Shown here: positions 1 to 64,000 of the stretch, piece by piece | Numbering within the stretch: position 1 is the stretch's first letter | How the letters are laid out: each line of letters begins with the position of its first letter | Assembly (NCBI RefSeq): GCF_900167465.1 | Contig: NZ_FUWR01000001.1 | Span: forward strand, 365,269 to 429,268 | From: Trichlorobacter thiogenes | GTDB taxonomy: Bacteria > Desulfobacterota > Desulfuromonadia > Geobacterales > Pseudopelobacteraceae | Direction of reading: 5' to 3' | DNA: 64,000 bases | The notes under the pieces: generated by a model | The model's input: only the letters and a program-made list of their open reading frames with translations | Database searches by the model: none | What the model was told of the DNA's origin: nothing | Made by a program: the position numbers and the translations under genes

Positions 1-779
1 CCCGGCCAACGGCAGTCAACCTGTTCTGGGCCATTGAGCGGATGAAGCAGAAGGCACAATCTCTGAAAGGCAGCCCGCTGGACACGATCCGGGCCGGACT
101 AAAGGAAGAGGCGATCCGGATTGAGGCAGAAGACCTGGCCATCTGCAAAAATATCGGCAAACACGGCGCAGATCTGATTCCAGTTGGGGCAACAGTACTG
201 ACCCACTGCAATGCCGGCGGTCTGGCAACTGCAGGCTACGGCACCGCCCTGGGGGTAATCCGGGCAGCCCATGAGGCAGGTAAAAAGATTCAGGTCTTTT
301 CCGACGAGACCCGCCCCTGGCTGCAGGGGGCCCGCCTGACCACCTGGGAGCTGATGAAGGACAAGATCCCGGTCACGCTGATCTCAGACAACATGGCCGG
401 TTTCTTCATGTCACGGGGCGAAATCACCTGCTGCGTGGTGGGTGCCGACCGGATTGCTGCCAATGGTGATACCGCCAACAAAATCGGCACTTTCAGTGTG
501 GCGGTGCTGGCCAAAGAGCATGGTATTCCGTTCTATGTGGCAGCTCCGGTTTCCACTCTGGACCTGTCCCTGAGCGACGGTTCACAGATCCCGATTGAAG
601 AACGCCCGACAACCGAAGTCACCCATATCCGCGGCCTGCCGATTGCACCTGAGGGGGTTAAGGTGCGTAACCCCTCCTTTGATGTGACACCGGCAAAGTA
701 TATTACCGCCATCATCACCGAACATGGTGTGGCCAAGGGTAACTACCAAGAGGAGCTGGCAGCCCTGGCTGCTGTCTGA
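1..779 (+). CDS. mtnA: methylthioribose-1-phosphate isomerase (5' truncated)
   Basis: MtnA isomerises 5-methylthioribose-1-phosphate to methylthioribulose-1-phosphate in methionine salvage. The open frame runs from the window edge (first full codon at base 3) and begins inside [14 protein letters not shown], which is typical of the N-terminal third, so the start is missing. Visible family motifs are the catalytic-Cys segment [11 protein letters not shown] and the Asp-containing [17 protein letters not shown]. It belongs to the eIF2B alpha/beta/delta-like fold. A phosphorylase that supplies its substrate route (mtnP) lies at 12134-12991, but no mtnB, mtnC or mtnD is visible. glnE follows at once. 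The assignment is strong; the in vivo substrate could also be the 5-deoxyribose-1-phosphate analogue. Confidence 0.95.
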
Positions 780-780
780 T

Positions 781-3700
781 ATGCCAGGCACCCGTTTTGA
801 CCATAACTTTTCCTGGATCATGGCCCTTGAGGATGAGCCGTCCCGTGATCAGGAACTGATCCGGCTGCTTGAGCAATCCGGCTTTGCCTATGGCGCCCGC
901 TCGGCAACCAATCTGCTGCTGATGGCAGGCCTCTTTTCCGCTGAAACCCTTCTGAAGATTGCATTGGCAGCGCTGCATACCCCTTCGCCGGACATGGCCT
1001 TAAACGGCTTTGAGCGTCTGGTGGGGATACTTGACCGCAGCCACCTGATGACCGTCATCGCCAATCGTAGACGTCTGAGTCAGTGCATGTTCCTGTGCGG
1101 AGCCTCGCCTTTTCTGACCAACCTGATCTTTAAGGAACCGTCCTTTTTCTCCCGCCTCTTTGCCGACAATGAACTGGATCAGTCCCGCACCAGGGCCGAA
1201 CTGCTGGCTGCCCTGCGTCGCAACACACCGGACCATGCTGACCTGCAGAGCTTAATGAAGGTCTTGCGTTGTTTCAAACGCTTTGAAATCCTGCGGATTG
1301 CCGCCCGCGACCTGAACGGACTGGCACCACTGGAAGAGGTGACCAGAGAATTATCAGATCTGGCAGCGGCCACGCTGCAGGTGGCCTACGAGACCTGCCA
1401 CCACCTGCTGACACAGGAGTATGGCAAACCGCTTAAGCAAACCGATGATGGCCCCCGGACAGCCGTAATGACTATCCTGGGCATGGGCAAATTCGGGGGC
1501 CGGGAACTTAACTTCTCTTCTGACATCGATATTATCTTCTTTTATGAGACCGATAACGGCGAAACCGCTGGTATTGACGATGACCGTGGCGGGCGCAAGG
1601 GAGTGATCTCCCTGCATGCCTTCTTTAACAAACTGGCTGAGCAGGTCACCAAGGCGATGAATCAGGTCACTGAAGACGGCTTTGTCTTCCGGGTGGATGT
1701 GGGACTGCGACCAGAAGGCAAATCAGGCGACATGGCGGTATCGCTGCGTTCTGCCGAGATCTACTACGAATCATGGGGACAGTCCTGGGAGCGGACCGCC
1801 ATGCTCAAGGCCCGGCCAGTGGCTGGTTCACGGGAACTGGGTGAACAGCTGCTACAGACCCTGATCCCCTTTGTCTATCGCAAATACCTCGACTACACCC
1901 TGATCGAGGATATGAAGCTGATGAAGCAACGGATTGATGCCTCCCTGACCCGTAACCGTGAAGGAGAGATCAACCTGAAGCTCGGCAGGGGTGGTATCCG
2001 GGAGATTGAGTTCTTTATCCAGGCCCTGCAGCTGGTCTATGCAGGCAAGATGCCCCGCCTGCGTGAACGCAACTCACTGATTGCGCTGGAACTGCTGGCA
2101 GAGGCAAAGCTGATCAGCGATGATGACCGCCAGCAACTGAGTGATGCCTACCGTTTTCTGCGTACCGTTGAGCACCGTATTCAAGTGGTGCAGGAACGCC
2201 AGACCCACAGCCTGCCGACCAAAGAGGATGAACTGCTGGCACTGGCCCGCCGCAGCGGTTTCCTGCGGGATAACGGACTGCAGCGTTTCAAAGAGACCCT
2301 TGAGCAACATCGCCAACGGGTAGCCGCCATCTTTGGCAGCCTGTTCCACAGCCGCGATGAACAGTTGCAACAGCAGCAGGCAAGGCCGGAAATCCTCTAT
2401 CTGTTGGATACCAAGGCAGAACCGGATCTGGTCAAGGATATGCTGGCAGAACGGCGGCTGGAGGATGTGGACCGCGCCTTTGATAACCTGGCCCTGCTGC
2501 GCAGTGGCCCGATCAAGGGCAATGTCACTGAACGTAACCGCCGTATCCATGCCCAGATCGCGCCGCCATTCCTGCAGGCATTGCTTGATGCACCTGACCC
2601 GGATATGGCCCTGGCCCATACAGAGCGTTTTCTCTCGGCAATTAGTGGCAGATCATCCTGCTATGCCCTGCTGGCTGAAAACCACGATGCCCTGCGGCTG
2701 CTGGCCACCCTGTTCGGCACATCTGCCTTCCTGTCCAAGATCCTGATCAGCCACCCGGAACTGCTTGAATCAATGGTGGCCCACACCTACGCCTCCATGG
2801 TCAAGCCACGGGAGGTAATGGATGAAGAACTTACAGGCCTACTGCTGCAGGCAGAGGATTTTGAAGAACGGCTGGATGTCTTGCGGCGTTACCGCAATGA
2901 AGAGTTCCTGCGGATCGGCCTGAACGACATTCACGGCCATCTGGGCCAGGGCGCGATTGCCTCCCAGCTCTCCTGCCTGGCCGAGGTCTGCCTTGAAGAG
3001 GCCTACCGGCTGGCCACCACCGAACTGGCCCGCTTTGGACGCCCCCGCTATCAGGATAACAGTCAGTTCCACAGCGCAAGCCTGGCGATCGTCGGCATGG
3101 GTAAACTGGGTGGTGAAGAGCTCAATTATCACTCAGACCTGGATATCATCTTCATCTACGACCATCAGGGGACCACTGACGGTGAAAAACAGATCAGTAA
3201 TCACGAGTACTTTGCCAAGCTGGCCCAGAAGCTGATCTCGATCCTCTCCACCGCCACCCGTGAAGGCTATGTCTACAAGCTGGACACCCGCCTGCGCCCA
3301 TCGGGCAATGCCGGACCGCTGGTTACCTCGCTGGAATCGTTTCTGACCTACCACCGCACAGAAGCCCAGGTCTGGGAACGTCAGGCCATGGCAAAGGCCC
3401 GGGTGGTACTTGGCGAACCTGTCCTGCGCAGCAGCATTGATGCCGTTATCCGGCAGACCGTCTATGGCGCGTCACTGGGAGAAGAGGGAAGACAGGAGAT
3501 TCACCGCCTGCGGATGCGGATGGAAAACGAGATCGCCAAAGAGACCGCCGGTTCCTACAACATCAAGACCGGTCGCGGTGGCATGGTGGATGTGGAGTTC
3601 ATCGCCCAGTATCTGCAACTGCGCTACGGCCAGCGCTACCCTGAACTGCGCACCCAAAATACGGTGGTGGCGCTGAAAGAAGTCCAAATCCTCGACATTA

Positions 3701-3984
3701 TTACCGAACAGCAGGCAGACATCCTGATTGCCGGCTACAAATTTCTGCGCAAGCTGGAAAACCGGTTACGCCTGCTGCATGACCACTCCATCAACGACCT
3801 TGCCGGGGACCAGCGCTACTTGGACAAACTGGCCCGCCGTCTGGCCTATGATCCGCAGCTGCGGCATCCGGGCGAGGCACTTTTGAAAGACTATGAGGCC
3901 ACCACGGAAGGGATTCGGGATGTCTTTGAACGGATTCTGGGTGAGTTGGCAGAAGAACATGTTATCAAGGAGAACACCCCATGA
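781..3984 (+). CDS. glnE: bifunctional glutamine synthetase adenylyltransferase/adenylyl-removing enzyme
   Basis: GlnE adds and removes AMP on glutamine synthetase in response to PII signalling. Two nucleotidyltransferase domains are visible, each with the G-X11-D-X-D signature: [19 protein letters not shown] near residue 234 and [19 protein letters not shown] near residue 773. The two-active-site architecture is therefore intact. At about 1067 residues it is longer than the E. coli protein (946). I chose ATG 781, two bases after the mtnA stop, because residues from here fit the family. An in-frame ATG at 724 inside mtnA would add 19 residues of poor character. An AGGAG at 751-755 is too far upstream to decide. 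The gene overlaps proA by four bases (ATGA). Confidence 0.95.
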
Positions 3985-5237
3985 CCATTGCAGAACAGGT
4001 AGCCACCATAGCCAAAAACGCCCGCCAGGCCTCCATTGCCTTGGCCCGGCTTTCCACCACCGTAAAAAATGAAATGCTGCTGAAGATGGCCGAAGCCCTT
4101 GAGGCTGGCAGCGCCACGCTGATTGCCGATAATGCCAAAGATCTGGCAGCGGGCAAGGAGAAAGGTCTATCCGATGCCATGCTGGATCGCCTGATGCTGG
4201 ATACCAAGCGGATCAAAGGGATGGCTGATGCCCTGCGCGAAGTGGCTGGCCTGCCAGACCCAGTAGGCGAGGTCACGAAGATGTCGAAACGGCCCAACGG
4301 GATCATGGTGGGTAAGATGCGGATACCGCTGGGGGTGATCGGGATTGTCTACGAGTCCCGTCCCAATGTGACTGCCGATGCGGCAGCACTCTGCCTTAAA
4401 TCCGGCAATGCCGTGGTGTTGCGGGGCGGCTCCGAGGCAATCCACTCCAACCGGGCCATTGCTGCCATTCTGCAGGGGGTGATGAAGGAGCTGAATATAC
4501 CTGAAGCCGCCCTGTCTCTGATCCCGTTCACGGAACGGGAAGGGGTGCTGGAGATGCTGAAGCAGGAGGAGCTGATTGACCTGATCATCCCCCGTGGTGG
4601 CGAGAGCCTGATCCGCTTTGTGGTGGAGAACTCCCGCATCCCGGTCATCAAGCATTACAAAGGGGTCTGCCACCTGTTTGTGGATGCCACAGCTGATTTT
4701 GAGATGGCCACCCGGATCATTATCAACGCCAAGACCCAGCGCCCCGGTGTTTGTAACGCATTGGAAACACTCTTGATCCATAAAGATGTGGCAGCTGCCT
4801 TTATCCCGGCCTTTGCCAAGACCCTTGGTGATCTTCAGGTAGAACTGCGGGGAGATGAGGAGTTCAGAAAGTACGCACCCCAGGCAAAGGTTGCCACGGA
4901 AGAGGATTGGGCTGCCGAGTATCTGGAGCTGATCTTGGCCTGCAAGGTGGTGGATGATATGGATGCGGCCATTGACCATATTAACCAGTATGGCTCGCTG
5001 CACAGCGAGGTGATTGTGACCAGCAATTACGCCAATGCCCAGCGTTTTATCCGGGAGGTCAACTCTTCCTGCGTGCTGGTCAATGCCTCCACCCGCTTTA
5101 ACGACGGTGGCCAGTTGGGCCTGGGTGCTGAGATCGGCATCTCCACCACCAAGCTGCATTCCTTTGGTCCAATGGGGCTGGAAGATCTGACCACCACCAA
5201 GTTTATTGTCTACGGAGATGGGCAGGTCAGGAGTTAA
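3981..5237 (+). CDS. proA: gamma-glutamyl phosphate reductase
   Basis: ProA reduces gamma-glutamyl phosphate to glutamate-5-semialdehyde with NADPH in proline synthesis. The 418-residue length is normal. The catalytic cysteine sits in [13 protein letters not shown] (about residue 258), and the aldehyde-dehydrogenase-like N-terminal half contains the [14 protein letters not shown] segment. The start ATG overlaps the glnE stop (ATGA), so translation is probably coupled in a mtnA-glnE-proA transcript. proB, its usual partner, is not in the window. Downstream lies a GCAGAG inverted repeat and then a convergent gene. Confidence 0.97.
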
Positions 5238-5250
5238 GCTTTAAACACCC

Positions 5251-5342
5251 TAACGCAGAGAGGCATGAGGAGCAGAGATACAGAGAAAACAAAGCTTTTG
5301 GTTTTAATGCGCCCCTATTGGTTTATGCTTTTCTCTGCGTTA
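5251..5342. repeat. GCAGAG-type inverted repeat between convergent genes
   Basis: The bases TAACGCAGAGA at 5251-5261 are matched in inverted orientation by TCTCTGCGTTA at 5332-5342. Extra copies of the CAGAG unit lie between them (GCAGAGATACAGAGAAAA at 5272-5289, mirrored by TTTTCTCTGCGTTA at 5329-5342). Degenerate ACGCAGAG arrays of this kind are known as dispersed intergenic repeats in several bacterial genomes. The long separation makes a simple terminator less likely, but it occupies the proA/FAD-dehydrogenase convergent gap. Confidence 0.7.
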
Positions 5343-5352
5343 AGGTCTATTG

Positions 5353-6927
5353 TCAGCTCATCTGTTCCGCAATCTTATCCGCCACCCGTACCCCATCCAG
5401 GGCCGCCGACATGATCCCCCCTGCATAGCCTGCACCTTCACCACAGGGATACAGGCCGCGCAGGGTGGGGGACTGGAAGTCCTCCCCCCGCAGAATTCGT
5501 AGCGGGGCTGAGGTGCGGGTCTCCACCCCGGTTAAGGTCGCCTCCCGTGTCACAAACCCTTTCATCTTCCGATCAAATGAGACAATTCCTTCTCGCAGGG
5601 TCGTGCTCACATACTCTGGCAGCAGGGTTGCCAGATCTGCCTCAACCGTGCCAGGACGGTAGCTTGAATGGTAGCTGCCAGTGCCCTGACCGATGAAGGC
5701 CAGCAGGTTCTGGGCCGGGGCATGGTAGTTGCCGCCACCAGCGGTAAAGGCTGTCCGCTCCCACTGTTGCTGAAAACGAACCCCGGCCAGCGGATCGCTA
5801 CCATCAAAGTCTTCGGGACGCACATTGACTACCAGAGCACTGTTGGCAAGACCGGAATCCCGCCCCAGATTACTCATGCCATTAACCACCACCATCTCTG
5901 CCTCAGAAGAGCTGGCAACCACCAGCCCACCTGGACACATGCAGAAGGAATAGCAGCTGCGTTTGGTCAGATCGTTATTGTAGGTCAGGGCATAGTCAGC
6001 CTTGGGCAGGGCAGGGTGGGGCTTACCATACTGGATCCGGTCGATCACCCCTTGGGGATGTTCCACCCGCAGGCCAATGGCAAACGGCTTGGGCTCCATC
6101 ACCAGATTCTGGCGGGACAGCATGGCATAGGTGTCTCTGGCGCTGTGGCCAATGGCCAGTACCAGATGTTTGCAGGGAAGTTCGTCCTGACCATTGCTGC
6201 GTACAGCGCTCAGCTGGCCGCTGTTGCAGACAAGATCCGTCAGACAGGTGGAAAAACGGATGTCAGCACCGCTTTCCAACAGACCCGCCCGCAGGGCGGC
6301 GACCACGCTACGCAGCCGGTCCGTACCAACATGGGGCTTGGCCTGGTAGCGGATCTCCGGCGGCGCGCCAAAGCGGATCAGTTGATCCAGCACCCAGCCG
6401 GTATTGGGGTCACGCAGGCGACAGGTCAGCTTGCCATCGGAAAAAGTACCGGCACCACCTTCGCCAAACTGGACATTGCTTTCTGTATCAAGCTGGCCAT
6501 CCCGCCAGAAGCGAGCCACATCTTTAACCCGCTCCTCAACCGGCTTGCCCCGTTCAAGAATAGTAGCAGCAATACCGTAGGCTGCCAGCCGCAGGGCACA
6601 GAACAGTCCGGCCGGTCCCATGCCGACAATCACAATCGGATCAGTGCTGCTACGTTTGGTAAAAATCTGTGGGGTTTCAACCGGAAGCTGCTCAAGATTG
6701 GGCGTGCCCTGGTGACGTTTCCAGAAACCGGCCTCGTCGGCCAGACTGAAACTCACGGTGTAGACCAACAGCACCCGAGGTTTTTTACGGGCATCAACCC
6801 CCTTGCGCAGGATGCGGAACTGTTGCAAGACGGCAGGGTCAAAACCAAAGAATTTTGCTGTCAGTGCAATCAGACGGCCTTCATCCTCGCCTGGCTGGAG
6901 GGTGAGATTACGAAAAAGAAACGGCAT
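5353..6927 (-). CDS. NAD(P)/FAD-dependent oxidoreductase (COG2509-type dehydrogenase)
   Basis: This 524-residue protein has a separate N-terminal domain of about 90 residues, followed by a Rossmann FAD-binding core. Its dinucleotide motif is GMGPAGLFCALRL (residues 102 on), and a C-terminal GEGAGYAGGIMSAALDG segment closes the FAD site. This arrangement fits the uncharacterised FAD-dependent dehydrogenase family COG2509. Cysteines in CSFC-like positions (KRSCYSFCMCPGG) sit in the middle. The substrate is unknown. It is the last gene of a leftward run that begins with two-component genes; the gap to the receiver gene upstream is four bases, so it may be co-transcribed with them. Confidence 0.85.
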   Translation of the reverse strand: MPFLFRNLTLQPGEDEGRLIALTAKFFGFDPAVLQQFRILRKGVDARKKPRVLLVYTVSFSLADEAGFWKRHQGTPNLEQLPVETPQIFTKRSSTDPIVIVGMGPAGLFCALRLAAYGIAATILERGKPVEERVKDVARFWRDGQLDTESNVQFGEGGAGTFSDGKLTCRLRDPNTGWVLDQLIRFGAPPEIRYQAKPHVGTDRLRSVVAALRAGLLESGADIRFSTCLTDLVCNSGQLSAVRSNGQDELPCKHLVLAIGHSARDTYAMLSRQNLVMEPKPFAIGLRVEHPQGVIDRIQYGKPHPALPKADYALTYNNDLTKRSCYSFCMCPGGLVVASSSEAEMVVVNGMSNLGRDSGLANSALVVNVRPEDFDGSDPLAGVRFQQQWERTAFTAGGGNYHAPAQNLLAFIGQGTGSYHSSYRPGTVEADLATLLPEYVSTTLREGIVSFDRKMKGFVTREATLTGVETRTSAPLRILRGEDFQSPTLRGLYPCGEGAGYAGGIMSAALDGVRVADKIAEQMS

Positions 6928-6931
6928 GGTA

Positions 6932-7336
6932 TCAGTTGAGGGTGGCCTGGGTCTTGGCGCGTTCGATCAGTTGTTCAACCAGAATCACGATATCAAGTGG
7001 CGCGGTGGATTTGGGAATATGGAAACGGGCCCCCATTTCAGGGGTTTCATGTTCGTGGGGCCCTTCCTGAAACATGGAGGTCAGCAGGATAATGATCGGC
7101 TGCCGCTCGCCAGCCACCCGGTTGATCTCCATGCAGGTGCTGACCCCGCCCATACGGGGCATGACCAGGTCAGAGATAACCACGTCAGGAAACTTTTCAA
7201 GGTAGAGCTTTACCCCTTCAATACCATCGCTGGCAACAAAGACCGTGAACCCGTTTTCCTTGAAGGCATCCGAGAGAATCCGCTGAAAAAAGGGATCATC
7301 ATCAATAACAAGAATATTAGCTGCTGTAGCTGTCAT
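6932..7336 (-). CDS. single-domain response regulator (CheY-like receiver)
   Basis: A 134-residue stand-alone receiver. The acidic pair is in ILVIDDDPF, the phospho-acceptor Asp in VISDLVMPRMGG, the switch Thr/Ser in ILLTS and the conserved Lys in HIPKS. No output domain follows. It sits directly downstream (six bases) of a receiver-histidine kinase gene on the same strand, so it is the likely phosphorylation target of that kinase or a phosphate sink. The C-terminal stretch contains an unusual acidic/histidine insert (GPHEHETPEMG) after the switch region. Confidence 0.9.
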   Translation of the reverse strand: MTATAANILVIDDDPFFQRILSDAFKENGFTVFVASDGIEGVKLYLEKFPDVVISDLVMPRMGGVSTCMEINRVAGERQPIIILLTSMFQEGPHEHETPEMGARFHIPKSTAPLDIVILVEQLIERAKTQATLN

Positions 7337-7342
7337 GAACCC

Positions 7343-8542
7343 TCAGTGAGTACCCTTTGCCTGTTCACGGGGAATGGTTACCAGAAACGTGGTGCCTGCC
7401 TTTGATGTCTGCTCAACCACCACATTGCCATGGTACAAGCGGGCGATACGCCGTGCCACCGGCAGCCCGATACCGGTACCGCGACTTTTGGTTGAGAAAA
7501 ACGGTTTAAAGATGGCCTCCAGGTGCTCAGCAGCAATCCCGCTGCCATTATCTGCAACACGAATCTCGATTAACCCTTCCGGACTGGTGATCTGAATTGA
7601 CAACTGTCCACCCTGTGGCAACTCTTCAACCGCATTCATCAACAGGTTGGTAAAAATCTGCTCCAGCTCTGTCCGATCAGCCTTAATCGGGGGGACCGCT
7701 TCAGGGCAGTTGAAGCTGACCTTGATCTGACGCGCCTCGATCTGTGGCGAAAAGATCTCCAGTGCATCCTGCACGACCTGATCCAGTCGGATATCATCCA
7801 CCACCAGCCGGGTCCGGTTGGCAGCATCCACCAATTTGCGGATGATACCATCAATCCGGTCCACCTCTTTCAGAATCTTACTGAGGTAGTCGCCGATCTC
7901 CACCTCTTCTACCCCCTGCCCCAGCAGCTGGGTAAAGAGTGAGATGGAGTTGAGCGGATTACGGATTTCATGGGCCATACCGGCCGCCAGATACCCCAGT
8001 GCAGCCAGCTTCTCAGTCTGCGCTATCTCGCTCTGGGCCCGGTGCAGCGCCTCAGTCCGCTCCTGCACCCTGGTCTGCAGTTCGCGGTTCCAGGTTTCGA
8101 TCTCCAGCAGCAGATGCTCACGCTCTGCCTGCAGCGCCTGATTGGCCAACTCAATCTCCCGCAGCTTGAGCACTCCCTCAATACGGTCAGACAGGATGCG
8201 AGTGTCAAACGGTTTCAGCAGGTATTCCGAGGCCCCGGCCTTCATCAGTTCTACCGCCAGCTCTTCGTTGCCCCTGCCGGTTGCCATAATGACATAGCAA
8301 GAGGGGTACTGAGCCTTAATCTCCAGCAGGGCAGAGAGACCGTTACGATCAGGCAGCTGGTAATCCATCAATACCAACTCCGGCTGATGCGCAGCCAGCT
8401 GAGCTAAACCATCGGCAGCGGTTCCGGCAGTCAGCACACGATAGCCTCGGCGCTGCAGAATTATGCTCAGCATCGTTTGAATTGCTGGATCATCATCGAC
8501 AACCAGTACGGTTGTCGTGACGGCTAGATCACCTGGGTGCAT
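7343..8542 (-). CDS. receiver-histidine kinase (REC-coiled coil-HisKA-HATPase)
   Basis: The 399-residue protein starts with a receiver domain (residues about 8-125; Asp in LVLMDYQLPDRNG, Lys in LLKPF). A coiled coil of about 50 residues follows, then a HisKA dimerisation domain with the H-box MAHEIRNPLNS (His near 190). The ATPase domain has the G1 DNGSGI and G2 GTGIGLPVA boxes. There is no membrane segment, so it is a soluble kinase that receives phosphate or is controlled through its own receiver. It is flanked by two single-domain receivers and a universal stress protein on the same strand, which suggests a multi-step relay. The ATG at 8540-8542 lies in a plausible spacing from the upstream gene. 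Confidence 0.92.
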   Translation of the reverse strand: MHPGDLAVTTTVLVVDDDPAIQTMLSIILQRRGYRVLTAGTAADGLAQLAAHQPELVLMDYQLPDRNGLSALLEIKAQYPSCYVIMATGRGNEELAVELMKAGASEYLLKPFDTRILSDRIEGVLKLREIELANQALQAEREHLLLEIETWNRELQTRVQERTEALHRAQSEIAQTEKLAALGYLAAGMAHEIRNPLNSISLFTQLLGQGVEEVEIGDYLSKILKEVDRIDGIIRKLVDAANRTRLVVDDIRLDQVVQDALEIFSPQIEARQIKVSFNCPEAVPPIKADRTELEQIFTNLLMNAVEELPQGGQLSIQITSPEGLIEIRVADNGSGIAAEHLEAIFKPFFSTKSRGTGIGLPVARRIARLYHGNVVVEQTSKAGTTFLVTIPREQAKGTH

Positions 8543-8560
8543 GCAGCAACGAACCCGGCG

Positions 8561-9013
8561 TTATGGTGTGACAGGAAGGCGGATAGTCATAACCGGACAG
8601 GGGGCGCTGCGCACCACCCGTTCTGCAGTGCTGCCAAAAATCAGGTGATCAAGACCGGTGCGACCGTGGGTACCGATGACAATCAATGAAATTTCCTGCT
8701 CTGTTGCAACGCGGATAATCTCTTCGTAGGGGACACCGGCAACCACTGATGTTTCAAAGGCGCTGAACTCTTTAATATTTTCAGTACAAAATGTTTCCAG
8801 CATCTTAACGGCGCCGGTTTCAATCTCTTGCTCCAGCTGTTCAAAGGAGATATGGGGCACGTAAAAACCACGCAAATCTACCGGCTCATTGATGACATGC
8901 AGTACCAACAAAGATGAATTGAAACTCTTGGCCAGCGTCAGGGCGTATTCGCAGGCAACCTCAGAATAGTCGGAAAAATCAATTGCCAGCAGGATTTTTT
9001 CAAAACGTTTCAT
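8561..9013 (-). CDS. universal stress protein (UspA family)
   Basis: About 150 residues with the UspA fold. The N-terminal strand KRFEKILLAIDFSDYSE is present, and the C-terminal ATP-binding loop reads GTHGRTGLDHLIFGSTAERV, matching the G-2x-G-9x-G-S/T pattern, so it is probably an ATP-binding member. I placed the start at the ATG 9011-9013 because AGAGGAG lies eight bases upstream. A GTG at 9031 is in frame but overlaps the previous gene and has no such site. It lies between two receiver genes within the signalling operon, which suggests a stress role tied to that relay. Confidence 0.93.
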   Translation of the reverse strand: MKRFEKILLAIDFSDYSEVACEYALTLAKSFNSSLLVLHVINEPVDLRGFYVPHISFEQLEQEIETGAVKMLETFCTENIKEFSAFETSVVAGVPYEEIIRVATEQEISLIVIGTHGRTGLDHLIFGSTAERVVRSAPCPVMTIRLPVTP

Positions 9014-9027
9014 CAGTGATTCTCCTC

Positions 9028-9408
9028 TCACGTGGCAGGCGGCGGGAACATCTTCCCCATCACCTTTCGCAGCTCCTCCAGCCTCAGAGGCTTGTTCAGA
9101 TACTCAAAGGCGCCCAGGTTCAACGCCTCAAGGTAGGATTCAACCTCACCAAAGGCGGTAATCATGATCACGTTGCTGGTCGGGTATTCCCGATTCAACT
9201 CACGCAAAAAGGTAAGTCCGTTCATCTCCGGCATATTCAGATCGGTAATAATCAGTTCAGCTGGATTGTTTCTCAGGCTGCTTAACGCCTCTAAACCGTT
9301 TGCAGCGGTATTAACCTCATACCCTTCGCGGCTCAAAAGACGAGTCAGGGCGATACGAGTGTTTTCCTCGTCATCAACCACCAGAATTCTTTTGAGCTGT
9401 TCTGCCAC
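9028..9408 (-). CDS. single-domain response regulator (receiver)
   Basis: A 126-residue stand-alone receiver with acidic residues in ILVVDDEEN, the phospho-acceptor in LIITDLNMPEMNG, the switch Thr in MITA and Lys in YLNKPL. Start is GTG 9406-9408, supported by GGAG six bases upstream. It is the first gene of the leftward operon receiver-uspA-receiver-kinase-receiver-FAD dehydrogenase, behind a good sigma-70-type promoter. Without an output domain it must act by protein contact or as part of a phosphorelay. Confidence 0.9.
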   Translation of the reverse strand: MAEQLKRILVVDDEENTRIALTRLLSREGYEVNTAANGLEALSSLRNNPAELIITDLNMPEMNGLTFLRELNREYPTSNVIMITAFGEVESYLEALNLGAFEYLNKPLRLEELRKVMGKMFPPPAT

Positions 9409-9444
9409 GCCTCACTCCAACCAGAAAAGTACCTGCTTGAGGTA

Positions 9445-9472
9445 AGTCTAACACGGCGTCCCGGTCTGTCAA
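9445..9472 (-). promoter_or_regulatory. sigma-70-type promoter of the receiver/Usp operon
   Basis: On the minus strand a perfect -35 TTGACA (9467-9472) is followed after 16 bases by TAGACT (9445-9450, four of six matches to TATAAT). The expected start of transcription is near 9438, about 30 bases before the GTG start at 9408. Confidence 0.5.
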
Positions 9473-9537
9473 GGCGAGTGGATAAACCTTTATGACAGGT
9501 ATAGTGGACAACGGCCATAGCAGCCAAGAAATCCCGG

Positions 9538-10380
9538 TTACTGCTTGATCCCATGTGCATCAAGAATGATATAGGCCGGTTTGCCGGGTGATGCCTGTAG
9601 CTTCAGGGGGGTGCCGTTCAGTTCGATCTCAACACTGGAGGCATCTGTCAGGTCCAGGGCAATGGTGCGGGCTGCCTTCCACTCAATCAGATCACCACTG
9701 GTCAAGTCATACCCCTGGGAAGCAGCATCATCAATAATCACGGACAATGAACTGTTCCGGTTAACCTTCATCCTGACCATGAAACCATCACGCGGCTTTA
9801 TAAGGGGAACTGCCGGCTCTGCTGATTTTTCCACAACAGGTGTTTGAACTGTTTGCGGTTCAGGGGTGACCGCAGGTGCTGCCTGAACGCTGGAGAGAAC
9901 CGGCTGAACAGCAACGGTCGGCACCGGCTGCGGTTGTTGCTGAAGCGGTGGTGGCAGGGGGCGTTTTGGTGCAGAGGGTGCCATAAACATGGCGGATACA
10001 ATCAACGCAACCAGCAACACAGCAGGCAGGAGCAGGCGTTGCCAATTGAAGCTGAAGCCGACTGTTGTCTGATGAGCCTGTTCTGTCTTGGCCGGCTCAT
10101 CAGAAAGAGCTGCCTCCTGCTGACCAGCCAGCTGAATCAGCTCTTCTGACTGCAGACCAAGATAGGTTGCATAGGTTCTGAGGAATCCTTTGAGATAGGC
10201 CGGACTGGGAAGGTCCTGAAAACGATCCTCCTCCAGGGCCCGCAGGTAGGTTTTACCGATTTTGGTGGCTTCAGCCGCCTCTTCAATCGAAATATGGCTA
10301 AATTTGCGACAACGGCAGAGAATAGAGCCAACGGTATGCTGTTCTGCTTCGTCAATGGTCACCTGCTGATCATGTTCCAC
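9538..10380 (-). CDS. rodZ: RodZ-like helix-turn-helix membrane protein
   Basis: The 280-residue protein begins with a RodZ-type HTH_25 domain (residues about 15-85, with ISIEEAAEATKIGKTYLRAL and LKGFLRTYATYLGL). One membrane span follows (about 113-132), then a proline/glutamine-rich linker and a C-terminal domain with GDLIEWKAARTIALDL of the DUF4115 type. This is the architecture of RodZ, which links MreB to the cell-elongation machinery at the inner membrane. mre genes are not in the window, so a cell-shape role is inferred from domain order. A TPR lipoprotein gene lies just upstream, with a gap of nine bases. Confidence 0.85.
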   Translation of the reverse strand: MEHDQQVTIDEAEQHTVGSILCRCRKFSHISIEEAAEATKIGKTYLRALEEDRFQDLPSPAYLKGFLRTYATYLGLQSEELIQLAGQQEAALSDEPAKTEQAHQTTVGFSFNWQRLLLPAVLLVALIVSAMFMAPSAPKRPLPPPLQQQPQPVPTVAVQPVLSSVQAAPAVTPEPQTVQTPVVEKSAEPAVPLIKPRDGFMVRMKVNRNSSLSVIIDDAASQGYDLTSGDLIEWKAARTIALDLTDASSVEIELNGTPLKLQASPGKPAYIILDAHGIKQ

Positions 10381-10389
10381 TGTCGGCTC

Positions 10390-11136
10390 CTACCTGAGCA
10401 GGTCAATATAACCCATAGCACTGTGACCAATTTCAGAATCAGGTGAAATCCTGACCACTTCTTTAAAGGCAGCCTTGGCTGCTGCCAGCTTGCTTTGCTT
10501 CATCAATGCCAGCCCAAGATGAAAATGTGCCTGGTTATAATCAGGCGCGATCTCAATGGCACGGCGATATTCATCAATAGCCTGCTGTGTTTTACCCTGG
10601 GCAAACAGCACACGTCCGGTGGTTACCTTAATCATTGGATTACGCGGATCAGCAGCCCGAACAGCCTGCAACTCCTCCAGGGCCGAGCTGTAATCCCCTT
10701 TGCCAAGATAGGCCAGAGAGAGGTTAATCAAGGCATGGTCATGATGGGGATAAAACAGGTCATCCTTGACAGCCCGAAACTGTTGGATGGCATTATCCCA
10801 GCGACTGGTTTCAAGATAGAGCACCCCTAAATCATTACGGGCTTCTGAATAATTGGGGCGCAGGGCCAGGGCCCGCAAAAAACGTTGTTCCGCAAGATCA
10901 AGACGTCGCTTACCGGTCAGGGCCCGCCCCAGATTGTATTGCAGCTCTGCATTATTGGGGTCCATCTTTTCCGCTTCCGTTAAATCGGTCAACGCTGCGG
11001 TGTAGTTACGCTCCTCAAGGTATGAGACCCCCATCTGGAAATGATACGAGGCGGGACGCCCGCTTGACGAGGTGGCAGCACACCCGGTTAGTGTGGATAC
11101 AACCACCAGAACTGTCAGCAGGGTTCCATAGCGCAT
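10390..11136 (-). CDS. tetratricopeptide-repeat lipoprotein (PilF/PilW-like)
   Basis: The protein has 248 residues from the ATG at 11134-11136, which is preceded by AAGGAG at five bases. A longer upstream in-frame start lacks this site and would bury the signal sequence. A lipoprotein signal with lipobox LTGC predicts attachment to the outer membrane. Six or so TPR units follow, such as AELQYNLGRALTGKRRLDLA and YNQAHFHLGLALMKQSKLA. The layout resembles PilF/PilW, needed for secretin assembly of type IV pili, but no pil genes are nearby, so the partner is uncertain. It is nine bases upstream of the rodZ-like gene. Confidence 0.85.
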   Translation of the reverse strand: MRYGTLLTVLVVVSTLTGCAATSSSGRPASYHFQMGVSYLEERNYTAALTDLTEAEKMDPNNAELQYNLGRALTGKRRLDLAEQRFLRALALRPNYSEARNDLGVLYLETSRWDNAIQQFRAVKDDLFYPHHDHALINLSLAYLGKGDYSSALEELQAVRAADPRNPMIKVTTGRVLFAQGKTQQAIDEYRRAIEIAPDYNQAHFHLGLALMKQSKLAAAKAAFKEVVRISPDSEIGHSAMGYIDLLR

Positions 11137-11204
11137 GGGGGCTCCTTGTTGTTGGCTAAAAACACGTAACATGCTGTAAAAGCTACCAGACAACCGTATG
11201 CTTG

Positions 11205-12122
11205 TCAATTAAACCCCAGATCCCGAAAACTGGTCAACCCCTTGAAGCTGCGATAGCGGGCCTCAATCTCCGGATAGGTCAAACGCTTCATCCGGTTCAG
11301 ACTGAAATCCTCCACATTGAAGGAGGCCATCACCGAACCAAAAACCAGGGCCTGCCGGATCCCTTCTTCAGACAGGTCACCGGTATTGGCAAGATAGCCC
11401 ATGAATCCACCGGCAAAGGTATCGCCAGCACCGGTTGGATCAAAAACCTCTTCCAGGGGCCAGGCCGGTGCGGCAAAAACGGTATCGGCAGTAAACATCA
11501 GCACGCCATACTCGCCCCGCTTTACCACCAGACGCTTGCAGCCCTGGTTGATCATCTGACGGGCCGCCTTAACCAGGTTTGCCTCACCGGTCAGCATGCG
11601 GGCCTCCCCCTCATTGATCACCACAATATCCACCCGCCGCATGACCTCTTTCAACGCCTCCGGCTTGGAGGAGATCCAGAAGTTCATGCTGTCGCAGGCG
11701 GTCAGGCGGGGTTTCTCCACCTGATCCAGCACCTGCAGTTGTAGTTCAGGGTCTATATTGGCCAGAAAGAGGACATCAGTATTGCGATACGTCGCAGGCA
11801 GTTCAGGCTTGAAATCCAGCAGCACATTCAACTGGGTGTCAAGGGTCTGGGCCTCATTCAGGTCATAGCCGTACTTGCCGGACCAGTGGAAGGTCTTGCC
11901 CGGAATCCGCTGCAAGCCCTGCAGATCGATCTCCCGCGACTTGAGAAAGCTGACATGCTCTTCAGGGAAGTCCTCACCCACCACCGCCACCAGCGAGACA
12001 TCGCTGAAAAAGCTGGCCGAGGTGGAAAAATAGGTGGCAGAACCGCCCAGGACATTCTCTCCCTTGCCAAAGGGGGTCTCTACCGTATCAAAGGCAACCG
12101 TACCGACAACAACAATACCCAT
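11205..12122 (-). CDS. PfkB-family carbohydrate/nucleoside kinase
   Basis: A 305-residue ribokinase-like kinase. The C-terminal PfkB signature with anion hole and catalytic Asp reads DPTGAGDTFAGGFMGYL. The N-terminal part carries the GGSATYFS segment of the substrate lid region. It is 11 bases downstream of mtnP on the same strand, so its substrate may be a ribose-type sugar or nucleoside from purine or MTA metabolism. This is inferred from context only. The family is too broad to name a substrate. Confidence 0.85.
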   Translation of the reverse strand: MGIVVVGTVAFDTVETPFGKGENVLGGSATYFSTSASFFSDVSLVAVVGEDFPEEHVSFLKSREIDLQGLQRIPGKTFHWSGKYGYDLNEAQTLDTQLNVLLDFKPELPATYRNTDVLFLANIDPELQLQVLDQVEKPRLTACDSMNFWISSKPEALKEVMRRVDIVVINEGEARMLTGEANLVKAARQMINQGCKRLVVKRGEYGVLMFTADTVFAAPAWPLEEVFDPTGAGDTFAGGFMGYLANTGDLSEEGIRQALVFGSVMASFNVEDFSLNRMKRLTYPEIEARYRSFKGLTSFRDLGFN

Positions 12123-12133
12123 TATAGAGCTCC

Positions 12134-12991
12134 TTAGTTCAAATACTTGGAAACAATCGGACCGAGCTTGGCAACGGTGGCTGCCGGAATCACGGAACGA
12201 TCAGTAATAATAGCGCTCGCCAGGGCACTGCCACAGCAACAGCTCTGCTCAAGCAGCGTGCTGTCGTGCATCAGCTGCCGGATGATCGCCTTGGACATGA
12301 CCACATTCTTGTGCATGATCTCCAGAATCGCCTCCACCGTGACATCATCATGGGTTTCATGCCAGCAGTCATAATCAGTGGAGAGTGCAATCACACCGTA
12401 GCAGAGCTCAGCCTCACGGGCCAGCTTGGCCTCAGTCAGGTTGGTCATACCGATGATATCCCCCCCCATACTGCGGTAGAGGTATGATTCAGCACGGGTG
12501 GAGAAGGCAGGCCCCTCCATACAGATGTAGGTGCCCCCTTTGTGGGTCACAGCACCGGCAGTTTGAGCAGCCCGGAACAGCTTGTCAGACAGACAGGAGC
12601 AGACAGGATCGGCAAAACCGACATGGGCCACAATCCCGTTTCCAAAAAAGGTGGCATCCCTGACCCCTTTGGTACGATCAATAAACTGATCTGGTATGAC
12701 AATGTGGCCAGGCACGACCTCCTCTTTCAGGCTACCCACGGCCGAGACCGAGATGATCCGCTGCACACCCAGCTGCTTCATGCCATAGATGTTGGCCCGA
12801 TAGTTGACCTCCGATGGCAGCAGGCGATGCCCGCGACCGTGGCGAGGCAGAAAGGCCATCTTTACGCCATTCAGCACGCCGGTTATATACGCATCTGAAG
12901 GTGAGCCAAAGGGTGTTTCAAGGACTACTTCCTCAACCTGCTCCAGCCCTTCCATCTCATACAATCCGCTACCACCAATTACGCCAATCAT
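12134..12991 (-). CDS. mtnP: S-methyl-5'-thioadenosine phosphorylase
   Basis: The 285-residue member of purine nucleoside phosphorylase family 2 splits methylthioadenosine (and possibly 5'-deoxyadenosine) with phosphate into adenine and the sugar-1-phosphate. Motifs seen are IGVIGGSGLYEMEGL, the phosphate-binding LPRHGRGHRLLPSEVNYRAN and the substrate loop CMEGPAFSTRAES, followed by GGDIIGMTNLTEAKLAREAE. A C-terminal CCCG cluster is present. It overlaps the stop of the upstream GGDEF gene by ATGA. It forms a split salvage route with mtnA at the left edge of the window. Confidence 0.95.
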   Translation of the reverse strand: MIGVIGGSGLYEMEGLEQVEEVVLETPFGSPSDAYITGVLNGVKMAFLPRHGRGHRLLPSEVNYRANIYGMKQLGVQRIISVSAVGSLKEEVVPGHIVIPDQFIDRTKGVRDATFFGNGIVAHVGFADPVCSCLSDKLFRAAQTAGAVTHKGGTYICMEGPAFSTRAESYLYRSMGGDIIGMTNLTEAKLAREAELCYGVIALSTDYDCWHETHDDVTVEAILEIMHKNVVMSKAIIRQLMHDSTLLEQSCCCGSALASAIITDRSVIPAATVAKLGPIVSKYLN

Positions 12992-14292
12992 TCCGGTGTC
13001 CCCTCTTCCTGCGTCTCTTGCTGTTCTTTTTCCTGCTGTTCACGCTGTTTCTTCCGCAACAGTTTCTCTGCCACCATGGCTGCCGAGGCCTCACGCTGCG
13101 CACGCAACAGCTCGCTGCCGGTGTGGGCGGTACTGGCACCCATACAGAAAAAAACTGCAGGATCGTGCTCCGAAGCACGGGCAACCGCCGCCCTGAAGCG
13201 GATCAACCCGACAGCCGTCTGTTGTTCATCCAGACCCGGCAGCAGGATTGCAAAACCGTCACCTCCGGTACGAGAGACCAGGTCTTCGGCCCGGAACCCC
13301 TCCTTCAGCAGACGGGCTGCCTTCATCAGGATCAGGTCACCCCGTTCCCGGCCCTGTTCATCATTGGTCAGCTGCAGGTTATCAAGGGAAGCGATCACCA
13401 CGCTGACCGGAAAGCGTCGGCCACGGGAAAGCCGCTCAAACTCGGTATCAAAGTAGGCCCGGTTATAGAGGCCGGTCATCGGATCATGGACCGTCAGATA
13501 GGCCAGTTGCTTCTCCCGCTGACGCCGCTCTGAGACATCATGCCCCACACTGAGGATCTCCGGCTGCCCCTTTTCATTGTAGGCAGGGGAGTTATTCCAG
13601 GCCACCCAGATCCGGCTGCCGTCCCAGCAGATCGTCTCATGTTCCGAGGTACGGAACTGCTCAGGGTTGGCACCGATTTCCGCAATTAACTGCCGCAGGC
13701 TCTGTCCGGTACTTTCCACCTCCGGCACAATGGTACCCACCAGATGCCGACCCACCAGTTCTTCCGGCAAAAACCCAAAAAATTCACAGACATGGGAGTT
13801 TGCAAAGGTAATGATGCCATCGCTGGTCCAGCGCAGGATGAAACTGCTGGAACGCTCCACCAGTTCCCGGTAATTGCGTTCGGAAAGCCGCATCCGCTCT
13901 TCAATCCGCACCCGGTCAGACACATTGCGGGTCACTCCCTGAAAACCGACCAGATCCCCTGCCTCATCACGGATAGCAGAAACCGACACCTCGGCAGGGA
14001 CAAGGTTGCCGACCTTGGTAAGTATCAGGACCTCCAGCAGCCGATGGCCAGCTTTTTTCCCTGTCTGTTCTTCAGCCACTCTGGCAGCCAGACGGCCCAG
14101 TACAAAATCACGGGAGGCAGGAGAAAGCAGTTCAGGGAGAGGCCGGCCCAACAGCTCTTCAGGGCTATAACCGAATTGCGTTGTGACCGCATTATTAACG
14201 TAGCAGAAACAAAGCTCGCGGTCAGTCTGCCAGATCACATCCGGGCAGTTTTCAACCAGACCTTGATAGAGAGAGCAGGGTTCAGGATGCAT
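12988..14292 (-). CDS. PAS-PAS-GGDEF protein with degenerate active site
   Basis: The 434-residue soluble protein has two PAS domains (about 10-120 and 135-250), each with PAS-type motifs such as GFQGVTRNVSDRV and SVGHDVSERRQREKQLAYLT. A GGDEF domain follows (about 265-410), then a highly charged Q/E-rich tail. The catalytic motif reads GGDGF (near residue 343) instead of GG(D/E)EF, and the usual DxDxFK segment is ASLDNLQLTND. The fourth motif residue normally binds metal, so cyclase activity is doubtful; a GTP- or c-di-GMP-binding role is possible. It lies next to a V4R-domain gene (one base apart) that may feed it a signal. Confidence 0.85.
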   Translation of the reverse strand: MHPEPCSLYQGLVENCPDVIWQTDRELCFCYVNNAVTTQFGYSPEELLGRPLPELLSPASRDFVLGRLAARVAEEQTGKKAGHRLLEVLILTKVGNLVPAEVSVSAIRDEAGDLVGFQGVTRNVSDRVRIEERMRLSERNYRELVERSSSFILRWTSDGIITFANSHVCEFFGFLPEELVGRHLVGTIVPEVESTGQSLRQLIAEIGANPEQFRTSEHETICWDGSRIWVAWNNSPAYNEKGQPEILSVGHDVSERRQREKQLAYLTVHDPMTGLYNRAYFDTEFERLSRGRRFPVSVVIASLDNLQLTNDEQGRERGDLILMKAARLLKEGFRAEDLVSRTGGDGFAILLPGLDEQQTAVGLIRFRAAVARASEHDPAVFFCMGASTAHTGSELLRAQREASAAMVAEKLLRKKQREQQEKEQQETQEEGTPE

Positions 14293-14293
14293 G

Positions 14294-14821
14294 TCACACC
14301 TCGCAGGCGGTCGCTACAAAGCGGCAGGTACGGGCACCATTGGCCCAGCAATCCACCTCACGCACTACAAAAGGTCGTCCGTTGTAACTCTCCAGCAGTG
14401 CAGCGATGAAACCTTCATCATAGGTACAGATCGCATTATCCAGCACCGGCAGACCTGAACAATCCAGGTCCTCTGAGACCGTCACCACAAACTGCCCGTT
14501 AATCAGGTCGGCCTCTTCAATGGCCAGAATCCCGATCCCCAGGTCACGCAGGGCCTGGCCAAGCCGTTTGGAGAAAATTTGCAGGTCGGCCACCGGCCCG
14601 ATCAGCTGATCATAAAAATGTTTACCGGAAAGGTAGCCAGCTTCATATAACATGCTGTCGGCCACAGTCGTGCCGTAATGTTTTTCCAGCACCTCACGCA
14701 GGGTAAACTGCATCAGGCGGTAGGTCTCAACCCGCATGGTCGGCCCCAGGTTTGGGCGGCCAACCTCAAGATTTCCCAGCAGTTCCCAACTAAAGGGATG
14801 CTTGCACGCAGGATCAGTCAT
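14294..14821 (-). CDS. V4R (4-vinyl reductase-like) domain sensor protein
   Basis: A 175-residue protein with a C-terminal V4R domain, recognised by the conserved end [14 protein letters not shown] (pattern E-x2-C-x-A-x-G-x3-C-x-F) and the [15 protein letters not shown] helix. V4R domains bind small hydrophobic ligands and are often joined to signalling outputs. Here the domain is free-standing, directly upstream of the PAS-PAS-GGDEF gene. Its start overlaps the rlmN stop by eight bases. Ligand unknown. Confidence 0.8.
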
Positions 14822-15869
14822 CGGAGGACTCCAGAGCTGGCTGACAATCCAGCTTTCCCTTCAGCTGACCGCAGGCAGCCGAGATATCACTGCCACGGCT
14901 GTCACGGGTGATTACGGTAAAATGCCGGTCCAGCAAGTACTTGTGGAACGCATCCAGCGCCGCCCTGGTGGGTGGCCTGAAATCAGCCTTTTCATGGGGG
15001 TTAAACGGAATCAGGTTGATTTTGCAGGGGATATCAGACAAGAGCCGCACCAGCCGCTTGGCATCCTCAGGTGTGTCATTCAGCCCGCCCAGCAGGACAT
15101 ATTCGATGGTTATCTTGCGTCGTCCCGGCAGGGGGTAGTTTTTCAAGGCAGCCAGCAGCGTAGCGATCGGATAGGCCTTGTTGACCGGCATAATGCGGTC
15201 CCGCAACTCATCGGTAGTGGCATTCAGAGAGACAGCCAGGTTGACGGTTATCTCACGCCCCAGCCGTTCCAGCTCCGGCACCAGGCCACAGGTGGAGACC
15301 GTTACCCGCCGGGAGGAAAGCTGTAGCCCGTTGTCCTCTGCCATAATCTGCAAGGCGCTGATAACATTATCCAGGTTATGCAGCGGTTCGCCCATCCCCA
15401 TCATCACAATGTTGCGCACATCCACATCACGCCGCACCGCCAGAATCTGATTCACAATCTCAGCGGTGGTCAGATTACGGGTCAGATTAAAGGTGCCGGT
15501 CAGACAAAAGGCACACTGCATGGCGCATCCGGCCTGGGATGAAATACAGAGGGTGTTGCGATCTTCATCAGGGATGATGACTGATTCCACCGCATTGCCG
15601 TCTTCAAGCATAAACAGGTACTTACGGGTGCCGTCGTTGCCCACCTCAATGGTTTCAGGCTCAAGACGACTGATGTAGGCGGTCTGTGCCAGCTCAGTAC
15701 GCAGCGCCTTGGAGACGTTGGTCATCTCATCAAAGCTGCTGGCATCATGCTGGTACAGCCATTTAAAGATCTGGGTTGCGCGATAGCGTTCTTTGCCCTG
15801 CCCCTGAAGAAACTGTTCCAGGGCAGGCAGAGTCAGGTTTTTGAGGTCGGTCAGGAGGGGATTGGGCAT
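14814..15869 (-). CDS. rlmN: dual-specificity 23S rRNA/tRNA adenine-C2 methyltransferase
   Basis: RlmN is a radical-SAM enzyme that methylates C2 of A2503 in 23S rRNA and A37 in some tRNAs. The 351 residues carry the CxxxCxxC cluster CAMQCAFC (Cys 115, 119, 122), the GMGEPLHN motif and the second catalytic cysteine in [13 protein letters not shown] near the C-terminus. The length is normal. It starts at ATG 15867-15869, just after the ndk terminator, and overlaps the V4R gene start. Confidence 0.97.
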
Positions 15870-15878
15870 AGGTTACAC

Positions 15879-15914
15879 AAAAAAGCGGCCCTGTCACGTT
15901 GGTGATAGGGCCGC
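15879..15914 (-). terminator. rho-independent terminator of ndk
   Basis: Thirteen-base stem arms 15885-15897 and 15902-15914 (one G-U pair) enclose a four-base loop. On the minus strand they are followed by six T residues (A tract 15879-15884). It lies ten bases after the ndk stop codon. Confidence 0.88.
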
Positions 15915-15924
15915 TTCCGTTTGG

Positions 15925-16341
15925 CTAGCCCACCAGCTCGAAGCTGTTGAAGAAATACGGAATTTCAAAGGCTGCGGTCTCCGGCGCATCGGAACCGTGG
16001 GAAGAGTTTTCCTCGATATTCTTTGCAAACTCCTTGCGGATAGTGCCTGGCTCTGCATTGGCAGGGTTGGTGGCGCCCATCAGAGTCCGCCAGTCAGCAA
16101 TGGCATTCTCTTTTTGCAGGCAGAGCACGATCACTGGTGAACGGGACATGAAGCTGCAGAGGTCGTTGAAGAACGGACGCTCTTTGTGAACATAGTAAAA
16201 GCCTTCTGCCTGGGCACGGGAAAGGTGAATCTTCTTCATACCAACAATGGCAAAACCGGCTTCTTCAATCTTGGTGATGATCTTGCCTGACAGGCCCCGC
16301 TCAACAGCGTCCGGCTTGATGATGGCAAAGGTGCGTTCCAT
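15925..16341 (-). CDS. ndk: nucleoside diphosphate kinase
   Basis: Ndk transfers the gamma-phosphate between nucleoside triphosphates and diphosphates. The 138-residue protein starts with [15 protein letters not shown], has the ATP-site [14 protein letters not shown] and the phospho-histidine in NSSHGSDA. All key residues are present and the length is standard. AAGGAG is seven bases before the ATG. It is a single-gene unit with its own promoter candidate and strong terminator. Confidence 0.98.
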
Positions 16342-16380
16342 AACTTTTCTCCTTCGTAATCAAGTATCAATGAAAGGATG

Positions 16381-16410
16381 CTCATAGCACGTGACTACGT
16401 GAAATGTCAA
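16381..16410 (-). promoter_or_regulatory. candidate promoter of ndk
   Basis: A perfect -35 TTGACA on the minus strand (16405-16410) is separated by 18 bases from TATGAG (16381-16386). Transcription would begin about 35 bases before the ndk ATG. The -10 box is weak. Confidence 0.45.
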
Positions 16411-16535
16411 GCTGTTACGGGCTATCGACACGACACCGGCAAACCTTACAGAGCCAGCTTGAGCTGACCACAATCTGCAGCAACAATACGTTAAATGATT
16501 GCCAATACAGCCTGTTACGTTCTATGCTGCGATCC

Positions 16536-17909
16536 ATGTCCAAATCAAAACCTGCCATACAAGCAACCAGCTCACCCCGTCAGGCCGCTTATACCACTTT
16601 GCAGCGGCTTGTTAACAGTGACCTGCATGCCGATGACCTGATTGATCAGGAACTGTCCCACAACCAGCTACAAGGGCCTGATCGCGGCCTGTTTGCCGAA
16701 CTGGCCTTCGGCGTGCTGCGCCGTCAGGGGAGCCTTGACCACTACCTGAAGCAGCTGGTGCAGCAACCCCTTGAACGGCTGGAGCTGCCGGTCCTGTTGC
16801 TGTTGCGCCTGGGGCTCTACCAACTGCGCTACCTGGACCGGGTACCCAGCCACGCTGCAGTGCATGCCACCGTAGAACTGACCAATGTCATCCTGCCCCG
16901 CGCCAAGGGGTTGATCAACGGCGTCCTGCGCAGCTACCTGCGGCAGCAGGAGTCTCTGACCCTGCCCGACCCGGCCCAGCAACCGGTAGCCTGGCTGGCT
17001 GCAGCCTATTCTCTGCCTGGCTGGCTGGCTGAGCAGTGGTTGCAGCAGTTTCCCCAAAGCGAGGCGGCCGGTCTGGCTGCAGCATCAACAGAAATTCCGC
17101 CGCTAACCCTGCGTGTCAACAGCCTCAGGACCACCCGCAACGCACTGCTGGAGCGCTTACAGGCTGCAGAGTTTATTGCTGAACCATGCCGGTTTGCCCC
17201 AGAAGGGATCCAGATCCTGCAACGCTGCCAGATTACCAGCCTGCCCGGTTTTACTGAAGGCCTGTTCATGGTGCAGGATGAGGCCTCTCAACTGGTCGCC
17301 CACCTGCTGGCACCCCAGGCCGGTCAACAGATCCTTGATATGTGCGCTGCACCGGGCGGTAAGGCCACCCATCTTGCTCAGCTGATGAACGACCAGGGCT
17401 GCGTTACCGCAACAGACCTGAACGCCCGCCGTATCCGCCGGATCTGTGAGTCTGCGGAACGGCTCGGCTTGACAAGTATTCAGGCTGTGGCCGGTGATGC
17501 CCTTGGCAACGACTATCTTGAAGGGATGCAGTTTGACCGGATCCTGCTGGATGCACCCTGCTCCGGCCTGGGTGTCATCCGCCGTAACCCGGAGGCAAAA
17601 TGGCGCTTGACCCCTGCCGAGATCAGCCGTTGTGCTGCCCGCCAGCGCCTGTTGATTGATGCAGCTGCTGCCCGGCTAAAACCAGGCGGTGTGTTGGTCT
17701 ATGCCACCTGTTCCACTGCAGTGGAAGAAGATGAAGCGGTAATCAAGGATTTTCTTTCACGTAATCCCGAGTTTGTGGTAGAAAATGGCGCTCAGTTCTT
17801 TCCTGAATGGGCTGATCTGTTTGACAACTCCGGCTATCTGCGTGCCTGGCCCCACCGCCACGGAACCGATGGTTTTTTTGCTGCACGACTGAAGAGGATT
17901 GACCGATGA
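16536..17909 (+). CDS. rsmB: 16S rRNA cytosine-967 C5-methyltransferase
   Basis: RsmB makes m5C967 in 16S rRNA. The protein has an N-terminal NusB-like RNA-binding domain ([17 protein letters not shown] to NGVLRSYLR) and a C-terminal SAM-dependent domain. That domain has the SAM motif [16 protein letters not shown], motif [10 protein letters not shown] and motif VI YATCST carrying the two catalytic cysteines. I chose ATG 16536 (457 residues) by family fit. ATG 16524 or 16404 are in frame upstream but give a low-quality extension, and no strong Shine-Dalgarno decides. Its stop overlaps the rpe start (ATGA). Confidence 0.93.
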
Positions 17910-18571
17910 AAAAGATAGCGCCATCCATACTTTCTGCTGATTTTTCCCGTCTGGGGGACGAAGTCCGGGCTGTTGAGGCTGCCGGTGCTGATTACATCCA
18001 TATTGATGTCATGGATGGTCGCTTTGTACCAAACATCACCATCGGCCCGTTGGTGGTTGATGCCGTGCGCAAGGTTACCAGCCTGCCGCTGGATGTGCAC
18101 CTGATGATTGAAGAACCGGAGCGGTATGTGGAGGAGTTTGCCAAGGCCGGTGCCGATATCATTGTGGTGCATGCCGAGGCCTGCCGCCACCTGCACCGGG
18201 TGGTGCAGCAGATCAAGGGACTGGGCAAGAAGGCCGGCGTCTCTCTGAACCCTGCCACTCCGTTGAATGTACTGGACTATGTCCTTGAAGAGCTTGATCT
18301 GGTGCTGCTGATGACCGTTAACCCAGGTTTTGGCGGCCAATCGTTTATTGAGGCCTGCATCCCCAAGATTCAAGCCTTGCGTGGCATGCTGGATCGCCGT
18401 GGTTGTGAGGCAGAGCTGGAGATCGACGGTGGCGCCAAGCCGTCCAATGTTGCACGGATTGCCCATGCCGGGGCCGATGTCCTGGTGGCCGGCAGCGCCG
18501 TATTCGGCAGCCATGATTATGCTGCCACCATTGCTGAGATGAAACGCCTGATGCAGGAACCTCGCCTGTAA
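17906..18571 (+). CDS. rpe: ribulose-phosphate 3-epimerase
   Basis: Rpe interconverts ribulose-5-phosphate and xylulose-5-phosphate in the pentose phosphate pathway. The 221-residue TIM barrel shows [14 protein letters not shown], the metal-binding [37 protein letters not shown] and [11 protein letters not shown]. All active-site residues are in place. Translationally coupled to rsmB. Confidence 0.98.
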
Positions 18572-18584
18572 AAAAGGGAGTCTT

Positions 18585-19517
18585 ATGGCAGACAGTGTAC
18601 TGATCATTGACGATTCTGAAGCTGTCCGGGAAAAGATCATCAAGACCCTGGAGTCTCGTGATCTTTTTTCCCGTTTTTATCAGGCTGAAGATGGCCTGGA
18701 GGGGTTTAAGAAGCTGCTGGCATCGCCGGTGGATATTATCCTTTGCGACCTTGAAATGCCCCGCATGGATGGCTTCAAGTTCCTGGGGATGCTGAAGGGG
18801 CGGCCGGAAGTATCCGACACCCCGGTCATCATCCTGACCGGCAACGATGACCGCGAACTGAAGATCAAAGGGCTTGAGCAGGGGGCCTGTGACTTTATCA
18901 CCAAACCGTTTGATCCTGAAGAACTGGTGGCCCGGATGCGGGTCCACCTCAAGATCAAACACCTGCAGGATGACCTCAAGCGCTCCAATGAACTGCTGCT
19001 GGAGCTGTCCAATACCGACCACCTGACCGGCCTGTTTAACCGGCGCTTCCTGATGGAGGCACTGGACAAAGAAGTACAGCGGGCGCGGCGCAAAGATGGC
19101 CAGGTTGCCCTGTTGCTACTGGATATTGACCACTTTAAACTGGTTAACGACACCCACGGCCATCTGCAGGGTGACGTAGTACTGCAGAAGGTGGCGCTGC
19201 ATATCCAGAAAGAGCTGCGCAGCTATGATATTGCTGCCCGCTATGGCGGTGAGGAGTTTGTTGCGGTCTTGCCGGACACCTCCTTAAAAGAGGCCTTTAA
19301 CGTGGCGGACCGGATCAGGCTTTCTGTGCAGGGGATGCGCTTTGCCGGTTCACTCTCCAATGAACGGGTCACGGTCAGCCTGGGGGTAGCCCTGTTCCCA
19401 TCCCCCTGTTTTGATGACATCGATGGTCTGTTGCGCTCTGCTGATGAAGCGCTCTATCAGGCCAAGGAGCGGGGACGCAACCGGGTGATTATCAGCGATC
19501 CCGGCTGTAAACAGTAA
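18585..19517 (+). CDS. response regulator diguanylate cyclase (REC-GGDEF)
   Basis: The 310-residue protein makes c-di-GMP. The receiver domain (residues 1-125) has its phospho-acceptor Asp55 in LCDLEMPRMDG and Lys in FITKPF. A short coiled linker leads to a GGDEF domain with an intact YGGEEF active site near residue 222 and LLDIDHFKLVNDTHGH. An RSYD inhibitory I-site sits exactly five residues before the GGEEF motif, so product feedback is expected. No partner kinase is adjacent; rpe lies 13 bases upstream. In contrast to the GGDGF protein at 12988-14292, this enzyme should be active. Confidence 0.94.
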   Translation: MADSVLIIDDSEAVREKIIKTLESRDLFSRFYQAEDGLEGFKKLLASPVDIILCDLEMPRMDGFKFLGMLKGRPEVSDTPVIILTGNDDRELKIKGLEQGACDFITKPFDPEELVARMRVHLKIKHLQDDLKRSNELLLELSNTDHLTGLFNRRFLMEALDKEVQRARRKDGQVALLLLDIDHFKLVNDTHGHLQGDVVLQKVALHIQKELRSYDIAARYGGEEFVAVLPDTSLKEAFNVADRIRLSVQGMRFAGSLSNERVTVSLGVALFPSPCFDDIDGLLRSADEALYQAKERGRNRVIISDPGCKQ

Positions 19518-19562
19518 GCCGACGACACAAACCATACCTCTTTACTAACAGGACTATGTACC

Positions 19563-21017
19563 ATGCTACAGCTTAAACGATCTTTTTTTTATCTGTTGTC
19601 GGCGGCCCTGGCCGCCGTTTTTTTATCTCTGCCGGTCTTTGCTGCTGCACCGAACCAGCTTGCAACGCCCCCTTTGGGCGAACGATGGTTTGCCATCCTG
19701 ATCGACAATGAGCAGGTTGGCTTCTACCACCAACAGACCACTGCCCTGCCGGAAGGCGGCTACCGGATTGAAGGTGATGGGTCTGTTCGGATGAAGGTGA
19801 TGGGCTTTACCAAAGAATCCAGCTCCCGTGAGATCTATCAGGTCGGGCCAAACCTGGCCTTGAAGACGGTTGAGGTGGAACAGACCATCAACGGCAGTAA
19901 ATCTCGCCTGAGCGGTAAGATGATTCCTGGCGGTCTGCAGATTAGACGGGAGGCAGATGGCAAAAGCAGCCTGAAGACCCTGAAGGCCAAGTCCGAACTG
20001 TTTCCCGGCCCCACCTTAAACCTGATACCTCTTTTCAAAGGCACGGCAACCGGAAAAACCCTGCGGGTATTCAGCTTTGACCCGGAAGAACTGGCGATCA
20101 AAGAGGTTAAGATCACGGTACAGGGAGAGGGAAAGACCCCGGAAGGAGTACATGCCTTTAAGCTACGTAACAACCTGTATCCCTTTGTTGATAACGAGAT
20201 CTGGCTTGACCAGCAGGGCAACACCCTGCTGGAATCGGTGCGGGACGGCCTGGTGATTACCAAGGCTGAGCCGCCAGAAAAGCTGGCAGCCTTTGTCAGC
20301 GGCATGGCCCTCTCAAAAAAGGATCTGATCTATGACTTCAGCCTGGTTCGGATCAATCCTCCCCTGAAAAAGGCCCCGGCAAAACTTGCTGGACTGTCTG
20401 TTGCCATCACCGGTTACGGCGATCAGATCCCTGTGTTGAGTAACGGCTCGCAACAGGTTGAGCGCCAGCAGGGCAGGGTGGTCATTACAACCGGCAGCCT
20501 GCGCAAGCCAACTGACATGCTACTCAAACAGGCAGCAGAAGCCTATCTGCAGCCATCGGAAGGGATTGAGTCTACCTCGGCAGAGATTTCAGCCAAGACC
20601 AAGGAGTTGACGAGCAGCCTAAAGACCGATCAGGAACGGATTCAGGCACTGACAGCCTGGACTGCCAGCTGGATTGAGGACAGCATTGAAGATGGCGGTA
20701 GCGCATTAACGGCACTCAGTAAAAAGAAAGGCAACTGCCAGACCCACGCCAAACTGTACAGCGCCCTGGCCCGTGCTGCGGGTATTCCGACCCGTTTTGT
20801 CTCCGGTCTGGTTTCCCAGGACGGGGCCGGTTTTTTATACCACAGCTGGGCGGAAAGCCTGGTGGAGGGACGCTGGATAGCGGTTGACCCCACCTTTAAT
20901 CAGGTTCCGGCTGACCCGACCCACCTGGCCTTTTTTGAAGGAAACCGGCTGGCTGATCTGTCGCCACTGGTGGGGGTGATTGGTAAAATCAAGGTAACCA
21001 TACTGGAAGAACGATAA
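19563..21017 (+). CDS. secreted transglutaminase-like (TGc) domain protein
   Basis: The 484-residue protein has an N-terminal signal sequence (charged LKR, then a hydrophobic stretch ending near VFAAA) and a large unassigned beta-rich region. A C-terminal transglutaminase-like domain follows. The Cys-His-Asp triad is visible in GNCQTHAKLYSALARAAGIP, HSWAESLVEGRWIAVDPT. Proteins of this kind are usually cysteine peptidases or cross-linking enzymes of the periplasm. Substrate unknown. It ends seven bases from the convergent M16 peptidase gene, with no clear terminator between them. Confidence 0.85.
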   Translation: MLQLKRSFFYLLSAALAAVFLSLPVFAAAPNQLATPPLGERWFAILIDNEQVGFYHQQTTALPEGGYRIEGDGSVRMKVMGFTKESSSREIYQVGPNLALKTVEVEQTINGSKSRLSGKMIPGGLQIRREADGKSSLKTLKAKSELFPGPTLNLIPLFKGTATGKTLRVFSFDPEELAIKEVKITVQGEGKTPEGVHAFKLRNNLYPFVDNEIWLDQQGNTLLESVRDGLVITKAEPPEKLAAFVSGMALSKKDLIYDFSLVRINPPLKKAPAKLAGLSVAITGYGDQIPVLSNGSQQVERQQGRVVITTGSLRKPTDMLLKQAAEAYLQPSEGIESTSAEISAKTKELTSSLKTDQERIQALTAWTASWIEDSIEDGGSALTALSKKKGNCQTHAKLYSALARAAGIPTRFVSGLVSQDGAGFLYHSWAESLVEGRWIAVDPTFNQVPADPTHLAFFEGNRLADLSPLVGVIGKIKVTILEER

Positions 21018-21024
21018 CACTGCC

Positions 21025-22302
21025 CTAAACTTGCAGCAATTGTGCAATTTCCTGCTGATCAATACTCTCTATCGGCCCGATAACCCCTAGAAAACGGTTT
21101 TCGGGCCGAAACAGTTCTGCTGCCAGCCTTTGCAACTCTGCCGCAGAAACCTGCGCAACCAGCTGCTGGTCATCATCAATACTGCGGGCCACCCCCATCA
21201 GGGTGCCCCAGCCAAACCGGATCCCCATCTCGCTAACCGAATCCCGGCTGTAATCCAGATCTGCCAGGTAGACAGTTCTGACCCGCTCCAGCTCCGCCTC
21301 CGGCACCGGAGACGCTGCCAGTAACCGTAACTCTTCCAGGGTTGCCTTAAGCACCGTTGCCAGATTTTCAGGCGCGGTTGAAAGATCAATCGAAAGGCAA
21401 CCGGTTTCATCATAACTGCCGATTGAGGCATCAACCGAATAGATCAGCCCTAACCGCTCCCGCAACGCCAGGTGCAGCCGGGAGCAGCCACCCCCTGCCA
21501 GAATTCTGCGCAGCAGCTTCAGGGTAGTCAGCTCCGGCGCTGCGCGGTGGCAGGCCCGAAAGGCAAGCTGCATCGTGATCTGGCTGTCAGAATCCCTGAC
21601 AAATCGGCAGCTTGGACCAGCCTCCAGCGGCGTCACAACCGGCTGTATCACCGGCAGATCTGCCCCTTGCCAGCTCCCCATGACACGCTCTGTTGCCTCA
21701 ACAATCTGGCTATGCTGCACAGGACCTGCTGCCACCACCACGGCATTGTTGGGGCGATACCAGGTGGCAAGGTGCTGTCGCAGATCCTGCTCCGTTATCC
21801 GGGCAATATCCTCCAGACTTCCCACTGTGGACTCCCCCAGCGGGTGACCAGGCCAGAGCATCCGCCCCACCACCACATCAGGGCTGATCTCATCGCCATC
21901 CTGACTGATATCCTCCAGCGCCTCTTCACCGATAATCCGACGTTCCAGCTCAATCCCCTCCAACCGGGGCCGCAACAGCATGGAGGCCAAGATTTCAAGC
22001 CCCTGGGCGGCAAAACGGGGGTGAATCCTGCCATAGTAGCAGGTTGAGTCAGCATCGGTGGCTGCATTGATCCCGCCCCCCAGCGACTCGAAGGCAGCCT
22101 CAATCTCGAGCGAACTGGCGTACTCTGCAGTGCCGCGAAACAGCATATGCTCCAGAAAGTGCGATAACCCGGTCCTGCCAGGGGGATCATTGCGCCCCCC
22201 CACCTTCAGGTAGACCGCCACATCAGCGCTGTGCAGGTGAGGCAACTCCACCGTAACCACCTGCAGACCATTGGCCAGTGTTGTACAGCAGGGTCTTTTC
22301 AT
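21025..22302 (-). CDS. M16-family zinc metallopeptidase
   Basis: The 425-residue protein is an insulinase/pitrilysin-type peptidase. The inverted zinc motif HxxEH is in LSHFLEHMLFRGT, and the third ligand Glu is expected in IIGEEALEDISQDGDE about 75 residues on. The C-terminal M16 half (SCRFVRDSDSQITMQLAF on) is present. Such single-gene bacterial M16 proteins (PqqL/YmxG-like) degrade small peptides. The start ATG overlaps the stop of the HIT gene upstream. Confidence 0.92.
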   Translation of the reverse strand: MKRPCCTTLANGLQVVTVELPHLHSADVAVYLKVGGRNDPPGRTGLSHFLEHMLFRGTAEYASSLEIEAAFESLGGGINAATDADSTCYYGRIHPRFAAQGLEILASMLLRPRLEGIELERRIIGEEALEDISQDGDEISPDVVVGRMLWPGHPLGESTVGSLEDIARITEQDLRQHLATWYRPNNAVVVAAGPVQHSQIVEATERVMGSWQGADLPVIQPVVTPLEAGPSCRFVRDSDSQITMQLAFRACHRAAPELTTLKLLRRILAGGGCSRLHLALRERLGLIYSVDASIGSYDETGCLSIDLSTAPENLATVLKATLEELRLLAASPVPEAELERVRTVYLADLDYSRDSVSEMGIRFGWGTLMGVARSIDDDQQLVAQVSAAELQRLAAELFRPENRFLGVIGPIESIDQQEIAQLLQV

Positions 22303-22733
22303 CGGCTCTCCAGTGCCTGGCGGATCTGCTCACAGCGCTGGCGGTAGCCTTCTTTTGAAAGGTGGCTCTCTGCATGGGGTTCCGACCAGATCGGCCTGGG
22401 CCATAATGGTTCACTGCTGAAGCGCGGCACCAGATGCCAATGGATGTGGGGCACCATATTACCCAACAGCTCGTAATTGATCTTGTCCGGTTTAAAAAGA
22501 GCGGCAAGGGCTGCTGAGGTGCTAGTCACCTCTTCCATCATCCCCTGGCGGGTCTTAAGGTCCAGATCAAACAGCTCGGTAACATGTTGCTTGCTAAACA
22601 GCAGACAGTAACCGGGAAAAAACTGATCACGGTTCAGGATCAGGTAGCTGTACTCAAACTCCATAATCTGCAGGTCGGCATCATCTTCCCAGCGGCTGCA
22701 CATCGGGCAGGTTACACTATTTTCAGAACTCAT
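22299..22733 (-). CDS. HIT-family hydrolase
   Basis: A 144-residue histidine-triad protein with the catalytic HxHxH motif in HIHWHLVPRF and a CPMC pair near the N-terminus that may bind zinc. Members hydrolyse nucleotide phosphoramidates or dinucleoside polyphosphates. Start is ATG 22731-22733, with GGAG five bases upstream; it shares one base with the stop of the kinase gene (TAATG), so the two are translationally coupled. A longer in-frame start at 22772 lies inside the kinase gene and lacks a ribosome site. Confidence 0.9.
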   Translation of the reverse strand: MSSENSVTCPMCSRWEDDADLQIMEFEYSYLILNRDQFFPGYCLLFSKQHVTELFDLDLKTRQGMMEEVTSTSAALAALFKPDKINYELLGNMVPHIHWHLVPRFSSEPLWPRPIWSEPHAESHLSKEGYRQRCEQIRQALESR

Positions 22734-23686
22734 TATTTCTCCACAAGGGGTAGTTGCAGGGTAATGGTACAACCACAGCCAGGACCGGCGCTTTCAGCCT
22801 GCACTGTGCCGCCGCAGCCTTCAATAACCGACTGGACGATATACAACCCCAGGCCGGTGCCGCGAATCCGTTCATCCGGCTGTTCTACCCGGTAGAAACG
22901 GCGGAAGATTTTACGCAGTTCTGCTGCAGCAAGGCCACGACCATGATCTTTCACTGAAATAGCCGCCCAGCGGCCTTTTCGGCTCAGCCGCAACTCAAGC
23001 TCCGGCACACCGGGCGAGTATAGTACGGCATTTTCCAACAGATTGCGCAGTACCGTGCCCAGCTCATCCGGCTCCACCGCCGCCTTCAGATCAGGCTCAA
23101 GCTGCAGCTCAAGCCGGGTACCCGGTGGCAGGCGGTCACGGTTATCATCCAGATATTTTTGCAAAAAGGCCGAAAGATCAATGGTCCGCCGATCAGCCGG
23201 GCGGCGACGCTGCTCAATCCGGGCGGCCAGCAGCAGGTTGTCAATCTGGGAGTGCAGGCGATGGGTATCATCCAGCATGGTATCCACAAAACTGTCAAGA
23301 CGTTCTGCCGATGGACGGCGTAGCTGAATGGTCTCAAGATGAAGCTGGATTGATGCCAGGGGTGATTTCAGTTCGTGGGTCACCTGGGTGATAAATTCAC
23401 GTTGTTCCTGATACAGCCGAGATTGGCGGCGCCAGAAGATGAACAGTGTATAGACACCGGCCAGAATCGCCGCCAGCAGCAGCAACCCTTGCACCAGTGG
23501 TGACCAGCCCTCGGTTCGGGCCAGCAGCTCCGGGCTGTAACGGGTAGCCAGTTCTTTTAGCTGACGATGCCGGCCCACAAACCAGGTTACCCACAGCACC
23601 ACCACCGCTACCCAGACCAACTGGATGGCGACCAGCGCAATCACCGGATTAAAAATACGACGAATCAGCTTCATCTGGTATGACAC
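22733..23686 (-). CDS. membrane sensor histidine kinase (orphan)
   Basis: The 317-residue kinase has two membrane spans (about 15-38 and 65-85) enclosing a very short periplasmic loop. The HisKA H-box THELKSPLAS follows (His104), then an HATPase domain with KDHGRGL and GTGLGLYIV boxes. No HAMP or PAS domain and no response regulator gene is adjacent, so it is an orphan kinase. Start is GTG 23684-23686 with AGGA five bases upstream; ATG 23674 is an alternative. It is coupled to the HIT gene downstream. Confidence 0.9.
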   Translation of the reverse strand: MSYQMKLIRRIFNPVIALVAIQLVWVAVVVLWVTWFVGRHRQLKELATRYSPELLARTEGWSPLVQGLLLLAAILAGVYTLFIFWRRQSRLYQEQREFITQVTHELKSPLASIQLHLETIQLRRPSAERLDSFVDTMLDDTHRLHSQIDNLLLAARIEQRRRPADRRTIDLSAFLQKYLDDNRDRLPPGTRLELQLEPDLKAAVEPDELGTVLRNLLENAVLYSPGVPELELRLSRKGRWAAISVKDHGRGLAAAELRKIFRRFYRVEQPDERIRGTGLGLYIVQSVIEGCGGTVQAESAGPGCGCTITLQLPLVEK

Positions 23687-23697
23687 GTCTTTCCTGG

Positions 23698-23726
23698 TTG
23701 AATTTGTAACGCCGTTCTGTTATAAC
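23698..23726 (+). promoter_or_regulatory. candidate promoter of the four-span membrane protein gene
   Basis: TTGAAT (23698-23703) and TATAAC (23721-23726) are separated by 17 bases, a good sigma-70 arrangement about 45 bases before the ATG at 23779. Confidence 0.45.
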
Positions 23727-23778
23727 CCAGACCCGCTGCAGATGACACCACTAAATACACGCAAGTAAGGAAAATGTA

Positions 23779-24261
23779 ATGGCATCCTACGACTTCACCC
23801 GCCTCAGACGTCTCACGATCATCCACAACGTGGTGCAGGTCGGCCTGCTTGGGCTGTTGATGTTTATGGCCTACAATTTTATGCTGGCTTTTGCCAAGTA
23901 CGGCATGTCCGGTTTATTTGTCAAAAGCTTCATCATGGCGGTGGTCGTGCAGCTGATCTGTATGTATCCTGCCTGGTGGCTTGCTCGCAAGGATGTTGAG
24001 GTTGAAGTTGAGACAAGCCTTGTGGGGGTTACGCCTGAACAGCTGTTGGCACTTCGCCGCAGACGGCTGCTTGGAGATATCTGGAAGATCTCTGCCCTGG
24101 GTGCCTTTGTGGTCTTTGTGTACATGTCACCCAGTGTGGACAAGGGACGTGGCGCATCGTTGATCCTGTCGGTTTCCTACTATTCGTTCCTGCTGGTGGC
24201 CCTGACCTACTTCCAGTGTTTCAACTTTATTACCAAAAAACGCCGCAAGGAACTTGCCTGA
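23779..24261 (+). CDS. four-span membrane protein of unknown function
   Basis: A 160-residue protein with four predicted membrane spans (about residues 12-38, 48-68, 92-110 and 118-145) and basic ends (final residues KKRRKELA). I do not recognise a family. AAGGA lies seven bases before the ATG, and promoter and terminator candidates flank it, so it is a genuine single-gene unit. It is divergent from the orphan kinase gene, which may mean a shared control region. Confidence 0.75.
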   Translation: MASYDFTRLRRLTIIHNVVQVGLLGLLMFMAYNFMLAFAKYGMSGLFVKSFIMAVVVQLICMYPAWWLARKDVEVEVETSLVGVTPEQLLALRRRRLLGDIWKISALGAFVVFVYMSPSVDKGRGASLILSVSYYSFLLVALTYFQCFNFITKKRRKELA

Positions 24262-24283
24262 GAACCTGATTAACCCCATCTGC

Positions 24284-24313
24284 AAAACGGCCCGGTAGGC
24301 ACCGGGCCGTTTT
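24284..24313. terminator. bidirectional terminator
   Basis: A 13-base perfect stem (24284-24296 with 24301-24313) and four-base loop has AAAA on one side and TTTT on the other. It can end transcripts from the rightward membrane protein gene and from the leftward secreted protein gene that converge here. Confidence 0.85.
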
Positions 24314-24321
24314 AGTTTCAG

Positions 24322-24876
24322 TTAATCACGGCCATGTCCATGGCCATGCTTTTTATGTTCCTTCCACTCTTCGCGCTCTTCCCGTCTTTTTTCTTTACGA
24401 CGATCCTTCTCATCACGCCACTCTTCTTTTCCCTCTCTGCCGGGCCTGAAATGTTTACCACGGTAGTGATCACGCTTTTCATGATAGGCTCGATACTCAT
24501 GGTCACGGTATTCGCGGATCTTCTCAACCTTGTACCGTCTGACCGGCGCCGGAAGCTGCTCGTAGCGGGTTACCACCCAGGGACCATTATAATGATTGGC
24601 CCGATACCAGTGATTACCCTGAAAGAGGTAGTAGACGCCGGAAATCAGAACCATATCATGGGGCATATCCACCCCTACATAAAATCCCAGAGAAGATGGT
24701 GCCAGAAAGAGCGGCGGTGCATCAAAGACCACCCGGGGAGCAACCACGGCCACGCGCGGTGGCGGAGGCGGTGTAGGCACGCCCAGATTAACATTGACGT
24801 TAAAATTAGACTCAGCAGTTCCAAGTGACGGGACCGCCAAAAGTGCTGCCAGAGCCAGAGCTGTTGTGATTCGCAT
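24322..24876 (-). CDS. secreted protein with charged histidine-rich tail, unknown function
   Basis: About 184 residues from ATG 24874-24876, which has AAGGAGG eight bases upstream. An earlier in-frame ATG lies within the dinG gene region and is unlikely. A signal peptide (ALALAALLAVPSLGTAES) precedes a proline-rich stretch, a central motif with GVYYLFQGNHWYRA and GPWVV, and a C-terminal third made almost entirely of K, R, E, D and H, ending HGHGHGRD. Export is clear; function is not. A metal-binding role for the tail is only a suggestion. Confidence 0.75.
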   Translation of the reverse strand: MRITTALALAALLAVPSLGTAESNFNVNVNLGVPTPPPPPRVAVVAPRVVFDAPPLFLAPSSLGFYVGVDMPHDMVLISGVYYLFQGNHWYRANHYNGPWVVTRYEQLPAPVRRYKVEKIREYRDHEYRAYHEKRDHYRGKHFRPGREGKEEWRDEKDRRKEKRREEREEWKEHKKHGHGHGRD

Positions 24877-24920
24877 CTGCTGTTTCCTCCTTAGTATAGA
24901 ATGTCTTGATCGTAGCATAT

Positions 24921-27437
24921 TCAGTGCCATGATTGGAAAAACTGTTCCATCCGGCTGAATACCTCATCCAGCGGAGCGATCAGTTGCGCTGCCTCCGGCA
25001 GGGATTTCCTGAAGCGGCTGCCGTAATTCTTGGTCACCATCCGGCTGTCCAGAATCAGCACAGCCCCACGGTCGGTCCTGCTGCGGATCAAGCGGCCAAA
25101 GCCCTGGCGCAGCTTAAGCACCGCCTGGGGCACTGACATCTCCCGGAACGGATCTCCACCCAGGCTGGTGATCCGCTCTGCCCTGGCCTGCTGGATCGGT
25201 TCAGTGGGCACCTGAAACGGCAGCCGGGCAATCACCACCAACCGTAGGGCATCCCCCTTGACATCCACCCCTTCCCAGAATGAATCAGTACCGAACAGCA
25301 CGGCATGCTGTTCCTTGCGGAAACGAGCCAGCAGCTGATGCCTGCCGCCCCCTTCACCTTGACGCAGCACGGTCAGCCCCTGATTCTCCAACGCTGACTT
25401 GAGCGCAGCATGGGTCTGACGCAGCAGGTTAAATGAGGTGAACAGTACAAAGGCACCCCCCTGCGAGATGCTGACCGCCCGCAGCACCGCATCAGCCAAA
25501 GGCTGACGGAAGCTATGGCTGGTGGGATCAGGCAGGTCACGGGGGATAGCCACCAGCGACTGTTCTGCATAATCAAAGGGAGAGGCCAGGGCCAGCTCCT
25601 GCAGCCGCTCCGGCTCCAGCAGATCAAGGCCGGTACGACGACGCAGATAGCCGAATGAGCCTCCCACGGTCAGGGTGGCTGAGGTCAGCACCACGGTGGG
25701 GATAGGATCAAGCAGTGCGATCTTGATGGTCTCAGCCACATCCAGCGGTGCCACACAGACCGTGGCCTGGCTGCCCCGGCTGGTCTGCTTGGCCTCCAGC
25801 CAGCAACAGGCCTCAGGGTCATCGGTACAGAACCAGGCCAGTTCACGGCTGATCGCCACTAACCTCTGACCAATGCCAAAGGCATCAGTCAGCAACCCGT
25901 TCACGGTCTGCATGACCGTGTCCGGCAGTTTGGCAGCAGCCCGGTCCAACGCCCCCAGACCATCAGCCAGCTCCTGCAGCTGCTCACCCAGACGCTTCAG
26001 ACGGCTCTCCAGCTCATGCCAGAACGGTGTGGCCCGCACCTCTGTGGTAATCCTGCGCTTCAGCTCACCACCACGCTGATCATCCCCTCGCTGCATCTCA
26101 CCTTGCAGGGCCTGGGCAAGCCAGTCCAGCTCACGGTCAACCGCACCTGCCAATTCATGGACCTGGGGCAGCAGGGCAGCCTCAATCAGCCCGGACAGCT
26201 CCTGATACAGGGCATCCAGCTCCTCCGGCAGTTCCTTGCCGATCTTGGTGTTCAGTACAGACAGGATACCAGCCCTGCCACCGGATGGCGCCAGTCTGGA
26301 CAGCTGCTTCATCAGGCCAGCCCGGCTGATCCGCACTGACAGGGCGCCGGTGGCAGCCTCTTCCAGATGGTGGGCCTCATCAATGATCAGGCGGCTGAAG
26401 GGGGGCAGGATGGCAACCGCATCATAGCCGCTCTCACGGCGCAGAGCGATATCAGCCAGTAGTAGGGCATGATTCACCACCAGCAGCCGTGCCGAAGCAG
26501 CATCGCGGCGGGCCTTATAGAAGAAGCAGCGGTTAAACTCCGAACAGCGGGAACGTCCACACTGGTCTGCCTCGCAGCGCAGGTCATCCCAGACCTCCCA
26601 GGCAGGGTGGAAGGAGAGGTCGCTCAGGCAACCGCTGCGGGTGGTCTCGCTCCAGGCAGCTATGGCCTGCAGCTCCTCTGAGGCGCTGTCCGGGAACAGG
26701 GACGGCTCATCCATCACCCCGCCCAGTTTACGCAGGCAGAGGTAGTTGCCCCGTCCCTTGACCAGGCAGGCGGTGAACTCTGTGGCAGCATGGCGCTGCA
26801 GCAGGGGGATATCCTTCTTGATCAGCTGTTCCTGCAGGTTGATGGTGTTGGTGGAGATCACCACCCGTTGGTCATTACGCATGGCCCAAAGCAGGGCAGG
26901 CACCAGATAGGCCAGCGACTTGCCGGTACCGGTACCGGCCTCGATCAGCGCCACGGTGTTGTCGTTAAAGGCACCCGCCACGCTAAAGGCCATCCGCACC
27001 TGTTCATCCCGTTTTTCATACCCCTTCAGATGCTTGGAGAGCATCCCGTCATTGCCAAAGACCTTTTCCAGCTCATCAAAATTGAGCCGTTCGCCAGTAC
27101 GGGGGGTGTGGGGCGCAACCACCAGATAGCAACGCTGGCAGTCATTATCGATGATGCCGAAACCAATCCCGTTGTTACCGCAAATGGAGGCCAGATCAAG
27201 ATCAGCATCAGAGGGGGTCAGTTCACCGGAGGGGTGGTTGTGTAGCACCATCTGCCCGGCCGAAGCGCGGGAAAGGATGGCTGGCACAGCGTGCCTGTTG
27301 CCACGGGCGATCGCATCGGCAGAGACCATGCAGCCGTTATCGTCCAGATCGGCAATGAAGAAGACCTCATTACCACGAGCCTGTTTGATCTCAAAACGGA
27401 TCAGGGCGCTGCAATCAGGGGAAAATTCAGCGGCCAT
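24921..27437 (-). CDS. dinG: DinG/XPD-type helicase with N-terminal JAMM (RadC-like) domain
   Basis: The 838-residue protein joins two modules. Residues about 1-130 form a JAB/MPN domain with a perfect JAMM metal motif HNHPSG-x5-SDAD (His66, His68, Ser76, Asp79), as in RadC. From about 145 on it is a superfamily 2 helicase. Its Walker A is EAGTGTGKS, the DEAH box IIDEAHHLEEAA, and a cysteine group (CLRKL, CEADQCGRSRCSEFNRC) fits the Fe-S cluster of DinG/XPD enzymes. The C-terminal helicase motifs GTDSFWEGVDVKG and QGFGRLIRS are intact. It probably unwinds DNA with 5'-3' polarity; the JAMM domain function is unknown. The start nearly abuts the ABC-F stop. Confidence 0.92.
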   Translation of the reverse strand: MAAEFSPDCSALIRFEIKQARGNEVFFIADLDDNGCMVSADAIARGNRHAVPAILSRASAGQMVLHNHPSGELTPSDADLDLASICGNNGIGFGIIDNDCQRCYLVVAPHTPRTGERLNFDELEKVFGNDGMLSKHLKGYEKRDEQVRMAFSVAGAFNDNTVALIEAGTGTGKSLAYLVPALLWAMRNDQRVVISTNTINLQEQLIKKDIPLLQRHAATEFTACLVKGRGNYLCLRKLGGVMDEPSLFPDSASEELQAIAAWSETTRSGCLSDLSFHPAWEVWDDLRCEADQCGRSRCSEFNRCFFYKARRDAASARLLVVNHALLLADIALRRESGYDAVAILPPFSRLIIDEAHHLEEAATGALSVRISRAGLMKQLSRLAPSGGRAGILSVLNTKIGKELPEELDALYQELSGLIEAALLPQVHELAGAVDRELDWLAQALQGEMQRGDDQRGGELKRRITTEVRATPFWHELESRLKRLGEQLQELADGLGALDRAAAKLPDTVMQTVNGLLTDAFGIGQRLVAISRELAWFCTDDPEACCWLEAKQTSRGSQATVCVAPLDVAETIKIALLDPIPTVVLTSATLTVGGSFGYLRRRTGLDLLEPERLQELALASPFDYAEQSLVAIPRDLPDPTSHSFRQPLADAVLRAVSISQGGAFVLFTSFNLLRQTHAALKSALENQGLTVLRQGEGGGRHQLLARFRKEQHAVLFGTDSFWEGVDVKGDALRLVVIARLPFQVPTEPIQQARAERITSLGGDPFREMSVPQAVLKLRQGFGRLIRSRTDRGAVLILDSRMVTKNYGSRFRKSLPEAAQLIAPLDEVFSRMEQFFQSWH

Positions 27438-27438
27438 C

Positions 27439-29385
27439 TCAGGCGCAGCTTTCCCACTGCGCGTACAGTTCCTCTAATTTGGTGTTCAGCGCCGTGTGCT
27501 GTTCACCGGCAGCCAGACCCTGCTCTGGATCATCAAAGAAGCCAGGCCGGTTCATCTCTGCCTCAAGCTCAGCAATCTTTTGCTCAACCGTGGCGATCTC
27601 CTTCTCAATCGCCTGCTGCTGCTTCTCCTTGGCCTGCTCTTCTTTTTTACGGCGTTTCTGCTCCTCGCGATCTTTAAGACGGTCTTCCTTGTTCTGGGGA
27701 GGCAGTTCACTTACGCCGGTTATTGCTGCTGTCGTTTCTACTGCCTGCTTAGCCGGACGGCCTGAAGTTGGAGGTGTATCCAGTTCACCGGACTTTTTTT
27801 CCAGGTAGTACTCATAATCGCCGTAATAATCGATCAGCTTGCCTTCGCCAACCTCCACAATCCGCGTTGCCAGACCGTTCACAAAGTAGCGGTCGTGGGA
27901 GACAAACACCACGGTGCCGTCAAACCCCTTCAGGGCATCCAGCAGCACCTCTTTACTGAATAGGTCCAGGTGGTTGGTTGGTTCGTCCATCAAGAGCAGG
28001 TTGGAGGGACGCAGCAGCATCTTGGCCAGGGCCAGACGGTTCCGTTCACCACCAGACAGCACCCCGACCTTTTTATGGATATCATCACCGGAAAACAGGA
28101 ACGCCCCCAGGATATCCCGCAGCTTGGGCACCATCTCGTAGGGACAGTCACTGTACAGCTCATCATAGGCAGTTCTGGTGGCATCCAGCACATTGGCCTG
28201 GTCCTGGGCAAAGTAGTCAGCCACCACATTATGGCCCGGCTTCAGGCTGCCCTCCTGGTACTCGCCACCGGCCAGCACCGCCATCAGGGTGGATTTACCA
28301 GCCCCGTTGTGTCCCACCAGAGCAACCCGCTCCCCTTTTTCAACGGTCAGATCCACCTTGTTCAGGACAACATTGCTGCCGTAGCTGCGGGTCAGCCCCT
28401 GTAGTTCCAACACAATCCGACCGCTCTTGGGGGCATCGGGGAACTGAAAGCGGATCTTCTTGCGCTCCGGCGGCAGTTCAATCCGTTCCACCTTTTCCAG
28501 CTGCTTTATCCGTGACTGCACCAGCGAGGCCTTGTTGGCTTGATAGCGGAAGCGGCGGATAAAATCTTCGGTCTTCTGCACCTCTTCATCCTGCAGCCGC
28601 TTGGCCTCCCGTAACGCAGAGACCCGTTCTTCCCGTTGGATCAGGTAGCTGGAGTAGGAGCAGTGATAGTCGGCAATGGTATGGTTCCAGACCTCGGCGA
28701 TCCGTGAGCAGACCTGATCCATAAAGAAACGGTCGTGGGAGACCAGAATCACTGAGCCAGGGTATGAACAGAGGTACTGCTCCAGCCAGTTGCGGGCCTC
28801 GATGTCCAGGTGGTTGGTCGGTTCGTCCAAGAGCAGCACATCCGGTTTTTGCAGCAGCAGGCGAGCCAGGGCGATCCGCATCTGCCAACCACCAGAGAAC
28901 TCACCACAGTCCTTGTGCCAGTTTTCCTTGCTGAAACCGAGACCCTTCAGTACGGTGCCGATCTCGGCCTCCATGGTGTAGCCGCCACGGTGGCGGAACT
29001 GTTCCTGCAGTTCGCCATAGCGTGTCAGCAGGAGATCATGCCCGGCTGCATCATGGGGCATCTGCTCCAGTTCCTGTCCAAGACGGTGCAGTTCTTCTTC
29101 CAGTGCCAGCAGTTCTGACAGGGCTGAGCGGGCCTCATGGAACAGCATCCTGCCGCTGCTGACAATACCGTCTTGAGGCAGGTAGGCGGCCCTGGCACCC
29201 TTGGCCAGCTGGATATCACCGGCACTTGACTCTTCAAGCCCGGCAATGATCTTCATCAGGGTTGATTTACCAGCCCCGTTTTCACCGATCAGGGCAACCC
29301 GCTCACCCTTACGCAGGTGCCAGGAGATGTTCGCAAACAGAACGCGACCGGAATAGTCTTTAGAGAGGTTAACAAGTTGGAGCAT
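27439..29385 (-). CDS. ABC-F family ATPase (translation factor type)
   Basis: The 648-residue protein has two ABC ATPase domains without membrane spans, each with Walker A ([18 protein letters not shown]). The signature and Walker B regions read [17 protein letters not shown]...DEPTNHLD and [16 protein letters not shown]...DEPTNHLD. The linker between domains and a C-terminal coiled coil rich in K, E and Q (about 560-640) match YheS/Uup-like ABC-F proteins, which act on the ribosome E site. It is not a transporter. Upstream is a CGCGGAT repeat. Confidence 0.93.
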
Positions 29386-29403
29386 CTTAAAACCCTGATA
29401 GCA

Positions 29404-29576
29404 CGCGGATGACGCGGATTGAACGGATTAGCACGGATTTAAAACCGGAAATAAGGGGATTAACATCTTAAAAGCAAAGGGTACTTAATATTGTTTGACT
29501 TAATTCTTGTTTTTGAAGTTTTACCCATTCCTTTTGCCTTTATCCGCGAAAATCAGCCATATCCGCGTCATCCGCG
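29404..29576. repeat. CGCGGAT-type inverted repeat flanking an AT-rich spacer
   Basis: The 16 bases CGCGGATGACGCGGAT at 29404-29419 occur as an exact inverted copy at 29561-29576. Further CGGAT units lie next to the left arm (GAACGGATTAGCACGGATTT) and a TATCCGCG unit near the right arm. The 140-base spacer is AT-rich and holds no gene. Such ATCCGCGTCATCCGCG repeats are a known dispersed intergenic type in Geobacter-like genomes. It fills the gap between the ABC-F gene and the MacB-type ATPase gene. Confidence 0.8.
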
Positions 29577-29586
29577 GCCCATGCCT

Positions 29587-30273
29587 TTACCCTTCAGCGG
29601 TGTCTGAAATAATAGAACCATCGCGGAAGGTAATCCGGCGGGAGGCATATTCTGCCACTTCCGGTTCATGGGTGATCATCACAATGGTAATCCCCTGCTG
29701 GTTCAGGTCAGTGAAGAGCTGCATGATTTCATGGGTGGTGGTGGTATCCAGGTTGCCGGTCGGTTCATCAGCCAGGATCACCGCTGGCTGATTGACCAGG
29801 GCGCGGGCAATGGCTACCCGCTGCTGCTGACCACCGGAGAGCTGGGCACTGGTATGATTGACCCGGTCTCCCAGACCAACCCGCTCCAGGGCTGCCTTGG
29901 CCCGGCTGTGGCGTTCTGCTGCTGGAATACCGGCGTAGACCAGTGGCAGTTCCACGTTTTCCAACGCCGTGGTGCGGGGTAACAGGTTAAACCCCTGAAA
30001 CACAAAGCCAAGTTTTTTATTACGCACCTCGGCCAGGCTATCCGCTGTCATACCGGCGGTATCAATCCCATCCAGCCAATAGGTACCACTGGTCGGTTTA
30101 TCCAGACAGCCCAGGGTGTTCATGCAGGTAGACTTGCCACTGCCAGAAGCACCCATGATCGCTACGAACTCCCCAACACTAATGGCAAAGGAGACCCCCC
30201 GCAGTGCCTCAACGATGTGGTCCCCTTCGCCGAACAGACGGCGGATATTTTCCAGTTTGATGACTTCAGGCAT
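29587..30273 (-). CDS. MacB/LolD-type ABC transporter ATP-binding protein
   Basis: The 228-residue ATPase has Walker A GASGSGKST, Q-loop FQGFNLLPRTTALENVELPL, signature LSGGQQQRVAIARAL, Walker B ILADEPTGNLD and the switch His in MITHEPEVA. The length and the NLLP...N-V-ELPL segment match the MacB/LolD/FtsE class that works with a four-span permease. No permease gene is next to it: rlmH lies upstream (two bases) and a repeat then ABC-F downstream. The partner must be encoded elsewhere. Confidence 0.92.
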   Translation of the reverse strand: MPEVIKLENIRRLFGEGDHIVEALRGVSFAISVGEFVAIMGASGSGKSTCMNTLGCLDKPTSGTYWLDGIDTAGMTADSLAEVRNKKLGFVFQGFNLLPRTTALENVELPLVYAGIPAAERHSRAKAALERVGLGDRVNHTSAQLSGGQQQRVAIARALVNQPAVILADEPTGNLDTTTTHEIMQLFTDLNQQGITIVMITHEPEVAEYASRRITFRDGSIISDTAEG

Positions 30274-30275
30274 GG

Positions 30276-30737
30276 TTAGTGGTGGTACGGCTCATTATTC
30301 AGAATGGTGCAGGCCCGATAGATCTGCTCAAGCAGGAACGGCCGCACCATCTGGTGGGTAAAGGTCATGGCGGAAAGTGCCAGCACTTTTGCGGCGCGGT
30401 TACGAACTTCATCGCTGAAGCCATAGGAACCGCCAATGGCAAAGACCAGCTCGGCAGTGCCACTGTCGCGATGTTTGCCGATAAACTCGGCAAATTTGAC
30501 GGAATCCAGCTGCTGGCCCCGTTCATCCAACGCCACCAGCACGGCGTTGGGGGAAAGCTGTTTCAGTAACCGCTCACCTTCGCGGCGGCGGCCCTCTTCC
30601 AGGGGGGCATCCTTCTCATCTTTCAGTTCATCAATGGCCAGCGGCAGATAGCGGCCAATCCGCCCGCTGTACTCTGTGACCCCTTCCTTGATCCAAGGGT
30701 CACGGGTCTTTCCAAGCCAGATAATACGAAGCTTCAT
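30276..30737 (-). CDS. rlmH: 23S rRNA pseudouridine-1915 N3-methyltransferase
   Basis: RlmH is a SPOUT methyltransferase acting on the assembled ribosome. The 153 residues show the SAM-binding knot FAIGGSYGFSDEVRNRA and the C-terminal LSAMTFTHQMVRPFLLEQIYRA and NNEPYHH. The C-terminal His/Tyr end is typical. It follows rsfS (12-base gap), the usual nadD-rsfS-rlmH order. Confidence 0.97.
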   Translation of the reverse strand: MKLRIIWLGKTRDPWIKEGVTEYSGRIGRYLPLAIDELKDEKDAPLEEGRRREGERLLKQLSPNAVLVALDERGQQLDSVKFAEFIGKHRDSGTAELVFAIGGSYGFSDEVRNRAAKVLALSAMTFTHQMVRPFLLEQIYRACTILNNEPYHH

Positions 30738-30749
30738 GAGATTAGTTGA

Positions 30750-31166
30750 TCAGATGGTGAACGAATCTTTATTGGCAACATCAGTGGCCTGCAGCGCTGC
30801 TGATAGTTCCACCTGCTCTGCCTTTTCCCACAGCCCGTCCAGGTCGTAGCGCTTGCGCTGCTCTTCATGGAAGATATGCACCAGCACATCACTGTAATCC
30901 ATCACAATCCATTTACCTTCGGTCTCCCCCTCAATCTCCTGAACCTTGCCAAACTTTTTCAGTTCTCTGCGGATATGGTCACAGATCGCCTGATTCTGCT
31001 TGTCGGACTGGCCGGAGATGATCACCAGAAAATCGGCAATGGTGCTGATGGCGGTAATGTCCAGCACCCGGAGGTCGTAGCCCTTCTTGTCGCTGGCCAG
31101 TTCGGCGCAACGGGTCGCCCGCTCAAGCGGAGTCAGGGTCTGTTTTTCTGCAATTTTTTCGGTCAT
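30750..31166 (-). CDS. rsfS: ribosome silencing factor RsfS
   Basis: RsfS binds ribosomal protein L14 and blocks subunit joining during starvation. The 138-residue protein has the domain core DISAI-like segment DITAISTIADFLVIISGQSDKQ and IVMDYSDVLVHIFHEEQRKRYDLDGLW. The start overlaps the nadD stop by four bases (ATGA), so the two are coupled. Confidence 0.96.
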   Translation of the reverse strand: MTEKIAEKQTLTPLERATRCAELASDKKGYDLRVLDITAISTIADFLVIISGQSDKQNQAICDHIRRELKKFGKVQEIEGETEGKWIVMDYSDVLVHIFHEEQRKRYDLDGLWEKAEQVELSAALQATDVANKDSFTI

Positions 31167-31804
31167 GGTTGATACAATCCCTTCTGGGTAATAAATGATT
31201 CAATTTCAGGTGGAACAAGATAGCGGATCGATTGGTTCCGGGCCACCCGTTCGCGCAGTTGACTGGATGAGATATCCAGCCTGGTTCCGATCACAAAACG
31301 GATACTGGTGCCGCTGCTATGTCGCAACAGATTGTCGGCCTCGTGTATAAACTGATCCCGTACCGTCTCAGGCAACTGCTGCAGAGGCTCGGTAATCTCT
31401 TTTTCAGGCCGTTCCAACACTATCAGTGAGGCCAGCGGGAAAATGGCTGCATAGCGATGCCACAGTCCCAGTTCAAGAAACGAGTCACTGCCGATTATAA
31501 AATACAGTTCATCTCCTGGCCGCTCTGCCCTGAGGGCGGTCAGGGTATCGACCGTGTAGGACTTTCCGCTCCGGCGTGCTTCAATATCACTGAACCCGAA
31601 GGCCGGGTTGTCTGCAATGGCCTGTTGCACCATGGCTGCCCGCAGTTCAAAGGAAACATCTCCGGCCAACGGCTTGTGAGGCGGGTCTGCAGCCGGGATG
31701 AACAGCACCTGATCCAGAACGGCTGCCTCCCGGGCCTCTTCGGCTATCCGAAGATGCGCCAGATGGATCGGGTTAAAGGTACCGCCCAGCAGACCGAGTT
31801 TCAT
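31163..31804 (-). CDS. nadD: nicotinate-nucleotide adenylyltransferase
   Basis: NadD makes deamido-NAD from nicotinate mononucleotide and ATP. The 213-residue protein has LLGGTFNPIHLAHL (HxGH-type nucleotidyltransferase motif), IIGSDSFLELGLWHR and the C-terminal ISSSQLRERVA (ISSTxIR-like). It sits eight bases after the ArnA-like decarboxylase gene on the same strand and is coupled to rsfS. Confidence 0.97.
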   Translation of the reverse strand: MKLGLLGGTFNPIHLAHLRIAEEAREAAVLDQVLFIPAADPPHKPLAGDVSFELRAAMVQQAIADNPAFGFSDIEARRSGKSYTVDTLTALRAERPGDELYFIIGSDSFLELGLWHRYAAIFPLASLIVLERPEKEITEPLQQLPETVRDQFIHEADNLLRHSSGTSIRFVIGTRLDISSSQLRERVARNQSIRYLVPPEIESFITQKGLYQP

Positions 31805-31812
31805 GGCTGTTC

Positions 31813-32853
31813 CTACAAGAACTCTGACAGTTTTTCCCGCTCATCCACCAGATAAAACTCCAGGGTTTTGCGTAGGGCATCATCAATGGTGGTGGTAGGC
31901 TCCCAGCCCAGACATTCCTTGGCCCGCTTCACCGACGGTACCCTGGTCAGCATATCCTGGTAGCCTTTACCGTAGAAGCTGTCTGATGAGGTCTCCACGA
32001 TCTTGCACTTGTCAGCCTTTTCCTTGTACAGCGGGAAGGTTGCCACCATGTCACGTAGCTTTTCAGCCAGCTCCTTGACCGACAGGTCATTTCTGGGATT
32101 GCCGATATTGAAGATCTTGCCGTCAGCGCAGCCGTTCTTGTTCTCGATGATCTTCATCAGGGCATCGATACCGTCTTCAATAAAGGTGAAGGAACGGCGC
32201 TGATTCCCCCCATCCACCAGCAGGATCGGCTCTTCTGCCAGGATGTTGTAGAGGAACTGGGTCAGTACCCGTGAGCTGCCTTCTTTTGCAGTGTGGATGC
32301 TGTCCAGTTTGGGACCGATCCAGTTAAAGGGGCGGAACAGGGTGAATTTAAAATTTTCATGGTTGCCGTAGGCGTAGATCACCCGATCCAGCATCTGCTT
32401 GGCGCAGGAGTAGATCCAACGCTCCTTGGCGATCGGACCCAGCACCAGCGGAGAGTTTTCCTCATCAAACTCACTGTCCGGCGACATACCGTAGACTTCG
32501 GAGGTGGAGGGGAAAATAACCCGTTTTTTATGTTTCACGCACAGACGAATAATCTTGAGGTTTTCTTCAAAATCTAGTTCAAAGACCCTCAGCGGATCCT
32601 TGACATAAGTGACCGGTGTGGCAATCGCCACCAATGGCAGTACCGCATCGCACTTCTTGATATGGTACTCGATCCACTCCTTGTTGATGGTGATATCACC
32701 CTCCAGGAAGTGAAACCGCTCATGCCCCAGCGACCGCTCCAGCTTGTCGCAGGCCATATCCAGACCGTAGACCTCCCAGTCAGTGGTGGTCAGGATCCGA
32801 TGGGTCAATGCATTGCCGATAAAACCATTTACGCCGAGTATCAGTACTTTCAT
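31813..32853 (-). CDS. UDP-glucuronate decarboxylase-like protein (ArnA C-terminal half)
   Basis: The 346-residue extended SDR protein has Rossmann motif GVNGFIGNAL, catalytic segment PSTSEVYGM and YSCAKQMLDRVIYAYG (Tyr-x3-Lys). Near its C-terminus is the ArnA-like RRSFTFIEDGIDAL. It closely resembles the dehydrogenase/decarboxylase half of ArnA, which converts UDP-glucuronate to the UDP-4-keto-pentose in aminoarabinose synthesis. The formyltransferase half is a separate gene 16 bases upstream. GGAG is six bases before the ATG. The substrate is by family inference. Confidence 0.88.
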   Translation of the reverse strand: MKVLILGVNGFIGNALTHRILTTTDWEVYGLDMACDKLERSLGHERFHFLEGDITINKEWIEYHIKKCDAVLPLVAIATPVTYVKDPLRVFELDFEENLKIIRLCVKHKKRVIFPSTSEVYGMSPDSEFDEENSPLVLGPIAKERWIYSCAKQMLDRVIYAYGNHENFKFTLFRPFNWIGPKLDSIHTAKEGSSRVLTQFLYNILAEEPILLVDGGNQRRSFTFIEDGIDALMKIIENKNGCADGKIFNIGNPRNDLSVKELAEKLRDMVATFPLYKEKADKCKIVETSSDSFYGKGYQDMLTRVPSVKRAKECLGWEPTTTIDDALRKTLEFYLVDEREKLSEFL

Positions 32854-32869
32854 TATTTTCTCCTAAGTA

Positions 32870-33766
32870 TTATGCGAATCGATCAGATTCGGTAAATAAA
32901 CATGCTGTTGCTTCTGTTTCCTGCCCACCATCAAACTGCACCCTGTGCAATTCCAACAGCCCATTGCCAGTGCCGATACACAACGGATTTAGTGAGACTA
33001 CCTGCCCAGGTGTACCGCTACCCGCTAACGGCCTGGCTGACCAGACAATCAGTTTTTTCCCGCTCAACTTAGTAAAGGCGCCGGGATAGGGGTGGGTTAC
33101 GCCACGAATCAGGTTATAGATCTCAACCGCACTTTTGGTCCAGTCAATCCGGCCATCTTCCGGCTTGCGGCCACCAAAATAGCTGCCTGCTGCAAGGTCC
33201 ATAGGGATGCGTCCAGCATTGCCATCCACCAGCCTGGGCCAGGCCCTGCGCAGCACCGTTACAGCCGCTTCGTTTACCTTGCCAAAGACATCGTGGGCCG
33301 TGTCGGTGAACGCTATGCCAACCTTTTCCTGATCAACAATATCACCGGCATCCGGCTTGGCAACCATGTAATGCAGGGTTGCGCCGGTCTCGGTCTCGCC
33401 GTTGATCACCGCCCAGTTGACCGGTACTCTTCCGCGATATTTTGGCAAGTAGGAACCATGCAGGTTCAGCGCCCCTTTGTCTGGTAGCTCCAGCAGCTCC
33501 GGCTTGATCATATTGCGATAATAAAATGACAACAGAAAATCAGGCGCGATCTGACGCACCCGCTGGATGTTCTCCGGCTCATTGATTGAGCTGGTAAGAT
33601 ACGGAATCTTGTTGGCCTCTGCCAGTTCACGCACTGAACTGAACCAGATCTGCTCCGTAGGGGAATCCTCATGGGTAAAGATCAGGCTGATCTCCGCCCC
33701 CTGACGCAGCAGCTCTTCAATGCAGCGGTAGCCAACATTATGGTAGGCACAGATGACAAGTTTCAT
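32870..33766 (-). CDS. formyltransferase (ArnA N-terminal half-like)
   Basis: The 298-residue protein belongs to the methionyl-tRNA formyltransferase fold. The catalytic Asn-His pair is in LNLHGSYLPKYRGRVPVNWA, and the Asp in GDIVDQEKV follows, with a C-terminal OB-like domain (FGGRKPEDGRIDWTKSA on). It resembles the UDP-Ara4N formyltransferase half of ArnA more than Fmt. It overlaps the arnC stop by ATGA. With the next gene it makes a split ArnA. Confidence 0.88.
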   Translation of the reverse strand: MKLVICAYHNVGYRCIEELLRQGAEISLIFTHEDSPTEQIWFSSVRELAEANKIPYLTSSINEPENIQRVRQIAPDFLLSFYYRNMIKPELLELPDKGALNLHGSYLPKYRGRVPVNWAVINGETETGATLHYMVAKPDAGDIVDQEKVGIAFTDTAHDVFGKVNEAAVTVLRRAWPRLVDGNAGRIPMDLAAGSYFGGRKPEDGRIDWTKSAVEIYNLIRGVTHPYPGAFTKLSGKKLIVWSARPLAGSGTPGQVVSLNPLCIGTGNGLLELHRVQFDGGQETEATACLFTESDRFA

Positions 33767-34701
33767 GGCTCATTGAACCCGTAGGTCTTTCTTACCACAA
33801 AGCGTGGTCGTTTGCGGACTTCCTGATAAATCCGGCCCACGTATTCACCCACAATACCGATCCCGAAGATGATGATCCCGATGAAGAAAAACAGGATGGC
33901 AAACAGGGTGAAGACCCCTTCCACCTCTGCACCAATCATGAAACGTCGAATGAACAGGAACAGGGCAAAGCCAACTGACAGAAACGAGGTGATGATCCCC
34001 AACAGGGCAAACAGTTGCAGCGGTACCACGGAAAAGCCGGTCATCAGGTCAAAATTAAGTCGAATCAGGCGATAGAATGAGTACTTACTCTCTCCCAACG
34101 TTCGCTCGGCATGGCCCACCATGATCTCTGTGGGATTGGAGGAGAAGGTTTGCGCAAGGGCCGGGATAAAAGTGGTTGATTCACTGCATTGGTTGATGTT
34201 GTTGATAATGTTGCGATGATAGGCCCGTAGCATGCAGCCATAGTCGCTCATCTGCATTCCGGTCATCTTGTTGGTGGTGATGTTGACAATCCGCGATGCA
34301 ACCCTGCGGAAAAGTGTATCCTGACGTTTTTCACGGATGGTGCCGACCACATCATGGCCAGACTCAATCGCTGCGATCATACGGGGAATCTCTTCCGGCG
34401 GATTCTGCAGATCTGCATCAAGGGTGATTACAATTTCACCCGTGGAGCGCTCAAAGGCCGCTAAAATGGCCATATGCTGGCCAAAGTTACCGTTAAATTC
34501 CACCACTTTTACACCGGGATAGCGCTGTACATACTCCTGCAGCATCTCCAAGGAGCGATCGCGGGAGCCATCATTGGTGAAGATGATCTCAAACGGCCGC
34601 CCCAGCGCCTCTGCCACCGGATAGAGTCGATCTATCAATGGCTGCAGCGACTTTTCCTCGTTGTACACCGGCACGACGATACTGACGTATGGCGCTGTCA
34701 T
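33763..34701 (-). CDS. arnC: undecaprenyl-phosphate aminoarabinose transferase-like glycosyltransferase
   Basis: About 312 residues from ATG 34699-34701, which overlaps the rnd stop (ATGA). An AAAGGAG lies 11 bases upstream. It is a family 2 glycosyltransferase (SIVVPVYNEEKSLQPLIDRL, TLDADLQNPPEEIPRM with the DxD-like metal site) with two C-terminal membrane spans (about residues 232-256 and 266-292). The DLQNPPEEIP pattern is typical of ArnC and of GtrB/DPM1-type enzymes that load sugars onto polyprenyl phosphate. The adjacent split ArnA genes favour ArnC. No arnB, arnD or arnT gene is in the window. Confidence 0.85.
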   Translation of the reverse strand: MTAPYVSIVVPVYNEEKSLQPLIDRLYPVAEALGRPFEIIFTNDGSRDRSLEMLQEYVQRYPGVKVVEFNGNFGQHMAILAAFERSTGEIVITLDADLQNPPEEIPRMIAAIESGHDVVGTIREKRQDTLFRRVASRIVNITTNKMTGMQMSDYGCMLRAYHRNIINNINQCSESTTFIPALAQTFSSNPTEIMVGHAERTLGESKYSFYRLIRLNFDLMTGFSVVPLQLFALLGIITSFLSVGFALFLFIRRFMIGAEVEGVFTLFAILFFFIGIIIFGIGIVGEYVGRIYQEVRKRPRFVVRKTYGFNEP

Positions 34702-35843
34702 GCTGTTTGGATCTCCTTTGCCAGAATCTTGACCATCTCTGAGCCCCACACCCCTATCTGCCACTGGCGAATACCGGGTATGGTGTCAAGTTGTTCAACT
34801 GTTGTTGGTTGCTGTTCTGCAACCCGCTCCAACAACCAGTTAGGCGCCAGTAGCCCGGACGCTAACCTCATTCGGTTACTAAGCTCTTCTCGCCATTGCT
34901 TGAGCCGTGCAATCCGTGCCTTGATACCGGGATTGGGCTCTCCTTTGCCACGTGGAAAACGTGGAAGCTCTGCGTCAGCTACCCCAAGGCCCTGCCTGAC
35001 TGCCGCCAGCAGGTGATCACCATATCGTCCAAGAAGGCGTGGCGTCAGCCCGGCTATTCCGTTCATATCGCGAACTGTGCCGGGTAGCAGTTCTGCAATT
35101 TTAAGCAATGCCTCTGCCGGCATAACCTTGAAGGCAGGTCGGTCGGCCTCCCGTGCCTGCTGATCCCGAAACTGCAGCAAAGCCTCCAGTACCGCCAGAT
35201 TACGGGGCCTCAGCTTACCAGCACCCTTGCAGTTCAGAAATAACGGCCCGTTGCCCTTTTCTGTAACCCGGTTGCCAACCAGCAATGCACACTCCTCAGC
35301 CACCCATGCCCTGCGGCCAAGCTGTTCCAGGCGCTCTTGCAGTCGATCTGCCAGCTCCAGCAGATGGGCCGTATCGTGGGCAGCATAGTCAGCCATTTCC
35401 GTGGTTAACGGCCGCTTACTCCAGTCTGCCTTCTGAAAGCGCTTGTCCAGCTCAATACTAAAATGCTCACGCAGCAGCGCGGCCAGTCCGAACTCTGTGG
35501 CACCGGTAAATTGTGCGGCAACCATGGTATCAAACATCAGATTAACCACAATCCCAAAGTCGCGGTGCAGTGAGCGGATATCATAATCGCCACCATGCAG
35601 CACCGTAAGTAGACCTGGCTTTGCCAGTAACGCCCCAAGCGGCGCGAGATCGGTAACTTGCAAGGGATCAATCAACCAGTTACCACTACGGTTTGAAAGC
35701 TGTAGCAGGCAGACCTTTTCACGGTAGTGGTGCATGGAGTCTGCTTCAAGATCAAGCGCAAGCGCTGTTTCATTGGCCAGTTCAGCACAGAGCTGCACAA
35801 GCTGATGATTCTGCTCTACCACGGTATAGCGCAATGCTGGCAT
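34698..35843 (-). CDS. rnd: ribonuclease D
   Basis: The 381-residue 3'-5' exoribonuclease acts in tRNA 3'-end maturation. The DEDD nuclease domain shows Exo I ALDLEADSMHHY, Exo II segment HGGDYDIRSLHRDFG and Exo III YAAHDTAHLLELADRL (Tyr-x3-Asp). An HRDC domain follows (RDQQAREADRPAFKVMPAEALLKIAEL), and a helical C-terminus with helix-hairpin-helix-like VEQLDTIPGIRQWQ. It shares one base with the mqnC stop (TGATG). Confidence 0.95.
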   Translation of the reverse strand: MPALRYTVVEQNHQLVQLCAELANETALALDLEADSMHHYREKVCLLQLSNRSGNWLIDPLQVTDLAPLGALLAKPGLLTVLHGGDYDIRSLHRDFGIVVNLMFDTMVAAQFTGATEFGLAALLREHFSIELDKRFQKADWSKRPLTTEMADYAAHDTAHLLELADRLQERLEQLGRRAWVAEECALLVGNRVTEKGNGPLFLNCKGAGKLRPRNLAVLEALLQFRDQQAREADRPAFKVMPAEALLKIAELLPGTVRDMNGIAGLTPRLLGRYGDHLLAAVRQGLGVADAELPRFPRGKGEPNPGIKARIARLKQWREELSNRMRLASGLLAPNWLLERVAEQQPTTVEQLDTIPGIRQWQIGVWGSEMVKILAKEIQTA

Positions 35844-36886
35844 CAGAACTGCCTCAATAGGGCATAGCCGGTGCTGCGCTGGGCAGCGCTGAAGCCAGCA
35901 CCCTGTATCAGCTCAATCATCTCCTGTTGCGACATCCTGAAACAACAGCCAGCCGCAGCTACCACATTTTCTTCCAGCATGGTGCCACCCAGATCATTGG
36001 CGCCAAAGTAAAGCGCAACCTGGGCCAGTTTTGCCCCTTGGGTCACCCAGCTGGCCTGAATATTCGGGATATTATCCAGCACAATTCTGGACAGCGCCAG
36101 CACCTTGAGGTATTCCACTCCAGTGGCTGTAGATCCTCCCAGCTCTGTGTTTCCAGGCTGATACGTCCACGGTATGAACGCCGTGAACGACCCTCCAGAG
36201 GACTGCATTTCCCGTATTCTGAAGATATGTTCTACGATCTGCTCCGGTGTCTCTGTGCTTCCAAACATCATGGTTGCTGTGGTGGTCATACCCAGTGAGG
36301 CTGCGGCCAGCATCACCTCGCCCCAGCGCTTCCAGCCGATCTTTTTGGGGGAGATGGCCTGACGTACCTCATCCACCAGTATCTCTGCACCACCACCGGG
36401 TACCGAAGCCAGACCCGCTGTCTGCAGACGTTCAAGCACCTGCAGAATCGTAAGACCATGCCGGTCTGCCAGATGGCAGATTTCAGCCGGTGACAGCGAA
36501 TGGTTTTGTACAGTGGGAAAACGTTTGCGAATCTCGCCAAACAGTTCTTCAAAATAGCTAATGGTAAGGCTCGGGTGCAGTCCGCCCTGCATCAATAGCT
36601 GCGTACCGCCATGTTCCACCAGTTCAGCGATCTTGGCAAAAATAGTTTCATGGTCCAGCAGATAGGCATCTGAAGCATCTGCATCACGGTAAAAGGCACA
36701 GAATGAACAGCGCGATTCACAGACATTAGTGTAGTTGACGTTACGGTCCACCACAAAGGTGACCCGATTATCCGGGTGCAGCCTCTGTCTGATGCTGTCT
36801 GCCCAGCGCCCAAGCTGCAGTAGGTCACCTTTCAGTAACAGCTCAAGCGCTTCTGAGCGGTCTGGCGTCTGTCGCTGCCCCATCAT
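35843..36886 (-). CDS. mqnC: cyclic dehypoxanthinyl futalosine synthase
   Basis: MqnC is a radical-SAM enzyme of the futalosine route to menaquinone. The 347 residues carry DRNVNYTNVCESRCSFCAFY (cluster Cys56, 60, 63), LMQGGLHPSLTI, VPGGGAEIL and the late FIPWTYQPGNTELG. The RNVNYTNVC form separates MqnC from MqnE. No other mqn gene is present here. The start overlaps the ybgC stop by ATGA. Confidence 0.94.
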   Translation of the reverse strand: MMGQRQTPDRSEALELLLKGDLLQLGRWADSIRQRLHPDNRVTFVVDRNVNYTNVCESRCSFCAFYRDADASDAYLLDHETIFAKIAELVEHGGTQLLMQGGLHPSLTISYFEELFGEIRKRFPTVQNHSLSPAEICHLADRHGLTILQVLERLQTAGLASVPGGGAEILVDEVRQAISPKKIGWKRWGEVMLAAASLGMTTTATMMFGSTETPEQIVEHIFRIREMQSSGGSFTAFIPWTYQPGNTELGGSTATGVEYLKVLALSRIVLDNIPNIQASWVTQGAKLAQVALYFGANDLGGTMLEENVVAAAGCCFRMSQQEMIELIQGAGFSAAQRSTGYALLRQF

Positions 36887-37278
36887 GACAGCAGCCCCTT
36901 AACCAACAGTTCCTTTACCTCGCTGGGAATTCGTTTTGCCTTCAGCCCTGGTGTTACGCAGGCCAAGGTAACCTCTGCCTGCACCAGTAGCTGGCCATCA
37001 GCATCACGTAACACCTGCTGCTGCAGGGTAAAGGAGGAGCCCCCCACCCGTACAGGTACGGTTGTTACCCGTAGCAGCTCGTCATGTTTTGCCGGGGCCT
37101 TAAAATCAATCGCCATCCGTACCACTGGAAAGACTGCACCATCTGCTGCCAGTTGCGCAACCGAGCAGCCCTGCTCCCGCAGGAACTCGGTTCTGGCCCG
37201 TTCCATATAGTTCAGATAATTTGAGTGGTAAACCACCCCGGCAGCATCGGTATCTTCGTAGTAGACTCGTATCTTCAT
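36883..37278 (-). CDS. ybgC: acyl-CoA thioesterase (YbgC-type hotdog protein)
   Basis: The 131-residue 4-hydroxybenzoyl-CoA thioesterase-like protein has YYEDTDAAGVVYHSNYLNYMERARTEFLRE with the catalytic Asp and the HSNY loop typical of YbgC. Members hydrolyse short acyl-CoA esters and often associate with the Tol-Pal system, but tol genes are absent here. It heads the leftward run ybgC-mqnC-rnd-arnC. Confidence 0.93.
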   Translation of the reverse strand: MKIRVYYEDTDAAGVVYHSNYLNYMERARTEFLREQGCSVAQLAADGAVFPVVRMAIDFKAPAKHDELLRVTTVPVRVGGSSFTLQQQVLRDADGQLLVQAEVTLACVTPGLKAKRIPSEVKELLVKGLLS

Positions 37279-37375
37279 AATCGTTCCAAGCTTGTCACTC
37301 TACTGCAGTTGGCCCTGCACCGCAACCGCAGATGCTACGTCAGCGTAAAATCAACACGCCCGCAGCGAATTAAAC

Positions 37376-37399
37376 AAAAAGGCGCCAATTTCAGGCGCC
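37376..37399 (-). terminator. rho-independent terminator after rsmG
   Basis: GGCGCC at 37381-37386 and 37394-37399 forms a six-base stem with a seven-base loop, followed on the minus strand by five T residues. It ends the mnmE-mnmG-rsmG transcript. The rest of the 217-base gap between rsmG and ybgC shows no gene. Confidence 0.75.
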
Positions 37400-37495
37400 A
37401 GACGATTTTACACCAAAACCCATAGACAACCATCGACCATCTCAAAAAACCGCCACAGAAGACAATTCTAGCAGCACCCAGCTCAAGCCCTGTGT

Positions 37496-38143
37496 TTATC
37501 GAGCTTTGCGCATGATCACCAGACTACGTTCACCCATTTTATGTGGTAAGCGGTAGGCTATTGGTGGTTCGAGCCCAAATCCTGCTGACTCAATTTGGCC
37601 TTGCTGCTGTTTTGCTTCTTTCTCACCATCCACACCACGCATCGAGATCAGCCTTCCGGTAGCCGATACCAGAGGTGCAGCCAACTCGACAAAAAGAGCC
37701 AGACTACTGAAAGCCCGTGACGTCACCAGACTGAATGTGCCAGGTCGATCAGCTGCCAGCTGTTCGACCCGTCCATGCAGCGGCTCAAGATTTGCCAGCT
37801 TAAGCAGCCTGCAGATATGTTTTTGAAAACTGATCTTTTTCCCAACAGCATCAATTGAGGAGACCAAACAATCAGGCCTGGCAATAGCAAGCACCAAGGC
37901 AGGAAAACCGGCCCCAGAACCGATGTCCAGTACCCGATCACCCGATCTGAGCTCAGGCACCAGATGCAATGAGTCAATTAGGTGCTTGATGGTCATCTCA
38001 TCCCTGCTGGTGATAGCCGTCAGGTTGATCTTCTTGTTCCAGCGCAGCAACTCCTGCAAAACCAACTCACAGGCGCCGACCTGTTGCTCCGCAAGCTCAA
38101 GATTCAGTTCTGCAACAGCCTTGGTCAGCAGCTCACGGTTCAC
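37496..38143 (-). CDS. rsmG: 16S rRNA guanine-527 N7-methyltransferase
   Basis: RsmG (GidB) makes m7G527 in 16S rRNA. The 215-residue protein has the N-terminal WNKKINLTAI, SAM motif VLDIGSGAGFPALVLAI, and SRAFSSLALF. Start is GTG 38141-38143 with GAGGAG nine bases upstream. It is coupled to mnmG. parA/parB, which often follow rsmG in related genomes, are not here. Confidence 0.96.
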   Translation of the reverse strand: MNRELLTKAVAELNLELAEQQVGACELVLQELLRWNKKINLTAITSRDEMTIKHLIDSLHLVPELRSGDRVLDIGSGAGFPALVLAIARPDCLVSSIDAVGKKISFQKHICRLLKLANLEPLHGRVEQLAADRPGTFSLVTSRAFSSLALFVELAAPLVSATGRLISMRGVDGEKEAKQQQGQIESAGFGLEPPIAYRLPHKMGERSLVIMRKAR

Positions 38144-38144
38144 C

Positions 38145-40031
38145 CTACTGCTCTCCTCTGCCTTTCAGCATCACAGACAGTATTGCAATTGCCGCAGGAG
38201 TGACACCCTGAATCCTTGCTGCCTGGCCCAGAGTATCGGGCCTGAAGCGCTCAAGCTTTTCCCGTACCTCTGACGTTAGCCCGGAAATAGCTTTGTAGTC
38301 GAAGTCAGACGGTATCCTGGCCTCTTCCTGCTTTCGCATCCGCTCAATCTGCTCCAGCTGGCGCTCAATATAGCCCTGATACTTAACCTGTATCTCTACC
38401 TGCTCCCGCACCGCACCAGGCAATCCTGTCACCTGAGGATCAATTTCCCGTAGCTGTTGGTAGCCTATTTCCGGCCTGCGCAGTAGCCGTTCGTAACTGG
38501 CACCCTTCTGTAAATCAGCGCAGCCATGTCGCTCGCACCAGCTCTTTTCTTCGGGGTTCAGACTGAGACGGGTAACACGAACCCGCTCCAACTCCCCCTG
38601 AATCTGCTCCCGCTTGCGACAAAAAGCATCATAGGTGGCCTCGTCAACCAGGCCAACGGAATAACCGATCTCACGTAGTCTGATATCGGCATTATCTTCA
38701 CGCAGCAGCAGCCGGTATTCCGCCCGCGAGGTAAACATCCGGTACGGTTCTTTGGTGCCCAGCGTGACGAGATCATCCACCATAACCCCAATGTACGACT
38801 CATGCCGACCCAACATAATCGGCTGCCTTCCCTTAACCTTAAGGGCAGCATTGATGCCTGCCAGAATACCCTGTGCTGCCGCCTCTTCATATCCGGAGGT
38901 CCCGTTAATCTGCCCGGCATGAAAAAGATTTTTTATCAACTTGGTTTCGAGGGTAGCATGTAACTGCACCGGATTGACGTAATCGTACTCAATGCCGTAG
39001 GCCGGTCGCATGATCTCGACATTTTCAAGGCCAACCATAGATCGATAAAAAGCGATCTGGATATCAATTGGCAACGAGGTGGACATACCACTGGGATAGT
39101 ATTCTACCGTTTCAAGTCCTTCCGGCTCAATAAAAGTCTGGTGCCGTTCTTTATCGGGAAAACGGACCACCTTGTCTTCAATCGAGGGACAATAGCGGGG
39201 GCCGATCCCCTCAATTACGCCGGCATACAGTGGTGAGCGATCCAGACCACTGCGGATAATATCGTGAGTCCGCTGATTGGTGTAGGCAATATAACAGGGC
39301 ACCTGCGGCATGGTGATCCGCTCCGTACTGAAGGAGAATGGCACTGGCGGATCATCGCTGTACTGGGCCTCAAGCTTCCCAAAATCAATGGTTCTGCCAT
39401 CCAGTCGAGCCGGTGTCCCGGTCTTAAGTCGCCCCACCTCAAAGCCAAGCGACTTCAACTGATCCGAAAGCCCCAGCGAAGGCAAATCCCCTGCCCTGCC
39501 ACCAGCATAATTGATCAGACCGATATGAATCAGCCCCCGCATAAAGGTACCGGTCGTCAACACAACCGTCTTTCCAAGAAAGCGGATGCCACTGCGGGTA
39601 TCCACGCCGTGCAACTCCTCACCCTCAAGATGCAGCGCCGTAACCTCACCCTGCTTGACATGCAGATTAGCCTGTTGTTCAAGCACTCGCTTCATCCGCA
39701 AACGATAGAGCTGCTTATCAGCCTGGGCGCGACCTGCCCGAACCGCCGGTCCTTTACGCGTATTCAACACACGGAACTGAATGCCGGCCGCATCGATGTT
39801 TTTTGCCATCTCACCACCGAGGGCATCAATTTCACGCACCAGATGCCCTTTAGCCAACCCTCCGATCGAAGGGTTGCATGACATCACCGCCATGCCATCA
39901 AGACTCATGTTTAGCAGCAAGGTCAAACAGCCCATTCTTGCGGCGGCCAATGCAGCCTCGCATCCGGCATGTCCGGCCCCAACAACAATCACATCGTATT
40001 TGGTTTCATAGCTATGCATCATGGCCACCAT
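38145..40031 (-). CDS. mnmG: tRNA uridine 5-carboxymethylaminomethyl modification enzyme MnmG
   Basis: MnmG (GidA) with MnmE modifies the wobble uridine of certain tRNAs. The 628 residues carry the FAD motif DVIVVGAGHAGCEAALAAAR, CNPSIGGLAKGHLVREIDALGG, TGTFMRGLIHIG and the C-terminal helical domain. ATG 40029-40031 is the longest start. ATG 40020-40022 (four codons later) is also possible, and no strong ribosome site decides. The upstream ATG shares its last base with a parS site. Confidence 0.97.
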   Translation of the reverse strand: MVAMMHSYETKYDVIVVGAGHAGCEAALAAARMGCLTLLLNMSLDGMAVMSCNPSIGGLAKGHLVREIDALGGEMAKNIDAAGIQFRVLNTRKGPAVRAGRAQADKQLYRLRMKRVLEQQANLHVKQGEVTALHLEGEELHGVDTRSGIRFLGKTVVLTTGTFMRGLIHIGLINYAGGRAGDLPSLGLSDQLKSLGFEVGRLKTGTPARLDGRTIDFGKLEAQYSDDPPVPFSFSTERITMPQVPCYIAYTNQRTHDIIRSGLDRSPLYAGVIEGIGPRYCPSIEDKVVRFPDKERHQTFIEPEGLETVEYYPSGMSTSLPIDIQIAFYRSMVGLENVEIMRPAYGIEYDYVNPVQLHATLETKLIKNLFHAGQINGTSGYEEAAAQGILAGINAALKVKGRQPIMLGRHESYIGVMVDDLVTLGTKEPYRMFTSRAEYRLLLREDNADIRLREIGYSVGLVDEATYDAFCRKREQIQGELERVRVTRLSLNPEEKSWCERHGCADLQKGASYERLLRRPEIGYQQLREIDPQVTGLPGAVREQVEIQVKYQGYIERQLEQIERMRKQEEARIPSDFDYKAISGLTSEVREKLERFRPDTLGQAARIQGVTPAAIAILSVMLKGRGEQ

Positions 40032-40046
40032 GTTCCACGTGAAACA
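40031..40046. promoter_or_regulatory. parS chromosome-segregation site
   Basis: TGTTCCACGTGAAACA matches the consensus ParB-binding site TGTTNCACGTGAAACA at all 16 positions. It lies in the short gap between mnmE and mnmG, about 4 kb from dnaA, where parS is found in other bacteria. ParB would load here for origin segregation. Confidence 0.92.
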
Positions 40047-40049
40047 TCA

Positions 40050-41432
40050 TTACTTCCCAATACAAAATGAAGAGAAGATCAGATCAAGGAGATCATCAGT
40101 CGTGGTCTCTCCAGTAATCTCACCTAAAGCATCAAGTGCAGCCCTGACATCAAGAGCCAATAGCTCCGGGGGCAACCCAAGGGACAAATTTTCCGCAAAG
40201 GCATTAAGCGATTGTTGGGCGCGAATAAGGACATCTCGATGACGAACGTTTGAGATCACTGCGCAGTCATCGGATGAAAACGCCGAAGACTGCACAAAAT
40301 GACTATAGATCTGAGAAGAAAGCTGATCAACGCCCACTCTATTTTTGGCTGAAACGCTACAAATCCCCAATGGCGCAGCAAAAGCAGATACGTCGAGTAA
40401 CTGGGGCAGATCCGCCTTGGTCACCACCAGCAGATACGGAAGTGCTGCGAGTGACGTTACCAGGTCTGTCAATTCATTGCTCAACGGAACAGTTCCATCA
40501 ACAAGCAACAACAGTAAATCAGCCTCCGACACCTTGTCCAGCGCCCGGCGGACGCCTTCCTGCTCGACACAATCCGCGTGATGGGCACGGATACCAGCGG
40601 CATCAATGATCTTAACCGGCAACCCCTGCAGTGAAACCGTCTCCTCAATCAGATCACGAGTAGTGCCGGGCAGTGCAGAGACAATCGCACGATCAGTCCC
40701 TGACAGAGCATTTAATAAGCTGGATTTCCCGGCATTGGGAAGACCAAGCAGGAGGACCGAAACACCATCACGCAGCACCTTTCCGGTTGCAAAGGTAGCG
40801 AGCAACTGGCTGATTCCGGCAAAAACCGATGCAATTCTGGTTTCAATGACGGCAAATACAGCTGGATCAACCTCATCCTCAGGAAAGTCTATATGGGCTT
40901 CCACCAAGGCCAAGGCCTCAATAAGCGGCGCCTTCAAAGCAGTCAACGAACGGGACAGATGCCCTTCCCGCTGAGACTGAGCCAGACTTAAAGATCGTTC
41001 AGTACGGCTGGCGATCAGATCCATGACCGATTCTGCCTGTGCGAGGTCGATGCGACCATTCAGGAAAGCCCGACGTGTAAATTCACCCGGTTCAGCCAAC
41101 CTTGCACCAGCAGAAATACAGGCCTGGAGTATCGCACGAACCAGATAATAGCCACCGTGACAGTGCAGCTCAAGCACATCCTCACGGGTGTATGAGCGGG
41201 GAGCACGCATCAGAACAGCCATACCTTCATCAATCAGACTGCCGTCAGGCGGGTTAATCAGGCGGCCATAGAAAAGGCGGTGGCTCTCAAAGCCACCGCC
41301 ATTCTTCGTGCATGATCCTTTAAAAACCTTCCGGCCGATATGCTCTGCATCAGGTCCACTGACCCGGACTATCCCCACTCCTCCTGAACCAAGTGGGGTT
41401 GCTATGGCGGCAATGGTATCACGAATATACAT
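40050..41432 (-). CDS. mnmE: tRNA modification GTPase MnmE
   Basis: The 460-residue partner of MnmG. The N-terminal tetrahydrofolate-binding domain starts with [23 protein letters not shown]. The G domain has G1 [15 protein letters not shown]3 DAAGIR and G4 VTKADL, and the protein ends in the functional CIGK motif. The length is standard. It is 12 bases downstream of yidC. Confidence 0.97.
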
Positions 41433-41443
41433 GACGCACCGGA

Positions 41444-43036
41444 TTAGTCTTTAACAAGCTTATTAATATAAGCCTGCTGGCCAATGGTCAGTATGTTGTT
41501 AATAAGCCAGTACAGAACCAGGCCAGAGGGGAAGCTGAGAAACATAAAGGTAAAGATGACCGGCAGGCCCAGCATTATTTTTTGCTGCATCTCATCCATG
41601 TTGGAAGGGGTCATCTTCTGCTGAACAAACATCGTGACGCCCATAATAACCGGAGTTACGTAATAGGGGTCCTTGTCTGACAGGTCAGTGATCCAGAACA
41701 TGAACGGGGCATGACGCAGTTCTATCGAGAACATCAGCGCCTTGTAGAGAGCAAAAAAGACCGGAATCTGAACGACCATTGGAAGACATCCACCAAGCGG
41801 GTTTACCTTATGGTCACGATATAATTCCATGACAGCCCGGTTCATGGCGTCCTTGTCATTTTTATGCTTTTCCTTCAAAGCAGCCATCTTAGGCTGCAAC
41901 TTGCCCATTTCCTTCATTGATTTATAGCTCTTGTGGGTAAGCGGAAAGAAAAATATTTTAAGAATAACGGTGATGATAATGATTGCAATGCCGTAGTTGC
42001 CAACATAACGGTAAAAGAACTTAAGTGAATAGAGCATCGGCTTGGCAAGCGCAGAGAACCACCCCAAATCAAGTGACTGCTCAAGCGAACTACCCTGTGC
42101 CTTGAGAATATCGATCTCTTTAGGACCAACAAATAACTTATGTGCAACAGTCACTGCCTGACCTGGAGCCACTGAAAACGCTGGGGTTGTTATGTCAGAT
42201 TCCAGGAAACCGGTGGCACCCTTCTTCAACTCAACTGAAGCGATACTGTTGTTAACAGAAAGCAAGGCGCTCAAAAAATATTTATCATTAATGGCAGCCC
42301 ACGTTACGCCCTTGTCATACTTCTTGGTGGCCGAAGCAACGTTCTTTGGTGCGTCGGTATGCAGAGAACCATCAGCATACAGAGAAGAGCCATAGGTTTC
42401 ATAACGACCATCTTTTTGAGGCGGCTCAAACGGAGAGGTAATCAGATGCTGAAAAGAACCTGCAATGGGAGCTGCAGAGTTATTGACAAGCTGCGTATCC
42501 AAGGCAATCCCGTAACCGTTGCCATCAAAACTATACGTCTTTCGGACAACGAATCCTTGAGCATCAACATAGGTGAAAACAAGCTGCTTCTTTTCACCGG
42601 TCAAGACCTTTAGCGAACTTACGTTAGGGCTATAAGCAGCTTGAGCTGAAAGCGCAAAACCAACGCCTCGGGTTGAAAAGGAAGGTAAGGCAGGATCGGC
42701 ATTGGCAAGTAGTTTTACCTGCACCGCGCCAGGCTTGTTGGTCTCACGGAAACCTTTCAACGTCAGGCTCTTCAAAGAAGCTCCCGCAGCACCAAAGACA
42801 GCAGTATAACGCTCGGTTTCTACGGTTACATCAGCCGAAGAAACCGACTTGGGCGCAACCACCGGAGCACCAGTCGCAGTTTGAACCGTTACTGCGGGAG
42901 GAGCACCGACATTCTCGGTTTTAACTGGAACAGAAGCAGCAGGAGTGACTGCCTTTTTTTCTGGACCGTAAAAAAACGAAAACAGGTAGAAAACACCGAT
43001 GGAAAGTACTACTGCGAGTATAGTCCTTTTTTCCAT
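41444..43036 (-). CDS. yidC: membrane protein insertase YidC
   Basis: YidC inserts and folds inner-membrane proteins with or without Sec. The 530-residue protein has an N-terminal span ([19 protein letters not shown]), a large periplasmic domain (about 50-310) and five conserved C-terminal spans. The hydrophilic loop reads [20 protein letters not shown], followed by [24 protein letters not shown] lies seven bases before the ATG. It is in the canonical rpmH-rnpA-yidD-yidC order. Confidence 0.97.
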
Positions 43037-43054
43037 GAAAACACTCCGTGGTCA

Positions 43055-43267
43055 CTAGGAGACAGGATCATATCCACCCGGATGCCAGGGATGGCATCTA
43101 AGCAGACGGGATACTGTCAACAGCATACCTTTATAGGGGCCGTAACGGCGTATAGACTGCAGTGAATAATCAGAACACGTTGGGTAAAAACGACAGGAAC
43201 CTGGAAGCAGGGGGGAAATACATAACTGATATGCCCGGATAGCTGTTATAAGGATTCGTGACAGCAT
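43055..43267 (-). CDS. yidD: membrane protein insertion efficiency factor YidD
   Basis: A 70-residue protein with the strongly conserved core [34 protein letters not shown] and [16 protein letters not shown]. The start overlaps the end of rnpA by 22 bases, which is common for this gene pair. It aids YidC-dependent insertion. Confidence 0.95.
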
Positions 43268-43611
43268 GTACGTGAACCGATCTGCTGAAAAGCCCGTTGC
43301 AGCTCACTACTAAGAACCGCGACGCTCTTTTCAGCAGCCTGGCGTCGAACAATTACATTCAGATCTACGCCGGGCAACAGTGAACAATGATGACGAAAGA
43401 ACTCTCTGATATGACGCTTAAGACGGTTTCTTACTACTGCATTACCTGTCTTCCGGCTGGCTGTAATCCCCAGACGGGGATATTCATAGCCGTTCTCTCG
43501 CCAAACAACAAGAAAAGACCGTCCGGAGACTACAGTCTTACTGTCGGACAGTCTTAGGTACTCTGAACGGCTTAGCAGACGATACTGCTTAGGAAAGCTG
43601 TCGCCACTCAC
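43246..43611 (-). CDS. rnpA: ribonuclease P protein component
   Basis: RnpA is the protein subunit of RNase P for tRNA 5' maturation. The 121-residue protein shows [11 protein letters not shown] at the N-terminus and the RNR signature [17 protein letters not shown]. Start is GTG 43609-43611; the ribosome site is weak, and the start could be a few codons off. It lies 23 bases after rpmH. Confidence 0.94.
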
Positions 43612-43634
43612 CGAAACTACAGGTACAAATAAAA

Positions 43635-43784
43635 CTATTTACTTGCAATCTGAACAGAGAGACGTTTACGACCCTTGGCACGACGACGCTTAATAACCAG
43701 ACGACCGTTTTTGCTCGCCATACGTACCAGAAAACCATGAGTACGCTTACGGGATGTATTACTTGGTTGAAATGTTCTTTTCAC
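43635..43784 (-). CDS. rpmH: 50S ribosomal protein L34
   Basis: Translating the minus strand from GTG 43782-43784 gives 49 residues beginning [18 protein letters not shown] and containing [20 protein letters not shown], the L34 sequence pattern, ending at TAG 43635-43637. GGAG is seven bases upstream of the GTG. It is the first gene of the leftward origin-proximal operon. Confidence 0.97.
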
Positions 43785-43859
43785 GACGCTGCTCCGAATA
43801 CAATGTATTTATGTGGTAAAATAAAAAGGTACCACGTTTTCCTGCACACAGGAACGGAA

Positions 43860-43889
43860 CTTATAATCAAATAAACCTATATTTGTCAA
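43860..43889 (-). promoter_or_regulatory. promoter of rpmH operon
   Basis: On the minus strand a perfect TTGACA (43884-43889) is followed after 18 bases by TATAAG (43860-43865). Transcription would start about 70 bases before rpmH. Confidence 0.6.
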
Positions 43890-44015
43890 GGCTTTTGTTT
43901 TTAGGAAAACCTTGATTTGACATTGAAAAATAGTGGCGGCTCTGTTAAGGTTTCAAGCCCAAAATTAGATAAAGTTGGGTATAAATTTGGATAACTAATT
44001 TAATTTACAGCTTTT

Positions 44016-44045
44016 CATAGTTATCAACAGGTGTTGATAACTATG
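44016..44045. promoter_or_regulatory. 30-bp palindrome of two DnaA-box-like sequences upstream of dnaA
   Basis: The arms CATAGTTATCAACA (44016-44029) and TGTTGATAACTATG (44032-44045) are exact inverted copies around a central GG. Each arm contains TTATCAACA, one mismatch from the DnaA box TTATCCACA. The rest of the 380-base rpmH-dnaA gap (43785-44163) is AT-rich and holds the rpmH promoter but no gene. The palindrome is a likely DnaA autoregulation or origin element. Confidence 0.7.
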
Positions 44046-44163
44046 TTTATAACCGCATTTAGAAAACAAGTCCGTACTACTAATTTCTACAGCTGCGTTA
44101 ATGACAGCACTGCCCCGAATGGATTGGAACCAGATCAATATGCCATCTTCAAAACAGACTACC

Positions 44164-45513
44164 ATGCATACAATCTGGAATCAGACTGCAACAAATCTGG
44201 AAAAAGTTATATCTCCTCAAAATTATGCAAACTGGATTCAGCCTATTCAGTTCAGTCACGCTGATACTCAATCAATCTATCTCAGTGTTCCTAATCTGTT
44301 TTTTAAAGAATGGCTGGATGATAACTACGTTGACCTGATCAATAGCGCACTATCGGTTACCGCAGACAAAAATATGCTGGTAAGCTTCATTGTGCAGGAA
44401 AAAGATCCTGAAACACTTCCTGAGGAACCACAAGAGGCACCTCTGGTTAAACAGACCACTACTAATCAGCAAAAAGAAACTCCTCTACACAAGGAAACTC
44501 CAACCCTGAACCCTCGTTATACCTTTGATCAGTTTGTGAGTGGAGTTGGAAACCAGTTTGCCCATGCCGCAGCTATGGCAGTAGCAAATAACCCGGCGAT
44601 AACCTATAATCCGCTCTTCATTTACGGAGGTGTCGGCCTCGGTAAAAGTCACTTGTTAAATGCAGTTGGCCACAAAATTATGAGTGATAATAACAACACC
44701 AGGGTATGCTACTGCTCAGCTGAAAAATTTATGCATGACATGGTAAATTGCATAAAATTGAATAAAATGGATGAATTCAGAGAACGATTTCGTTCAATAG
44801 ATGTACTTCTAATTGATGACATCCAGTTTATTGCCCGAAAAGAACGTACGCAGGTTGAATTTTTTCATACCTTTAATGCGCTTTATGAAGCAGGTAAACA
44901 AATCATCATCACATCCGATAAATTCCCCCGTGAAATAGACCTGGAAGACAGGTTACGTTCACGGTTTGAATGGGGGCTTATTGCCGATATTCAAGCACCT
45001 GATCTTGAAACCAAGATAGCAATTCTCAAGAAAAAGGCTGATAGCAATAAAATACAGTTGCCTGATGATGTTGCCTACTTTCTCGCATCAAGCGACACCC
45101 GCAATATCAGAGAGCTTGAAGGTATGTTAATACGACTGGGTGCTTACAGCAGCCTGCAACATATTCCAATCACACTGACCATGGCAAAAAACAACCTGAA
45201 AGATATCCTGGTTGATAAACGGAAAGAGATCACGGTTGAACTAATCCAGAAAACCGTTGCAGATCATTTTGGCCTTAAAGTGGCGGATCTAAAATCTGAA
45301 AAACGTCTGAAGGCCTTTGTTCAGGCCCGCCAGATTGCCATCTGGCTTTGCCGCGACATGACGACTGCCTCGTATCCTGATATTGGTTCACGATTTGGTG
45401 GGAAAGATCACTCAACCGTTATTCATGCTACTAAAAAGATAGAAAAATTACTGACTGAAGATCCTAACCTATTAAAAACAATGGACGAATTAAAAGAGAT
45501 CATACTTCACTAA
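44164..45513 (+). CDS. dnaA: chromosomal replication initiator protein DnaA
   Basis: DnaA opens the origin. From ATG 44164 the protein has 449 residues: N-terminal domain (HTIWNQTATNLEKVISPQNY), a variable Q/T/E-rich linker, and an AAA+ core with Walker A GGVGLGKSHLLNA near residue 154 and Walker B VLLIDDIQFI. The C-terminal DNA-binding signature is CRDMTTASYPDIGSRFGGKD, followed by HSTVIHA. Upstream in-frame ATGs at 44140 and 44101 are possible starts. None has a good ribosome site, and I chose 44164 by similarity to related DnaA N-termini. Confidence 0.96.
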   Translation: MHTIWNQTATNLEKVISPQNYANWIQPIQFSHADTQSIYLSVPNLFFKEWLDDNYVDLINSALSVTADKNMLVSFIVQEKDPETLPEEPQEAPLVKQTTTNQQKETPLHKETPTLNPRYTFDQFVSGVGNQFAHAAAMAVANNPAITYNPLFIYGGVGLGKSHLLNAVGHKIMSDNNNTRVCYCSAEKFMHDMVNCIKLNKMDEFRERFRSIDVLLIDDIQFIARKERTQVEFFHTFNALYEAGKQIIITSDKFPREIDLEDRLRSRFEWGLIADIQAPDLETKIAILKKKADSNKIQLPDDVAYFLASSDTRNIRELEGMLIRLGAYSSLQHIPITLTMAKNNLKDILVDKRKEITVELIQKTVADHFGLKVADLKSEKRLKAFVQARQIAIWLCRDMTTASYPDIGSRFGGKDHSTVIHATKKIEKLLTEDPNLLKTMDELKEIILH

Positions 45514-45742
45514 AAGTTGTTACCACTACCTGTGTATACAACTGTTGATAGCTGTGGGGAAAATCATACCTGTGCATAAGTGACCTAAAGTGTGGTCTGT
45601 AATCAACAACCAAGATTAACGATAAAATAAGTTATTTTAGTAGGTTAAAAGTTATACACGCTTTCCACAGGACTAATAATAAATATAAAGACTTTAAAGA
45701 TTTAAATACTACTTATTGAAATACAAAACCAAGGAGTCTGAC
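45514..45742. other. putative oriC: DnaA-box cluster and AT-rich unwinding region
   Basis: This dnaA-dnaN gap has several DnaA-box-like 9-mers: TGTGCATAA (45571-45579, inverse of TTATGCACA), TTATACACG (45652-45660), TGTGTATAC (45531-45539), TGTGGGGAA (45553-45561) and TTTCCACAG (45662-45670). A 50-base AT-rich tract (45671-45720) follows. Strand switch of genes on either side and the neighbouring parS support an origin here. The exact unwinding site is inferred. Confidence 0.75.
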
Positions 45743-46861
45743 ATGAACTTCAAAATCGACAGAGACACCTTTTTAAAGGCGTTGCAAAAAGTGCAGGGAA
45801 TTGTCGAAAAGCGGACCTCAATGCCGATTCTATCCAATATTTTGATTGAAGCTCAAGGGGACTCACTTGAGATACTTGCCACGGATCTGGAAGTAGGTCT
45901 CAAAGGTAGCTATCCAGCTAAAGTGGAAACAGATGGCCGAATTACGGTTGGTGCAAAAAAACTGTATGAAATAGTAAAAGAGCTGCCAAATCAAGAAATT
46001 ACCTTTATTTCAAAAGAGAATGACTGGGTAGAAATTACCTGCGGCAAGGTTAAGTTTAATATTGTTGGATTACCGTCTGATGAATTTCCTGCTGTTGCGT
46101 CGGTAAAGGATGCACAACTGCTTGAACTTGAAGCGTCATTATTAAGAAAAATGATCGAAAAAACATCCTATGCCATCTGCAATGACGAAACAAAATATAA
46201 CCTGAATGGTATCTTTACCAGGGTTGAACAGACTGAAAACGGTCAGGTTTTAAAGATGGTTGCAACCGATGGACACCGCTTGTCAATTGCGTCAGGCGCC
46301 TTTAGTGGAACAGCTAATCCTGAGTTGCTAAAAGGGGTTATCCTTCCTAAAAAAGGTGTCTACGAGATTAAAAAAATTACTGATGAAGGTGACGGGCTGC
46401 TGCAATTCGGTTTTGTTGATAGCAGTGCCGTACTTAAAAAAGGTGATACCACACTGGTTATGCGGCTGGTAGATGGAGAGTTTCCTGATTACACACGGGT
46501 TATCCCTGCAGCAAATGATCAGATTGTAAAGGCACCAAGAGAAGAGCTGATCCATGCGGTACGGCGGATGGCTATCCTTTCCAGTGAAAAATTTAAGGGA
46601 ATCATGCTGGAGATTGAAGGAAACGGAGTAAAAATATCATCAAGCAATCCAGAGCTGGGTGATGCCATGGAAGAACTGGATGTGCAGTATGATGGCACCC
46701 CGTTCTCAGTTCGTTTTAATGCACGTTATCTGCTTGATGTGCTGATGGTGGCAGAGAGTCAACATGTGTTAATGAAATTTAAAAATGAGCTGTCGCCTTC
46801 AATTGTAACGCCAGATTCAGATGATGAACTTCTGGCGGTTATCATGCCAATGAGGCTCTAG
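45743..46861 (+). CDS. dnaN: DNA polymerase III beta sliding clamp
   Basis: DnaN tethers the replicative polymerase to DNA. The 372-residue protein from ATG 45743 (AAGGAG six bases upstream) begins NFKIDRDTFLKALQKVQGIV and has KRTSMPILSNILIEA. Three clamp domains follow, ending ELLAVIMPMRL with the conserved P-M-R-L terminus. An in-frame ATG at 45716 lies in the origin region and lacks a ribosome site. Confidence 0.97.
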   Translation: MNFKIDRDTFLKALQKVQGIVEKRTSMPILSNILIEAQGDSLEILATDLEVGLKGSYPAKVETDGRITVGAKKLYEIVKELPNQEITFISKENDWVEITCGKVKFNIVGLPSDEFPAVASVKDAQLLELEASLLRKMIEKTSYAICNDETKYNLNGIFTRVEQTENGQVLKMVATDGHRLSIASGAFSGTANPELLKGVILPKKGVYEIKKITDEGDGLLQFGFVDSSAVLKKGDTTLVMRLVDGEFPDYTRVIPAANDQIVKAPREELIHAVRRMAILSSEKFKGIMLEIEGNGVKISSSNPELGDAMEELDVQYDGTPFSVRFNARYLLDVLMVAESQHVLMKFKNELSPSIVTPDSDDELLAVIMPMRL

Positions 46862-46868
46862 TACAGAC

Positions 46869-50380
<3,512 letters not shown>

Positions 50381-50396
50381 TCCGTGAAGATTAAAG

Positions 50397-50432
50397 AGCA
50401 CGGCAGAGATGGCTTTACATTTCTGCCGTGCT
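50397..50432. terminator. bidirectional hairpin between gyrB and rtcB
   Basis: An 11-base perfect stem (50397-50407 with 50422-50432) separates the convergent gyrB and rtcB genes. T runs are short on both sides, so termination may be moderate. Confidence 0.6.
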
Positions 50433-50435
50433 TTA

Positions 50436-51599
50436 CTACCCCTTGATAACAGCCATCGGTTCAAGCCGCACGACAGTATCCACAAGATCCCGCTGTTCCT
50501 CCATGACCAGATCGATATCCTTATAGGCGCCTGCAGCCTCCTCCAGGTCTTTTTTCCCCCGCAGGGCATGCAGGATACCTTTCTCCTCAAGAGTCTTTTG
50601 TTCTTCTTCCAGATCAAGGTTCCTGATGGCTGCTTGTCGTCCCATTTTTCGGCCAGCCCCGTGGGAACAACTCATGAAGCTATCAGGGTTTCCTTTTCCT
50701 TGCACGATATAGCTGGCTGTTCCCTGTGATCCAGGAATGATACCCATTTCCCCCTCTCGGGCCGAAGTAGCTCCCTTGCGATGGACAAGGACATTTTGCC
50801 CAAAATGGTTCTCCATGGCGGCATAGTTGTGATGGATATTGATTTCGTCTCCAAAGGTTACGTCTGGGATTGCCTCGCAGAATGCGTCGCGTACCCGGCT
50901 CGCCATGAGCTGCCGATTAGCCAGGGCAAACCCAAGGCAGTAGTGCATCTCACGCAAGTAGACAGAGGCCTCTTCTGTTTCTAACGGCAGGAAGGCCAGC
51001 TCCCATTTTTTAGGAACCTGAACATGCCACTGCTCATTCAGTTTCATTGCAATCCGATTATGACGGTTCGCAACCTTAAGCCCGAGGTTGCGGCTGCCGG
51101 AATGGATCATGAACCAGATATGACCGTCGGACCCCTTCTGAACCTCAATAAAGTGGTTGCCTCCACCGAGGGTGCCTAACTGCTTGCAGGCAGAGCGATA
51201 CTGGCAGCTAACCTCTGGATAACGAGCTGGGTCGTCCAGCAGCGGCATAAGGCTTTCGTCTTGAGGCTGCTTGTGGTGTTCAAAACCCACCGGAATTGTT
51301 TTGCGCATCGTCCCGATAACCCGTTTCAGGGTCTGTATATCGATTTCCTCAAGACTTGTGGGCACGGCCAGCATCCCGCAACCTATATCGACTCCTACGG
51401 CATTGGGGATAACAACGCCTTTTGTAGCAATGACGCCGCCGATGGGCATACCGTATCCTTCATGGGTATCAGGCATCAGACAGACCTGTCGGAATACAAA
51501 GGGAAGATTGGCAAGGTTTCGTGCCTGTGCAAGGGCATTACCCTCAGGCTCATTACACCAGCTCTTTATAACAACATGTTCGGTATCAATGTATTTCAT
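50436..51599 (-). CDS. rtcB: RNA-splicing ligase RtcB
   Basis: RtcB joins RNA 2',3'-cyclic phosphate or 3'-phosphate ends to 5'-OH ends using GTP and Mn2+. The 387-residue protein has metal-binding MPDTHEGYGMPIGG, GVDIGCGM (Cys74), GTLGGGNHFIE and the guanylylated histidine in SHGAGRKMGR (His313). All active-site motifs are intact. Start is ATG 51597-51599 with AAAGGAG eight bases upstream. It lies 14 bases after rtcA and is the last gene of the slipin-rtcA-rtcB unit. Confidence 0.97.
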   Translation of the reverse strand: MKYIDTEHVVIKSWCNEPEGNALAQARNLANLPFVFRQVCLMPDTHEGYGMPIGGVIATKGVVIPNAVGVDIGCGMLAVPTSLEEIDIQTLKRVIGTMRKTIPVGFEHHKQPQDESLMPLLDDPARYPEVSCQYRSACKQLGTLGGGNHFIEVQKGSDGHIWFMIHSGSRNLGLKVANRHNRIAMKLNEQWHVQVPKKWELAFLPLETEEASVYLREMHYCLGFALANRQLMASRVRDAFCEAIPDVTFGDEINIHHNYAAMENHFGQNVLVHRKGATSAREGEMGIIPGSQGTASYIVQGKGNPDSFMSCSHGAGRKMGRQAAIRNLDLEEEQKTLEEKGILHALRGKKDLEEAAGAYKDIDLVMEEQRDLVDTVVRLEPMAVIKG

Positions 51600-51613
51600 G
51601 GTACTAACTCCTT

Positions 51614-52672
51614 TCATAAGCTTGAGTAGGCTCGGCTACCCACCAGCGGCGGCTTGCCATCAATGGAAACTAACCAGGTCTGCTCATCCTGCTGTTTAAC
51701 TTTCAGATCCAGATCGAGGAAGTAACGCAGCACCTCGATGTTAGTGGTCGTATGTGCTGTCGGTGAGAGAGTGCGGAATGATCCTGCTCCGGCCAATGCC
51801 AATGGCAGCAGGAGCTGATCCGCCAAATGTCTTCCCACTGGTGCGTCAGAGGCAAGATATTCCTGTGCCTCCCTTACGGCACGATCAGCCACTGTTTCTG
51901 CGCTTACACCTGATTCGCCGAATCCAGTAAAAATCTCTGTGACCTGTTCGCTGGCCACCGTAATAACAAGGGCGTTTCCTGGCCCACTTGAATCCGGCAC
52001 CTCCACGGATCTCAGGCAGTCGGCATCCCATGCCAGCTTTTCTTTCACCACCGCAATCTCTCGATCTGCAATGGAGTATGGCAAACGGGCAACAATGGCC
52101 CGGGCAGAACGATCAACAATGCCACCGCGCTGAAGAAGGTGGAGTGGTGTCAGCTTCCTGGAAGGTGTTATTTTGACTCTTATACGGCCACCTCCTGCAG
52201 GATAGAAGCCTGGGCGTTCCAATGCTGCCTTAACGGATGGTCCCATCTGATTCAATAGCGGCAGAAATGAACCAGCAAGGAAATCAAAGGGAGGTGCAGC
52301 AGCGTTATGAGTTCCTCCTTCAAGTACAATTTCAGAGGGATCATCAGCAACAATAAGCGCTGGCAACACGGTTTGGAGCACAAGGGTGCAACTTCCGGCG
52401 GTGCCGACAGCAAAATGGTACTGCCCGGAGCTAAGGCCGGTGGGTGCAAAGGTAATACGAGATGAGCCAATACTGTTTCCTGAAACAGCGGCTTTTCCTA
52501 CCTCAACAGCCGCATTTACGGCAGTCAGGTGTTGACGCATCAGCCCAGGTTTTTTCCTCCGGGCACGTATATTTTCAATACAAAACGGTTTTCCTGTAAC
52601 CAGGGAAAGAGCCAGTGCAGATCGTAAAATCTGCCCGCCACCTTCTCCTTGCGAGCCGTCTATAGTAATCAT
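51614..52672 (-). CDS. rtcA: RNA 3'-terminal phosphate cyclase RtcA
   Basis: RtcA converts RNA 3'-phosphate into 2',3'-cyclic phosphate through an adenylylated enzyme, making ends that RtcB can seal. The 352-residue protein has IDGSQGEGGGQILRSAL and the RTC signature region HNAAAPPFDFLAGSF with RPGFYPAGGG. The adenylylated histidine is in SPTAHTTTNIEV (His307). Start is ATG 52670-52672 with GGAGG nine bases upstream. A 93-base gap separates it from the slipin gene. Confidence 0.97.
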   Translation of the reverse strand: MITIDGSQGEGGGQILRSALALSLVTGKPFCIENIRARRKKPGLMRQHLTAVNAAVEVGKAAVSGNSIGSSRITFAPTGLSSGQYHFAVGTAGSCTLVLQTVLPALIVADDPSEIVLEGGTHNAAAPPFDFLAGSFLPLLNQMGPSVKAALERPGFYPAGGGRIRVKITPSRKLTPLHLLQRGGIVDRSARAIVARLPYSIADREIAVVKEKLAWDADCLRSVEVPDSSGPGNALVITVASEQVTEIFTGFGESGVSAETVADRAVREAQEYLASDAPVGRHLADQLLLPLALAGAGSFRTLSPTAHTTTNIEVLRYFLDLDLKVKQQDEQTWLVSIDGKPPLVGSRAYSSL

Positions 52673-52765
52673 GTCAATTTTCCTCCAATGCATAGAAAGG
52701 CCGAAGCCGGTTGAAAATAGTTTTAATAGTCAGGTGATCAGCACCTGGATAAGTATAAAGTTTTG

Positions 52766-53872
52766 TTACAAAAGATTGACAACTCTGTCGGTCAGCCCCT
52801 TTTCTCCCAGAACCACTTTCAGTTCTGAGCAGCTGGCTACCTTTTCCAATACCTCCAGCTCGCGCAGGCGCATAAGGGTCGGGTTGCTTTCCAACAACTT
52901 GGCTGTATTGGACTGGCTACGCATAGCTGCGGTTTCCTCTCGGCGAATAATAAGGTTGGCCTCAGCTAGCTTTCGGGCCTCAATAACTTTGTTCATCAGT
53001 TCCTTCATCTCGCCCGGCAGGATGAGATCACGAATACCAATACCGATGACCCTTACACCAAATTCAGATGTACGACGGCACAGCGCCTGTTCCATTTCTC
53101 CGGCCAAACGTTCTTTCCCCTCCAGCAACCCATCCAGCTCATAGCTCCCGACTATGGCCCGAAGGGTCAACTGGAATTCTCTATACAGAGATTGGGAAAG
53201 GTTCTCAACTGCAGTTACCGACAGGTGCGGATCGGTCACCTGGTAAGTCACCTGGGCATTTAGGCGTAACGTGACTTTATCCCTGCTCATGATCTCCTGC
53301 CCTCCCACATCCAGCACAGTTTCCCGAAGGTCAATCTGCTTGAGATGGACTTTGCCCATCTGTTTCCAGAAGAGGTAGCGCCCGGGCTTAAGGGTCTGCA
53401 CATATTCTCCATCCTTGAAATAAACTGCTGCCCAACCTTCCTCTACCACGACATTCTCAAGCAGCTCGGAAGAAGAAGGGGAGCTCAAAATTGCATTCAT
53501 ATCCTTATGGTTGAATTGAACCGTGCGTGCATCCACTACCTCGGTTCTGATCTCCTTAAATTTGCTCCAGAGTGCGTGGAGACCGGGACCAAGGATACGG
53601 TCAAAGCGACCATCTATCCAGACCAGCGCACGTTCGTAATCCTTGAGGTCCACAACCAGAGCTTCATTCCCCAGGGTACCCGACTTTACGATGAGGTCTA
53701 GTGCTTCATGATGTAGCCAGGGACTCCGCTGGGAAACAACATCCACCCGGACTGCGTTAGTCGGATCCCAAAACCAATGCTGCCCTTGTCCCAGTAACCC
53801 TTTAAATTCATGATCTTTGAAGTGTAATCCTTTTTCATGGGAATGAACCTTTACATAGCCAATTCCGTACAT
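52766..53872 (-). CDS. slipin/SPFH-domain protein of the rtc operon
   Basis: The 368-residue protein has an SPFH (band 7) domain in its C-terminal half, seen in LKQIDLRETVLDVGGQEIMS, RDKVTLRLNAQVTYQVTDP and GVRVIGIGIRDLILPGEM. A coiled segment follows (EARKLAEANLIIRREETAAM). Residues 1-170 form an additional beta-rich region, and no membrane span is visible, unlike most slipins. Start is ATG 53870-53872 with GGAGG six bases upstream. SPFH proteins form ring or cage assemblies. Slipin genes are known neighbours of rtc genes, but their role in RNA repair is not established. It is the first gene behind two sigma-54-like elements. Confidence 0.88.
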   Translation of the reverse strand: MYGIGYVKVHSHEKGLHFKDHEFKGLLGQGQHWFWDPTNAVRVDVVSQRSPWLHHEALDLIVKSGTLGNEALVVDLKDYERALVWIDGRFDRILGPGLHALWSKFKEIRTEVVDARTVQFNHKDMNAILSSPSSSELLENVVVEEGWAAVYFKDGEYVQTLKPGRYLFWKQMGKVHLKQIDLRETVLDVGGQEIMSRDKVTLRLNAQVTYQVTDPHLSVTAVENLSQSLYREFQLTLRAIVGSYELDGLLEGKERLAGEMEQALCRRTSEFGVRVIGIGIRDLILPGEMKELMNKVIEARKLAEANLIIRREETAAMRSQSNTAKLLESNPTLMRLRELEVLEKVASCSELKVVLGEKGLTDRVVNLL

Positions 53873-53930
53873 GGTGAACCTCCACGAGTTAAGTACATTG
53901 ATAACAATAACAGTTGCCGTCAGGGGGCGA

Positions 53931-53946
53931 GGCAATTCCTGGGCCG
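53931..53946 (-). promoter_or_regulatory. sigma-54-like -24/-12 element (proximal) of slipin-rtcA-rtcB
   Basis: On the minus strand CGGCCCAGGAATTGCC keeps the invariant GG-N10-GC spacing of the consensus TGGCAC-N5-TTGC. Transcription would start near 53920, giving a leader of about 48 bases before the slipin ATG. RtcR is a sigma-54 activator, so this is the most economical promoter for the operon. Confidence 0.55.
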
Positions 53947-53960
53947 CACTGGATACGCGG

Positions 53961-53976
53961 GGCAACGTTTGAGCCG
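53961..53976 (-). promoter_or_regulatory. sigma-54-like -24/-12 element (distal) of slipin-rtcA-rtcB
   Basis: On the minus strand CGGCTCAAACGTTGCC repeats the pattern of the proximal element exactly 30 bases upstream, again with GG-N10-GC and TTGCC. One of the two may be the working promoter and the other a remnant or second start. Confidence 0.4.
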
Positions 53977-54135
53977 GTGGCGAGGTTTCATTATTCAGAT
54001 GCGGAGGGAACCATCATTTCTGACATGGCGGCTGTCGCGTATGATTGGTATCCGCTTCCTTTTCATGATGACTGCTCACCTGCGAAATTCGTTTGCCGCA
54101 AGGCGCATTAACAGCGCTGATCTCCGGCAGTTACT

Positions 54136-54213
54136 AAACCGGTTTGCCTAAGTGTGACTCGCCCCCTTCGGGCATTGGTGTACCGCCTAAGCGGTGAAGA
54201 CGGGTTAATAGCC
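54136..54213 (-). ncRNA. hairpin tract downstream of the tRNA-like RNA
   Basis: Reading leftward from the tRNA-like element, three small stem-loops follow. ACGGG-CTATTAA-CCCGT (54200-54216) can also pair into the tRNA-like acceptor. ACCGC-TTAG-GCGGT is at 54182-54195 and GCCC-GAAGG-GGGC at 54161-54173. The palindrome AAACCGGTTT (54136-54145) comes last. No gene explains them. They are probably the 3' part of the same structured RNA; the true 3' end is not visible. Confidence 0.5.
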
Positions 54214-54286
54214 CGTTGCTGGAGCAGGACTCGAACCTGCAACGCCCGTGCATTACACGGTGCTCTACCATTGAGCTAACCAGACG
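54214..54286 (-). ncRNA. tRNA-like RNA in the rtcR-slipin gap
   Basis: A 73-base minus-strand element folds like a tRNA. D arm GCTC-AATGGTA-GAGC (54262-54276) has U8-A9 before it and GG in its loop. T arm GCAGG-TTCGAGT-CCTGC (54224-54240) has the full TTCRANY loop. The anticodon arm pairs CCGTG with CACGG around only five bases (TAATG); pairing four bases gives a seven-base loop with apparent AAT, unusual for bacteria. The acceptor is abnormal: CTGG/CCAG (54280-54283, 54219-54222) pairs, the canonical 1-72, 2-71 and 7-66 pairs fail, and no CCA is encoded, though CGT/ACG can pair across a CA bulge. The elbow is therefore intact and the two functional ends are degenerate. I read it as a tRNA mimic, not a working tRNA. 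Confidence 0.75.
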
Positions 54287-54405
54287 CTGTCATAACCTTC
54301 GTTAGAATCCGGTTAGGTACACATAACTCTGACCGCATTGTTCTTTAAATGTCGGAAAGTAATGTGCCGTCGGCCTGGTCATGACTGCGTGTTTAATATC
54401 CTATA

Positions 54406-54421
54406 TACAACTGCCATGCCA
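54406..54421 (-). promoter_or_regulatory. weak sigma-54-like element upstream of the tRNA-like RNA
   Basis: TGGCATGGCAGTTGTA on the minus strand matches the -24 box well (TGGCA), but the -12 box is TTGTA instead of TTGCA. If used, transcription would start near 54394 and run through the tRNA-like RNA toward slipin-rtcA-rtcB. The remaining 54287-54564 stretch is AT-rich regulatory DNA for rtcR with no gene that I can see. Confidence 0.3.
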
Positions 54422-54564
54422 GCGGCCTAGTATTTAGTGCTTGTTTTATATAATTGTATGTAATTGCTATTGTTTATTTCGAAGTTGATCGTCATCATCA
54501 TACGATAGTGGTAAATCGCCAGGTGCTATGTTATAAATTTATATAAAATTGTATAGGATTTTAT

Positions 54565-56172
54565 ATGAACAAGAATGTGGTTATCGGCCTGTTGGGGCCT
54601 GTTTTGGATAGTGGGAAAGAACCCAAGCGGTGGGAACGGTGGCGACCAACGGTATCAGTTTGTCAGCACGAAGAGCTTCTCGTGCATCGCTTTGACCTTA
54701 TCTACCAGCGTCGTTATGCATCGCTGCTTAAAAGTGTTATTGCCGATATCCGGCAGGTCTCACCTGAGACCGAAGTCGTTCCTCATTGCATTGAGTTCCG
54801 TGATCCCTGGGACTTTGAGGAGGTTTTTGCTGCGCTGCACGACTTTGCCAGAGGATATGCTTTTGACACGGAGCAGGAAACGTATCTGGTACACATCACT
54901 ACCGGGACTCATGTGGCCCAGATCTGCATGTTTCTCCTTACTGAGGCCCATTATTTCCCGGCCAAACTGATCCAGACCGGTCCAACGAATCAGCCTGAGC
55001 AGAAGGTGGCCGGCAACTACACTATCATTGATCTGGATCTCTCAAAATATGACCGGATCGCTACCCGCTTTAACCAGGAGAAGCGGGATGACATATCATT
55101 TCTCAAGTCAGGTATTGAGACACGCAGTCCACGTTTTAATGCACTGATAGAACAGATTGAACGGGTTGCCATAAACTCGGTGGACCCGATTTTATTGATG
55201 GGGCCCACGGGTGCGGGCAAGTCTCAATTGGCACGCAGGATTTTTGAGCTCAAAAAGGCCCGTCGTCAGGTTTCCGGTCTGTTTGTTGAGGTTAACTGTG
55301 CTACTTTGCGTGGAGATGGTGCCATGTCGGCACTTTTTGGCCATCGTCGCGGGGCGTTTACCGGCGCCATTCAGGATCGTCACGGGCTGTTGCAGTCGGC
55401 TGATAAAGGCATGTTGTTTCTCGACGAGATTGGTGAGCTTGGGCTTGATGAACAGGCAATGTTGCTACGGGCGATTGAGGAGCATCGTTTCCTTCCTATT
55501 GGCTCTGATACCGAGGCCCAAAGTGATTTTCAACTTCTCTGCGGTACGAACCGGGATCTTGGACAGGAGGTTGCAAAGGGGCGCTTCCGGGGTGATCTGC
55601 TTGCACGTATCAATCTTTGGACCTTTTGTTTGCCCGGGCTGGCAGAACGGACTGAGGATATTGAACCTAACCTGGAGTACGAACTGGAGTGTTTTGCGGA
55701 GAAAAACGGTAACCGTGTCAGCTTTAACCAGCAGGCCAAGAGGCGGTTTCTTGCATTTGCCATAGGCCCTGAAGCCCGTTGGTCAGCAAACTTTCGTGAT
55801 CTGAACGGTGCGGTTAAAAGGATGGCGACCCTGGCTCCGGCGGGACGGATAACCGTTGAGGTGGTAGAAGAAGAGATTCAGAGGCTGCGCAATTCCTGGC
55901 GAGACAAGGCTGACGATCCGGGCCGTTCCCTGCTTAGAGAGGTATTGGGTGAGGAGTCAGCAGCAGAGTTGGATAGTTTTGAGCAAGTTCAGCTTGCCGA
56001 GGTTGTGCGCGTTTGCAGAAGTGTCGCCACACTCTCTGGGGCAGGACGCAAGCTGTTCTCCGTTTCACGGCAAGGGAAAAAAAGTAGCAACGATGCTGAC
56101 CGGTTACGAAAGTACCTGGCGCGGTTCAATCTTGATTGGGATAGAGTAAGGCAAGGTTCAATAATGTCCTGA
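54565..56172 (+). CDS. rtcR: RtcR, sigma-54-dependent activator of RNA-repair genes
   Basis: The 535-residue protein has an N-terminal CARF-like sensor domain (about 1-180, with VIGLLGPVLDSGKEPKRWER and LVHITTGTHVAQICMFLL). The AAA+ domain has Walker A GPTGAGKS (about 213-220), the sigma-54 contact loop GAFTGA (about 263-268) and Walker B MLFLDEIGE. The C-terminal DNA-binding region contains GAGRKLFSVSRQGKKSSNDA. RtcR of enterobacteria is known to respond to cleaved tRNA ends with 2',3'-cyclic phosphate. AGGA is six bases before the ATG. It is divergent from slipin-rtcA-rtcB across the tRNA-like element. Confidence 0.96.
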   Translation: MNKNVVIGLLGPVLDSGKEPKRWERWRPTVSVCQHEELLVHRFDLIYQRRYASLLKSVIADIRQVSPETEVVPHCIEFRDPWDFEEVFAALHDFARGYAFDTEQETYLVHITTGTHVAQICMFLLTEAHYFPAKLIQTGPTNQPEQKVAGNYTIIDLDLSKYDRIATRFNQEKRDDISFLKSGIETRSPRFNALIEQIERVAINSVDPILLMGPTGAGKSQLARRIFELKKARRQVSGLFVEVNCATLRGDGAMSALFGHRRGAFTGAIQDRHGLLQSADKGMLFLDEIGELGLDEQAMLLRAIEEHRFLPIGSDTEAQSDFQLLCGTNRDLGQEVAKGRFRGDLLARINLWTFCLPGLAERTEDIEPNLEYELECFAEKNGNRVSFNQQAKRRFLAFAIGPEARWSANFRDLNGAVKRMATLAPAGRITVEVVEEEIQRLRNSWRDKADDPGRSLLREVLGEESAAELDSFEQVQLAEVVRVCRSVATLSGAGRKLFSVSRQGKKSSNDADRLRKYLARFNLDWDRVRQGSIMS

Positions 56173-56276
56173 TTGTCGTCGTGCCACTGAAAGATGTGCG
56201 AGCACAGCTGTTTTCTCGCTCCAACGACCTGTACAAAAGAACAAAACTAACTTTGAAAGCATCGGGGTAACAATTC

Positions 56277-56732
56277 ATGCAATACCTGCTCTGCTTTGTT
56301 TTGTTGATGGTAAGTACTGCTGCCCATGCAGCCGACACAGAGCCCGAAAACCTGCTTGCCTTGGTGAATCGGGCCAGAGCAGAGGCACGTACCTGTGGTG
56401 AGAGGCAGTACGATGCCGTATCGCCGTTGACGGCAAACGCAGCTCTACAGGCTGCTGCCCAGGGACACGCTGCAGACCTGGCGGCCCGTAATGAACTAAG
56501 CCATACGGGAGCCAATGGCAGCAAGCTGTCTGACCGGGTGAAGCAGCAAGGCTATACGTATCGTCGTGTTGGTGAAAACGTGATCAGAAGTCCATTTGGT
56601 GTCCAATCAGCCATGAAAAGCTGGTTGAAAAGTCCCGGCCACTGCGCCAATATCATGGCCCCTGATTTTACCGAATTTGGCGCTGCTTTTGAAGGGCTCT
56701 ACGGCGTACAGGTATTCGGGAGAGCTAAATAA
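56277..56732 (+). CDS. secreted CAP/SCP-domain protein
   Basis: The 151-residue protein has a short signal peptide (LLCFVLLMVSTAAHAAD) and a CAP domain. Typical elements are LLALVNRARAEARTCG, ALQAAAQGHAADLAARNELSHTG, ENV and GHCANIMAPDFTEFGAAF. The family (cysteine-rich secretory, antigen 5, PR-1) is extracellular or periplasmic with varied functions. It follows rtcR by about 100 bases on the same strand, but nothing links its function to RNA repair. The next 280 bases hold only a promoter candidate for fitAB. Confidence 0.88.
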   Translation: MQYLLCFVLLMVSTAAHAADTEPENLLALVNRARAEARTCGERQYDAVSPLTANAALQAAAQGHAADLAARNELSHTGANGSKLSDRVKQQGYTYRRVGENVIRSPFGVQSAMKSWLKSPGHCANIMAPDFTEFGAAFEGLYGVQVFGRAK

Positions 56733-56954
56733 AAGGCTACTGCAGCTAGTCAGGTGACGGGATGGATCTGTTTGACGAAGAGCCACTTCCCGCAAAGTAC
56801 TTACCTTCAAGCCAAGCACAGTGCTGATGGAGGCACTAATGGCGAACATGCGGCGGCATGATTCGCAAGGTCAGAACTTGCAATGTTTCATAGAGGCTGG
56901 TTAACGTGGCCACTACTATGTCTTTAAAGCAATTCCAACACCAACTCAATTTTA

Positions 56955-56983
56955 TTGCCACAACTGCCATCATTGAGTACATT
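56955..56983 (+). promoter_or_regulatory. candidate promoter of the fitA-fitB pair
   Basis: TTGCCA (56955-56960) and TACATT (56978-56983) are 17 bases apart, about 30 bases before the antitoxin ATG. The overlapping repeat ATTGA-gtac-ATTGA could be part of an antitoxin operator. Confidence 0.35.
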
Positions 56984-57012
56984 GATAGCAACGCAATCAA
57001 TGGAGGCATCTC

Positions 57013-57258
57013 ATGGCCAGCCTTACAATCAGAAATCTTGATGAATCATTAAAGACTAAACTTCGCCTGCAGTCGGCACAACATGGTTGTTCCATGGAGG
57101 CTGAGGTGCGCAACATCCTGCGTCAGGTTCTCTTGCCCTCCTCAGCGCCAGCTGATTTTGCTGCCCGCATTAATCAACGTTTTACAGGGCTTGATGCAGA
57201 TGTCCTGCCAATTCCTGAACGCCAGGAAACACGTACACCGCCGGACACGGATCTATAG
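57013..57258 (+). CDS. fitA: ribbon-helix-helix antitoxin (FitA/StbC type)
   Basis: The 81-residue protein begins SLTIRNLDESLKTKLRLQSA and EVRNILRQVLL, the Arc-like ribbon-helix-helix fold of FitA/plasmid-stability antitoxins. A C-terminal tail would wrap the toxin. GGAGG is six bases before the ATG. It is two bases upstream of a PIN-domain toxin gene and should repress the pair. Confidence 0.88.
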   Translation: MASLTIRNLDESLKTKLRLQSAQHGCSMEAEVRNILRQVLLPSSAPADFAARINQRFTGLDADVLPIPERQETRTPPDTDL

Positions 57259-57260
57259 CC

Positions 57261-57692
57261 ATGAATGGTATTATTCTGGATACCAATGTGCTGTCTGAGC
57301 TGATGCGGGCGCAACCAGATCCCATGGTATTAAGCTGGTTTTCAGGTCAAACAGATGCACAGTTTTATACAACCGCCATTACCAAGGCCGAGATTTTATT
57401 GGGAATAGCCTTGCTGCCTGTCGGCAAGCGCCGGGATATGCTTGCAGATGCGGCTGAAAAGATGTTTCAGGAGGATTTCTCAGGCAACTGCCTAGCGTTT
57501 GATGAATCCACTACAGTTCTTTATGCTACCGTTGTTGCAAACCGCCGAAGGTCTGGTTTTTCAATGACAACCGAAGATGCCCAGATTGCCGCGATAGCCT
57601 TGAGTCACAACCTGCCGCTTGCCACCAGGAACACCAAAGACTTCCTGCATATTGATGGACTAATACTTTACAATCCCTGGGCACGGCAATAA
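57261..57692 (+). CDS. fitB: PIN-domain toxin (FitB/VapC type)
   Basis: The 143-residue PIN-domain ribonuclease shows the acidic residues of the active site: Asp in ILDTNVLSELMR, Glu in TKAEILLGIALLP, Asp in TTEDAQIAAIA and Asp in TRNTKDF. It is paired with a FitA-type antitoxin. Such toxins cut specific RNAs with Mg2+. The pair occupies the end of the accessory island next to gyrA and may stabilise it. Confidence 0.9.
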   Translation: MNGIILDTNVLSELMRAQPDPMVLSWFSGQTDAQFYTTAITKAEILLGIALLPVGKRRDMLADAAEKMFQEDFSGNCLAFDESTTVLYATVVANRRRSGFSMTTEDAQIAAIALSHNLPLATRNTKDFLHIDGLILYNPWARQ

Positions 57693-57789
57693 TCAGGTGA
57701 TCACCCTTGGCCTCGAACCCCTTCTTCAAAACATCATAGAGTCTGATTGCCGTGGCTGGCTTATCCCACAGACCTTTTGCACGGCATGG

Positions 57790-57818
57790 TGTACAAGTAG
57801 CAGAGGATGTGGTATAAA
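57790..57818 (+). promoter_or_regulatory. candidate promoter of gyrA
   Basis: TGTACA (57790-57795) and TATAAA (57813-57818) are separated by 17 bases, about 40 bases upstream of the gyrA ATG. gyrA needs its own promoter because it is cut off from gyrB. Confidence 0.5.
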
Positions 57819-57863
57819 TTTTCGCTTTTATAGCTTTAGATTCTACGCAGTGAAGGAACTCCC

Positions 57864-60410
57864 ATGCAGGAACAGGTAATGCAGAAGGTTGCAGTTAATA
57901 TTGAAGATGAGATGAAGCGCTCCTACATGGATTATGCCATGTCGGTTATTGTTGGCCGGGCACTGCCGGATGTACGGGATGGACTCAAGCCGGTACACCG
58001 CCGCTGTCTGTACGCAATGAACGATATGGGTAACGACTATAACAAGCCCTATAAAAAGTCGGCCAGGGTCGTCGGTGATGTTATCGGTAAGTACCACCCC
58101 CACGGTGACACTGCGGTGTATGACACCATTGTCAGGATGGCACAGGATTTTTCGCTGCGCTACCTGTTGGTGGATGGTCAGGGTAACTTTGGTTCGGTGG
58201 ATGGCGATAGCCCGGCAGCCATGCGGTATACCGAGATCAGGATGAAGCAGCTGACCCATGAGCTGCTGGCTGATCTGGAAAAAGAGACCGTCCCGTTTAC
58301 CCCCAACTATGATGAATCCCTCTATGAGCCGTCTGTGTTGCCAGCCAAGTTTCCCAACCTGCTGGTCAACGGTTCATCGGGTATTGCGGTCGGCATGGCC
58401 ACCAATATCCCACCCCACAACCTGGGTGAGATCATTGATGCCATCATTGCATTGATCCACAATCCAGCCCTTTCCTATGAAGAGCTGCTGGAGCTGGTAC
58501 CGGGTCCTGATTTTCCCACCGGCGGCACCATCTATGGCCGCCAGGGTATTATTGATGCCTACTCAACCGGACGTGGCATCATTCAGGTTCGTGCCAAGGC
58601 CCATGTTGAGAACAGCAAGAAGCACGATCGCGAGTCTATTGTCGTCACCGAGATCCCCTATCAGGTCAACAAGGCTCGCCTGATCACCAGTATTGCCGAG
58701 CTGGTCAAGGAAAAGAAGATCGAGGGAATTTCAGATCTGCGGGATGAATCTGACCGTGATGGTATGCGGATCGTGGTGGATCTGAAAAAGGACGAAAATG
58801 CCGAGGTGCTGCTGAATCAGCTCTATAAGCATACCCAGATGCAGACCTCCTTCGGCATCAACATGCTGGCCATTGTCCACAACCGTCCCAAGCTGATGTC
58901 CCTGGCTGAGATGATGCACTACTTCATTGAGCACCGCCGTGAGATGGTTACCAAGCGGACCCTGTTTGAGCTGAAAAAGGCTGAGGCCCGCGCCCATATC
59001 CTGGAAGGTCTCAAGATCGCGCTGGACTGGCTGGATGCGGTGATCGAGCTGATCCGTGAATCCAAGACCCCGCCAGAGGCAAAGCTGGGCCTGATGGAAG
59101 GACGTTTTGCAGACCCTGATTACCTCCAGCGACTGGACCTGCCCCGCCCTGCTGGCTATGAGAAGGCGGTCCAGCTGTCGGAAATTCAGGCCCAGGCCAT
59201 TCTGGAGATGCGTCTGCAGCGCCTGACCGGTCTGGAACGGGACAAGATCATTGCAGAGTACGAAGATATCCTGCGTCTGATCGCCCGTTTGAAGGAGATC
59301 CTGGGGTCAGATGCCGAGATCATGAAGATTATTGTGGGTGAGCTGACCGATATCAAGGAGCGTTTTGGTGACAAGCGCCGCACCGATATCGTGCTTCAGA
59401 CTGCCGATATCTCCCTGGAAGATACCATTGAAGATGCCGAGATGGTGGTCACGGTCTCCCACACCGGCTATATCAAGCGCAGTGCGGTTGATCTGTACCG
59501 CGCCCAGCGTCGGGGCGGCAAGGGTAAGACCGGCATGAAGACCCGCGAAGAGGATTTTGTGGAGCAGCTCTTCATCGCCTCCACCAAAGACTTCCTGCTG
59601 TTCTTCTCCGACATGGGGCGGGTTTACCGGATCAAGGTCTATGAGATCCCGGAAGGCAGCCGTACCACCAAGGGCAAGGCGGTGGTGAACCTGGTCAATG
59701 TACAGGAAGGCGAGAAGATCACGGCGATTATGCCGGTCAAGGATCTGAACCGCGAAGACCTGTACCTGCTGATGGCAACCCGCAACGGCGTGGTCAAGAA
59801 GACCCCGCTGGTGGAGTATCTGAACATCCGTACCACCGGTATCAATGCGGTTAATCTTGATGAAGGGGATAAGTTGATTTCCGTTGCCCTGACCGATGGC
59901 CAGAAGGATGTCTTCCTGGCCTCCCGCCATGGCAAGGCGATCCGTTTCCCTGAAGCAGATGCCCGCCCCATGGGCCGGGTTACCCGTGGTGTACGGGGTA
60001 TGAACCTTGAGGCGCGGGATGAGGTGATCGGTATGGAGGTGGTTGATCCAACGGCAACCGGTTCCACCATCTTTACCCTGACCGAGAACGGGTTTGGCAA
60101 GCGGACCGATCTTGATGAGTATCGCGGCCAATCACGTGGCGGCAAAGGCTTGATCACCATCAAGACCACCACCCGTAACGGTCTGGTGGTCGGCGTGATG
60201 CAGGTTAATGATGAAAACCAGCTGATGGTCATCACTGACCAGGGCAAGATCCTGCGGGTGCCGGTGGCTGGCTTCTCGGTGATTGGCCGTAATACCCAGG
60301 GTGTCAGGGTGATGGTCACTGAAGAGCAGGAAAAGATCGTTGCCGTGGCCAAACTGGCTGAGCGGGATGATGACGAAGGTCTGGAGCCGGAAGGTGAAGA
60401 AGAAGCCTGA
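57864..60410 (+). CDS. gyrA: DNA gyrase subunit A
   Basis: GyrA cuts and rejoins DNA in the gyrase complex. The 848-residue protein has the catalytic Tyr in [11 protein letters not shown], the quinolone-determining region [20 protein letters not shown], and a C-terminal beta-pinwheel domain with the GyrA box QRRGGKG and related repeats (GQSRGGKGL). The usual acidic tail is present ([14 protein letters not shown]). AGGA is near the ATG. The position with Ser or Asp near KYHPHGD is unaltered as far as I can see. Confidence 0.98.
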
Positions 60411-60414
60411 GCCG

Positions 60415-62010
60415 ATGGAGCTGACAGCAGTTACCCGTCTGCGCACGGTTGATACCAGCTATCGTGAACGGCGGCGGATCATCCGGTTGCTTGACTTTCT
60501 GACCCGTGATCAGTTGACCCGCGACCAGTTGGAGCGGATCGGTCGCCGTTTGCAAAAATCGGGTCGTCGTGCCTTGCCGCCGCTGGTACGGCGGCTCTGG
60601 CGTGAGCAGGACCATGAACGGCTCTATCGCTATACCTGTATGCTGGACTTTTTTGATGCCACCTCCTGGCTGGACCAGCTGGTGGCGTTAACTCTTAAAC
60701 GTCGTGATCTTGCTGATGAAGGCAGGTTACCGCTGCTGGAAATCCTGCAGGATTACGGTGTTGATGTCTCCTCCCCGCCTTTTTCCCGCGATGATGTAAG
60801 CAGTGCCACCCTGAACAGCTTTCTTGACCTCTGTCTGCAGGAAGGGGCCTGGGGTATGGTCCGTTTTATGGACCGTTTCCTGAATGCGGATGAGGTGCTG
60901 CGGGATCAGTTGATCCGTCGGCTTGGCAATCGGACTGATCATGGCGCTGAATCAGCGGCGTTGCTGCGTATGCTGGCCTATTTTGAGTATAGCGAAGTGG
61001 CAACTCTGGCGGTGGAAAGCCTGGGTACCCTGCGCCATGGCTGCGCTGTAACGGTACTGCAGTCACTAACGCATCTGACCGTTGAAGGGCTTGAGGAACA
61101 GGTGAACCGCAGTATCCGGCGGCTGGCATTCCTTGGCATTACTCAGCCTGAACCATTAGGCGCGCTGTTTGCAGAACCGGCCGCCCTAATTACCGCACAG
61201 GCTGCTCCGTTGGATTGCTACGGGGTACGTACGGTCTGGTTTTCCTGGGAGATTGCTGATGGCAGTCTGGCTGGTCTGGTGCTGCAGCTGGGGGAACATG
61301 ACGGGGTACGCCATGCTGTGGCATCTCGTTTCCAGAACCGGCGTGAGCATGACGACTATCTGGATGAAGTTAACGCAGAAGAGGGTCTGTTTCCGGTTGG
61401 CCTACCCTATGTTATCAACTTGTTGCGGGATGCCATGCTGCAGAGCATAGAGCGCAGTTTCTATCTGCCGCCTGACCTGTATGCCTGCCGCTACCTGCTT
61501 GGGGAAACCGACCTGCGTCCTGCTGATTATGTGCCGGGTTTTCCGGTTGAACTGCTTGATGGCTTGATTGAGCGGATGGCCTCGCTGCTGGCAGGCTGCG
61601 AAGAGCTGCTGGATGAACCGTTTTTTGAGGGTTGGCTCTTTACTGATCCACTGATTTACGAACTTGCTGAACAGTGCGGAACCGTTCCGCTGGGCAGTTG
61701 TTCTGAAGAGACGCAACAGCTGGTGATTGAGCGTTTCTGTACTGAATTGATCGAACCGGATAAACCGGCTTTGTTGCGTCGGCTGCTGTTAACCGCAGAC
61801 TTTATGGTGCAGACCGATTGCCGCAAACGATCGGTTCAAAAGGTCTTGGCCCTTGGGCTGAGTCTGGCAGGATCAGCACTATCGCTGAGCCGTCATCCGT
61901 TTATCAGTCGATTGGGATTTGACAGCATTGAGATGGCTCGACAGGCACTGGTTGAAGGGTTCGACCCGCGTAAAAATCTTGCCTACGATGATGATGAGGA
62001 GTGGGAATGA
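60415..62010 (+). CDS. helical-repeat (HEAT-like) protein of unknown function
   Basis: About 531 residues from ATG 60415, four bases after the gyrA stop. The sequence is nearly all alpha-helical with repeated leucine-rich helix pairs (AALLRMLAYFEYSEVATLAV, SLGTLRHGCAVTVLQSLTHL), which suggests HEAT-type repeats, and ends in an acidic DDDEEWE. I do not recognise a named family. No signal or membrane span. It sits between gyrA and gpsA, with a four-base ATGA overlap with gpsA, so it is probably expressed with both. Confidence 0.75.
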   Translation: MELTAVTRLRTVDTSYRERRRIIRLLDFLTRDQLTRDQLERIGRRLQKSGRRALPPLVRRLWREQDHERLYRYTCMLDFFDATSWLDQLVALTLKRRDLADEGRLPLLEILQDYGVDVSSPPFSRDDVSSATLNSFLDLCLQEGAWGMVRFMDRFLNADEVLRDQLIRRLGNRTDHGAESAALLRMLAYFEYSEVATLAVESLGTLRHGCAVTVLQSLTHLTVEGLEEQVNRSIRRLAFLGITQPEPLGALFAEPAALITAQAAPLDCYGVRTVWFSWEIADGSLAGLVLQLGEHDGVRHAVASRFQNRREHDDYLDEVNAEEGLFPVGLPYVINLLRDAMLQSIERSFYLPPDLYACRYLLGETDLRPADYVPGFPVELLDGLIERMASLLAGCEELLDEPFFEGWLFTDPLIYELAEQCGTVPLGSCSEETQQLVIERFCTELIEPDKPALLRRLLLTADFMVQTDCRKRSVQKVLALGLSLAGSALSLSRHPFISRLGFDSIEMARQALVEGFDPRKNLAYDDDEEWE

Positions 62011-63008
62011 AGATCGGGGTGATCGGAGCAGGTAGCTGGGGTACTGCCCTGGCCAATGTGGTTGCTGCAAACGGCCATGAGACAACACTGTGGGCCTATG
62101 AGCCGGAACTGGTTGCCGGAATGTCTGCAACCAGAATCAATCATCTCTTTTTACCCGGTATTGAGCTGCACCGCGGCTTACAGTACACCGGCAGCCTTTC
62201 AGAGGCGGTACAGGGTGCAGAGCTGGTGCTGCTGGTAACCCCTACCCAGGTCATGCGCGGTGTGCTTGCCAGTCTGCAGACCGAGATTGATTCATCAGCG
62301 GTGCTGGCAAGTGCTTCAAAAGGGATTGAGCTGGGCACCCTCTGTACGGTATCCCAGATCTGCAGTCAGGTGCTTGGTGAGGCAGCAGAGCAACGTTTTG
62401 TTGCCCTGTCCGGCCCCACCTTTGCCAAAGAGGTGGCGCTGGGGTTGCCTTCCCTGATTGTTGCCGGATCAACCAATCAAGTCGCTGCTCATACGGTTCA
62501 GGCTGCCTTCAGTAATCCGGTCTTTCGGGTCTATACCAGTGATGATGCCATCGGAGTTGAGCTAGGGGGTGCAGTTAAGAACGTGATCGCCATTGCAGCC
62601 GGTATCAGTGATGGCCTGGGATTTGGTCATAACACCCGGGCAGCCCTGATTACCCGTGGTCTGGCAGAGATGAAACGTCTGGGGCGGGCCATGGGGGCGC
62701 AGGATGCAACCTTTGCCGGTCTGGCTGGCATGGGAGATCTGGTGCTGACCTGTACCGGTGATCTCTCCCGAAACCGTACCGTAGGGGTCAAGCTGGGGCA
62801 GGGACAGACGCTGGAGGCGATCATGGCAGAAATGCGGATGGTGGCTGAAGGGGTTAAGTCTGCTGAATCAGTTAATGCCCTGGCCCAGCGTCTTGAGGTA
62901 GAGATGCCGATTACCCAGAAGGTCTATGAAATCCTTTATGGTAATAAACCGGCCCGGCAGGCTGTGCTGGAGCTGATGTCACGTGATCTGAAACCTGAAC
63001 AGGCCTGA
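62007..63008 (+). CDS. gpsA: glycerol-3-phosphate dehydrogenase [NAD(P)+]
   Basis: GpsA makes sn-glycerol-3-phosphate for phospholipids. The 333-residue protein starts KIGVIGAGSWGTALANV (NAD motif), has SKGIE, LSGPTFAKEVA, GGAVKNVIAIAAGI (catalytic Lys) and NTRAALITRGLAEM. Start is ATG 62007, with AGGAG five bases upstream; a GTG at 62001 is less likely. It overlaps the upstream stop. Confidence 0.97.
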   Translation: MKIGVIGAGSWGTALANVVAANGHETTLWAYEPELVAGMSATRINHLFLPGIELHRGLQYTGSLSEAVQGAELVLLVTPTQVMRGVLASLQTEIDSSAVLASASKGIELGTLCTVSQICSQVLGEAAEQRFVALSGPTFAKEVALGLPSLIVAGSTNQVAAHTVQAAFSNPVFRVYTSDDAIGVELGGAVKNVIAIAAGISDGLGFGHNTRAALITRGLAEMKRLGRAMGAQDATFAGLAGMGDLVLTCTGDLSRNRTVGVKLGQGQTLEAIMAEMRMVAEGVKSAESVNALAQRLEVEMPITQKVYEILYGNKPARQAVLELMSRDLKPEQA

Positions 63009-63136
63009 GTAGCCCGTACTTTGGCCTGTTGTTTGCCTGATTCAGTCAGCAGCCCTGCATCCTGCAGCAGGTCTACAACTGTCCATATCCCACCAGCAAC
63101 TACAATCACCCCACCCATAAAAACCATCGGTTCCAT
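62936..63136 (-). CDS. possible small membrane protein antisense to gpsA 3' end
   Basis: A 66-codon frame starts at ATG 63134-63136 with a very strong AAAGGAGG six bases upstream. The first 25 residues (EPMVFMGGVIVVAGGIWTVV) form a membrane span, followed by a polar tail. The last 73 bases overlap gpsA in antisense, so the C-terminus could be read-through without function. The ribosome site is the main support. No family recognised. Confidence 0.45.
   Translation of the reverse strand: MEPMVFMGGVIVVAGGIWTVVDLLQDAGLLTESGKQQAKVRATQACSGFRSRDISSSTACRAGLLP
62998..63030 (+). terminator. weak terminator hairpin after gpsA
   Basis: AACAGGCC (62998-63005) pairs with GGCCTGTT (63023-63030) around a 17-base loop, overlapping the gpsA stop and followed by GTTTG. 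Confidence 0.35.
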
Positions 63137-63227
63137 AGTACGCCTCCTTTTGCTTTAGGAGACGATACCATAGGGCTATGACACAATATGTCCTTTTGGG
63201 AATCTACTGATCAGCTTTGCTGCAAAA

Positions 63228-64000
63228 TCAGGGCTCGCCCTGCTCTGCATCGCCTGAAAGCAGCACAATATCTACCCGCCGATTCTTGGCGCGACCTTCA
63301 GCGGTGGTGTTTTCTGTTGTGGGACGGAACTCACCGTACCCGGTGGCAGACAGCTTGCCTGGTTCAACGTCGTAATTTTTCTGCAGGTAGCGTAGCACAT
63401 TGGTGGCGCGGGAGACCGAAAGCTCCCAGTTGGAAGGGAATACAGGGGTACTGATCGGTATATTGTCGGTATGGCCTTCAACCCGTAATGGGTTGGAATA
63501 TTCGGTCATCGCCTCAAGGATCGTGTTTAACAACTGATAGCCGGCCGGCTTGATGACTGCAGAGCCTGAATCAAAAAAACCAGCCTCTTTCAGACTGACT
63601 ACCAGACCGCGCCGGGTAATTCCGATGGTAACCTTGTTTTGGGCGCCATGTTTAATCAGGTAGGCCTCAATGGCTGACTGGATCTCTTTAAACTCTTTTT
63701 CTTCTGCCTTGCCTTTACCGCGCCCTTTATCCATACCGCCCTGTCTGGGGCCAGCGGGAGGCATCTTGTTAATCATCGGGATTACGGCCATTTCAGGCTT
63801 TATGGCAGGTATCGGCTTGATATCCTGAGACTGCAGCACCCCTTTTTGACCAGCAGCAGCCTGGGTGGAATAGCCGAAGGACTCCCGCATGGAAGCTGCC
63901 ACCTCCTCAACCTTTTTCTTATCGGTCTGGGACATGGCATACATGGTGACGAACACGGCAAACAGCAGGGTGATGAAGTCTGCGTAGGAAACCAGCCAGC
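63228..64000 (-). CDS. motB: flagellar motor protein MotB (5' truncated by window edge)
   Basis: MotB is the stator subunit that anchors to peptidoglycan. The frame is open to the right edge and begins WLVSYADFITLLFAVFVTMY, the single membrane span with the proton-binding Asp. A plug and linker with KGRGKGKAEEKEFKE follow, then an OmpA-like peptidoglycan-binding domain with VEGHTDNIPIS and LSATGYGEFRP and NRRVDIVLL. About 257 residues are visible; only the first few are missing. motA is expected just outside the window. Confidence 0.93.
   Translation of the reverse strand, partial: WLVSYADFITLLFAVFVTMYAMSQTDKKKVEEVAASMRESFGYSTQAAAGQKGVLQSQDIKPIPAIKPEMAVIPMINKMPPAGPRQGGMDKGRGKGKAEEKEFKEIQSAIEAYLIKHGAQNKVTIGITRRGLVVSLKEAGFFDSGSAVIKPAGYQLLNTILEAMTEYSNPLRVEGHTDNIPISTPVFPSNWELSVSRATNVLRYLQKNYDVEPGKLSATGYGEFRPTTENTTAEGRAKNRRVDIVLLSGDAEQGEP

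Follow-up and report, generated by a model that had tools for sequence, protein, structure and literature searches.

A RadC-like JAMM domain fused to a DinG-family Fe-S helicase in Trichlorobacter thiogenes, with degenerate forms in related lineages

Results and discussion

The JAB-DinG locus

The DNA analysed here, referred to as the window, is a stretch of 64,000 nucleotides from Trichlorobacter thiogenes. On its minus strand, the open reading frame 27437-24921 is a single unbroken frame of 838 amino acids (24921..27437), identified as a JAB-DinG (RadC-like DinG) gene from the frame itself, Pfam matches, relatives and their alignment. The front part of the protein is a JAB/JAMM domain (residues 11-112; 27102..27407, minus strand), which was delimited from a match to Pfam RadC, an AlphaFold2 model and VIA-align matches; the Pfam match (PF04002) covers residues 12-83 with 28.3 bits against a cut-off of 22.1 (E 1.8e-6) and is partial, spanning profile positions 10-88 of 121. 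In agreement with the sequence-only reading, which had pointed to a perfect HxH-x7-S-x2-D motif, such a motif is found at residues 66-79, HNHPSGELTPSDAD (27201..27242, minus strand; H66, H68, S76 and D79), and the upstream JAMM glutamate is E24 (27366..27368, minus strand).

The C-terminal part, residues 139-838 (24924..27023, minus strand), is a YoaA/DinG-type helicase of the XPD family, as judged from Pfam and NCBIfam models and from fold matches to E. coli DinG. It carries a Walker A motif EAGTGTGKS (residues 166-174; 26916..26942), a DEAH box (residues 353-356; 26370..26381) and the Fe-S cluster cysteines C234, C293, C298 and C304 (26526..26738), all on the minus strand, and thus has both the four cluster ligands and the helicase motifs of an XPD-family Fe-S helicase. 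Pfam Helicase_C_2 matches residues 652-815 (E 1.2e-49). The best NCBIfam model for this part is YoaA (NF053712), whose cut-off of 680 bits is missed at 577.9 bits, and DinG models come next. A gene for an ABC-F ATPase (27439..29385, minus strand; from Pfam and locus comparison) ends 1 bp upstream of the JAB-DinG gene, and the two are probably co-transcribed in the window.

This architecture is not new. Fusions of RadC with DinG/RAD3-like helicases had been pointed out in 2017, in the passage of PMC5512222 that deals with them, and the fusion was named RadC-like DinG by Cheng 2025 (PMC11981726, in its account of these proteins); because it is already in print, the window's gene is a member of a described kind. 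As characterised in that account, RadC-like DinG has an N-terminal RadC-like domain, conserved E, H, H and D residues and an extra C-terminal helix, and all of these are found in the window's protein, where the helix (MD2) corresponds to residues 823-837 of the AlphaFold2 model, as placed without superposition on YoaA. E. coli YoaA has the extra helix and the best-scoring helicase model in common with the window's protein, whereas it lacks a JAB domain and has HolC as its partner, as described in PMC11981726; the window's genome gave 0 HolC matches, so that the gene departs from YoaA both in the missed NF053712 cut-off and in the lack of HolC from the genome.

Conservation and integrity of the fusion

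A scan of genome contigs gave 592 confirmed stretches, the best 80 of which were used as loci. Before alignment, 13 of the 80 were removed, five being cut at contig edges without their N-terminus and eight being DinG proteins without the JAMM motif, and the window was aligned with the remaining 67 domain-bearing relatives (68 rows in total); in one retained row (L011) the helicase lies in two frames with the JAB part whole. E24, H66, H68, S76 and D79 are each present in 68 of 68 rows, and this invariance of all five JAMM residues excludes a chance match. In the helicase, E166, A167, G170, G172 and K173 of Walker A and D353 and E354 of the DEAH box are invariant, while C234 and C293 are kept in 66 rows each (the exceptions being L041 and L052 for the former, L049 and L051 for the latter) and C298 and C304 in all 68. 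The Fe-S helicase named by the sequence-only reading is confirmed.

The joining of JAB domain and helicase, which the sequence-only reading had taken to be genuine unless two genes had been merged by a frameshift, is confirmed. Support for an annotation or frameshift artefact was not found for the window's gene, although broken frames do occur in a few relatives (L011, L169, L297). Against such an artefact, the same architecture recurs in the 67 relatives, and 25 of the 27 JAB hits of the phylum sample lie in frames of at least 845 amino acids; in the two exceptions, the contig either stops about 200 bases past the hit (G259) or has the hit near its start, in a 517-aa frame running toward that start (G216). 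Purifying selection on the JAB part resembles that on the helicase, dN/dS in eight close pairs being 0.03-0.18 for the former and 0.04-0.21 for the latter. Because one single frame recurs in independent assemblies from, by their titles, several phyla, and because of these dN/dS values, a frameshift is excluded, and the probability that we leave to an artefact joining two genes is negligible. Pairwise identities of the JAB and helicase parts are correlated (Pearson 0.75, Spearman 0.51, 1176 pairs), as calculated without a control comparison.

Relationship of the front domain to RadC

The JAB-DinG domain has the JAB fold and the EXnHxHx7Sx2D residues in common with RadC (PF04002; 2qlc), yet the two can be told apart. 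When 49 intact JAB-DinG domains (window included) were compared with 18 RadC domains, the DH/EH pair that follows the JAMM motif had its His in 18 of 18 RadC domains (DH in 17, EH in one) and Asn instead in 49 of 49 JAB-DinG domains, an Asn that is also present in 67 of 68 rows of the larger alignment. The letters PRE before the motif, only typical of RadC, were found in 12 of 18 RadC rows and in 0 of 49 JAB-DinG rows, and the segment preceding the motif is about 8 residues shorter in JAB-DinG than in RadC. The cut-offs of both NCBIfam RadC models are missed by far (24.3 against 180 bits and 20.1 against 133.85 bits). A JAB-DinG profile gave 103-153 bits on the JAB-DinG domains of the phylum, class and Gemmatimonadota samples and at most 37 on the other, RadC-sized frames listed for the phylum sample, with G402 between both groups at 60.6 bits. 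Given the Asn in place of the DH/EH His, the absence of PRE and the missed NCBIfam cut-offs, the domain is, as far as sequence comparison goes, RadC-like rather than RadC proper. It also departs from the JAMM motif as written out in PMC300881, EXnHS/THX7SXXD, which has Ser/Thr between the histidines where the window's domain has Asn.

The earlier interpretation thus stands as regards the motif, the helicase, the fusion and the statement that RadC-type domains have no settled biochemical role, and is to be amended in that the domain is RadC-like and the architecture was already in print. RadC itself is widespread in bacteria and, to our knowledge, without an agreed biochemistry.

Predicted structure

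The whole chain, modelled with AlphaFold2 from 35 aligned sequences (pLDDT 88.5, pTM 0.81), was predicted as a JAB fold on a DinG fold, and the JAB domain modelled alone reached pLDDT 96. The best fold matches of the helicase part are the DinG proteins of E. coli and S. aureus, the whole model giving Z 28.9/27.9 with E. coli DinG (6fws/6fwr) and Z 25.9 with S. aureus DinG; the matches begin at residue 115 or 121 and run almost to the C-terminus. S. aureus DinG (9ii8/8zef) is an ExoDinG (DnaQ-DinG), which likewise joins an N-terminal enzyme domain to a DinG helicase and differs in having an exonuclease where the window's protein has JAMM.

For the JAB model, the best Foldseek match was RadC 2qlc (E 1.4e-5). 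VIA-align gave Z 10.2 with BubCD (2.4 A, 99 residues), Z 9.0 with PfJAMM1 (2.7 A, 92 residues), Z 9.0 with Caldiarchaeum Rpn11 (2.7 A, 97 residues) and Z 8.8 with RadC 2qlc (2.8 A, 91 residues), the last three scores being a tie. The domain agrees with JAMM/MPN+ enzymes in its E-Xn-H-x-H-x7-S-x2-D residues and, on the predicted model, in its JAB/MPN fold.

These matches bear on the proposal that the JAMM domain is a nuclease, which rests, in the relevant part of PMC5512222, on the domain taking positions that are elsewhere occupied by other nucleases, among them those in DinG/RAD3-like fusions, and which is cited for the RadC clade in PMC3482391. Consistent with it, the Peptococcaceae relative L078 has, as read by eye, a DnaQ-like exonuclease-type stretch at the same place. 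However, the window's domain has the full JAMM set including the serine, its listed fold neighbours are JAMM/MPN proteins, and the one nuclease among the 50 Foldseek matches listed was a splicing endonuclease with an insignificant E of 0.36; in section 3.8 of PMC11981726, the DALI comparison of Cheng 2025 likewise gives metalloproteases and no nucleases. We regard a nuclease as somewhat unlikely. We also know of no precedent for a one-zinc JAMM phosphodiesterase, which counts against it as well. A further alternative, that the zinc site acts in the manner of a deaminase on a base or nucleotide met during translocation, appears very improbable: the JAB fold is common to deaminases, as stated in the pertinent passage of PMC5512222, and weak Foldseek matches were obtained to two deaminases, one acting on dsDNA (E 0.055) and the other being the cytidine deaminase CDD1 (E 0.4), but neither match is significant and the ligands are those of a JAMM site.

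Distribution and genomic role

By profile score, 95 of the 98 genomes of the window's class carry the domain, G402 in a degenerate form; so do 27 of 297 genomes of the sample of its phylum, where the JAB-DinG profile misses degenerate forms, and 74 of 101 genomes of Gemmatimonadota. A gene-by-gene count over 60 genomes of Fusobacteriota gave 47 with an intact domain, 5 with a degenerate one (in one case in a gene with a broken frame) and 8 without the domain; the E motif was present in 45 of 45 intact cases checked, from the 47 with HxH..S..D. Further loci come from records titled Planctomycetota, Sumerlaeota, Auribacterota, Spirochaetota, Acidobacteria and Bacillota, all of them MAGs by title. 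A few frames in the class and Gemmatimonadota samples are shorter. Of four cases retrieved because they were short or divergent, L296 and L298 are at the ends of contigs, L297 carries its helicase in another frame, and L295 is complete. No stand-alone JAB version was seen among the frames checked, that is, those of the phylum sample and these four cases.

The window's genome has two full RadC domains besides JAB-DinG and no other Helicase_C_2 protein. Of the 27 carrier genomes of the phylum sample, 26 gave a single Helicase_C_2 match above the cut-off; since this sole match is the JAB-DinG gene in 25 of the 27 (it lies on another contig in G259, and G216 has none), JAB-DinG appears to serve these hosts as their housekeeping DinG/YoaA and not as an accessory gene. 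A DinG-type helicase match was found in 17 of 40 genomes without a JAB-DinG hit, including the degenerate G056. In carriers of other groups, a separate RadC over the cut-off was present in 10 of 10 checked (partial in G301).

HolC in carrier genomes

In its treatment of RadC-like DinG, Cheng 2025 describes HolC as absent in carriers (PMC11981726). In our phylum sample, HolC was found at full length, with 95-112 bits against a cut-off of 25.4, in 5 of 27 carriers (G126, G178, G202, G246 and G287), and also in 6 of 40 non-carrier genomes. Because of these five carriers the printed absence is not general, and a generalisation in print is thereby corrected; in the portions of the main text of PMC5512222 and PMC11981726 that concern the fusion, HolC counter-examples, degenerate forms and prevalence figures were not found.

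The same counts touch on the possibility that the domain is chiefly docking or regulatory, for example by replacing HolC-SSB recruitment, with a metal site that is structural or relict. The missing HolC of the window's genome is in its favour, whereas the presence of HolC in 5 of 27 JAB-DinG genomes argues that the JAB domain is no simple HolC substitute. No decisive difference was visible by eye between the C-terminal tails of carriers with HolC and those without it.

Degenerate and lost JAB domains

Loss of the JAMM residues in most orthologues, which would have told against the interpretation, was not seen: most orthologues keep them. Partial or complete loss was observed in at least four lineages, which nevertheless retain a JAB domain, its active site damaged: two Fusobacteriota lineages, G056 and G402. 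In three of these four, H66 has become Arg, and E24 too is lost in degenerate relatives. In Fusobacterium vincentii (L085) and the related L141 and L145, HNHPSG is replaced by RTTKPK, RTTKPQ or RVAKGN; in a second Fusobacterial clade (L160, L162, L169) the HNHPSG stretch reads R-V/I-YP, and in G056 (L103) it reads RVRPGS. G402 (L295), a member of the window's class, retains HNHP and has, as read by eye, E24 changed to Ala, S76 to Thr and D79 to Glu. A profile built solely from intact domains recovered six of the Fusobacterial and G056 forms with E from 1e-7 to 1.7e-20, the best E among 3000 shuffles being 1.8; L169, whose helicase frame is broken, lay outside this test. None of 20 JAB-less N-terminal stretches (several shorter than 40 amino acids) was among the best 40 rows of the same profile test. 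Inactive-looking JAB forms thus exist among these proteins, whereas section 3.8 of PMC11981726 names no degenerate forms; a search of the open-access literature found no paper that brings RadC, DinG and Fusobacterium together.

On the helicase tree, from which L295 and L169 were left out, the degenerate state must have arisen three times separately within the included rows, and L295 would make a fourth independent degeneration, because it belongs to the window's class and to none of the three tree lineages. The JAB domain is entirely gone from L139 and L149, two rows next to the F. vincentii clade. Since the degenerate helicases and these JAB-less rows nest inside a JAB-bearing Fusobacterial clade, loss of the domain is firm in Fusobacteriota, and only there; other short Fusobacterial helicases (L181, L186, L190, L191) branch beside the JAB-bearing clade. 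Grouping of JAB-bearing and degenerate rows as one clade was rejected with the Fusobacterial JAB-less rows included (51 rows, LG+G4, p 8e-7) and was not rejected without them (47 rows, mixture model, AU p 0.68), in row sets that were reduced after the first tree had been viewed. Because a single JAB clade is compatible with the latter set, one fusion suffices. RadC was considered as a partner lost alongside the JAB domain and was discarded, because 59 of the 60 Fusobacteriota genomes have a separate RadC match, also where the JAB is degenerate or missing.

Catalysis is not indispensable, given that the domain persists in some lineages with its active site gone and has disappeared from others. 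Retention of a damaged domain in the two Fusobacteriota lineages, G056 and G402 speaks for a docking or regulatory role, as does the complete disappearance of JAB beside one degenerate clade (L139, L149); the invariance of all five JAMM residues over the 68 rows speaks against it, together with the HolC-bearing carriers, and we hold a chiefly docking role to be unlikely.

Genomic context

The genes flanking the 80 loci, many of these being cut by contig edges, were clustered, and the 30 clusters inspected contained no generally conserved neighbour that points to a substrate. The ABC-F gene was rejected as an operon partner, being immediately upstream only in L005, L006 and the window, several loci being cut at contig edges. 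By our own reading, the widest neighbour families outside Geobacteraceae include those of histidine kinases and response regulators, and other recurrent neighbours are an adenosylhomocysteinase-like gene (seven loci, comprising five relatives and two Peptococcaceae without JAB), a phosphoglycerate-mutase-like gene (six loci, four relatives and two Fusobacterial) and an M16 peptidase-like gene (five Geobacteraceae loci and L057). We tentatively take these recurrent neighbours for chance or lineage signals.

A defence function was discarded, given that the PADLOC matches cover the helicase part only and are mainly to DinG helicase models of CRISPR type IV and also to two weak PDC-S28 models. A mobile function was likewise rejected: among the 15 records listed of 1121, a single one covers the N-terminus, a Fusobacterium record of 2.1 Mb. 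None of the 15 phage records listed of 44 covers the N-terminus, and of the 80 viral loci used out of 226, none gave a helicase match within the DNA examined, the JAB score being at most 43 bits.

Proposed function

In the open-access literature we found no report testing the function of the front domain. A zinc site of the E/HxH/S/D kind in a JAB fold is expected to hydrolyse amides, and because of this chemistry, coupled to a motor of the FANCJ/XPD kind, we tentatively propose, as the likeliest of the readings considered and a quite possible one, that JAB-DinG is a motor-protease: while the helicase drives along ssDNA, its JAMM domain would cleave amide bonds in proteins that block the way or are adducted to the DNA. 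This proposal is supported by the fold and by the residues E, HxH, S and D, both being those of zinc amide hydrolases. Also in its favour are the invariance of the five JAMM residues over the 68 rows, the intact HxH..S..D in 47 of 60 Fusobacteriota, the similar purifying selection on both parts, the DALI result of Cheng 2025, the fold matches of the helicase to DinG and the sole Helicase_C_2 match in 25 of 27 carriers. The gene product is the cell's chromosomal YoaA-type Fe-S DNA helicase of the DinG family, presumably of 5'-3' polarity like the rest of the family; it would load on ssDNA at gaps or stalled forks and drive into obstacles, and the zinc site may then hydrolyse an amide bond in the protein encountered. 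This target could be a roadblock, either crosslinked or tightly bound, or else a partner in replication or repair that carries a modification.

A functional analogue is found in FANCJ, which, as summarised in PMC12279946, translocates into a crosslinked protein and unfolds it, after which SPRTN cuts. One chain would here do the job of these two proteins of animals, which are alike in coupling an XPD-family Fe-S helicase to a metalloprotease; the analogy is of function only, with no homology claimed for the protease parts. SPRTN is not known to be a JAMM enzyme, and the source study for the unfolding of crosslinked proteins by FANCJ for SPRTN is reportedly that of Yaneva 2023.

Several observations count against a motor-protease. 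The JABs of the RadC clade have been argued, in the passages of PMC5512222 and PMC3482391 that treat them, to have no groove that could take a ubiquitin tail and to act as nucleases, and the other N-terminal DinG fusions described in PMC11981726, ExoDinG and EndoDinG, are nucleases. E. coli radC mutants showed normal sensitivity to DNA damage in work cited in PMC11981726. In addition, at least four lineages have a damaged site, and no general neighbour hints at a substrate.

Taken as a whole, a broader scenario is improbable in our estimate: a one-chain motor-protease that clears ssDNA, as a bacterial counterpart of FANCJ and SPRTN, would have arisen by a single old fusion, and the JAB-less YoaA-type helicases, E. 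coli YoaA included, would derive from JAB-bearing ancestors by way of an active JAB, a pseudo-JAB and no JAB.

Whatever its chemistry, a RadC-like domain tied to a helicase comes with a substrate context, ssDNA and whatever blocks it. Kept in most sampled members of whole groups and naturally damaged several times, the domain offers a clean way to probe this JAMM clade, with the degenerate orthologues as natural controls for what the RadC-like members do. The phrase by which a function had been suggested earlier, processing of DNA or protein-DNA conjugates, spans two hypotheses, the nuclease discussed in part of PMC5512222 and the protease.

Variation in the JAB-DinG fusion and its genomic context

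Five of the sampled genomes (G126, G178, G202, G246 and G287) encode both HolC and JAB-DinG, the single-chain fusion of a RadC-like JAB/JAMM domain with a YoaA/DinG-type Fe-S helicase, a co-occurrence that contradicts the absence of HolC in carriers reported for RadC-like DinG (Cheng 2025, PMC11981726). In two genomes, G178 (contig 44, locus L098) and G259 (contig 106, locus L096), the JAB-DinG domain has a separate RadC match no more than about 4 kb away.

MPN-minus-like pseudo-JAB forms of the fusion, which keep the JAB domain with a damaged active site, are found at loci L085 (Fusobacterium vincentii; positions 4001-6415 of the locus), L141, L145, L160, L162, L169, L103 and L295, and in seven of these eight the JAMM motif histidine H66 is replaced by Arg. 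Two Fusobacterial DinG proteins of about 700 aa without the N-terminal domain (L139 and L149) are sister to the pseudo-JAB Fusobacterium clade. At four other loci one Fe-S cysteine of JAB-DinG is substituted by Ser, namely C293 in L049 and L051 and C234 in L041 and L052.

The window probably contains the chromosomal replication origin region: within 38145-50380, the cumulative GC-skew minimum and a GC dip at 44-46 kb lie between mnmG-mnmE and dnaA-dnaN-recF-gyrB.
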